Source of the DNA: Sphingobium sp. CCH11-B1
GTDB taxonomy: Bacteria > Pseudomonadota > Alphaproteobacteria > Sphingomonadales > Sphingomonadaceae
Direction of reading: 5' to 3'
Length of the DNA: 35,438 nucleotides
NCBI RefSeq assembly: GCF_001556865.1
Contig: NZ_LSJY01000201.1
Coordinates: 1 to 35,438, forward strand
Below, one piece after another: positions 1 to 35,438 of this stretch. Numbering within the stretch: position 1 is the stretch's first letter; each line of letters starts with the position of its first letter. Position numbers and translations under genes: made by a program. A model generated the notes under the pieces. It was not told the origin of the DNA, searched no databases, and saw only the letters and a list, made by a program, of their open reading frames with translations.

Positions 1-60
1 CTTTTTGCACGCCGATCACCCCACGAAGGGGGTGCCTATTGCACGCTGATCCTCAAGTTC
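1..60. mobile_element. Probable end of an IS21-type insertion sequence (partial)
   Basis: Two imperfect direct repeats are visible, GCACGCCGATCACC at 7-20 and GCACGCTGATCCTC at 41-54, with a 6-bp inverted repeat (CACCCC 17-22, GGGGTG 29-34) between them. Repeats built around GCACGCCGAT are typical of the region upstream of istA in IS21-family elements of Proteobacteria. No istA or istB sequence lies inside the window, so the element would extend leftwards past the edge, or this is only a scar. The family assignment comes from remembered repeat style and is tentative. Confidence 0.35.
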
Positions 61-64
61 CATA

Positions 65-226
65 ATGCGCACGGGGCCGGCCTCGCTCGACGATGCGGTA
101 TGGGCCACCATCATCCAGACGCGCGGCCAGACTCGGATCGAGCGCTACTGGGACAGCTATGTCGCCTTCACGACCAGTGATACCGCCGCGGCCAATATAT
201 GTGCACCCATGAGCGATCTGGGATGA
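65..226 (+). CDS. Short unrecognised ORF, possible gene fragment
   Basis: An ATG at 65 opens a 53-codon frame ending in TGA at 224-226. The product has a protein-like composition, including a segment IERYWDSYVAF near residues 25-35, which suggests a piece of a genuine protein rather than random frame. An in-frame TGA at 47-49 closes it upstream, exactly where the IS21-like repeat ends, so it may be the 3' part of a gene cut by insertion. I do not recognise the family. No clear ribosome binding site precedes the ATG. The stretch 227-405 that follows holds no gene or repeat I can support. Confidence 0.2.
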   Translation: MRTGPASLDDAVWATIIQTRGQTRIERYWDSYVAFTTSDTAAANICAPMSDLG

Positions 227-405
227 GACGTGCCTGGGCGGCATCCGGGAATCACGCGGCGGCGATTATCTGCTCGTGTCAACGCACCGCGTGGAGTGTG
301 ATATATTGTGGTCGCCTTGGGCCTTCGCCGCCCAGGATCGGATGATCGGCACGCCAAGCAATCAGACTCTCTCAGTTTGAGTCAAATGCGTAATAATCTT
401 TCAAA

Positions 406-1764
406 TCATCCGACCTTGTCATTTCTGTAACACAGCCCCAGGAAAACAAGTCCGACCGCGAAGCTGCCTATACCGATGACATTGGTCCACAGATCGAATG
501 TCGTTACCGCATAAAGGCCCAGACCGATCAACGTCACGCTGCTCACCGCGGGAAACAGGCACAGGGCCAGCCATTGGCGCAGCGAGGCTTTGTAGCAATC
601 CCGGAAGATCCAGGCCGCGCCAAGGCCCGCCAGTCCAAAATAATAATCTACCTGAAAGCCGAGTGCCCGCACCGATGCGAACAGCAACAACTGCACGCTC
701 GGCATCAGCGCAGATGCCCAGATCAACACCAGGCCAAGCGCGATCATCGCGTAGATGGCGGCAGACGGCGACAAGGTGCGATGGTTGACGGTTCCAAAAA
801 TTCTGGGCATCGACCCATCGCGTCCCATCGCGAACAATGTCCTGGAAAACATCAGCATGGTCGCCTCGATGGCCGCGATGCTGGAAAGGATGACCGCGGC
901 GGACGCCAGCAATCCGCCCGCATAGGACAGCCCGGCCCGGTGTGCGATGTTGAATATCAGATTGTCCGTCAGGTTCGCCGCGTCCTTCACCGGGAACATC
1001 ATCAACGCTACGGCGGCGAAGCCGGCGTAAAGCAGAATGGTGATGAATATGCTGAGCAGTCCGCCCAGCCCGGCCTTCTCGCCGCCGCCGACCGTTTCCT
1101 CGCCCAAATTGGACGTCACGTCCCAGCCCCAGTAGAAATAGACCGCGACGAGCGCCGTCGCGGCGAACCCATCCAGGCCCAACCCGTGACCAAGCCATTG
1201 TTTACCCAACGGTTCAGCCGTTCCGACCGCGCTAATGTGCAACAGGGCCGCCGCCAATATGATGACGAGGATCAGCAGCTGCGCCACAGTCAGAATCGTC
1301 TGCGCCCGGCTGGTCACCGTGATGCCGGCGACGACGATCGAAGAAATCACGGCGAACCACATACTCGCCACGATCGACGTCGTGAACACATGGCCCACCT
1401 TGTCTGGCGCTATGATATTGAGCGTCGCCGTCGCGATCGGCACCGTGCCGCTCACCACGAAGAGCAGTGTGGCGATGAGGAGGGCCCAGCCAGAGAAGAA
1501 ACCAAGCATCTTGCCGAAAATGGCCGTCGTCCATTGGTACGACGCGCCTGCATTCGCGTCGCGTTGTCCCAGCGCTTGATAGGCCTTTGCGATGCCCAGC
1601 ATCGGAATGGCGAAGATGAGCAGCGATATAGGGGCGAAGCCACCCGCCGTCCCGATCAGCGCGGCGGTGCCCATCGCGATGGACGAGGCAGGCGCGCTGC
1701 CAGCTACGCCCATCATCATCGATCCGACGAACGAGACGGAATTGTCCTTAAGATGATCGCCCAC
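406..1764 (-). CDS. APC-superfamily amino acid/amine permease
   Basis: This is an inner-membrane, proton-coupled transporter of the amino acid-polyamine-organocation superfamily, about 452 residues long with roughly 12 hydrophobic segments. The first membrane segment carries the family's AGSAPASSIA-type stretch, followed by NAGASYQWTTAIFG, a typical APC loop. GWDVTSNLGEE lies in the middle of the protein, as in amino acid permeases. The chosen start is a GTG at 1764, preceded by a GGACGGAAGG-like binding site about 7 bases upstream. A TTG 13 codons further up (1803) has no comparable site. The gene follows the TonB-dependent receptor on the same strand (82-base gap) and is the last gene of the minus-strand catabolic block. 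By context it imports an amino acid or amine used by the aminotransferase and aldehyde dehydrogenase upstream. The substrate cannot be read from sequence. Confidence 0.85.
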   Translation of the reverse strand: MGDHLKDNSVSFVGSMMMGVAGSAPASSIAMGTAALIGTAGGFAPISLLIFAIPMLGIAKAYQALGQRDANAGASYQWTTAIFGKMLGFFSGWALLIATLLFVVSGTVPIATATLNIIAPDKVGHVFTTSIVASMWFAVISSIVVAGITVTSRAQTILTVAQLLILVIILAAALLHISAVGTAEPLGKQWLGHGLGLDGFAATALVAVYFYWGWDVTSNLGEETVGGGEKAGLGGLLSIFITILLYAGFAAVALMMFPVKDAANLTDNLIFNIAHRAGLSYAGGLLASAAVILSSIAAIEATMLMFSRTLFAMGRDGSMPRIFGTVNHRTLSPSAAIYAMIALGLVLIWASALMPSVQLLLFASVRALGFQVDYYFGLAGLGAAWIFRDCYKASLRQWLALCLFPAVSSVTLIGLGLYAVTTFDLWTNVIGIGSFAVGLVFLGLCYRNDKVG

Positions 1765-1845
1765 TGAAATGCCTTCCGTCCTGCAAAATGGGGAGGGTGA
1801 CAAGCGCGGCCCACGGCGCGCTAGTCACCCGGGTCAGGATGAGCC

Positions 1846-4425
1846 TTACCCCTTGATCGACAGAGTCAATCCAACCGTGCGCGGCCGCAACGTCGTCGCC
1901 ACCCAGGCGGGGTCGTTCAGGATCGGGCGCGATGCGGGACCCAGGAGCAGGAAGGGATGCGCGCCGGTAATGTTCGTCATGAACAACGACAGGTCGAACA
2001 GGCCGAAGGTGGCTCCGACGCGCGCATTGAGCGTGGAATAGGACGGCACCTGTCGCAGCAGCCTGTTGTAGGCGAACGCCCCCGGCTGCGTCTGCCCTGC
2101 GCGTCGTTCGCGTGACAAATAGGTGAAATCGACACGTGAATAGAAGTTGACGTCGCCGACTGGCGGGAAGTTGTAGGTGCCAGAGAGAGCGACGTTCCAC
2201 GGGGCGCTAGCGCCGGGCACGCCGGATCCCTTCGGGAATATAACGTTGGCGCCACCCTCGACATCTTGGTCGAACGTCGCCTTGGTGTAGCCGAGCGCGC
2301 CTGTCAGGAGCAGACCAGGAAGCGGCGACAGATCGATGGCCATGTCAAAGCCTTTGGCCGTCGCGTCGCCGGCGTTGTCGGTGAAGTTATAGCCGCACGT
2401 CGGCAGGGCGATGTCCGTCTGGATATTCTTCCATTTGATGATGTATCCGCTCAGCGCGATAGAGGCCTTGCCATTGAAGAACCGGTTCTTGCTGCCGGCT
2501 TCATAGCTCCAGACCGAGTCTGAATTATAGGTCGTCGGCGTGGTCGCGTAGCCGAGCGTGCGTAAATCGGCATCACAGACATTTGGCGGTATGATCGGCC
2601 CAGATCCGCCCGGTCGGAACCCCTTGGCCGCAGTTGCATAAAACAGATTTCGTCCATCCGGTTCGTAAGTGATGCCGAACTTAGGCGTAACGGACGTCTC
2701 GTTCTTTCGGGAGAAAGCGCTCGGATATACTGGCGTCAGCGCCCCTTGACCAACGACGCACGGGCCGCTCGCATACACCGCGCATGGTGTGCCGTATGGC
2801 GCGTTGATGTTGCTTTCAGGGCCAAGTAGGTCGACATTTTGTTCGAACCGGTTGCGTGCAACCCGGACGCCGGCGGTCAATTTCAGCGTTTCAAACATGC
2901 GCAGGTCCGCTTGGGCGAAACCTGCGAGCTGCGTTTCGACGAGGTGCCGGTTCTCGTCATAACTGACCGAGCCGGGCAAAAGCGGCACGCCGAAGGTGTT
3001 GAGGAACGCCGTCGAACCCGGCCCGAACGGTTCTCCATCCGCAACGCCATAAGGGACGCCACCGAAGGAAATGACCGGCAGGTTTGCGGTGAAGTTTTCT
3101 GAAATCGGCTGCCGGGCGGTCTGGACGTTGCGCGAATAGAAGCCGCCCACGACCCATTGCAGAGCAGACTCCGCCTGTGCCGACTGGAGACGGATTTCCT
3201 GGACGAAGTTCCGCTGCTTGTTCGCGAAATCGGAATGGGCCCGCGCGCCCGCCGGCGGGATGAATTGCTGGGTCATGTAGCGATAATAATAGCGTGTGTA
3301 ATCGGCCCGCTGGCTCTGCTGGCGATCATAGTAGGAGGTGTTGGACGTCAGCGACGCAAAGCCCAGATCCCAGTTTATCTTGAGTGCGGGCAGGTAGAAG
3401 CGATCCTGTCCCGATTCGCTGCTGCCCCCCGAAAGTGGTGTCAGCGACGCGTTGGTCGCTGGATCGCCCGCCTGATACAGATATCTGGCATATTGCGCCT
3501 TGTCCGGGTTGGACGCGGCCAGCCAGAACTGCCCGATGCCGTCATTGTTGCGCAGCCTCTGGAAAGTGATCGAGGGCGTCAGGGTTAAATTGTCGCTGAG
3601 CGCGATGACCAACGCGCCATGAAGCAGGAGCGATGTGTCGAAATTTGCGTTCTTCTCGATCGTGCCCGTCTTGTTGAAGGTGATCGAGTTGCGATAGGAC
3701 GCGGCCGTGGGATCGACGATCGTGTAGGTGCCATTGACATCGTCGACCCACCCGCCGTTCCGGCGGTAATAGGCACTTAGCCGAAACCCGATCTTGTCCT
3801 GGACGATGGGGCCCCCGACGGCGGCGGCCGCCTCATAGCTGGGGGCACCGCCCCGCGTGGTGGATGCCTCCAGGCGCCCGCGATAGGAAAATTTGTCGAG
3901 GCTGGGTTCGGTCTGGATGAAGCGGACCGTACCGCCTTCCGATCCGGCGCCGAAGAGCGTACCCTGCGGCCCGCGAAGAACCTCCACGCGTTCGATGTCG
4001 AACAGCGCCGGGAAGGAGGTGCTGGGTGCATAGCCCAGATTGCGCGCCTGGATGGGCGTATCGTCGATATAGATGCCGGTGGTCGAGGCGCCCGCGCTGG
4101 ACGCGATGCCGCGAATGGAAACCTGGTTGCCGCCGATCGGCGATTTCTGCAATGACAGGCCCGGCGTCAGCCGCACGACATCGGAAAACTCGCGCGCGCC
4201 TCTTGCCTGCAATTCCTGCTGGGAAAAGGCGCTGATGCTGATCGGAACCTTCGAGAGCGTCTCCGACCGGCGCGTCGCGGTCACGACGATTTCGGTCGAT
4301 CCCTGAAGCTGGACTTCGCTGGCCTCGCTCTGCGGCTCCTGCGCATGGGCCGACAATGCGGTCGCAACCGCGGTCAGCGCGACTCCAACCGTGATACTCC
4401 TGTGCCTGCGCGAAAAACTCCTCAT
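1846..4425 (-). CDS. TonB-dependent outer-membrane receptor
   Basis: This is an 859-residue energised outer-membrane transporter. A cleavable signal peptide is visible, with an Arg-rich start, a hydrophobic run and an AHAQ cleavage region. A TonB-box-like EIVVTATRR follows near residue 45, and then a plug domain of about 110 residues (VPISISAF, GLSLQKSPIGG, VEVLRGPQGTLFG). The rest is a long beta-barrel rich in Tyr, Phe and Asn with alternating strands. The ATG at 4425 has a strong AGGGGAG site just upstream. The C-terminus ends in SIKG rather than the usual terminal aromatic residue of barrel proteins. Sphingomonads commonly pair such receptors with catabolic operons, so a substrate shared with the neighbouring enzymes is likely. 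A role in iron-siderophore uptake cannot be excluded, but no siderophore genes are nearby. Confidence 0.93.
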   Translation of the reverse strand: MRSFSRRHRSITVGVALTAVATALSAHAQEPQSEASEVQLQGSTEIVVTATRRSETLSKVPISISAFSQQELQARGAREFSDVVRLTPGLSLQKSPIGGNQVSIRGIASSAGASTTGIYIDDTPIQARNLGYAPSTSFPALFDIERVEVLRGPQGTLFGAGSEGGTVRFIQTEPSLDKFSYRGRLEASTTRGGAPSYEAAAAVGGPIVQDKIGFRLSAYYRRNGGWVDDVNGTYTIVDPTAASYRNSITFNKTGTIEKNANFDTSLLLHGALVIALSDNLTLTPSITFQRLRNNDGIGQFWLAASNPDKAQYARYLYQAGDPATNASLTPLSGGSSESGQDRFYLPALKINWDLGFASLTSNTSYYDRQQSQRADYTRYYYRYMTQQFIPPAGARAHSDFANKQRNFVQEIRLQSAQAESALQWVVGGFYSRNVQTARQPISENFTANLPVISFGGVPYGVADGEPFGPGSTAFLNTFGVPLLPGSVSYDENRHLVETQLAGFAQADLRMFETLKLTAGVRVARNRFEQNVDLLGPESNINAPYGTPCAVYASGPCVVGQGALTPVYPSAFSRKNETSVTPKFGITYEPDGRNLFYATAAKGFRPGGSGPIIPPNVCDADLRTLGYATTPTTYNSDSVWSYEAGSKNRFFNGKASIALSGYIIKWKNIQTDIALPTCGYNFTDNAGDATAKGFDMAIDLSPLPGLLLTGALGYTKATFDQDVEGGANVIFPKGSGVPGASAPWNVALSGTYNFPPVGDVNFYSRVDFTYLSRERRAGQTQPGAFAYNRLLRQVPSYSTLNARVGATFGLFDLSLFMTNITGAHPFLLLGPASRPILNDPAWVATTLRPRTVGLTLSIKG

Positions 4426-4591
4426 AACCTTTGCTCCCCTTTTGCGCCGTGCTTGACTTCAAGTCACAGCCGCTGAGTGATCTCCCACGCGCATCATAAT
4501 TCTACGCGCGCACCGTCATGGCGACGCGCTGAGTGCCATGTCATCAGGCTTGTGGTGCCAGCGTACGGGGTCTGAGGCGCAGACCGCGGAC

Positions 4592-6514
4592 TTAGCCATC
4601 GGTTTTCACCGTGCCGTTTAGCAGCGCCGTGATCGCCAAAGGCGTGGCTTCATTCTCTATGGTCGGCGGCATCGTCCAGTCTTGACCATTGGCGATCTTG
4701 CGCAGCAGGCTCCGCAGTATCTTGCCGGACCGCGTCTTGGGCAGTTCGGGCACGACATGAGCCCCGCTCAAGGTCGCGATCGCGCCGAGATCGCGGCGCA
4801 CCGCGGCGATCGCCCGCGCCGGCAGCGCGCTCGCGTCCAGATCCTTCCGCGCCACCATAAAGGCCAGGGGAACCGTGCCCTTGATCGGATCGTCCAGACC
4901 AATGACCGCGCATTCGACCACGCCATCGACAGCGGCCACGATCTGCTCCATCTGCCCGGTCGAAAGACGGTGACCGGCCACGTTTATGATGTCGTCGGTT
5001 CGTCCCATGACGAAGAAGAATCCCTCTTCGTCCCGATAGCCATAATCCCCGGTCTCATAATGGCCGGAAAAGCGCGCGAAGCTTCTGGCGTAGCCGGCCT
5101 GATTGTTCCACAGGCCGCGAAACGCGCCGGGCGGGAGCGGCTCGCGCACGATGATCGCACCGCTGCCGCCGGCGGGGCACTCGACGCCATCCTCATCCAC
5201 GACGAGGATGTCGTAGCCGGGGACCGGTGGTCCGGCGCTGCCCAGGCGGCGCCGGCCGTCGCCTAGCGCCAGGCATGGCGCGATCGCGGGCCAGCCCAGT
5301 TCCGTCTGCCACCAGTGATCGATGACCGGCAGCCCGCTATGGTGCTCCAGCCAGCTCACCGTGTCGGGGTCCGCCCGTTCGCCGGCGAGAAAGATCGCGG
5401 TAAGGCGACCCGTTCCGATGGCGTCGAGCATCCGCCCCTGCGGATCCTCCTTGCGGATTGCGCGGATCGCCGTCGGCGCGGTGAAGAAGGCCTTCACGCC
5501 GTTCGTGACGATTGTTCGCCAGAAGGCGCCTGCGTCGGGCGTGCCGACCGGCTTGCCTTCATAAAGGATCGTCGTCGCTCCGACGAGGAGCGGCGCATAG
5601 ACGATGTAGCTGTGGCCCACGACCCAGCCCACATCGGACGCGGCCCAGAAGACATCGCCAGCGCCGATGCCGTAGATGTTTGCCATCGACCAGGCCAGCG
5701 CGACCGCATGACCGCCATTGTCGCGCACCACGCCCTTTGGCGTTCCCGTGGTGCCGGACGTGTAGAGGATATAGAGCGGGTCTGCCGAGCCAAGCATGAC
5801 GCAGGGCGGCAACGGGTCTTTGGCGACGGCTTCTCGCAGCGCCGTCCAATCGCGGTAGTGCTCCGGGTTCATGTCTGCGGCTAGCCGGTCCCGCTGCAGC
5901 AGGAGAACCTCCTCCACCTTGTGCGAGGCGGCGGCCATGGCCTCTTCGACGATCGGCCTGTACGGGATGACGCGCGCGCCTTCCACGCCGCAGCTCGCCG
6001 TCATCAGCAGCTTGGGACGTGCGTCATCAATGCGCTTTGCGAGTTCGTGCGCCGCAAATCCGCCGAATACGACCGAATGGATGGCCCCGATCCGGGCGCA
6101 GGCCAGCATCCCGAAAATCGCTTCGGGCACCATCGGCATATAAATCACGACGCGGTCGCCGCGCACGATGCCGAGGCGACGCAGCATTGCGGCGACGCGT
6201 GCTACCTCGTCCCGCATTTCCTGATAGGTCCAGCGCTTCGAGATTCCGGTGACCGGGCTTTCGTAGATGAGCGCCGTCGTTCCGCCACGACCGTCCAGCA
6301 CATGGCGATCCAGGCAGTTGTGGCACGTGTTGAGGGTCGCGCCCGGATACCAGCCAGCAGCCGGATCGAAGGCGCGGTGCGGCGGGACATCCCATTCGAT
6401 CGCCTTCGCCGCATCCATCCAGAACGCCTCTCGATCGTTCAGGCTCCTGCGCCGCTGAGTGACGTAGGGCGGTTCCGTCCCGGCTTCGCCGTCATCGGCC
6501 ATGTCACGACTCAT
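4592..6514 (-). CDS. prpE: Propionate--CoA ligase (PrpE-type acyl-CoA synthetase)
   Basis: This AMP-forming enzyme converts a short-chain carboxylate, ATP and CoA to the acyl-CoA. The 640 residues match the length and layout of PrpE. An N-terminal ACS domain is followed by the adenylation loop YTSGTTGTPKG (251-261) and then by a PrpE-like SDVGWVVGHSYIVYAPL stretch. GRTDDIINVAGHR marks the hinge, and PKTRSGKILR near the end carries the regulatory/catalytic lysine at 598. The tail with a MPPTIEN motif favours PrpE over acetyl-CoA synthetase. The ATG at 6514 overlaps the stop of the DUF779 gene by four bases (ATGA), indicating translational coupling. Together with the aldehyde dehydrogenase upstream it would turn an aldehyde into an acyl-CoA. 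The exact acid (propionate, acetate or similar) is inferred. Confidence 0.88.
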   Translation of the reverse strand: MSRDMADDGEAGTEPPYVTQRRRSLNDREAFWMDAAKAIEWDVPPHRAFDPAAGWYPGATLNTCHNCLDRHVLDGRGGTTALIYESPVTGISKRWTYQEMRDEVARVAAMLRRLGIVRGDRVVIYMPMVPEAIFGMLACARIGAIHSVVFGGFAAHELAKRIDDARPKLLMTASCGVEGARVIPYRPIVEEAMAAASHKVEEVLLLQRDRLAADMNPEHYRDWTALREAVAKDPLPPCVMLGSADPLYILYTSGTTGTPKGVVRDNGGHAVALAWSMANIYGIGAGDVFWAASDVGWVVGHSYIVYAPLLVGATTILYEGKPVGTPDAGAFWRTIVTNGVKAFFTAPTAIRAIRKEDPQGRMLDAIGTGRLTAIFLAGERADPDTVSWLEHHSGLPVIDHWWQTELGWPAIAPCLALGDGRRRLGSAGPPVPGYDILVVDEDGVECPAGGSGAIIVREPLPPGAFRGLWNNQAGYARSFARFSGHYETGDYGYRDEEGFFFVMGRTDDIINVAGHRLSTGQMEQIVAAVDGVVECAVIGLDDPIKGTVPLAFMVARKDLDASALPARAIAAVRRDLGAIATLSGAHVVPELPKTRSGKILRSLLRKIANGQDWTMPPTIENEATPLAITALLNGTVKTDG

Positions 6515-6942
6515 GGCGCCTCGTCCTGATTGAAGCGTCCTTTCGCGGCCTCGGCGGACAGCGCCGCCATTTCTGTCGGCGTGAAGACCCGTCCGCGCGC
6601 GAGGAACCGCTTTTCGCGGCCATTATCCAGGCTGAACATGCCGCCGCGCCCAGGCACGACGTCGAGGATCAATTGGGTATGGGCCCAGGCGGCGGCCTGC
6701 GCCTCCCCGATATAGACCGGGACATCGTCGACGATGCCGAGAAGCAGGTCGCTGCTACCGATACGAAAATCCCCTGCCGGGTAACACATGGGCGAGGAAC
6801 CGTCGCAGCATCCTCCGGACTGGTGGAACAACAGCGCGCCATGATCGGCCTTGAGTTCGGCGACAAAGGCGCGCGCGGCGGGCGTCGCGATAACGCGGGG
6901 GATCTGCCCCGCGACATCCGCTTCCGCATCGCCGCCTACCAT
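6511..6942 (-). CDS. DUF779-family protein
   Basis: This 143-residue protein belongs to DUF779, a family of unknown function usually encoded beside ExaC/AcoD-type aldehyde dehydrogenases. Diagnostic features are the conserved GALLFHQSGGCCDGSSPMC stretch, with four cysteines near residues 45-55, and the later VPVYIGEAQAAAWAHTQL and FLDVVPGRGGMFS-like segments. The cysteines could bind a metal or take part in redox or assembly chemistry, but that is inference. It starts at an ATG at 6942, 28 bases after the aldehyde dehydrogenase stop, and its stop overlaps the start of the CoA ligase. The ribosome binding site is weak, so expression probably depends on coupling to the upstream gene. It is slightly longer than usual at the N-terminus, so a later start is possible. 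Confidence 0.85.
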   Translation of the reverse strand: MVGGDAEADVAGQIPRVIATPAARAFVAELKADHGALLFHQSGGCCDGSSPMCYPAGDFRIGSSDLLLGIVDDVPVYIGEAQAAAWAHTQLILDVVPGRGGMFSLDNGREKRFLARGRVFTPTEMAALSAEAAKGRFNQDEAP

Positions 6943-6970
6943 CGAAACGCTGATCCGCTAACGTGACACA

Positions 6971-8488
6971 TCAGAAAAAGCCGAGTTTCTTGGGGCTGTA
7001 GCTTACCAGCATATTCTTCGTCTGCTGATAATGGTCGAGCATCATCTTGTGATTTTCGCGACCGATGCCGGACTGCTTGTAGCCGCCGAACGCCGCATGG
7101 GCGGGATAGGCGTGGTAGCAGTTCGTCCACACCCGGCCCGCCTTGATCGCGCGGCCGAAGCGATAGCATGTGTTCATATCCCTACTCCAGATACCCGCGC
7201 CCAGGCCATAGAGCGTGTCGTTGGCGATCTGGAGCGCCTCCTCTTCATCCTTGAACGTCGTCACGGACAGCACGGGGCCGAAAATCTCCTCCTGGAAGAT
7301 CCGCATCTTGTTGTGCCCGCGAAACACGGTCGGTTCGACATAATAGCCGCCCGACAGGGCGCCGCCATGATTGGCCGCCTTGCCGCCAGCCAGCAGTTCC
7401 GCCCCCTCCTGTCGGCCGATATCGATATAGGCGAGGATCTTCTCGCACTGTTCGGACGAGGCCTGCGCGCCGATCATCGTTGCAAAGTCGAGCGGATTGC
7501 CCTGCTGGATGGCGGCGACGCGCGCCAGCGCACGCTCCATGAACCGGTCATAGAGGGACTCGGCGACCAGCGCGCGGCTGGGGCAGGTACAGACCTCCCC
7601 CTGATTGAGCGCGAACATGACAAAGCCCTCGATCGCCTTGTCCAAGAAATCGTCGTCCTCGCGCCCGACATCGTCGAAGAAGATGTTGGGCGACTTGCCG
7701 CCCAGTTCCAGCGTGACCGGAATCAGGTTCTCGCTCGCATACTGCATGATCAGGCGGCCGGTCGTCGTCTCGCCGGTGAAGGCGATCTTGGAGATGCGAC
7801 TCGAGGAGGCGAGGGGCTTGCCAGCTTCGAGGCCGAAACCGTTGACGATATTGAGTACACCGGGCGGCAGCAGATCGCCGACGAGGTCGATCCAGACCAT
7901 GATCGAAGCAGGCGTCTGTTCGGCGGGCTTCAACACGATGCAATTGCCTGCCGCGAGCGCCGGGGCCATTTTCCATGCCGCCATGAGCAGCGGGAAATTC
8001 CAGGGAATGATCTGCCCGACCACGCCCAGCGGCTCGTGGAAGTGATACGCCACCGTGTCATGGTCGATCTCGCCGATCGATCCTTCCTGCGCCCGCATCA
8101 CACTGGCGAAATAGCGGAAATGATCGATGGCGAGCGGCACGTCGGCGGCGGTGGATTCGCGGATAGGCTTGCCATTGTCCCAGGTTTCGGCCAGCGCGAG
8201 CGTACCCAGATTGGCTTCCATCCGGTCGGCGATGCGATTGAGAATCAGGGCGCGCTCGGTGACCGGCGTCCGGCCCCAGGCATCCTTGGCGCGATGCGCC
8301 GCGTCCAGCGCGGCCTCCACATCCTCCGCCTGCGAACGCGCGATCTGCCCGATGATGCCACCGGTGATCGGCGAGATATTGTCGAAGTACCGGCCCGCTT
8401 TCGGCGCAAGCCAACGGCCATCGATGAAATTGTCGTACCGCTCCGCGAAAGGAGCCTTCATGACGACATCGCGATCCTCCTCAGCCAT
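6971..8488 (-). CDS. exaC: NAD-dependent aldehyde dehydrogenase, ExaC/AcoD type
   Basis: This soluble enzyme oxidises short aliphatic aldehydes such as acetaldehyde or propanal to the acid. The protein (505 residues) is very close to the ExaC/AcoD/ThcA group along its whole length, for example [30 protein letters not shown] and [17 protein letters not shown]. The general base Glu lies in [10 protein letters not shown] and the nucleophile Cys in NQGEVCTC. The C-terminus ends [20 protein letters not shown], as in this group. There are two in-frame ATGs, at 8494 and 8488. The AGAGG site touches the first but sits at proper spacing before the second, so 8488 is preferred. It lies 79 bases after the aminotransferase gene and leads directly into the DUF779 and CoA ligase genes. 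Confidence 0.93.
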
Positions 8489-8530
8489 CTTCATCCTCTT
8501 TCTTATCTGTTTTCAATCACCGGCTCGGGC

Positions 8531-8562
8531 ATGTGCGGCGGGCTGGGGAGCCCGCCGCACAT
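8531..8562 (-). promoter_or_regulatory. Strong intercistronic hairpin between aminotransferase and aldehyde dehydrogenase genes
   Basis: A perfect 14-bp inverted repeat (ATGTGCGGCGGGCT at 8531-8544 and its complement at 8549-8562) encloses a GGGG loop on the plus strand. On the minus strand it begins five bases after the aminotransferase stop codon. No T-tract follows, so it is not a classical terminator. It may protect the upstream mRNA or lower expression of the distal genes. Confidence 0.55.
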
Positions 8563-8567
8563 CGTCC

Positions 8568-9950
8568 TCAGCCGCGCACGAGCTCTTCCATGAACTCGCC
8601 GAGCACGGCGACATAACCGTCGATTTCCTCGGGGCTATGGGCGAAAGAGGCCTGCGGACCCGCACTGACGATACAGTCCCAATAGCCCCTGTTGGCCATG
8701 AACACGCGCCGCGCATCGAGCATGTCGAGATCCATCGAAGGGCGTGCCTCCCGATAGTTGCGCGGCAACTCGGTTGTCAGGCACATACCCGATCGCGGCC
8801 CCAGCCGGAACGCGCGGCATGGCAGGTCCAGGTCGCGACATAGCGCGTCGATCCCGTCCGCCATGCGGGTCCCGAGTACCGAGATGCGGTTATAGGCCGC
8901 CTCGGTCAGCACATGCTCCAGCATGTCCCTGGCGACCGCCATCGACAGGGCGTTGCCATAGAGCGTGCCGCCCAGCCCGATGCCCGATCGACGGTGGAGG
9001 ATGTCGAGATGCCGCTCCACATGGTCCGCCACCTCCCGCGTCATTCCGTATGCGGCAAAGGCGACGCCCGAGCCGAATCCCTTGCCCAGGGTCATGAAGT
9101 CGCTCTTGAGCTGCCACAGCCTGGTCAGGCCGCCATAAGCGAAGGAGAAAGTGTGCGCCTCGTCGATGCACAACATCGTCCCCGTCTCCTGGGTCAGTTG
9201 ACGCAACCCCTCGAGAAAGCCGGGTTCCGGCAGCACCAGCGTGCAGTTGGTCATCGCCGGTTCGGTGAGCACGAGCGCGACGTCACGCTGTTTGAGCACG
9301 CGCGCGACCGCTTCGAGATCGTTGAATGGCAGGATGATCGTGTCTTCCGCACGCCGTCCCGACATGCCCTGATATTCCGGCACATTTTGGCCATCCTGCG
9401 AGACGACCAGCGTCTCCTCGATATGGCCGTGATATTTGCCTTCGAACACGACCAGCTTGCGGCGGCCCGTCATGTGCCGCGCGATGCGCATGATATCGGT
9501 GTTCGATCCTGATGCCGCGACCGTAAACTGCCATGACGGCATACCAGTCAGCGCGGCCAGCAACTCCGCCGTCACGATGGCGTCCTCGGTCGGCAACAGA
9601 AAATGGGCGCCCTTGCGATATTGGTCGGCCAACGCCTGCTCGATTTCGTGCACGCCGAAGCCAATCGTCATCGAGAGGTCCGACACGTTCATGTCGATAT
9701 AGCTGTTCCCGTCCGGGTCGAAGAAGCGGGAACCGGCGCCATGGTCGGCGAACAGTTGCGGATGCGCATAATAGCCGGCCATCCAGGAATTGGGTACGCC
9801 CGCTGGCATCACGGCCAGAGCACGTTCGCGCAACGCGTTCGACGCCCGTGTGCGCTCGCTGAAACGGGCAACCTCGCGCCGGTCGATCCAGGTTACACGA
9901 TCACGATCCGCGACGAAGCGGGTCGATTCATCGATCTCAAAAGACGTCAT
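8568..9950 (-). CDS. Class III PLP-dependent aminotransferase
   Basis: This 460-residue cytoplasmic enzyme of fold type I, class III, transfers an amino group from an amine or omega-amino acid to a keto acid. The Lys that binds pyridoxal phosphate lies in FMTLGKGFGSG (K290) and the Asp contacting the pyridine nitrogen in CIDEAHTF (D263). GSNTDIMRIARHMTGRRK resembles beta-amino acid transaminases and glutamate-1-semialdehyde aminomutases. The DEAH sequence is atypical for the class, in which DEV is common. The ATG at 9950 is chosen because an AGGAG lies 11 bases before it; a GTG at 9989 would add a poorly conserved tail. The gene sits between the amidohydrolase and the aldehyde dehydrogenase genes, which suggests that its product is an aldehyde. 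The substrate is unknown. Confidence 0.85.
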   Translation of the reverse strand: MTSFEIDESTRFVADRDRVTWIDRREVARFSERTRASNALRERALAVMPAGVPNSWMAGYYAHPQLFADHGAGSRFFDPDGNSYIDMNVSDLSMTIGFGVHEIEQALADQYRKGAHFLLPTEDAIVTAELLAALTGMPSWQFTVAASGSNTDIMRIARHMTGRRKLVVFEGKYHGHIEETLVVSQDGQNVPEYQGMSGRRAEDTIILPFNDLEAVARVLKQRDVALVLTEPAMTNCTLVLPEPGFLEGLRQLTQETGTMLCIDEAHTFSFAYGGLTRLWQLKSDFMTLGKGFGSGVAFAAYGMTREVADHVERHLDILHRRSGIGLGGTLYGNALSMAVARDMLEHVLTEAAYNRISVLGTRMADGIDALCRDLDLPCRAFRLGPRSGMCLTTELPRNYREARPSMDLDMLDARRVFMANRGYWDCIVSAGPQASFAHSPEEIDGYVAVLGEFMEELVRG

Positions 9951-10024
9951 CGGGGGTAAGCTCCTGCGCGCCGGCACGGCCACCGGCACGATATTGGTTT
10001 GTTAACTTTTGGGCGAACGCCGGC

Positions 10025-12112
10025 TTATTGGGACGAGGGTGCATAGACCTTCTTGCCCATGAACCAGGTTCCGAGCACCTTGGTGTCGCCGATCTTTTCT
10101 GCGTGACCGGCGCGGGCAAGCTCCAGAATGTCCTGATCGACGATGATGAAGTCAGCCGACTTTCCGACTTCGAGCGATCCGATCTCCGACCCGCGATTGA
10201 GCGCGCGGGCACCGTTTATGGTGTAGGCATCAATCACATCCTCAATGGCAAGGCGCTGCCAGGGGCTGCTCGGTTGGCCGCCACGACGGGATCGGGTCAC
10301 GCCCATTTCCATGTTCATGAACGGCTGCGGATCCTGCGTCAGGACTGGAGCGTCCGAACCGGCGACGATGACCCCACCGGCATCCTTCGAAGACTTGGTG
10401 GGATAGTTGCACTGCTCGAAATAGTCGCCGGGCTTGTGCAGCGCCTCATAGCTGTTGCCCTTCACCTTGTTGAAGAAGGGAACAGTACTGAGATCGTAGC
10501 CCTTGGGTTCGGCGTAAATCCAGCTGAAGGTGTAGATGAGGTTGAGCTTGTTCTCGCCGATGCGCTTCACGTCCTCGGCGGTGGCGCATTGAAGGTGCGC
10601 AAGCGAGTCCGGTCGCGTGGTGACCCCGTCCGCCTTGCGCGCCGCAAGCACGGCTTCAAGCGCCATATGCACCGCTGCGTCGCTGATCGTATGGATGTGG
10701 ATCGTGTAACCCTTGAGGTGCGCCTTCATGACATAGTCGTTGAATATCCAGGGCGCATGCTGCGGAATGCCGTAGGAGATGGCGCATTGCCCCGGGTGGA
10801 AACCGTAGCGCTTCGTGAAATCGGCGATCGCCGTGGGCGAAGACACGTCAGCCGGCACGGCCCGCGCATAGACGCATTCGGGCGACGAAATATCGACATA
10901 GTCCTTCACCGACAAGAAACCCTTCGCATCCTTTTCGAAGATTGGCTGCAAATAGGGGACGGGACGGAAAGCGGCTCCGAAGGTCGGCGGCGTGTTGTTC
11001 GGATTGGCCTCCATGTCGCCGTCCGCGAATATCTTCACCGAATCTGCCCTGGCGAGCGGATTATTGGCATATTTTGCCTTGATGGCGTCGGCCTTGGCGA
11101 AGAGCGCGTCCCAGTTCACCCGGCCGTCCGCGTCCCGGAAGTCTTCCGGCGTCCAATATTGCGCCATGTTGACGCGGAAGCTCTGCTGCCCGGTCTTTTC
11201 AAGCTTGTCGTACACGTCGTACATGCTGCCCGGCCCGAAAATGCCGTCCGATGCATAGGTCGCGGCGTCCCAGATCGCCGTGATGCCGCGGCTGTTGAGC
11301 CGCTGCGCGAGCAGCTGGGGCTCAGCAAGCAGTTTCGCGAACTCCTCGACAGACGTCTCCGACGAATCCATCGGCGAACGAGCCTCGTCCTGCATGTCGC
11401 CGCTGGGTTCACCGTGAATATCGACGCCGACGACAGCCTTGTAGTGCGCGAAATCGGTTTCCAGCGTCTTTTTGGAATAGCCGACGGTCTCACCCTTCGC
11501 ATTTTTGGCAAGAGCCAGCGCTCGGCTGTTATAAGCGCCATGGTGGCCGTCCCAGCCGGTCATGACGACAGGATTGTCCGGTGCAGCAGCATCCAGCGCA
11601 GCTCGAAGCGTTGCAAATTTGGAGTCGGTCTGATTACCGGCCGCATATTCCCATTGGGAAACGGCGAGCCATTTCCCCGGCTCGAGTTTCGCATCCACAA
11701 CGCACTGGCGCACCAGCGTGGCGATTTCCGCCAGCGTATGCGCCTTCGCCTCAAGGTTGCATCCTCCGAAATCGACGATGCCACGAGGATGGATGTGCGA
11801 ATCGACCAAGCCGGGCAGGACAAGCTTTCCGCCCGCATCCTCGACGACCGTATTGCCGCCGATATAGGCGCCGACCGCCTTGCCGTCGCCCACGAACACA
11901 AGCTTGCCATTCTTCACAGCCAGCGCTTCCACGATTCGGTGTGAGCCATCAACCGTGTAGATTCGCGCGTTCCTGAGCACGAGGTCAGCCGGAACCGGCC
12001 CTCGTGCCGTCGCCGGCGTCAACGACAACAGGGCCATCGCCAACGATGATGCAGCTGCTGCTGCCTTGAGCTTTCCCGACCAGGCTCGACCTGCCGCAGA
12101 TCCGACGTGCAT
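10025..12112 (-). CDS. Exported amidohydrolase, YtcJ/amidohydrolase_3 family
   Basis: This is a metal-dependent hydrolase of about 695 residues, likely secreted or periplasmic. The N-terminus has basic residues, a hydrophobic Ala/Leu stretch and a cleavage region around PATARG near residue 37. The body starts with LVLRNARIYTVDG, the usual small beta domain. It continues with the metal motif DSHIHPRG (H106, H108), later IHIHTISD and HLQCAT histidines, and a C-terminal metal-binding Asp in GSDAPV. The family includes N-substituted formamide deformylase and other amide or carbamate hydrolases. An ATG at 12112 is preferred because GGGAG lies seven bases upstream; alternatives are an ATG at 12118 and a GTG at 12151. 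It is the first gene of the minus-strand block and divergent from the AraC regulator. The natural substrate is not evident. Confidence 0.85.
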   Translation of the reverse strand: MHVGSAAGRAWSGKLKAAAAASSLAMALLSLTPATARGPVPADLVLRNARIYTVDGSHRIVEALAVKNGKLVFVGDGKAVGAYIGGNTVVEDAGGKLVLPGLVDSHIHPRGIVDFGGCNLEAKAHTLAEIATLVRQCVVDAKLEPGKWLAVSQWEYAAGNQTDSKFATLRAALDAAAPDNPVVMTGWDGHHGAYNSRALALAKNAKGETVGYSKKTLETDFAHYKAVVGVDIHGEPSGDMQDEARSPMDSSETSVEEFAKLLAEPQLLAQRLNSRGITAIWDAATYASDGIFGPGSMYDVYDKLEKTGQQSFRVNMAQYWTPEDFRDADGRVNWDALFAKADAIKAKYANNPLARADSVKIFADGDMEANPNNTPPTFGAAFRPVPYLQPIFEKDAKGFLSVKDYVDISSPECVYARAVPADVSSPTAIADFTKRYGFHPGQCAISYGIPQHAPWIFNDYVMKAHLKGYTIHIHTISDAAVHMALEAVLAARKADGVTTRPDSLAHLQCATAEDVKRIGENKLNLIYTFSWIYAEPKGYDLSTVPFFNKVKGNSYEALHKPGDYFEQCNYPTKSSKDAGGVIVAGSDAPVLTQDPQPFMNMEMGVTRSRRGGQPSSPWQRLAIEDVIDAYTINGARALNRGSEIGSLEVGKSADFIIVDQDILELARAGHAEKIGDTKVLGTWFMGKKVYAPSSQ

Positions 12113-12330
12113 CGCCATTCTCCCAAGAACGGGCGGAGTCCGCCCCGACACATGAGGTGCATCGCCCCTCAGCTACGCGTTCTTAGCTTGCCGCCGGCTT
12201 GCAGATCACAGCGTTGCGAGACAGCATTTTCGACTTTCCGTGCCAATCCCGACCTTCTCTGTCACGGCATTGCAACATGCCTGCGACTGTGTCAGGCTTA
12301 CCCCGTCATACAAGTGTGAGGTGCACTGCG
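12113..12330. promoter_or_regulatory. Divergent promoter region between amidohydrolase and AraC regulator
   Basis: These 218 bases separate the two divergent starts and must hold the promoters of both the catabolic block (leftward) and the regulator gene (rightward). I see no operator repeat that I can assign with confidence. By analogy with AraC-family systems, the regulator's binding site is expected here. Confidence 0.5.
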
Positions 12331-13302
12331 ATGCTCGACTTCACCACGCAAAAAATGCCTGAAATCGGCCGCACCGCGCGCTACTCGGAGGCGCTGGCTG
12401 CCTATTACAATTCTATTGATCTGGAACGTCAAGTCGTTGCCGAGATACAGGAGAGGGATGTCCTTGAAGCCTTCTCCATGGCTTTCGATCTGGGCCGGCT
12501 GAGTTGTTCCGTGCACCGGTGCAATTCGCCGCTTCATCGTTACTCGATGCGCAAAAGCTCAGCAAAACTGGGGTATTCGCTGCAGTATATCCTCGAAGGC
12601 AACCTCAGCATCATAAGCGACGATTATTGCCATGAAGTCGGACCCGGCGACTTCGTTTTCCTTCGCTCACGCAACCTTCTGGAATATCACACATCCACTT
12701 CGGGCAGCAAAACCATCGGAATTCACCTGCCATCCTCGCTCGTCCAAAGCATGACCTATGGGCGGACCATCGGGCTCGACCGTGTATTCTCCAGCGAGTC
12801 CGGCATCGCGGCCTGTGTCGCCTCTTTCATCAAGGCCATCTTCAATTCACACGCCGCTCTTACCGCGGCGGACAGCGCCGCGTTGCAGGCGGGCCTGGCC
12901 GAAGCGATCGTGCAACTTGGCACCCAGGCCACCGGCTCGATCGCCGACGCAGCGCGGACCACGCTCCTCAACGACCTCAAGTCCATCGCCGCCGCGAAAC
13001 TGGACGACCCGGATCTCACGCCCGCCATGGTCGCTGCACGCGCGGGGGTATCGGTGCGCACCTTGCATCGGGCCTTTCAGGCGTCAGGGGAAACATTCTG
13101 GAACTGGATCCGTGACCGGCGACTGGACCGTTGCTATGCCGAACTCACCACGCCCATCCAATCTAAGCGCACCATTACCGAAGTCGCCTTTCGCTGGGGC
13201 TTCAACGAGCTAAGCACGTTCGATCGCAATTTTCGTAAGCGCTATGGCGCGTCGCCGCGCAACGTGCGCGCGCGGGCCGGTGGCGAAGCTCAAGCAACCT
13301 GA
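12331..13302 (+). CDS. AraC/XylS-family transcriptional regulator
   Basis: This 323-residue DNA-binding regulator has an N-terminal cupin-like sensing domain (about 40-200, similar to the AraC_binding_2 type, with YILEGNLSIISDD). Its C-terminal AraC double helix-turn-helix lies at about 225-315. The first helix pair is LTPAMVAARAGVSVRTLHRAF. The second includes TITEVAFRWGFNELSTFDRNFRKRYG, with the family signature at its end. The start is ATG 12331, with GAGG about nine bases upstream; the same frame stays open further upstream without a better site. It is divergent from the amidohydrolase gene and most likely activates the catabolic block in response to its substrate or an intermediate. That role is inferred from arrangement only. 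Confidence 0.88.
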   Translation: MLDFTTQKMPEIGRTARYSEALAAYYNSIDLERQVVAEIQERDVLEAFSMAFDLGRLSCSVHRCNSPLHRYSMRKSSAKLGYSLQYILEGNLSIISDDYCHEVGPGDFVFLRSRNLLEYHTSTSGSKTIGIHLPSSLVQSMTYGRTIGLDRVFSSESGIAACVASFIKAIFNSHAALTAADSAALQAGLAEAIVQLGTQATGSIADAARTTLLNDLKSIAAAKLDDPDLTPAMVAARAGVSVRTLHRAFQASGETFWNWIRDRRLDRCYAELTTPIQSKRTITEVAFRWGFNELSTFDRNFRKRYGASPRNVRARAGGEAQAT

Positions 13303-13950
13303 CGGGGGCCGGTCATGGCGGGTGGTCGGAAGTTCGGGCTGCTCGCCATGGGCATAGCGATGTCCCGCTAATCTGCGTGCAGCGCCGGCAAATCAGCTGG
13401 AACGCTCGATGGGGATAAGTCAGAAGCACCCGACCCTCGTCGACTCTTTCAATTCCAACAACCGATATACGCTCGGCGCCACCTTTGCTGCAATTTGGCA
13501 CGCAATATCGAATGATCGTGGCTCTGAACGCCGCGATTTCTCGGACTCGCTGGCTTTAGGGTGCGTCACGCACATGGTTCGGGGCGGTTTGGAGTGGCGC
13601 TGAAGGGAAATGGGTGGATGACCGGGAAGCAGCAGCACAAAGCGCGACTCTTCGACAATTGCGTGCTCAGCTTCATCAGCACAAATGCGGCTGTCCATAA
13701 TTCTATCACGCTATTTTCCTGCGATATCGTTGGCCTCCCGGCGATCGGACATGTCGCTGAATTTCAAGCCTGTGGCTCCGAAGCCATCGTCAACTGTTCG
13801 TGACTGATGGCCGCTGCCTGGAACATGTCGCGAGCGCAGAGCCCCGGGCGACTGTCGCGCACTCTGAAGCCGACATCGAGCACCATAACGAAGCCACAGA
13901 GGATGTGATGGCGAGATCGGCCGAAGACTGATGCTTGGGGATAAAATGTG
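13303..13950. other. Gene-poor stretch of about 650 bases
   Basis: No convincing gene was found between the AraC regulator and the gamma-glutamyltransferase. Short open frames exist on both strands (for example 13409-13603 on the plus strand and 13420-13698 on the minus strand). They lack good ribosome binding sites and recognisable motifs. Base composition is less GC-rich around 13420-13520 and 13640-13740 than in the neighbouring genes, as often seen in remnants of foreign DNA. The last tens of bases should hold the promoter of the gamma-glutamyltransferase gene. Confidence 0.4.
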
Positions 13951-15726
13951 ATGCGGATACGATCCATCGTGATAGCGGCGCTCATGGCGAGTGCCTTGGC
14001 CGATGCCGGTCGGCCGGAACCCGTCACGTCACTTCCCGCTCCCGCGCTGCAGGCGGTATCCGGCGATCGAACGAGCGGATGGCTGAGCCAATCGCGCTCC
14101 GAAGTGCTTGCCCGCAACGGCATGGTAGCGACCAGCCAGCCATTGGCCGCGGAGGCCGGCTTGGGCATCCTACGCGCCGGCGGTAACGCGATTGATGCCG
14201 CGATCGCCACTGCCGCTGCGCTCAACGTGGTCGAGCCGGCGAGCGCCGGCGTCGGCGGCGACGCCTTGGCGATAATCTGGCTCGCGAAGGAGCATCGGCT
14301 GATTGCCATGAACGCGATCGGGCGCGCGCCGGCCGCCGCCACGCTCGCAGCCTACCGGGCGAAAGGTTTCAAGGAAATGCCACTGCACGGCATCCACTCA
14401 GCGACGGTGCCCGGCGCCGTGGATGGCTGGGTCGCGCTGCTGAAGCGGGCTGGCACCCTGCCACTCGGACGCGTGCTGGAGCCCGCTATCCACTTGGCCG
14501 AGGACGGATTTCCGATTTCAGAACGCATCCGCAACGACTGGATCTACGGTGCCGAGGTGCTGAGCGCCGACCCCGAGTCACGACGCGTCTATCTCCCGGG
14601 CGGCCGAATCCCGGAAACCTACCAGATTTTCCGCAATCCCGATCTGGGTCGAACCCTGCGGTTGATCGCCGACGGCGGCCGCGACGCTTTCTATCGCGGG
14701 CCGGTGGCGCAGGCGATCGTCAAGCGATCGCGCGAGCTCGGCGGTTTTTTCGCAATGTCAGACTTTGCGCCCAGCCAGGTCACATGGGACACGCCGATCA
14801 CCACCCGCTATCGGGGCGTGGACGTTTATGAAATGCCGGCTCCCCCACAAGGCATGGCTGTCCTGGAGATGCTCAACATCGTCGAGGCCTGCGCGCCGAA
14901 GTTCGGTCTGGACATCGCGAAGCTTGGCCCGCGCTCGCCCGATTATTTTCACCTGATGATAGAGGCGAAGAAGCTCGCCTATGCCGACCTCGCCCTTCAC
15001 GACGGTGATCCGGCCTTTTCCAAAGTGCCCACTGACAGGCTGATTTCCAAAAGCTATGCCGCAAGCCTTTGCAACCGCATCGACATGCGGCGCGCAGCAC
15101 CGATCCCACCGGGCGGCGAAGCGATCGGCGGCACGGTCTATGTCGCGACGGCGGATCGCGAAGGGAACATGGTGTCGTTTATCTACAGCATCTATGACAG
15201 CTTCGGCTCCGGTATCACCATCCCGGGATACGGTTTCGTGCTTGGCGACCGCGGCGCGCTGTTCAACCTCGATCCCGCCAGCCCGAACGTCGTCGCGCCG
15301 ACCAAGCGTCCTTTCCACACGCTTTTGCCCGGATTTCTTATGAAGGACGGTCGCCCGCTTATGGCGTTCGGCCTGATGGGCGGCGGGCAACAGGCGCAGG
15401 GACATGCGCAAGTGCTGGTCGATATACTCGATTTCGGCGCCAATGTGCAGTCGGCGAGCGACGCGGCACGCTTCACGCACGTGCAGGCGCGCAATCGCCT
15501 GGCACTCGAATCGCAGTTATACCGCCTTGTTGGAGCCGAACTTGCCCAACGTGGCCACGTTGTCGAAAGCGCTAACGGCGAAAATATGGGCGGATATCAG
15601 GCCATCCGTTTCAAGCCCGAACATGTGGGAGATTTTCCGGCGTCGACGAAACCCGGTGGGCCAGTCAATGGCGCTTACATAGCCGGATCCGATCACCGGA
15701 AGGATGGCGAAGCCGTCGGCTGGTGA
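13951..15726 (+). CDS. Gamma-glutamyltransferase family protein, exported
   Basis: This 591-residue N-terminal-nucleophile hydrolase is made as a proenzyme that cleaves itself into two subunits. The early segment GMVATSQPLAAEAGLGILRAGGNAIDAAIATAAALNVVEP is split here as GGNAIDAAIATAAALNVVEP near 77-96, a diagnostic GGT motif. The expected self-cleavage site and nucleophile is T395 in GGTVYVATAD, followed by YDSFGSGI and a GLMGGGQQAQGH stretch where classical GGTs have GSPGG. Residues 1-20 form a signal peptide (MRIRSIVIAALMAS, cleavage near ADAG), so it acts in the periplasm. ATG 13951 is used; a GTG directly before it is equally in frame. GGGGA lies about 10 bases upstream. It could release the amine or glutamyl part of a gamma-glutamyl conjugate for the neighbouring catabolic genes. 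Confidence 0.88.
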   Translation: MRIRSIVIAALMASALADAGRPEPVTSLPAPALQAVSGDRTSGWLSQSRSEVLARNGMVATSQPLAAEAGLGILRAGGNAIDAAIATAAALNVVEPASAGVGGDALAIIWLAKEHRLIAMNAIGRAPAAATLAAYRAKGFKEMPLHGIHSATVPGAVDGWVALLKRAGTLPLGRVLEPAIHLAEDGFPISERIRNDWIYGAEVLSADPESRRVYLPGGRIPETYQIFRNPDLGRTLRLIADGGRDAFYRGPVAQAIVKRSRELGGFFAMSDFAPSQVTWDTPITTRYRGVDVYEMPAPPQGMAVLEMLNIVEACAPKFGLDIAKLGPRSPDYFHLMIEAKKLAYADLALHDGDPAFSKVPTDRLISKSYAASLCNRIDMRRAAPIPPGGEAIGGTVYVATADREGNMVSFIYSIYDSFGSGITIPGYGFVLGDRGALFNLDPASPNVVAPTKRPFHTLLPGFLMKDGRPLMAFGLMGGGQQAQGHAQVLVDILDFGANVQSASDAARFTHVQARNRLALESQLYRLVGAELAQRGHVVESANGENMGGYQAIRFKPEHVGDFPASTKPGGPVNGAYIAGSDHRKDGEAVGW

Positions 15727-15817
15727 TCGAAGCTGACATTCGCAACCTGGTGTCGGAACGACATGTATTGGTCGGCACCTTCCTGAGATGTCGGGTGCCG
15801 GTAACCCGCGATTCGAG

Positions 15818-16032
15818 ATGGTCCGCATCGGCTTTGCGATGCTCGGTATTGGCCTCCTGAGTCTGATCGCGCGCTGGCGCGAAGCGCTTACGATTGGCCG
15901 CTGCTGCATCGCTTCGCGGTGCTGATGGGGCCATCGGGGCTGGTCGCCGTGCTGCCCGGCTGGATCGTGACGGAAGCCGGGCGACGCGCCCATTCGCAGC
16001 GCAGATATCGCGCCCGCACCGGCCATCATTGA
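15818..16032 (+). pseudogene. cydA: Remnant of cydA, cytochrome bd oxidase subunit I (C-terminal part)
   Basis: Two short segments in different frames match the C-terminal part of CydA. The first, from 15818, reads MVRIGFAMLGIGLLSL and continues to about 15888. The second, from 15889, reads YDWPLLHRFAVLMGPSG, then VAVLPGWIVTEAGRR, ending at a TGA at 16030-16032. CydA proteins carry the same order of features: a membrane helix, RWR-x-LYD, AVLMGP-G and GW-TE-GRQP. The frame changes between the two pieces, and the downstream GRQP context is lost in another shift. Nothing recognisable of the N-terminal two thirds of CydA is present upstream, where the gamma-glutamyltransferase gene ends at 15726. 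This is a decayed relic and cannot make a functional subunit. Confidence 0.8.
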
Positions 16033-16044
16033 GGGAGCGTCGGC

Positions 16045-16209
16045 ATGACCGATCTCACTGTCATCTGGGCCGGCCTCGTCGGCTTTGCCATCATCGCTTA
16101 TGTTGTGATGGACGGCTTCGATCTTGGCATCGGCATCCTGTTTCCCTTTTTCAAGGTCGGCCAGAGCCGCCAGCTGCGGAGCGGCCATGCCGGTTCGCCG
16201 CCAGCCTGA
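16045..16209 (+). pseudogene. cydB: Remnant of cydB, cytochrome bd oxidase subunit II (N-terminal part)
   Basis: An ATG at 16045, with GAGGGAG a few bases upstream, starts a frame reading MTDLTVIWAGLVGF and later YVVMDGFDLGIGILFPFF. This is the characteristic first helix of CydB, including the MDGFDLGIG motif. The similarity stops after FKVG at about 16161. The following 15 codons are unrelated and end in TGA at 16207-16209. CydB normally has about 330-380 residues, so more than 85% is missing. It follows the cydA relic in the normal cydAB order and spacing, which shows that a bd oxidase operon once stood here and was removed by a deletion with its right end near 16161. The gap 16210-16325 before nasT shows no gene. 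Confidence 0.85.
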
Positions 16210-16325
16210 CAGTGCTTGAAACGACGTCCACCAGTGGGGCTGGAAGGAACTCACCTGCGGCCTCCCCTCTTGACCTTGCCTTGCCATTGCCCGACCTGCC
16301 GTCCCATGTCCGGTGAGCCAGCCCC

Positions 16326-16907
16326 ATGCGAATCGTGATCATCGACGACAGCGGCCTGCGCGCGACCGTCCTGGAGGAAGGGCTGCGGGACGCGGGCTAT
16401 GATGACATCCACATCGTCCCGCCCCGCGGCGCCTTCGTTGCGCGCCTCGAACGCATGGCCCCGGACGTCGTGTTGATGGACCTCGGCAGCCCCAGCCGCG
16501 ACATGCTGGAGGAAATGCTGACCGTCAGCCGCGCACTTGCCCGGCCGATCGCCATGTTCGTGGACCAGTCGGACGAAACGATGATCGGCGCGGCGATCGA
16601 TGCGGGGGTTTCCGCCTATGTCGTGGATGGCCTGCGCAAGGAGCGGGTGAAGCCTGTGCTCGAACTTGCTGTCCGCCGTTTCAACGCCTTTTCCAAGATG
16701 CAGGCGGAGCTGGAGGAAGCGCGCACCGCGCTCCACGACCGCAAGATCATCGATCGCGCCAAGTCGATTCTCATGAACCAGCGCGCCCTTTCCGAGCAGG
16801 ACGCCTATGCGCTGCTGCGGTCGAGCGCGATGAATCAGGGGAAGAAGATCGTGGATGTCGCGCAGGCGCTGATCACTGCCAGCGACCTGCTGGGAGGGGG
16901 GACATGA
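16326..16907 (+). CDS. nasT: NasT-type ANTAR antiterminator response regulator
   Basis: This 193-residue RNA-binding antiterminator controls nitrate assimilation. The N-terminal receiver-like domain (1-120) has the acidic pair D7/D8 and the possible phospho-acceptor D52 in VVLMDLGSPSRD. A coiled linker leads to the ANTAR domain (about 127-188). This domain contains DRKIIDRAKSILMNQRALSE and the conserved DAYALLRSSAMNQGKKIVDVA pattern of NasT/AmiR/EutV. ANTAR proteins bind paired hexaloop hairpins in leader RNAs and stop terminator formation; two such leaders lie downstream at 18159-18280 and 20896-21026. The stop overlaps the start of nasS by four bases (ATGA), the usual NasT-NasS pairing, except that in most genomes nasS comes first. 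The ribosome site (GGTGAG) is weak. Confidence 0.93.
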   Translation: MRIVIIDDSGLRATVLEEGLRDAGYDDIHIVPPRGAFVARLERMAPDVVLMDLGSPSRDMLEEMLTVSRALARPIAMFVDQSDETMIGAAIDAGVSAYVVDGLRKERVKPVLELAVRRFNAFSKMQAELEEARTALHDRKIIDRAKSILMNQRALSEQDAYALLRSSAMNQGKKIVDVAQALITASDLLGGGT

Positions 16908-18099
16908 CCGTTCATCTGAAGATTGCCTTCCTCCCGCTGAACGACGCGGCCGTGCTGGTCGCCGCGCGGGAGCGGGGCTTTGCCGAGGCTGAAGGGCTGA
17001 CGCTCGATCTTGTCCGCACGACCAGCTGGGCGACGCTGCGCGACCGGCTCGTTTTCGGACAGGTCGATGCCGCGCAGATGCTCGCCCCACTGGCGGTCGC
17101 GGTCACACTCGGCCTCAGCCAACAGGCCGCGCCGATCGCGGCGCCCTACAAGCTGGGCGTCAATGGCAATATGCTGGTGATGGCGAGCGATTTCGCCAAG
17201 GCGCTGGAGCCCGATGTCGCCGCGCGTATCGCCGATCCGCTGGGCACCGCGCATGATTTCGCCGCCGCGATCGGCTTGTGGCGGTCGTCCATCGCTTTTC
17301 CAGTCACGCGCTGATGCTGCGCTACTGGCTTGCGAGCGCGGGCGTCGATCCGGATCGGGACGTGCTGCTGCGCGTGCTGCCTCCCTCGCTGACGGTCGAG
17401 GCGATGCGCGCGGGCGAGATTGACGGCTTCATCGCCGGCGAACCGTGGGGCAGCGCTGCGGTCGAGGCGGGCCTTGCCGAAACGGTGGCGACGGGCGAGC
17501 GCATCTGGCGGCGCGGGGTGGAGAAGGTGCTGGCCTTCCGCGAACGCTGGATGGAGGAAAATCCTGATACTGTCGATCGCCTCCTGCGCGCACTGGCAGG
17601 GGCGGCGGCCTGGTGCGACGATACGGCGAACCATACCGTCCTTGCCGACCTGCTCTCGGACAGCCGCTATGTCGATCAGCCCGCCGACCTCATTGCTCGC
17701 GCGCTGTCGGGCCAGATCGTCGCGCGGGCCGGGGAGGCGGCGATCGCCCATCCCGATTTCATGCTCTTTGCCCGTGAAGCCACGCCCTTCCCCTGGCGCA
17801 GCCAGGCGCTCTGGATTTACTCGCAGTTCGTCCGCTGGGACATGGTGACGCATGACCCAGCTGTGGCGGCTAAGGCGGGCGGAGTATTTCGCCCGGATGT
17901 CTATCGCCGCGCGCTCGCCGATATGGATGTCGCGATGCCCGGCGCGAGCATGAAGGTGGAAGGGGCCGTCGACCGACCGCTGGGCGTCGGATCGCGGCGC
18001 GGGGAATTGACTCTGGGGCCGGACCGATTCTTTGATGGACGCATTTTCGATCCGGAACGGATCGAAGACTATGTTGCCGGCTTTACCGCCCGCCGTTGA
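16904..18099 (+). pseudogene. nasS: NasS-type nitrate sensor, interrupted by a frameshift
   Basis: NasS resembles the nitrate-binding protein of ABC transporters but stays in the cytoplasm, where it sequesters NasT until nitrate or nitrite is present. The first frame (16904-17314) gives a typical N-terminus, LKIAFLPLNDAAVLVAARERGF, and continues to about residue 125. The continuation, starting VAVVHRFSSHALMLRYWL and including GEIDGFIAGEPWGS, is in another frame (from about 17278 to 18099). The change from frame 0 to frame 2 fits one missing base near 17270-17278. As read, translation stops at 17314 with about 136 residues instead of about 398. No signal peptide is present, as expected for NasS. 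A strong AGGGGGG site inside nasT precedes the ATG. Either this is a true loss-of-function mutation or a sequence error; both halves are otherwise well conserved. Confidence 0.85.
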
Positions 18100-18158
18100 A
18101 TAAAGGCGCAATTTTGTGCCTTGCAACATGATGCGAATCGCGGGATAACATAAGGGTC

Positions 18159-18213
18159 GCGCGACGAAGCGCGCTTATTCGGATGCATCGTCCCAAGGGT
18201 GGGCCGCGCATCC
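18159..18213 (+). promoter_or_regulatory. ANTAR-type paired hairpins, NasT target upstream of the nitrate transporter gene
   Basis: Two hairpins with six-base loops lie in the leader between nasS and the transporter gene. The first has a 5-bp stem GCGCG/CGCGC (18159-18174) with loop ACGAAG. The second is an interrupted stem with outer GGATGC/GCATCC (18181-18186 with 18208-18213) and inner CCC/GGG, closing the loop AAGGGT (18195-18200). The second loop has A at position 1 and G at position 4, as expected for ANTAR targets; the first keeps only the A. An intrinsic terminator follows immediately. Binding of NasT should favour read-through. Confidence 0.7.
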
Positions 18214-18228
18214 TCTCCACATCGCAGC

Positions 18229-18280
18229 AAAGCCGCTGATCGGACACGCCAATGGCGTACGTCCGGCCTGCGGCTTTTTT
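18229..18280 (+). terminator. Intrinsic terminator in the leader of the nitrate transporter gene
   Basis: AAAGCCGC (18229-18236) pairs with GCGGCTTT (18270-18277), and the T-run covers 18275-18280. An inner GGAC/GTCC and GCC/GGC helix fills the loop. It lies 33 bases upstream of the transporter start codon, after the paired hexaloop hairpins, as in attenuation systems controlled by NasT/NasR. Confidence 0.8.
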
Positions 18281-18312
18281 CGTGTCCATTTCCGTTTATT
18301 GGGGGACGTATC

Positions 18313-19557
18313 ATGGCTACCGCTTATTGGGATCGCGACACGCAGGACAGCGCGCCCGCCGCCGCGACCAGCTTCTGGAAAGCCGGTCACACACCGACGT
18401 TGATCGCCGCTTTCCTGTATTTCGACCTCGCTTTCATGGTGTGGGTGCTGCTTGGCCCGCTCGCGCCGATGATTGCCAAGACGCTGCTGCTGACTCCGGC
18501 CGAAAAGGGGCTGATGGTGGCGACTCCCACGCTGGCTGGCGCGTTCCTGCGCGTCGTCAACGGCCTGTTGGTCGACCGCATCGGGCCTAAGCGGTCGGGC
18601 GCAATCAGCCAGATCATTGTCATCGCCGGCCTGTTCAGCGCCTGGGCGCTGGGCGTCAACAGCTTCGGCGGTACGCTTGCGCTGGGCGTGATCCTGGGCT
18701 TTGCGGGGGCGAGCTTCGCCATCGCCCTGCCGCTTGCCAGCCGCTGGTATCCGGCCGAACATCAGGGGAAGGCTATGGGCCTAGCCGGCATGGGCAATTC
18801 GGGCACGGTGCTCGCCGCGCTCTTCGCGCCGATGCTCGCGAAGCTGTTCGGCTGGAACGCCGTACTGGGCCTTGCCTGCATTCCGCTGACGATCGTGTTC
18901 GTCGCCTATATGCTGATGGCGAAGGATGCGCCGAACGCCCCTGCGCCCAAGAAGCTGGTCGACTATTTCCAACCCCTGAAAAAGGCCGACGCCTGGTGGC
19001 TGATGGCCTTCTATTCGGTGACGTTCGGTGGTTTCGTCGGCCTTGCTGCGTCGCTGCCCATCTATTTCACGGACCAGTTCGGCCTCACGCCGGTAATCGC
19101 CGGCTATTGCACCGCTGCTTGCGTCTTCGCCGGATCGCTGGTCCGGCCGATGGGCGGCGCCCTTGCCGACAGGATCGGCGGGTCGAAGGCGCTGATGATG
19201 GTCTTTTTCGTAGCCGCTCTGGCGCTCGCCGGAGTCGGGTTCGCGCCCACTCTCGTCAGCGCGCTTGGCCTGTTCGTGGTCGCGATGCTGGCGCTCGGCG
19301 CCGGCAATGGATCGGTGTTCCAGCTTGTGCCGCAGCGCTTCCAGGCGGAGATCGGCGTCATGACTGGCCTGGTCGGCATGGCGGGCGGCGTCGGCGGCTT
19401 TTACCTCGCCAGTTCGCTGGGCTTGGCCAAGCAGTTTACCGGCAGCTTCGCCCCAGGCTTCCTGATTTTTGCAGGGCTTGCCGTCGTGGCGCTGATCGGC
19501 CTCGCCCTGGTCAAGGGCAAGTGGCGTGCTACCTGGACCAGCGGCGCGCGCATCTGA
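18313..19557 (+). CDS. NarK/NasA-type nitrate/nitrite transporter (MFS)
   Basis: This 414-residue inner-membrane transporter of the nitrate/nitrite porter family in the major facilitator superfamily has about 12 hydrophobic segments. Two diagnostic Gly-rich signatures are present, GLAGMGNSGTVLAALFAP in the first half and LALGAGNGSVFQLVPQRF in the second. The loop after helix 2 contains NGLLVDRIGPKRSG, which corresponds to the MFS signature. The start is ATG 18313, with GGGGGA six bases upstream, directly after the leader terminator, so expression requires antitermination. It brings nitrate and possibly nitrite into the cell for NasA and NirBD encoded downstream. I leave the symbol open because nasA is also used for the reductase. 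Confidence 0.92.
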   Translation: MATAYWDRDTQDSAPAAATSFWKAGHTPTLIAAFLYFDLAFMVWVLLGPLAPMIAKTLLLTPAEKGLMVATPTLAGAFLRVVNGLLVDRIGPKRSGAISQIIVIAGLFSAWALGVNSFGGTLALGVILGFAGASFAIALPLASRWYPAEHQGKAMGLAGMGNSGTVLAALFAPMLAKLFGWNAVLGLACIPLTIVFVAYMLMAKDAPNAPAPKKLVDYFQPLKKADAWWLMAFYSVTFGGFVGLAASLPIYFTDQFGLTPVIAGYCTAACVFAGSLVRPMGGALADRIGGSKALMMVFFVAALALAGVGFAPTLVSALGLFVVAMLALGAGNGSVFQLVPQRFQAEIGVMTGLVGMAGGVGGFYLASSLGLAKQFTGSFAPGFLIFAGLAVVALIGLALVKGKWRATWTSGARI

Positions 19558-19563
19558 CTGCTG

Positions 19564-19591
19564 CCGTGCTCCGGCATTCGCCGGAGCACGG
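19564..19591 (+). promoter_or_regulatory. Intercistronic 12-bp hairpin between transporter and porin genes
   Basis: CCGTGCTCCGGC (19564-19575) pairs perfectly with GCCGGAGCACGG (19580-19591) around an ATTC loop, starting six bases after the transporter stop. No T-run follows, so complete termination is unlikely. It may stabilise the upstream message or give partial polarity before the porin gene. Confidence 0.55.
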
Positions 19592-19624
19592 TCCGATCAC
19601 CCGTCCTAAGGGGGGACGACCTTC

Positions 19625-20845
19625 ATGAAATATCTTCTCGTATCGGCGGCCACGCTGGCCGTCGCCGGGCCGGCCTGCGCCCAGCAGATCAGCCTCAAGC
19701 CCGTCGCCGAAGCCCGCCTTCGTTACGAACATGCGCGGCAGGACGGGCTTCCCACCGAAACCAGCGACGCGCTCACTGCCCGCGTCCGCGCTGGAGGCAC
19801 CGCCACCAACGGAGCCTTTTCGGCGACGGTGGTAGGGCAGGGGAGCCTTGCCATCATCGACGACTATTATGACGGGGTGAACGGGGCGGCCACGCGCCCG
19901 ATCATCGCTGACCCGCAGAATATCGCTCTTTATATCGCCCAGCTTCGCTATCAGGCAAAGGCGTTCGCCTTCACCGCCGGCCGCCAGAATATCGCGCTCG
20001 ACGACGAGCGCTTCGTCGGCAATGTCGCCTTCCGCGACAACGCCCAGACCTTCGACGCGGTGCGGGCTGAACTCTCGCCCTTAAAGGGGATGAAGCTCGA
20101 CATCGCCTATGCCTGGAGTGCCCGCACCATCTGGGGCATCGACGGCAAAGGCGCGCGGCAGCAGGCGATCGGTGGCGACAATATCTTCGCCAATCTTTCC
20201 TATGCAACGCCGGTCGGCACGCTCACGGGCTTCGCCTATCTGGTGGATCAGGACGAGGCCGCAGTGCAGGGCTATCGTCTTTCCAGCCAGACCTACGGCC
20301 TGCGCCTCACCGGCACACGGCCGCTCTCGAAAACGGCGAAACTCTCCTATCAGTTGAGCCACGCGCGTCAGTCCGACTACCATCGAAATCCCAACAGCTA
20401 TCGCGCCAACTATTGGCTCGCCGACGCGACGCTGGACATGAGGGGCTGGAAACTCAATGCCGGCTATGAAGTACTCGGTGCGGCCAGAAGCGGGGTAGCG
20501 GGCGCGGCGCTCACCAGCTTCCAAACGCCGCTCGGCACCAATTTCAAATTCCAGGGCTGGGCCGATAAATTCCTTACCACCCCGCCCAATGGCGTACGCG
20601 ACGTCTATGTGGGTGGTGGGTACGGCCTGAAACAGTTGGGGCCGCTGTCGGGCGTCAACCTGTCGGCCACCTGGCATCGCTTCAGCAGCGACCGGCTCGA
20701 CCTTCATTATGGCGACGAATGGAATCTGCTCGCCTCCGCGAAGCTCCGGAAGACGATGCTCTCGGTTCGCTACGCTCACTATGATGCGAAGGCGCTGGCG
20801 ACGGAGACGGAAAAGCTCTGGCTCCAGGCGGACTGGAGCCTGTAA
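19625..20845 (+). CDS. Outer-membrane porin of the alginate-export family
   Basis: This 406-residue beta-barrel protein carries a signal peptide (MKYLLVSAATLAVAGPACAQ, cleavage after Ala at about residue 19). The mature part has alternating polar and hydrophobic strands with many Tyr, Trp and Arg residues, among them LKPVAEARLRYEHAR at the N-terminus, FTAGRQNIALDDERFVG and the C-terminal LWLQADWSL. These are hallmarks of the Alginate_exp family (AlgE-like barrel). A strong GGGGGGA site precedes ATG 19625. The gene lies between the nitrate transporter gene and the nirB leader, with no alginate genes near, so it probably serves as an outer-membrane channel for nitrate/nitrite or another anion. 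That function is inferred from context. Confidence 0.82.
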   Translation: MKYLLVSAATLAVAGPACAQQISLKPVAEARLRYEHARQDGLPTETSDALTARVRAGGTATNGAFSATVVGQGSLAIIDDYYDGVNGAATRPIIADPQNIALYIAQLRYQAKAFAFTAGRQNIALDDERFVGNVAFRDNAQTFDAVRAELSPLKGMKLDIAYAWSARTIWGIDGKGARQQAIGGDNIFANLSYATPVGTLTGFAYLVDQDEAAVQGYRLSSQTYGLRLTGTRPLSKTAKLSYQLSHARQSDYHRNPNSYRANYWLADATLDMRGWKLNAGYEVLGAARSGVAGAALTSFQTPLGTNFKFQGWADKFLTTPPNGVRDVYVGGGYGLKQLGPLSGVNLSATWHRFSSDRLDLHYGDEWNLLASAKLRKTMLSVRYAHYDAKALATETEKLWLQADWSL

Positions 20846-20895
20846 CCTCGAAATGGCTTGAGCCGGTTCGCGAATCGGCTTATGCTGCAACGCAA

Positions 20896-20947
20896 GAGGA
20901 CAAGGATGTCCTTCGAACCATAGCCGCGACGATCCACGGATGGATCG
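20896..20947 (+). promoter_or_regulatory. ANTAR-type paired hairpins, NasT target upstream of nirB
   Basis: Two hairpins with near-identical hexaloops are visible. AGGAC/GTCCT (20897-20901 with 20908-20912, extendable by a G-T pair) closes the loop AAGGAT. CGATCC/GGATCG (20930-20935 with 20942-20947) closes the loop ACGGAT. Both loops have A at position 1 and G at position 4, the residues recognised by ANTAR proteins. The linker is 17 bases. A further hairpin, AGCCGGTT-CGCG-AATCGGCT at 20861-20880, lies upstream just after the porin gene and may serve as its 3' end. The arrangement matches NasR/NasT leader RNAs. Confidence 0.82.
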
Positions 20948-20966
20948 CCAAGGCGCAGATGATGGC

Positions 20967-21026
20967 AAGGCCGCCATCCAGACGTTCGGATTTCAAAGCC
21001 CGGCCGTCCGGATGGCGGCCTTTTTT
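20967..21026 (+). terminator. Intrinsic terminator in the nirB leader
   Basis: AAGGCCGCCATCC (20967-20979) pairs perfectly with GGATGGCGGCCTT (21010-21022), a 13-bp stem whose distal side runs into six T residues (21021-21026). It ends 20 bases upstream of the nirB start and follows the two hexaloop hairpins. nirB, nirD, nasA and cobA should therefore be expressed only when NasT prevents termination, unless other promoters exist. Confidence 0.88.
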
Positions 21027-21046
21027 GTTTCCGAAAGGGACGGGCA

Positions 21047-23566
21047 ATGGAATTGCAGGTCAGGAACGATAGCCGGGCGGGAGCGGAGGATGAGATGCTC
21101 GTCCCGTTCGAGGATGTCCGCGAGCATCTGGTCGTCATAGGCAACGGCATGGCCGGTTGCCGCGCGATCGAAGAACTGCTGGCGCGGGATGCGGGGCGTT
21201 ACCGCGTCACCATCTTCGGGGCCGAGCCGCATGTGAACTATAACCGCATCATGCTCTCGCCGGTGCTGGCCGGGGAAAAGACGTTCGATCAGATCGTCAT
21301 CAACGACGCCGCCTGGTATGCCGACAATGACATAGAGCTGATCGCCGGCGATCCGGTCATCGAGATCGATCGCGCCGCCAAGACCGTCACGAGCCGATCG
21401 GGTCGCACCACGGGCTATGACAAGCTGTTGATCGCCACCGGTTCCGACCCGTTCATCATCCCGGTGCCGGGTAAGGATCTGCCTGGCGTCATCAGCTTCC
21501 GCGACATGAAGGATGTCGATACCATGCTGGATGCCGCCGGCAAGGGCGGCGAAGCGGTCGTGATTGGCGGCGGCCTGCTCGGCCTTGAAGCCGCGCATGG
21601 CCTGACCCTGCGCGGCATGAAGGTGACGGTCATTCACCTCATGGACACGCTGATGGAGCGGCAGCTCGACGAAGCGGCCGGCTGGTTGCTGAAGAGCGCG
21701 CTGGAGGCACGGGGGCAGACGATCCTGACCGGCGCGAACACCGCCGAAATCTACGGGCAGGGCAAGGTCGAAGGCGTCCGCCTGAAGGACGGGCGCGACA
21801 TTCCCGCCAGCCTCGTCGTCATGGCGGTCGGAATCCGGCCCGCGACTGCACTGGCGAAGGCGGCGGGACTTGCGGTCAATCGCGGCATCCTGGTCGACGA
21901 TCATATGGTGACGAGCGATTCCAATGTGCTGGCGGTCGGCGAGTGCGTCGAGCATGACGGCAATGTCTATGGGCTGGTCGCGCCGCTGTGGGACATGTGC
22001 CGCAGTCTGGCCGATGGCCTCACCGACCGGCATAGCGGTTACAAGGGGTCGGTCACCTCGACCAAGCTCAAGGTCGCCGGGCTGGACGTCTTTTCCGCCG
22101 GCGATTTTTCAGGCGGCGAAGGGTGCGAGGACATCGTCCTGCGCGATGCATCGCGCGGCGTCTACAAGCGGGTGGTCGTCAAGGACGACCGCATCGTCGG
22201 CGCGGTGCTATATGGCGACACGGCGGACGGCGGCTGGTATTTCGACCTGCTTCGGCGTGAGGAGAATATCGCGGACATCCGCGACCTGCTGATCTTCGGC
22301 CAGGCATTCGCCCAGGGAGGGGGCGCGCTGGACCCTAGGGCGGCCGTTGCGGCGCTCTCGGACGATGCCGAGATTTGCGGCTGCAACGGCGTCAGCAAGG
22401 GCCAGGTCATCGGCTGCATCGAAGAGGGCGCATGCAGCCTCGACGCCGTCCGCGCCACCTGCAAGGCCTCGGCAAGCTGTGGCTCGTGCACCGGCCTGGT
22501 CGAAAACCTGCTGGCGGTGGTGCTGGGCGAAGAGGTGAAGGCCGGCCCGAAGACCATGTGCAAATGTACCAGCTTCACCCATGATGATGTGCGGCGCGAG
22601 ATCGTCGCGCAGAATATGCGCTCTATCCCCGAAGTGATGCAGCGGCTGCACTGGACGACACCGGACGGCTGCTCCTCCTGCCGTCCCGCGCTCAATTACT
22701 ATCTGCTCTGTGCGTTACCGGGCGAATATCAGGACGACCAGCAAAGCCGCTTCGTCAACGAACGCATGCACGCCAACATTCAGAAGGACGGCACTTACTC
22801 GGTCGTGCCGCGCATGTGGGGCGGCCTCACCAACCCTCGCGAGTTGCGCGCGATTGCGGACGTGGTCGAGAAATATGACGCGCCTATGGTCAAGGTGACC
22901 GGCGGCCAGCGGCTGGACATTTTCGGGATCAAGGGGGAGGATCTGCCTGCGGTCTGGGCGGACCTCAACGCCGCCGGCATGGTTTCAGGCCACGCCTATG
23001 GCAAGTCGCTGCGTACGGTGAAGACCTGCGTCGGCTCCGAATGGTGCCGGTTCGGCACGCAGGATTCGACCGGGCTCGGCGTCAAGACTGAGCGGATGAC
23101 CTGGGGGTCGTGGATGCCCCACAAGTTCAAGATCGCCGTGTCGGGCTGCCCCCGCAATTGCGCCGAAGCGACGATCAAGGATTTCGGCATCGTCTGTGTG
23201 GATTCGGGCTATGAGCTGCATGTCGGCGGCAATGGCGGCATCCATGTCCGCGCCACCGACCTGCTGTGCAAAGTCGTGACCGAGCAGGAGGCGCTGGATT
23301 ACTGCGCTGCCTTCATTCAGCTTTACCGCGAGGAAGCCCGCTATCTGGAGCGCACCGCGCCCTGGATCGAGCGCGTCGGCGTCGACTATGTGAAAAGCCG
23401 CATCGTCGAGGACGAAGCGGGCCGCGAAGCGCTGCGCGCCCGCTTCCTCTATTCCCAGCGCTTCAGCCAGGACGATCCCTGGGCGGAACGCGCCGCCGGC
23501 GCCGATGCACAGCTCCACCAGCCCCTTCACCCCTCAATGCCCTTTGGCGCAATCGCTGCGGAGTAA
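21047..23566 (+). CDS. nirB: NADH-dependent assimilatory nitrite reductase, large subunit
   Basis: This 839-residue cytoplasmic flavo-iron-sulfur-siroheme enzyme reduces nitrite to ammonium with NAD(P)H. The FAD motif VIGNGMAG lies at 29-36 and the NAD motif VIGGGLLGLEAA at about 172-183. Two BFD-like [2Fe-2S] motifs follow: C444/C446 with C478/C481, and C505/C507 with C542/C545. The C-terminal sulfite/nitrite reductase half carries the siroheme-[4Fe-4S] ligands C661/C667 (CVGSEWC) and C701/C705 (CPRNC). The first about 20 residues before the FAD domain are longer than usual. The start is ATG 21047, with an AAGGGA site, placed directly behind the leader terminator. nirD follows after four bases. 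Confidence 0.95.
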   Translation: MELQVRNDSRAGAEDEMLVPFEDVREHLVVIGNGMAGCRAIEELLARDAGRYRVTIFGAEPHVNYNRIMLSPVLAGEKTFDQIVINDAAWYADNDIELIAGDPVIEIDRAAKTVTSRSGRTTGYDKLLIATGSDPFIIPVPGKDLPGVISFRDMKDVDTMLDAAGKGGEAVVIGGGLLGLEAAHGLTLRGMKVTVIHLMDTLMERQLDEAAGWLLKSALEARGQTILTGANTAEIYGQGKVEGVRLKDGRDIPASLVVMAVGIRPATALAKAAGLAVNRGILVDDHMVTSDSNVLAVGECVEHDGNVYGLVAPLWDMCRSLADGLTDRHSGYKGSVTSTKLKVAGLDVFSAGDFSGGEGCEDIVLRDASRGVYKRVVVKDDRIVGAVLYGDTADGGWYFDLLRREENIADIRDLLIFGQAFAQGGGALDPRAAVAALSDDAEICGCNGVSKGQVIGCIEEGACSLDAVRATCKASASCGSCTGLVENLLAVVLGEEVKAGPKTMCKCTSFTHDDVRREIVAQNMRSIPEVMQRLHWTTPDGCSSCRPALNYYLLCALPGEYQDDQQSRFVNERMHANIQKDGTYSVVPRMWGGLTNPRELRAIADVVEKYDAPMVKVTGGQRLDIFGIKGEDLPAVWADLNAAGMVSGHAYGKSLRTVKTCVGSEWCRFGTQDSTGLGVKTERMTWGSWMPHKFKIAVSGCPRNCAEATIKDFGIVCVDSGYELHVGGNGGIHVRATDLLCKVVTEQEALDYCAAFIQLYREEARYLERTAPWIERVGVDYVKSRIVEDEAGREALRARFLYSQRFSQDDPWAERAAGADAQLHQPLHPSMPFGAIAAE

Positions 23567-23570
23567 GACC

Positions 23571-23906
23571 ATGACCGACTGGATCGACATCGGCACGCTG
23601 GCCGACATTCCCACGCGCGGCGCACGCACTGTGCGGATTGCGGGCGAAAAGGAGATCGCGATCTTCCGCACTGGCGACGACCAGGTCTTCGCGCTGGTCA
23701 ACGAATGCCCCCACAAGCAAGGGCCGCTAAGCCAGGGGATCGTCCACGGTCACAGCGTGGCCTGCCCACTGCATAACTGGACCATCGCGCTGAAAACCGG
23801 CGAGGCGCAGGGCGCGGACAAGGGCTGCACCCCAACGGTTCCGGTGCGAATGGACGGCGACCGCATTCTGATCGCGCCGCCCGAGCAGGCGAGGGCGGCC
23901 GCCTGA
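23571..23906 (+). CDS. nirD: Nitrite reductase small subunit, Rieske type
   Basis: This 111-residue partner of NirB has a Rieske fold. Unlike the enterobacterial NirD, it keeps all four cluster ligands, C46 and H48 (CPHKQGPLS) with C65 and H68 (CPLHNW), so it probably binds a [2Fe-2S] cluster. It begins four bases after the nirB stop at ATG 23571. The same frame is open upstream inside nirB without significance. Its stop TGA shares one base with the ATG of nasA, which indicates coupled translation. The short Ala-rich tail is not conserved. Confidence 0.93.
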   Translation: MTDWIDIGTLADIPTRGARTVRIAGEKEIAIFRTGDDQVFALVNECPHKQGPLSQGIVHGHSVACPLHNWTIALKTGEAQGADKGCTPTVPVRMDGDRILIAPPEQARAAA

Positions 23907-26503
23907 TGGACCAAGCCATCCGCACCACCTGCGCCTATTGCGGCGTCGGCTGCGGCATTTCCGCGACGCCGACCGGCCCGCGCTCGGCCCTCATAAAGGG
24001 CGACGAGGCGCATCCCGCCAATGCCGGCCGCCTTTGCTCGAAGGGTACGCATCTGGGCGAGACGATTGGCCTAACCGGTCGCCTCCTCCACCCGATGATC
24101 GGCAGCAAGCGTGCGAGTTGGGACAAGGCGGTTGACCTCGTCGCGCGGAAATTCCGCGACACGATCGACCGCCACGGCCCCGACAGCGTCGCCTTCTACG
24201 TTTCGGGTCAATTGCTGACCGAGGATTACTATGTCGCCAACAAGCTGATGAAAGGCTTCATCGGCTCGGCCAACATCGACACCAACAGCCGCCTCTGCAT
24301 GTCGAGCGCGGTCGCCGGTCACAATCGCGCCTTTGGCGAAGACATTGTGCCGGCCAGCTATCAGGATCTTGACGAAGCCGACCTGATCGTCCTTGTCGGC
24401 TCCAACACTGCTTGGTGTCACCCGATCATCTATCAGCGCATCCAGGCCGCCCGCGCCGCGCGCGGCACGAAACTGGTGGTCATCGACCCTCGCCGCACCG
24501 AGACCTGCGAAGGCGCGGACCTGCATCTGGCGCTCAAGCCCGGCACCGACGTCGCCCTGATGAACGGCTTGCTCGCTTGGGCAGCGGCGGAAGGCATCGC
24601 GTCATCCGATCATCTGACGGTGCCGGACGGCTTCTGGGACCATATCCGCGCCGACCATGATCTCTGGACCACGGCCAGGACCTGCGACCTGCCGCCCGCG
24701 CAATTGGAGCAATTCTTCCGCCTGTTCGCCGCCACGCCCCGCACCGTCACCCTGTTCAGCCAGGGCATCAACCAATCGATCCGCGGCACTGATCAGGTGA
24801 ATGCGATCCTCAACGTCCACCTTGCCACCGGCCGCATCGGCAAGCCGGGCGCGGCGCCCTTCTCGATCACCGGCCAGCCCAATGCCATGGGGGGGCGCGA
24901 AGTCGGGGGCTTGGCCTCCACGCTCGCCGCTCACATGGATTTCGCGCCTGAGAATGTCGCGCGCATTGGCCGTTTCTGGGCAGCGCCCAATATGGCAACG
25001 AAGCCTGGCCTCAAGGCTGTCGATCTGTTCCGCGCGATCAATGAAGGGCGGATCAAGGCGCTCTGGATCATGGCGACCAACCCTGCCGTCTCCATGCCCG
25101 ACGCCGGCCGTGTGCGCGAAGCGCTGGCCTCGGTTCCCTTCCTTGTCGTGTCGGACATCATGGCTGCCACCGACAGCAGCCCCCACGCCCATGTCCGCCT
25201 GCCCGCCGCCGGCTGGGGGGAAAAGGACGGCACCGTCACCAACAGCGATCGCACGATCAGCCGCCAGCGCCCCTTTCTCGCTCTGCCCGGCGAGGCGAAA
25301 CCCGACTGGTGGATTGTTACGCAGGTCGCGCGCCGAATGGGCTGGCGAAACGCCTTCGCCTATGACCGGCCCGCCGACATCTGGCGCGAGCATGCGCGCC
25401 TCACCGCCTATCAGAATGATGGGCAGCGGCTGCTGAACCTGCGCGCCCATGCGACCATCGGCAACGACGCCTATGAGGCGATGGAGCCGTTCCGCTGGGG
25501 CGGCACGCCCTTTACCGATGGACGCTTCCCGACCCCGGATGGCAAGGCGCGGCTGGTGTTGACCAGGCAGATGGACATTCAGCCACCGCTGCGCGACTGG
25601 CCGCTGACGCTCAACACCGGCCGCTACCGCGACCAATGGCATACGATGACCCGCACTGGCCTCTCGCCCAGGCTCGCGCGCCATCGCGAGGAGCCGCTGG
25701 TGGAGGTGCACCCCGGCGACGCGCAGGCGCTGGACCTTGCCGAAGGCGATCTTGCCCGCGTCACGACGGCCCAGGGCGACAGCCTGTTCCGGGTTGCCTT
25801 GACCGAAGGCCAGCGGCCTGGTGAAATCTTTACCCCGATCCATTGGACCGATCAGGTTTCGACCGGAGGGCGCACCGGCCTCCTGCCCCGGCCGCTGGTC
25901 GATCCCCATTCGGGCCAGCCCGGCTTCAAGTCCACGCCCGCCCGTCTCGCCAAAGTGGCGGCCGAATGGAAGGGCTTTCTCATCCTGCGAGGGTCGGAGC
26001 CGGTGATGCTGCCCGGTCTCTGGGCCACGCGGGTCACGGTTCCCGGCGGGGCGCTCTACGAGATTGCCGGAAATGGCAATCCCGCGCGCCTCGACGTCTG
26101 CCTGCCCAAAGGCGACCGAGTCGAGGCGGTCGATCCCGCGCGCGGCACTTGCCGCATCGCGATCCTGCGCGAAGACCGGCTCGCCGCCGTCCTCTTCGTC
26201 ACCCGGACCGGCCTCCTGCCTTCGCGCGACTGGCTGATCGGGCAATTGGAGGCCGAAGGCGTGACCGCCGCCGTCCTTGCCGCGCGCGGCCCCGGCAACC
26301 AGCCGGAAAAGGGCGCGACCATCTGCGTGTGCTTCGACATCGGTCTCAATCAGATCGTCGCCGCGATCCGCGACCAGAGCCTGGTGGACGTGCCCGCCAT
26401 CGGCCAGGCGATCGGCGCGGGAACCAATTGCGGGTCCTGCCGCCCCGCGCTTGCCAATATCCTCACCCAGACCATGCAGGAGACGCTCCATGCCGCAGAA
26501 TGA
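23906..26503 (+). CDS. nasA: Assimilatory nitrate reductase, molybdopterin catalytic subunit
   Basis: This 865-residue cytoplasmic enzyme reduces nitrate to nitrite. An N-terminal [4Fe-4S] motif C9-x2-C12-x3-C16-x27-C44 is followed by the bis-MGD binding region, for example TNSRLCMSSAVAGH, VLVGSNTAWCHP and KLVVIDPRRTETCEGAD. A molydopterin dinucleotide binding domain includes LTLNTGRYRDQWHTMTRTG. The C-terminus carries an extra BFD-like [2Fe-2S] domain with C807/C809 and C842/C845, as in NasA/NasC proteins that receive electrons directly from a redox partner. No separate NasB-type reductase gene is seen in the cluster. The start shares a base with the nirD stop, and the end overlaps cobA by 14 bases. 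Confidence 0.95.
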   Translation: MDQAIRTTCAYCGVGCGISATPTGPRSALIKGDEAHPANAGRLCSKGTHLGETIGLTGRLLHPMIGSKRASWDKAVDLVARKFRDTIDRHGPDSVAFYVSGQLLTEDYYVANKLMKGFIGSANIDTNSRLCMSSAVAGHNRAFGEDIVPASYQDLDEADLIVLVGSNTAWCHPIIYQRIQAARAARGTKLVVIDPRRTETCEGADLHLALKPGTDVALMNGLLAWAAAEGIASSDHLTVPDGFWDHIRADHDLWTTARTCDLPPAQLEQFFRLFAATPRTVTLFSQGINQSIRGTDQVNAILNVHLATGRIGKPGAAPFSITGQPNAMGGREVGGLASTLAAHMDFAPENVARIGRFWAAPNMATKPGLKAVDLFRAINEGRIKALWIMATNPAVSMPDAGRVREALASVPFLVVSDIMAATDSSPHAHVRLPAAGWGEKDGTVTNSDRTISRQRPFLALPGEAKPDWWIVTQVARRMGWRNAFAYDRPADIWREHARLTAYQNDGQRLLNLRAHATIGNDAYEAMEPFRWGGTPFTDGRFPTPDGKARLVLTRQMDIQPPLRDWPLTLNTGRYRDQWHTMTRTGLSPRLARHREEPLVEVHPGDAQALDLAEGDLARVTTAQGDSLFRVALTEGQRPGEIFTPIHWTDQVSTGGRTGLLPRPLVDPHSGQPGFKSTPARLAKVAAEWKGFLILRGSEPVMLPGLWATRVTVPGGALYEIAGNGNPARLDVCLPKGDRVEAVDPARGTCRIAILREDRLAAVLFVTRTGLLPSRDWLIGQLEAEGVTAAVLAARGPGNQPEKGATICVCFDIGLNQIVAAIRDQSLVDVPAIGQAIGAGTNCGSCRPALANILTQTMQETLHAAE

Positions 26504-27269
26504 CCTGATCGCGCCCGGCGAGGTCTGGCTGGTGGGCGCAGGTCCGGGCGATCCCGACCTCCTGACCCGCAAGGCCGAAAATCTGATCGCCGCCGCTGAC
26601 ATCATCTTTTACGACGCGCTGGTGGGGCCGGGTGTGCTCGATCTTATCCCGCCCGGCATCGAGTGTATCAGCGTCGGCAAGCGATCGGGCCGCCACAGCA
26701 AGGCGCAGGGCAGCATCAACGACCTTCTGCTCGCGGCGGCGAAGGCAGGGCGGCGCGTCGTCCGTCTGAAGGGCGGCGACCCGTCCATCTTCGGCCGCTC
26801 CGCCGAGGAGATGGCGCATCTGGGACGGGCAGGTGTGGCTGTCCATATCTGCCCCGGCATCACCACGGCCAGCGCGGCGGCTGCCAGCGGCCATATGTCG
26901 CTCACCCTGCGCGGCGTCGCGCGCGGGCTGACCTTGGTGACGGCGCATTTGCGCATTGGTGAGCCGCTCGCGCTTGACTGGGCGGCGCTTGCCGGCAGCA
27001 GCACGCTGGGCATCTATATGGGCCGCTCGGCGGCGAGCGAGATCAGCCGCAATCTGATCTCGGCGGGGCGGCACCCCGATACGCCGGTGATGGTCGCGGT
27101 CAACGTCTCGCTGCCGTCCGAGCGGTTGATAAGGGGCAAGCTCTCTGCGCTTGCCTTTTTGGTGGAGGCGGTCAGCGACAAGGAACCGACTCTGCTGCTG
27201 GTGGGGGAGGCGGTCAGGAATCACGGCCGGGCCGAGGCGGCGAATGATCGCGCACTGCTAAACGCCTGA
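26490..27269 (+). CDS. cobA: Uroporphyrinogen-III C-methyltransferase (SUMT)
   Basis: This 259-residue SAM-dependent enzyme methylates uroporphyrinogen III at C2 and C7 to give precorrin-2, the precursor of siroheme needed by NirB. Motifs are VGAGPGDPDLLT (15-26), VRLKGGDPSIFGR (91-103) and CPGITTASAA (121-130), all typical of CobA/CysG-C. The start ATG 26490 lies inside the end of nasA (14-base overlap) and is preceded by AGGAG; the frame continues open further upstream without meaning. No dehydrogenase/ferrochelatase domain is fused, so precorrin-2 must be completed by an enzyme encoded elsewhere. It closes the nitrite/nitrate operon. Confidence 0.93.
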   Translation: MPQNDLIAPGEVWLVGAGPGDPDLLTRKAENLIAAADIIFYDALVGPGVLDLIPPGIECISVGKRSGRHSKAQGSINDLLLAAAKAGRRVVRLKGGDPSIFGRSAEEMAHLGRAGVAVHICPGITTASAAAASGHMSLTLRGVARGLTLVTAHLRIGEPLALDWAALAGSSTLGIYMGRSAASEISRNLISAGRHPDTPVMVAVNVSLPSERLIRGKLSALAFLVEAVSDKEPTLLLVGEAVRNHGRAEAANDRALLNA

Positions 27270-27556
27270 TGACTGATAAGAAGCGGCTGAAACGATACCG
27301 CCTGCGGACGCTTTTTCCGATGGTCGCTTGGCGTTATTGAGACTGGCCCAAGTTAGCGACCCAACCGAACCGACATACCGGACGCGCGACGGAGATGTTG
27401 GTCGAATTGCGGACGACCGAGGAAAAATCGGGAAGATGGGATGGGATCATCATGTCGCCAAAGGCACTTGCCCTGAAGCGGACAGGAAGATCCCGACCAT
27501 GACGATCATACGGAAGGTCCGGGGCAGCGGTTCGCCGCCTCCTGTCCGGCCCGAGA
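27270..27556. other. Intergenic region at the end of the nitrate cluster
   Basis: The 287 bases between cobA and the convergent hydroxylase gene hold no convincing gene; a short plus-strand frame at 27328-27570 lacks motifs and a ribosome site. Transcription of both neighbours should end here, but I see no clear hairpin followed by T residues. Confidence 0.4.
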
Positions 27557-28360
27557 TCATTTCATCCTGACAATGGCGGTCCAGCGATCCCGCCAGCTCG
27601 TCGCGCGCGCGACATCGGTCGCGATGCTCGCCCATTCGCGCAGCGCCAGCTTTACGGGATTGCCTTCGCGTGCCTTGCCGATCAGACCATAGCGCTTCTC
27701 CACGTCGCTCTCCGGCGCGATCGTACCGAACAGGCGGTCCCAGATGATCAGCATGCCGCCATAATTGCGGTCGAGGAACTCCGGGTTGCTGGCATGGTGC
27801 GCGCGGTGATGGTGCGGCGTATTGAAGATCCATTCCAACGGCCCGAGGCGCGGGATGGCCTCGCTGTGCAAGAAGAACTGGAAGTTCAGGTTTACCGCAA
27901 GCAGAACGGCCACGATGCGCGGATCGACGCCCAATGCAATGACCGGCAGGTAGAACAGCCAGCCCAGCGACAGCGTGTTTGTCCAGCCCAGCCGCAGCGA
28001 GGACAGGAAAGTCAGCTGTTCGGCGCTGTGATGCACGCTGTGGCTGGCCCACATCCAGCGGATTTCATGGCTCGCGCGGTGAAACCAGTAATAGGCGAAC
28101 TCGACTGCGAAGAAACCGATCGCCCAGCTTTGCCATTGCGCTGCCGGAAAGCGATGCGGAACATAAGCCCAGACCGTACTGAAGGCGGCTGCCAGCACTA
28201 CGGCATGCAGCGCGCCCGCGACGAGATTGCCCGCCACCAGCCCGGCAGTGGTCAGCGCCGCGCGCCCATCATAACCGCGCCCGGAGCGGAGCCGCCAGAC
28301 CAGTTCGGCCAGTATGGCGACTGTCGCGATGCTCAGAAACAGGGGGGAATGATGCGCCAT
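27557..28360 (-). CDS. Sterol desaturase / fatty acid hydroxylase family membrane protein
   Basis: This 267-residue integral membrane di-iron enzyme has the three histidine clusters of the superfamily: HRASH (94-98), HSVHH (107-111) and HHHRAHH (183-189). Several hydrophobic helices surround them, notably at 8-22, 40-62, 80-92 and 130-165. Such proteins hydroxylate or desaturate lipids or carotenoids using oxygen; the exact substrate cannot be told. The ATG at 28360 has a GGCGGA-like site and starts two bases after the stop of the EF-hand gene, so the two are one transcription unit. Confidence 0.85.
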   Translation of the reverse strand: MAHHSPLFLSIATVAILAELVWRLRSGRGYDGRAALTTAGLVAGNLVAGALHAVVLAAAFSTVWAYVPHRFPAAQWQSWAIGFFAVEFAYYWFHRASHEIRWMWASHSVHHSAEQLTFLSSLRLGWTNTLSLGWLFYLPVIALGVDPRIVAVLLAVNLNFQFFLHSEAIPRLGPLEWIFNTPHHHRAHHASNPEFLDRNYGGMLIIWDRLFGTIAPESDVEKRYGLIGKAREGNPVKLALREWASIATDVARATSWRDRWTAIVRMK

Positions 28361-28362
28361 GG

Positions 28363-28824
28363 CTATTTCCGCCTTGCGGCCATCGCCGCCTGCATCCGGT
28401 CCCGTGCCGCGTCGAACTCGGCCCTTGTGACCTCGCCATCGCCATTGGCGTCGGCAAGCATGAACATGCGGGGCGGCGAGGATCCCATTTCCTCGCGCGT
28501 GACGACACCGTCGCCATTGGCGTCGCTCTGGCCGATCATCCCGGTCAACTTCGCATAAGCGTCGGGCCGCAGTTTCGCGAGCCGTGGAAAATCGGTTGGG
28601 CTGACGACGCCGTCACTGTTGCGGTCGAGCTGGCCGAACTGGCTCTGGCGAAAGGCAGAGAACTCTGCACTGGTGACGCGACCGTCGCGATTGGTATCGG
28701 CCTTGTCGAACCATTGCAGGGGGTTGCCGCCGCCCATGCGGCCCATCTGCGCGGCGACCGGGCTCGCGCCCAGTGCCAGGGTGCCGATCTGGCAACCGAT
28801 GAGGAGAAGGGAGAAGGTCTTCAT
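28363..28824 (-). CDS. Secreted EF-hand calcium-binding protein
   Basis: This 153-residue protein has an N-terminal signal sequence (MKTFSLLLIGCQIGTLALG, probable cleavage after PVAA near residue 26). An LIGC sequence at 8-11 resembles a lipobox but lies very close to the start. Four EF-hand loops follow: DTNRDGRVTSAEF, DRNSDGVVSPTDF, DANGDGVVTREEM and DANGDGEVTRAEF, each with the acidic ligand pattern. It should bind calcium in the periplasm or outside the cell. ATG 28824 is chosen because it begins the signal peptide and has GGAAAG upstream; an earlier in-frame start at 28851 does not. It may be a calcium sensor or buffer for the neighbouring membrane hydroxylase, but that is speculative. 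Confidence 0.82.
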   Translation of the reverse strand: MKTFSLLLIGCQIGTLALGASPVAAQMGRMGGGNPLQWFDKADTNRDGRVTSAEFSAFRQSQFGQLDRNSDGVVSPTDFPRLAKLRPDAYAKLTGMIGQSDANGDGVVTREEMGSSPPRMFMLADANGDGEVTRAEFDAARDRMQAAMAARRK

Positions 28825-28847
28825 GATGCTGCTTTCCAGGGAGGGGG

Positions 28848-28892
28848 GCACGCCGGGCCGTTTGGGGGTCAGGAGGAGCCGACCCGGCGTGC
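28848..28892 (-). promoter_or_regulatory. Intercistronic inverted repeat
   Basis: GCACGCCGGG (28848-28857) and CCCGGCGTGC (28883-28892) can pair over 10 bp with a 25-base loop. On the minus strand it follows the stop of the small secreted protein gene by 11 bases and precedes the EF-hand gene. No T-run is present. It may be a partial terminator or a message-stabilising element. Confidence 0.4.
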
Positions 28893-28903
28893 GGTGCGCG
28901 GGA

Positions 28904-29305
28904 TCAGTAGGGGCTGGTTTCCCGCGTCACGGTGCCGGTGGAGCCATCGGGGCGGGTGCGCGTCGTCACCGCGCTGACGCTGCCGTCGTCGTTGCGCACC
29001 GCGCTGGTCGAGCGGCCCCAACTGGTGCCGTTGTTGGTGGTGTGGCTGGCGCCGCCTTGATAGCTGCCATTGCCCCAGTTCGCGCTGCGGCTGGAGGAGA
29101 CGCCGCGACCGCTGTTGGTCTGGATGCCGTGATTGACCGATGTCGAACCCGGTTGGCGGGTCACGGCGCGCGAGCGGTTATAGCCGTGGCCGTAGGCGCC
29201 TTGCGCGCTAACGCTCCGGCTGCGCGTCTGCGCCTCGGCGGCGGTGGCGGCAATGCTGCCGGCCAGGATCAGGCCAAGGGCGGCCGCGGTCAGAAAGGTC
29301 TTCAT
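28904..29305 (-). CDS. Small secreted Ser/Thr/Gly/Asn-rich protein of unknown function
   Basis: A 133-residue product starts with a clear signal peptide (MKTFLTAAALGLILAG, then AATAAEAQ, cleavage near residue 26). The mature part is low in hydrophobic residues and rich in Ser, Arg, Gly, Asn and Thr. It ends with DGSVSAVTTRTRPDGSTGTV, where a D-G-S core recurs. I do not recognise a family. The ATG at 29305 has a good AAGGAGA site six bases upstream. It is divergent from the response regulator gene, with 146 bases between the two starts, and is the first gene of the minus-strand trio. It could be a target of the adjacent two-component system, by position only. Confidence 0.75.
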   Translation of the reverse strand: MKTFLTAAALGLILAGSIAATAAEAQTRSRSVSAQGAYGHGYNRSRAVTRQPGSTSVNHGIQTNSGRGVSSSRSANWGNGSYQGGASHTTNNGTSWGRSTSAVRNDDGSVSAVTTRTRPDGSTGTVTRETSPY

Positions 29306-29451
29306 GTTTCGTCTCCTTGCATGAGTGGGATCATGTCCCGCTGGAGACGGGTTTGCCGGTGCGTGGTAACGGTTGGACGAACCGTCGGAATCATAGGGTG
29401 ACAAAATGTAACAGCGCTTGCGGCCACGAGGCGCGATGGCATTCTGCGGAG

Positions 29452-30177
29452 ATGGAAGACCCGAACCGCGCGCATGTTGCCATCGTCGAGGATGACGATG
29501 AAATTCGCGATCTCGTTTGCAGCCTTCTGATGCGTGAGGGCCTGCACGCTCATCCTTGCCGCACGACGTCCGAGTTCGACGCGCTGGTGCAACGCCAGCC
29601 GATCAACATGGCGCTGGTCGATATCATGCTGCCGGGAGAGGACGGCCTGTCGCTTTGTCGTCGTGTCCGTGCGGCCGGACAGCTTCCCCTGATGATCCTA
29701 TCCGCGCGCAGCGATGACGTGGACCGTATCGTGGGGCTTGAGATCGGCGCCGACGATTACCTGCCCAAGCCCTTCAACCCGCGTGAACTGCTGGCCCGTG
29801 TGCGGGCGCTGCTGCGTCGTTCGCAGGCGAGTGAAACGACGATACAGCCGCCCGGCCTGCGTCGCTATGCGTTCGAAGGCTGGCTCTGGGATGTCGATGC
29901 TCGCAGCCTGATCCCGCCGGACGGTTCCACGCTGGACCTTACCGGGGGCGAGCATGACCTGCTGCTGTGTCTGATCGAGCGCCCGCAGCGCGTGCTGTCG
30001 CGCGAGCAGTTGTTGGACTGGACACGCGGGCGGGAAGCCGCTCCCTTCGATCGCACCATCGACGTACAACTGGGGCGGGTTCGTCGCAAGCTCGCCAGGG
30101 TGCCAGGCGGGGATGCCCTGATCAAGACCGTGCGTGGTGGCGGCTATGTGTTCGTCGCTGCCGTGCGCAAGGTTTGA
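29452..30177 (+). CDS. OmpR-family response regulator
   Basis: This is a 241-residue transcription factor. The receiver domain (about 8-120) has acidic residues EDDDE at 13-17, the phospho-acceptor D57 in ALVDIMLPGEDG and the conserved Lys in YLPKPFNPREL. The C-terminal winged-helix domain (about 140-235) contains LDLTGGEHDLLLCLIERP, SREQLLDW and VRRKL followed by IKTVRGGGYVF, all typical of OmpR/PhoB DNA-binding domains. The ATG at 29452 is the chosen start; a GCGGAG lies immediately before it, so spacing is tight. The kinase gene follows after four bases. Targets are unknown; the divergent secreted-protein genes are candidates. Confidence 0.92.
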   Translation: MEDPNRAHVAIVEDDDEIRDLVCSLLMREGLHAHPCRTTSEFDALVQRQPINMALVDIMLPGEDGLSLCRRVRAAGQLPLMILSARSDDVDRIVGLEIGADDYLPKPFNPRELLARVRALLRRSQASETTIQPPGLRRYAFEGWLWDVDARSLIPPDGSTLDLTGGEHDLLLCLIERPQRVLSREQLLDWTRGREAAPFDRTIDVQLGRVRRKLARVPGGDALIKTVRGGGYVFVAAVRKV

Positions 30178-30181
30178 GCCG

Positions 30182-31522
30182 GTGGGCACGACGCTGTCAT
30201 TCCGCATCGGCATGGTCATGCTGGTCGGCTTCATCCTGATGCAGCTTCTGCTGCTGCTCGTCTGGCAGACGCCGGGCCGGGGCGGTCCCGACGCGAACTA
30301 CGGCCTGCCCGCGCCCACTACGCTCGCCCGCATGGTCGATGCGATGGAGCGGGCTGGACCTGCCGGGGCAGCTGAACTCGCCGACAGCTATGACGGTTCG
30401 CTCTTCACCGTGACGATCGGACGCACGCCACCCAATGATTTTCGCGAAGTGCCGACAGCTCTATCTGAACTTGCCAGCCGCTACCGCCACGCTCTTTCCG
30501 ATCACAATGTGGTCGTGGACGGCGGGCCGGGAGTGTTCGGCGCATGGATGGGTGATCGGGCGAGGCCGATACGGTTCCTCGTCCCCATCCGCCTGACGAT
30601 CTGGATGCGCGACGGGCGCGTGCTGATACTGACCGGGCGGCCATCGCGCGCGCTCAGCGCCTATCTCGCGCGGCGTAGTCTGCTGGGCGCCATCAGTGGC
30701 GCGCTGCTCCTGCTGATGCTCTGGATCGCACTGCGCCAGACCACCCGACCGCTGCGCCGCCTGACCCAGGCGACCCAGGCGTTGGGACACGATCTGCGCG
30801 CGCCCGATGCGATCGTGGAGGGCAGCCGCGAAACGCGTGCGCTGGCGCAGGCCTTCAACGTTATGAAGGCGCGGATCGTCTCGCTGATGGATGAGCGGAC
30901 CTTCATCCTCGCCGGTATAGCGCACGATATGCGAACCTATCTGACCCGGCTGCGCCTGCGCGCGGAGTTCATTGCCGACGATGGCCAGCGTGCCCGCGCA
31001 GAACGTGACCTGGACCAGATGTCCGCGCTCCTCGACGACAACCTTCTGTTCGCCAGCATCGATCGTCACAACGTGACGCCGATGCAACGGGTCGACCTGT
31101 CGGCCTTGACCCGCGCTTTGGTCGAGACGCGGTTCGAGGCGGATCGCATCGAGCTGTCTGCCCGCGAGCCCGCACTGATCGAAGCGGACGCGGCCGGGCT
31201 GGAGCGGATATTCGGCAATTTGGTCGACAACGGCTTTCGCCACGCCGATCGCATGCGAATAGCCGTCCGGCACGATGGACGCACCATCGTCTGGCAGTTT
31301 GAGGACAATGGCCCGGGTGTGGAGCCTGCAGACTTGGCCCAGCTCGGTCTGGCCTATCGTCGGCTGGATCCTTCGCGTAATTCAAAGGCGGGAGGGGCTG
31401 GCCTTGGCCTCGCCATCGTGCAGGCGCTGGCAGACCCCATGAGGGCGCAAGTGAAGTTTGGAACTTCGAATGACGGCGGTCTGCGGATCAGCATCGTCTT
31501 TCGTAAGAATGCGACGACATAG
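30182..31522 (+). CDS. Membrane-bound sensor histidine kinase (HAMP, HisKA type)
   Basis: This 446-residue kinase probably starts at GTG 30182, four bases after the regulator stop. The first membrane helix is MVMLVGFILMQLLLLLVW and the second SLLGAISGALLLLMLWIAL (about 166-184). A periplasmic region of about 130 residues lies between them, with a HAMP linker after. The phosphorylated His is H248 in GIAHDMRTYLTRLRLR. The usual Pro of the H-box (HDxRTPL) is Tyr here. The ATP-binding part has N-box NLVDNGFRHA, G1 EDNGPG and G2 GGAGLGLAIV. It pairs with the preceding response regulator; the signal is unknown. Confidence 0.88.
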   Translation: MGTTLSFRIGMVMLVGFILMQLLLLLVWQTPGRGGPDANYGLPAPTTLARMVDAMERAGPAGAAELADSYDGSLFTVTIGRTPPNDFREVPTALSELASRYRHALSDHNVVVDGGPGVFGAWMGDRARPIRFLVPIRLTIWMRDGRVLILTGRPSRALSAYLARRSLLGAISGALLLLMLWIALRQTTRPLRRLTQATQALGHDLRAPDAIVEGSRETRALAQAFNVMKARIVSLMDERTFILAGIAHDMRTYLTRLRLRAEFIADDGQRARAERDLDQMSALLDDNLLFASIDRHNVTPMQRVDLSALTRALVETRFEADRIELSAREPALIEADAAGLERIFGNLVDNGFRHADRMRIAVRHDGRTIVWQFEDNGPGVEPADLAQLGLAYRRLDPSRNSKAGGAGLGLAIVQALADPMRAQVKFGTSNDGGLRISIVFRKNATT

Positions 31523-31674
31523 TCCAAAACTTGATCGGTCGAGCAGCATTTTTCGTCCCTGATCGCGGGAGCCCGCCGGGATCCAGATCGCGCGTGCAGG
31601 CGCTCGTCTTTTTGGAGGTGCGGCGTCACGCGCCGGCGACGATGCACAGGCGCGAGGCGCGACAAACGAGCGGA

Positions 31675-33183
31675 TCAGCGCGCTGTGGCCTCGAAAATTT
31701 TCAGGTCGCGTTCCAGTCGCCATTGCCGTTCGGCCTTGGGACTGGTGGCGAGAAAGGCCTTGCAGGCCGGAGCATCGGGTAACGCGCAGGGCGTAACCAT
31801 CGCGCCGCCCGCACGATCCCGCCACAAGCTCGGCCCCTGGAGGAATGCATAATGCAGGCCGTCGCGCGCAATCTGTTTCAGATCGCGATAGCGCAGCCCC
31901 TGTTCGGTGACGGCGCGCAGATATTCATTGGTCATATCGCTGCGTGATACCCCTTCGTCATCCGTGGAGAGCACGACAGGGACGCCGGCCTCGCGATAGA
32001 GCGACAGCGGGTGCGCTGCCCCTTTCACACCCAGGATCACGGCGTTGCTGGTCAGGTTGATCTCCACCGCAATCCTGTCCCGCGCCATGCGCTTGAGGAG
32101 GGCGGGGCCATCGGTTTCATAGCTGATGTCGATGCCATGACCGATGCGGCTGGCCCCGGCCACCGTCACGGCATCATGGATATGGAAGGTCAGATCGCGC
32201 GACGGCACCAGCCCCAGTGACAGTTCGCCAGCGTGGAGAGATAGCTTCACCTTTGGGTAGCGCGTTTTCAGGAAGGCAATCATCGCCATGTGCAGCCGAT
32301 AGTCGCGGATCGCGACGGGATCATGTTCGGGTGCCGCGATGTTGACGCCGACGAAGCGCGGGTCGGTTTCGGCCGTGGCGAAGGCCAGCGCCAGTTGCGC
32401 GAACACTTGCGCTGGCGGCACGGTCCGCAGTGCCGTGAACAGATAGCGAATCGTGACGTCGCAGGCGGGCGCGGGGGTTGCTCCGCCGCACCCGTTTGCC
32501 TGTGCCATTTCCCCGTCATAGCCGTCATAATCGGCGGTCACCTGTCGCACGGCGTCCGGGAGAAGCGGAGCGATCCGGGCGTAAAGCGCTTCCAGGTCGC
32601 TTGCGTCCGCGCCGCTGACCTTTGCAGCCAGCGTCCCCGCGACGCGCGATCCGCTCGACAGTTCGAGATAGGAGACATGATCCGCGGCCGCCTGCCTGCG
32701 CGCGAGCGACAGCGCCTCCCCGACGTGGCGCGCATAGGCCGCGCCGAACCGCTCGAACGTCGAGAAGAAACGATCGTAGCCCGCCACCGCCGGGTCGCCT
32801 GTTCCGGCCTCGAACCCGCGGGTGGAGAAAGCGTCGATGGCGGCCGAGTAGCGCGGATAGTCGCGCTCCAGGCCGGCGGCGGCTATCCGGTCAGGTGCGT
32901 CGCACGGCGGTTCGACCAATTTGTAGCTGTCCTTGGTCAGGCACAGTCGGTCCGCCGCCGCCCAGCGTAGATAGTCTTCGGCGAAATTGGCGCCCCCGGC
33001 ATGATTATGCAGGTCACCACCCTTGGGCATCGCCTGGAGGAACAGGCGCAGGCGCGGCGGGCTTGCCGCGATGCTGTCCATATAGGCAGCGGTGCGGGCT
33101 TCGTCGGACACGGGCGGGGTGCCCGCCAGCGCCGGTGTCGCGCTAAGCAGCAGCGCTCCGATCCATTTCGTCAAGCCTTTCAT
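31675..33183 (-). CDS. Secreted adenosine deaminase-family protein
   Basis: This 502-residue metal-dependent deaminase has a signal peptide (MKGLTKWIGALLLSATPALA), so it acts outside the cytoplasm. Motifs follow the adenosine deaminase/ADGF pattern: PKGGDLHNHAGG with metal ligands H59 and H61, then SLHAGELS, RIGHGIDISYE, NLTSNAVILG and STDDEGVSRSD. The long N-terminal extension and the secretion signal resemble the growth-factor type (ADGF/CECR1-like) more than the short bacterial Add. ATG 33183 is used, with GGGGGA four bases upstream; an earlier in-frame start at 33246 is less likely because it precedes the signal peptide. Nucleoside scavenging is a plausible role. It is convergent with the kinase gene. 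Confidence 0.87.
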   Translation of the reverse strand: MKGLTKWIGALLLSATPALAGTPPVSDEARTAAYMDSIAASPPRLRLFLQAMPKGGDLHNHAGGANFAEDYLRWAAADRLCLTKDSYKLVEPPCDAPDRIAAAGLERDYPRYSAAIDAFSTRGFEAGTGDPAVAGYDRFFSTFERFGAAYARHVGEALSLARRQAAADHVSYLELSSGSRVAGTLAAKVSGADASDLEALYARIAPLLPDAVRQVTADYDGYDGEMAQANGCGGATPAPACDVTIRYLFTALRTVPPAQVFAQLALAFATAETDPRFVGVNIAAPEHDPVAIRDYRLHMAMIAFLKTRYPKVKLSLHAGELSLGLVPSRDLTFHIHDAVTVAGASRIGHGIDISYETDGPALLKRMARDRIAVEINLTSNAVILGVKGAAHPLSLYREAGVPVVLSTDDEGVSRSDMTNEYLRAVTEQGLRYRDLKQIARDGLHYAFLQGPSLWRDRAGGAMVTPCALPDAPACKAFLATSPKAERQWRLERDLKIFEATAR

Positions 33184-33463
33184 GTCATCCCCCGGAACGA
33201 GCCGCCGCAGCGATGCCGCTGTGGCGGGGGCGCGGTGGCGGTTCAATCACGATATTGCGCACATCATATTGCCATTATTCGATCGGATTGGCCGATCGCC
33301 GCCTAATTTTTACATCGCATCGTCGCGATAACGGCAATGGACGCTGCGCTGTATCCTCCATAGTCCAGCCCCGACGGGCAGATTGCGGATATGGCGTCGC
33401 TACCCGTCCTGCTTAACGAAAAGGAGTTTGACGGGTGCCGACAGGGCGGCGGGATTGGCGGCG
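33184..33463. promoter_or_regulatory. Divergent intergenic region, promoters and possible leader ORF
   Basis: This region separates the adenosine deaminase gene (leftward) from the cytochrome c/DUF1592 gene (rightward) and must hold promoters for both. An AAGGAG at 33421-33426 is well placed for a GTG at 33435. That GTG opens a 10-codon frame whose TGA (33465-33467) overlaps the ATG of the large gene. No other motif was recognised. Confidence 0.4.
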
Positions 33464-35438
33464 ATGACCGGCGGAAGGTGGCCAAGATATGCGCTTGCGT
33501 TCGCCGCGCTGGCGCTCGGCGCATCGGTCGTGGGCCATTCGCAGGATGCGCCCGTGGCTCCCTCCGTTCCCGCTTCGGCAAGCGCGCACGGCCCGCCTGA
33601 CATCATCGGCGACTATTGCGGGCGATGCCATAATGACGACGACCGGGTCGCCGGTCTGTCGCTCGACGATCTGCGCACCGCCGATCTGCAATGGGGCAAG
33701 CATATCGAGGAGTGGGAGAAGGTGCTGCGCCGCGTGAGCCTCGGCGAAATGCCACCGCTCAACAAGCCGCAGCCTGATCCCGCCCAGCGCGCCGCCTTCG
33801 TCTGGTGGCTGGAAAAGTCGCTGGACGATTATGCTGCCGCCCATCCGGATCCAGGCCGTGCGACCATCCGCCGGCTCAACCGCGTCGAATATGCCAATGC
33901 CATCCGCGACTTGCTAGCGCTGAAGATCGATGTCTCGCGGGAGTTGCCGCAGGACAATTCAGGCTATGGCTTCGACAATATCGCCGATGTGCTGAGCGTT
34001 TCGCCGACTCTGATGGACCGCTATATCGCCGTCGCCGGCAAGGTCGGACGGATGGCGACCGGGCTTGCCTCCGCTAGGCCGTTCGTCACCAGCTATGAAC
34101 TGCCCAAGGACGGGTCGATCATGAATGGCGGCCGTCCCGCCTATAATGAGCAGGCGAGCGACGACCTGCCGCTCGGGTCGCGGGGCGGCGGCGCCTTCCC
34201 TTATTATGCCCGGTACGATGGCATTTACGAGATCAGCGGCTGGCTGAACGCCAACACCAATAACGAGACCGACCGTTTGCCCGAGGACAAGGTGAACGTT
34301 CGCGTGCCGATCAAGGCAGGTGCGCATGTCGTGGGCCTGTCCTTCCGCCGGCGACTTGCGCCGGAGGAGAGCGTGCAGACGCTGCGCAACGATCTGGACA
34401 AGGTGCCGATGCCGACCGCGGCGCCGCAGATGCTGCCTATGGACGTTTCCATCGACGGCAAGGTGGTCAAGACGGTGGCGGTGCCGTCCTATCGCTTGTC
34501 GCCCCGCTATGCGCAGCAGAACTTCCCACGCGATGTATTGCAGATCGATGTCGCGGGGCCATTTGCGCCCAAGGGCATCGCGAACACGCCTAGCCGCGAT
34601 CGCATTTTCCTCTGTAACCCCAAGGCCATATCGGCGCAGGCGGCCTGCGCGCGGCGGATCCTGGGTTCGCTCGCCCGGCGCGCCTATCGCCGGCCGGTGA
34701 CCGACGCCGACCTCGCGCCGCTGATGCGCCTCTACACCGCCGAACGGGCGCGGAGCGATTTCGAGCAGGGGATCGAGGCTGGGCTGGAGGCGATACTCGT
34801 GTCGCCACATTTCCTTTTCCTGGTCGAGGGCGATCCAAAGGGGAGCGCGCCGGGCAGCGTCCATCCCCTCAACGACTATGAGCTGGCGTCGCGCCTGTCC
34901 TTCTTCCTGTGGAGCAGCATTCCCGACGACCTGTTGCTGGACCTGGCCGACAAGGGGCAGTTGCGCAATCCTGCCATTCTCGACGCGCAGGTCACGCGGA
35001 TGCTCGCCGATCCCAAGGCGCAGGCGCTGACAACCAATTTCGCCGGGCAATGGCTCTATCTGCGCAACCTTGACCAGCAGCGGCCCGACATCAGCGTTTT
35101 CCCCCAGTTCGACGCGCGGCTGCGCAACGCCATGGGGCAGGAGACCGCGATGTTCTTCAGCTATGTCCTCCGCACCAATCGCAGCCTGCTGGATTTTATT
35201 TCCGCCAATTACAGCTTCCTGAACCAGCGGCTGGCCGACCATTATGGCATCGGCGGCGTCAGCGGACCGGCGATGCGGCTGGTCGGCCTGCCCACCGGCT
35301 CCAACCGTGGCGGATTGCTGGGGCAGGCGAGCATCCTGACCGTTACCTCCTATGGCAACCACACATCGGTGGTGAAGCGCGGCAAATGGATTCTCGACAA
35401 TATGCTGGCCGCCGCCCCGCCCCCACCCCCGCCTGATG
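33464..35438 (+). CDS. Cytochrome c/DUF1587-DUF1595-DUF1592-DUF1588 protein (3' end outside window)
   Basis: The 5' 658 codons of a large secreted protein run off the right edge. A signal peptide (MTGGRWPRYALAFAALALG, cleavage near residue 26) leads to a c-type heme motif C52-G-R-C55-H56. Then come a DUF1587-like stretch (RRLNRVEYANAIRDLL, about 135-200), a probable carbohydrate-binding-like beta region (YYARYDGIYEISGWLN), DUF1595 (about 390-455, ARRILGSLARRAYRRPVTD), DUF1592 (LNDYELASRLSFFLWSS and after) and the beginning of DUF1588 (RGGLLGQASILTVTSYGNHTS). This order is that of planctomycete-type cytochrome proteins, usually paired with a DUF1552 gene. The ATG at 33464 begins the signal peptide; its own binding site is only a GGCGG. 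Function is unknown; a periplasmic redox role is inferred from the heme site. Confidence 0.85.
   Translation, partial: MTGGRWPRYALAFAALALGASVVGHSQDAPVAPSVPASASAHGPPDIIGDYCGRCHNDDDRVAGLSLDDLRTADLQWGKHIEEWEKVLRRVSLGEMPPLNKPQPDPAQRAAFVWWLEKSLDDYAAAHPDPGRATIRRLNRVEYANAIRDLLALKIDVSRELPQDNSGYGFDNIADVLSVSPTLMDRYIAVAGKVGRMATGLASARPFVTSYELPKDGSIMNGGRPAYNEQASDDLPLGSRGGGAFPYYARYDGIYEISGWLNANTNNETDRLPEDKVNVRVPIKAGAHVVGLSFRRRLAPEESVQTLRNDLDKVPMPTAAPQMLPMDVSIDGKVVKTVAVPSYRLSPRYAQQNFPRDVLQIDVAGPFAPKGIANTPSRDRIFLCNPKAISAQAACARRILGSLARRAYRRPVTDADLAPLMRLYTAERARSDFEQGIEAGLEAILVSPHFLFLVEGDPKGSAPGSVHPLNDYELASRLSFFLWSSIPDDLLLDLADKGQLRNPAILDAQVTRMLADPKAQALTTNFAGQWLYLRNLDQQRPDISVFPQFDARLRNAMGQETAMFFSYVLRTNRSLLDFISANYSFLNQRLADHYGIGGVSGPAMRLVGLPTGSNRGGLLGQASILTVTSYGNHTSVVKRGKWILDNMLAAAPPPPPPD

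Follow-up and report, generated by a model that had tools for sequence, protein, structure and literature searches.

A probable NasT-responsive antitermination leader with three hexaloop hairpins upstream of nirB in Sphingobium

Introduction

The RNA motif targeted by ANTAR proteins is described as a dual hexaloop element with A at loop position 1 and G at loop position 4 (A1/G4), in which the second hairpin, P2, overlaps the terminator in attenuators (PMC3369931, PMC8164766). The linker between the two hairpins is given as 2–25 nt (PMC8164766), and the published screen for such elements required a terminator overlapping P2 (PMC3369931). In the reported structural model, an ANTAR dimer engages a single loop at any moment, going from a recruitment hairpin to an antitermination hairpin, and 20 nt added between the two abolish antitermination (PMC8934654). 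Among nitrate-responsive systems, the NasT protein of Paracoccus denitrificans is reported to bind the nasA leader RNA and to oligomerise once released from NasS (PMC3795266), and of the hairpins of that leader, HI is needed for growth on nitrate and HII is dispensable (PMC5424462). In Bradyrhizobium, NasT is described as an antiterminator of nosR, and a NasT hairpin is predicted for nirA (PMC6759348). Such hairpins are also predicted for Bradyrhizobium narK, but its expression goes up instead of down when nasT is missing (PMC6759348), and thus a leader alone is no proof of activation.

Here, we analyze a 35,438-nt stretch of a Sphingobium sp. CCH11-B1 contig (NZ_LSJY01000201.1, positions 1 to 35,438; hereafter, the window), for which an initial annotation had proposed a textbook ANTAR leader in front of nirB, with the nitrite/nitrate reductase operon under NasT antitermination.

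Results

Genes and proteins of the locus

The genes considered here all lie on the + strand of the window:

16326–16907, +: nasT, with receiver (PF00072) and ANTAR (PF03861) domains; presumed RNA-binding antiterminator
16904–18099, +: nasS-like nitrate sensor gene, frame split near 17263–17284; NMT1_2 domain in the second half
18313–19557, +: narK-like nitrate/nitrite MFS transporter gene (TIGR00886, 277.6 bits, below the cut-off of 311.7; MFS_1)
19625–20845, +: outer-membrane porin-like gene (weak Alginate_exp match, below cut-off)
21047–23566, +: nirB, nitrite reductase large subunit (839 aa, open throughout; TIGR02374, 947.7 bits)
23571–23906, +: nirD-like small subunit gene (Rieske)
23906–26503, +: molybdoenzyme gene with a C-terminal BFD domain, probably assimilatory nitrate reductase (named from context; no NCBIfam model over its cut-off)
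26496–27269, +: tetrapyrrole methylase gene (cobA/sirohaem-synthase-like), overlapping the end of the reductase gene

The position of nasT, 4 kb upstream of the leader, is as the initial annotation had it. The PDB relatives of the encoded protein are 1s8n, 6wsh (EutV) and 4akk (NasR). In an alignment whose offset of 2 was set by hand, the counterparts of EutV R142, K143, K149, E160, Y164, R168, M172 and N173, eight residues reported to contact RNA (PMC8934654), are identical in the window NasT, while those of K147, R175 and R177 are R, G and K; R175 and R177 are described as part of a triple mutant with lost binding (PMC8934654). No intact NasS partner is read from the window, where the nasS frame is split. 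Its two parts match the NasS of two relatives (L010 and L012) in two frames, with 88–91% and 83–85% identity, and the split is therefore recent or an assembly error. When eight relatives were inspected by a short motif, a long unbroken NasS-like frame was seen in two, again L010 and L012, the motif having missed the other six. If the split is real, NasT might be free without nitrate.

Three hexaloop hairpins precede nirB

Between the porin-like gene and nirB, we resolve the following features:

20858–20886, +: putative sigma70-type nirB promoter (TTGAGC-17-TATGCT), with GAATC at 20872–20876 in the spacer; conserved in homologues
20896–20913, +: hairpin 1 (H1), GAGGAC-AAGGAT-GTCCTT, A1/G4 loop, presumed recruitment hexaloop
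20930–20947, +: hairpin 2 (H2), CGATCC-ACGGAT-GGATCG, A1/G4 loop, presumed recruitment hexaloop
20961–20978, +: hairpin 3 (H3), GATGGC-AAGGCC-GCCATC, A1/G4 loop, likely antiterminator
20967–21026, +: intrinsic terminator, 13-bp stem 20967–20979/21010–21022 with T-tract 21021–21026

The two A1/G4 hairpins that had been annotated (loops AAGGAT and ACGGAT) are present as H1 and H2, and the 13-bp stem is likewise found, with arms AAGGCCGCCATCC (20967–20979) and GGATGGCGGCCTT (21010–21022) and a T-run (21021–21026) whose end lies 20 nt upstream of the nirB start codon (ATG at 21047), as had been claimed. H3 escaped the first reading, as did a second leader that precedes the narK-like gene. The 5′ arm of the terminator (20967–20979) consists of the loop and 3′ arm of H3, and the two structures are therefore mutually exclusive. 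The linkers are 16 nt (H1–H2) and 13 nt (H2–H3), both inside the 2–25 nt range of the ANTAR motif, and the loop-to-loop distances are 34 and 31 nt, respectively. An ANTAR target is expected to have at least two A1/G4 hexaloop hairpins, and the window has H1, H2 and H3; a strict dual motif, with exactly two hexaloops, does not describe either the nirB or the narK leader, each of which has three conserved hexaloops.

The fold of 20880–21050 beats 200 of 200 dinucleotide shuffles (z −3.9). When AnnGnn hairpins were counted over the whole window (a hexaloop closed by 6 bp or more, G-U pairs included), the + strand gave 7, three of them within 83 nt at the nirB leader, and the − strand gave 12, none of which cluster like this trio. 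A fourth, weaker AnnGnn hairpin lies at 20847–20862, upstream of the nirB promoter. A scan of both strands of the window for a hexaloop overlapping a terminator returned two places, the nirB leader and 18229, before the narK-like gene. The fold shuffles, the hairpin scan and the covariation reported below lead us to reject a chance origin of the leader. An Rfam search of the window gave nothing at gathering score; the 28 sub-threshold matches in the leader (E ≤ 10, microRNA models on top) were taken as chance stem-loops.

Conservation and covariation of nirB leaders

Our scan for NirB homologues yielded at least 80 loci, and among the 80 listed, 76 are titled as sphingomonad genera. H3 and the terminator stand directly before nirB in the window and in 46 of the 80 listed loci, while the remaining 34 have no such leader directly before nirB. 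The strict scan finds the narK leader in five of these 34, and others have weaker model matches only; in many of the 34, nirB closely follows a porin or transporter gene (by eye). Our alignment (A1) comprises 37 distinct class A leaders, those of the window and 36 relatives, and leaves out one leader (L016) that matches another (L015) as well as nine class B leaders. Relatives were picked by the H3–terminator pattern, and H1 and H2 played no part in the selection.

Within A1, loop position 4 is G in 37/37 leaders for each of H1, H2 and H3. Loop position 1 is A in 30/37 (H1), 27/37 (H2) and 37/37 (H3, itself under the selection), and where it is not A in H1 or H2, it is G, except for one T. An unguided best-hexaloop count gives 36/37 and 37/37. 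The covariation of the leaders is 0.288 versus 0.172 when shuffled, with none of 500 shuffles as high, and slid-structure controls give 0.041–0.090. Double-sided pair changes number four in H1 and five in H2, or nine in total versus 6.3 in shuffles (reached by 7/500). The shuffles ignore the relatedness of the leaders, and we therefore rely more on the slid structures and the double-sided changes. The stems of H1 and H2 thus covary, a property by which the initial annotation had let its reading stand or fall, and the reading survives it. The H3 stem is invariant save for one G-U pair, an invariance that is partly by construction because relatives were picked on the H3–terminator pattern; in two leaders (L048 and L062), the H3 5′ arm, the shared arm and the terminator 3′ arm have all changed together.

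Class A leaders have near-constant loop distances of 34.1 ± 0.9 nt (H1–H2) and 31.4 ± 0.5 nt (H2–H3). Inside the intervals that were searched, these values cover 37 of 38 leaders, the exception being L036, which has no purine in H1. The nine class B leaders contain extra sequence between H2 and H3, by eye a hairpin without the hexaloop signature. Here, the H1–H2 distance is still 33–34 nt in 8/9 leaders, while the H2–H3 distance is stretched to 52–62 nt, which is of interest given the 20-nt insertion result reported for the EutV system (PMC8934654).

A second leader before the narK-like gene

The second leader and its promoter comprise the following features:

18120–18149, +: putative sigma70-type narK promoter (TTGCAA, 17-nt spacer, GATAAC), with GAATC at 18135–18139 in the spacer
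18158–18173, +: narK leader hairpin 1, CGCGC-GACGAA-GCGCG, loop G1/G4
18181–18213, +: narK leader hairpin 2, basal stem GGATGC/GCATCC, apical CCC-AAGGGT-GGG, A1/G4
18225–18238, +: narK leader hairpin 3, CAGC-AAAGCC-GCTG, putative antiterminator
18229–18280, +: narK leader terminator and T-tract, overlapping narK hairpin 3

This three-hexaloop leader spans 18158–18280. A strict pattern gave a narK-leader set of 46 rows, consisting of the window, 44 of the 80 listed loci and L175. We observe the same three-step layout with other stems: H1 is mostly G1/G4 (e.g., GACGAA), H2 is mostly AANGNN and the H3 loop is AAAGCC or AGAGCC (by selection). By alignment, a purine at position 1 and G at position 4 occur together in 43/46 (H1) and 46/46 (H2) leaders, and the unguided best-hexaloop count gives 41/46 and 43/46. 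Covariation is 0.173 versus 0.096 shuffled (0/500 as high), with slid controls at most 0.082. By strict criteria, 39/80 listed loci have both leaders. As the narK–porin genes have a leader of their own, control probably extends beyond the reductase operon.

Which hairpins make up the element

We extended the search to 55 nasT regions, from 15/64 and 40/84 matched genomes (three of which, G017, G044 and G094, are also in the family sample described below). A scan that demanded five consecutive T and one or more hexaloops upstream found leaders in 21 regions and none in 34. The majority (14/21) have one upstream hexaloop and an H3-like hairpin, while seven (L138, L139, L144, L175, L186, L187 and L201) have two upstream hexaloops, against a background of ~0.22 per 110 nt. 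Of these seven, L139 has one of its hexaloops upstream of a promoter-like sequence, and L175, at 82% NasT identity, is closely related. Set against this background, 7/21 does not establish three hexaloops as a general NasT feature.

The 14 simpler leaders are what would be expected if H2 and H3 were an ordinary dual element and H1 dispensable or unrelated, and the 13-nt H2–H3 linker falls within the described range (PMC8164766). We nevertheless consider this reading unlikely: the H1 loop keeps G4 in all 37 aligned leaders, its stem covaries, H1 recurs in the narK leaders, its distance to H2 is held in 37/38 leaders within the search windows used, and class B stretches H2–H3 rather than H1–H2.

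The textbook arrangement that had been annotated, with H1 as P1 and H2 as P2, is quite improbable. In its favor, both loops are A1/G4 in the window, the 16-nt linker is of a suitable length, the stems covary and the H1–H2 distance is kept in eight class B leaders even where H3 lies 52–62 nt further on. However, in a classical P1/P2 pair the second hairpin would overlap the terminator, as the published screen demanded (PMC3369931), and neither H1 nor H2 overlaps it. The hairpin that does overlap it is H3, with an A1/G4 hexaloop of its own (H3 being part of the relatives' selection). We therefore set aside H1 and H2 as the whole element. The description as textbook fails on the same grounds, with a third hairpin as the likely antiterminator and three hexaloops versus the two described, and the switch is corrected to H3 rather than H1/H2.

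Competing folds

In predicted folds of the RNA alone, prefixes of the window leader ending at 20979 to 21010 have H3 in the minimum-energy fold, and by 21015, the terminator has replaced it. Across the 37 leaders, folds cut just after H3 contain H1 in 36, H2 in 37 and H3 in 37, while full-length folds contain H1 in 35, H2 in 37, H3 in none and the terminator in 37. The predicted stability of the terminator is far above that of H3, and the switch would therefore hinge on kinetics and protein.

Association with NasT

We surveyed 149 genomes of the family of G001, with stricter filters by which weak matches are lost. At E ≤ 1e-3, the narK-leader model matches 17/149 genomes, each of which encodes NasT (72–95% identity). 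NasT-like proteins occur at 1e-30 in 50/149 genomes; at E ≤ 1e-3, the narK model has no match in the 33 other carriers or in the 99 genomes without, and one weaker match (0.0054) is in a genome without NasT. Strong matches of the nirB model (E < 1e-10) occur in 7/149 genomes, all inside the 17 with narK leaders; seven further weak matches (E 0.003–0.009) do not closely track NasT, one being in G124, which has no NasT-like protein. Genomes G001–G003 each have one ANTAR protein and G004 has two, by a search that matched 0/14 control genomes and thus had no positive control among them.

We consider it very improbable that the structured leader answers not to NasT but to a different ANTAR protein, a stalled ribosome or a small molecule. 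The two ANTAR proteins of G004 would leave room for such a reader, but NasT is the sole ANTAR protein found in G001–G003, the leader and NasT co-occur in 17/17 genomes and no Rfam family is matched at gathering score. Together with the covariation and the mutually exclusive folds, this co-occurrence gives good support to NasT antitermination of the nirB operon as first proposed, except that the hairpins then named are not the switch; the initial interpretation is right in kind and wrong on the working hairpin and on the word textbook.

Several narK-model leaders lie on contigs other than that of nasT (G034:C19:151521 and 156514, G012:C2:345515 and G120:C111:1444). They are followed by an NMT1_2 protein in G034, narK in G012 and a porin-HPP pair in G120; the second G034 leader (L225:3522-3612, − strand) has no identifiable gene after it. 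The analysis provides covariance models for an RNA that gave no Rfam match here and predicts nitrate-uptake targets on other contigs. We also observe leader-region DNA, 74–77% identical over 50–80%, on Novosphingobium and Sphingomonas plasmids (NZ_CP141945.1, NZ_CP017076.1, NZ_CP029986.1 and NZ_CP015523.1), and the module can therefore sit on secondary replicons.

Promoters and GANTC sites

From the conserved sigma70-like promoter, we predict that nirB transcription starts near 20893, upstream of H1. That the stem-loop is simply the terminator of the porin gene, whose stop codon is only ~120 nt upstream, with hexaloops by chance, is hardly credible and is rejected on the conservation and covariation of H1/H2, the conserved promoter between porin and leader and the like design before narK.

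A GANTC site occurs in the −35/−10 spacer of 33/38 nirB promoters, lying 8–9 nt before the −10 hexamer in 30/38 (0.02 expected per promoter), and beside the −35 box in 29/38; 23/45 narK promoters have GANTC 6–24 nt after CTTG. As the promoters are related, these counts are not independent. Both window sites read CGAATCG, the complement of the YGAKTCG motif quoted in PMC7987155. The GcrA family is found in 4/4 genomes by a search that also matched the Sulfolobus control besides Caulobacter. The sites may be of CcrM/GcrA type or may be a transcription-factor operator. Judged by eye, the sequence ahead of nasT leaders is sigma54-like outside the sphingomonads (boxes TGGCAC...TTGC; noticed at L134, L137, L139, L140, L186, L187, L192, L211 and L212) and sigma70-like within them.

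Discussion

Proposed mechanism

We read the nirB leader as a NasT-responsive transcription-antitermination leader with three hexaloop hairpins, in which H3 is the switch and H1 and H2 are recruiters, and assign this reading a probability of roughly 0.86. The three hairpins, their conservation and covariation, the exclusive folds and the association with NasT are computed from sequence, and the role of the protein is drawn by analogy with EutV, NasR and Paracoccus NasT: binding of NasT, recruitment followed by hand-over and release from NasS by nitrate would all be as in those systems. RNA polymerase would start near 20893 and make H1, H2 and H3 in order. Without nitrate, NasT would be held by NasS, and the emerging 3′ arm of the terminator (21010–21022) would displace H3, completing the terminator and halting polymerase ahead of nirB. 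When nitrate or nitrite is present, NasT would be free to dock on H1/H2 while the RNA is still being made and would be handed on to the emerging H3, which, held by NasT, would last until polymerase clears the T-tract and goes on to transcribe nirB, nirD, the nitrate reductase gene and cobA. The nitrate-sensing system can thus probably switch on the nirB operon through the leader, and the second leader, being of like design, probably acts likewise for narK and the porin gene.

The near-constant H1–H2 distance may reflect an obligate relay, a two-dimer platform or simply more local NasT. A more speculative proposal, which we regard as doubtful, is a distinct class of ANTAR leader in which the fixed-distance H1/H2 pair is a platform for NasT (two dimers, or an oligomer such as that reported for Paracoccus NasT once nitrate has released it) that raises capture and hands NasT to H3, two leaders share one NasT, and the fixed GANTC promoter sites make nitrate assimilation depend on CcrM methylation and GcrA, i.e., on the cell cycle. 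How an ANTAR dimer passes from the recruitment hairpin to the antiterminator is a mechanistic question in the 2022 structural model, and hand-over is made testable here by two upstream loops at nearly constant spacing, a class with stretched H2–H3 and a sister leader that NasT probably controls as well.

Comparison with known systems

Among the literature matches listed, we noticed no three-hexaloop ANTAR leader (subscription papers lay outside the scope) and nothing on such a leader in sphingomonads. Partial precedents are EutX and PPE1-5′, the latter with three hairpins. The EutX small RNA combines a dual hexaloop motif with one more G4 hexaloop in one RNA, but is described as a sequestering small RNA rather than a leader with two hairpins ahead of an antiterminator (PMC8934654). 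The eut-operon RNA targeted by EutV in Enterococcus faecalis shares the A1/G4 hexaloops, the overlap of the last of these with the terminator and the ANTAR response regulator, whereas the leaders described here have three hexaloops (34 and 31 nt apart, loop to loop, in the window), tolerate G at position 1 and come with NasS/NasT in place of the histidine kinase EutW.

The nasF leader of Klebsiella oxytoca, with NasR, is likewise a case of nitrate-responsive ANTAR antitermination of nitrate assimilation, but NasR is a one-component sensor and the leader is treated as a dual motif (PMC3369931). The NasS–NasT/nasA leader system of P. denitrificans uses proteins of a like kind, and the report on its leader names a pair of hairpins, HI at 137 bp and HII at 91 bp upstream of nasA (PMC5424462). 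The published motif is dual, whereas the nirB leader has a pair of upstream loops at fixed spacing before the likely antiterminator.
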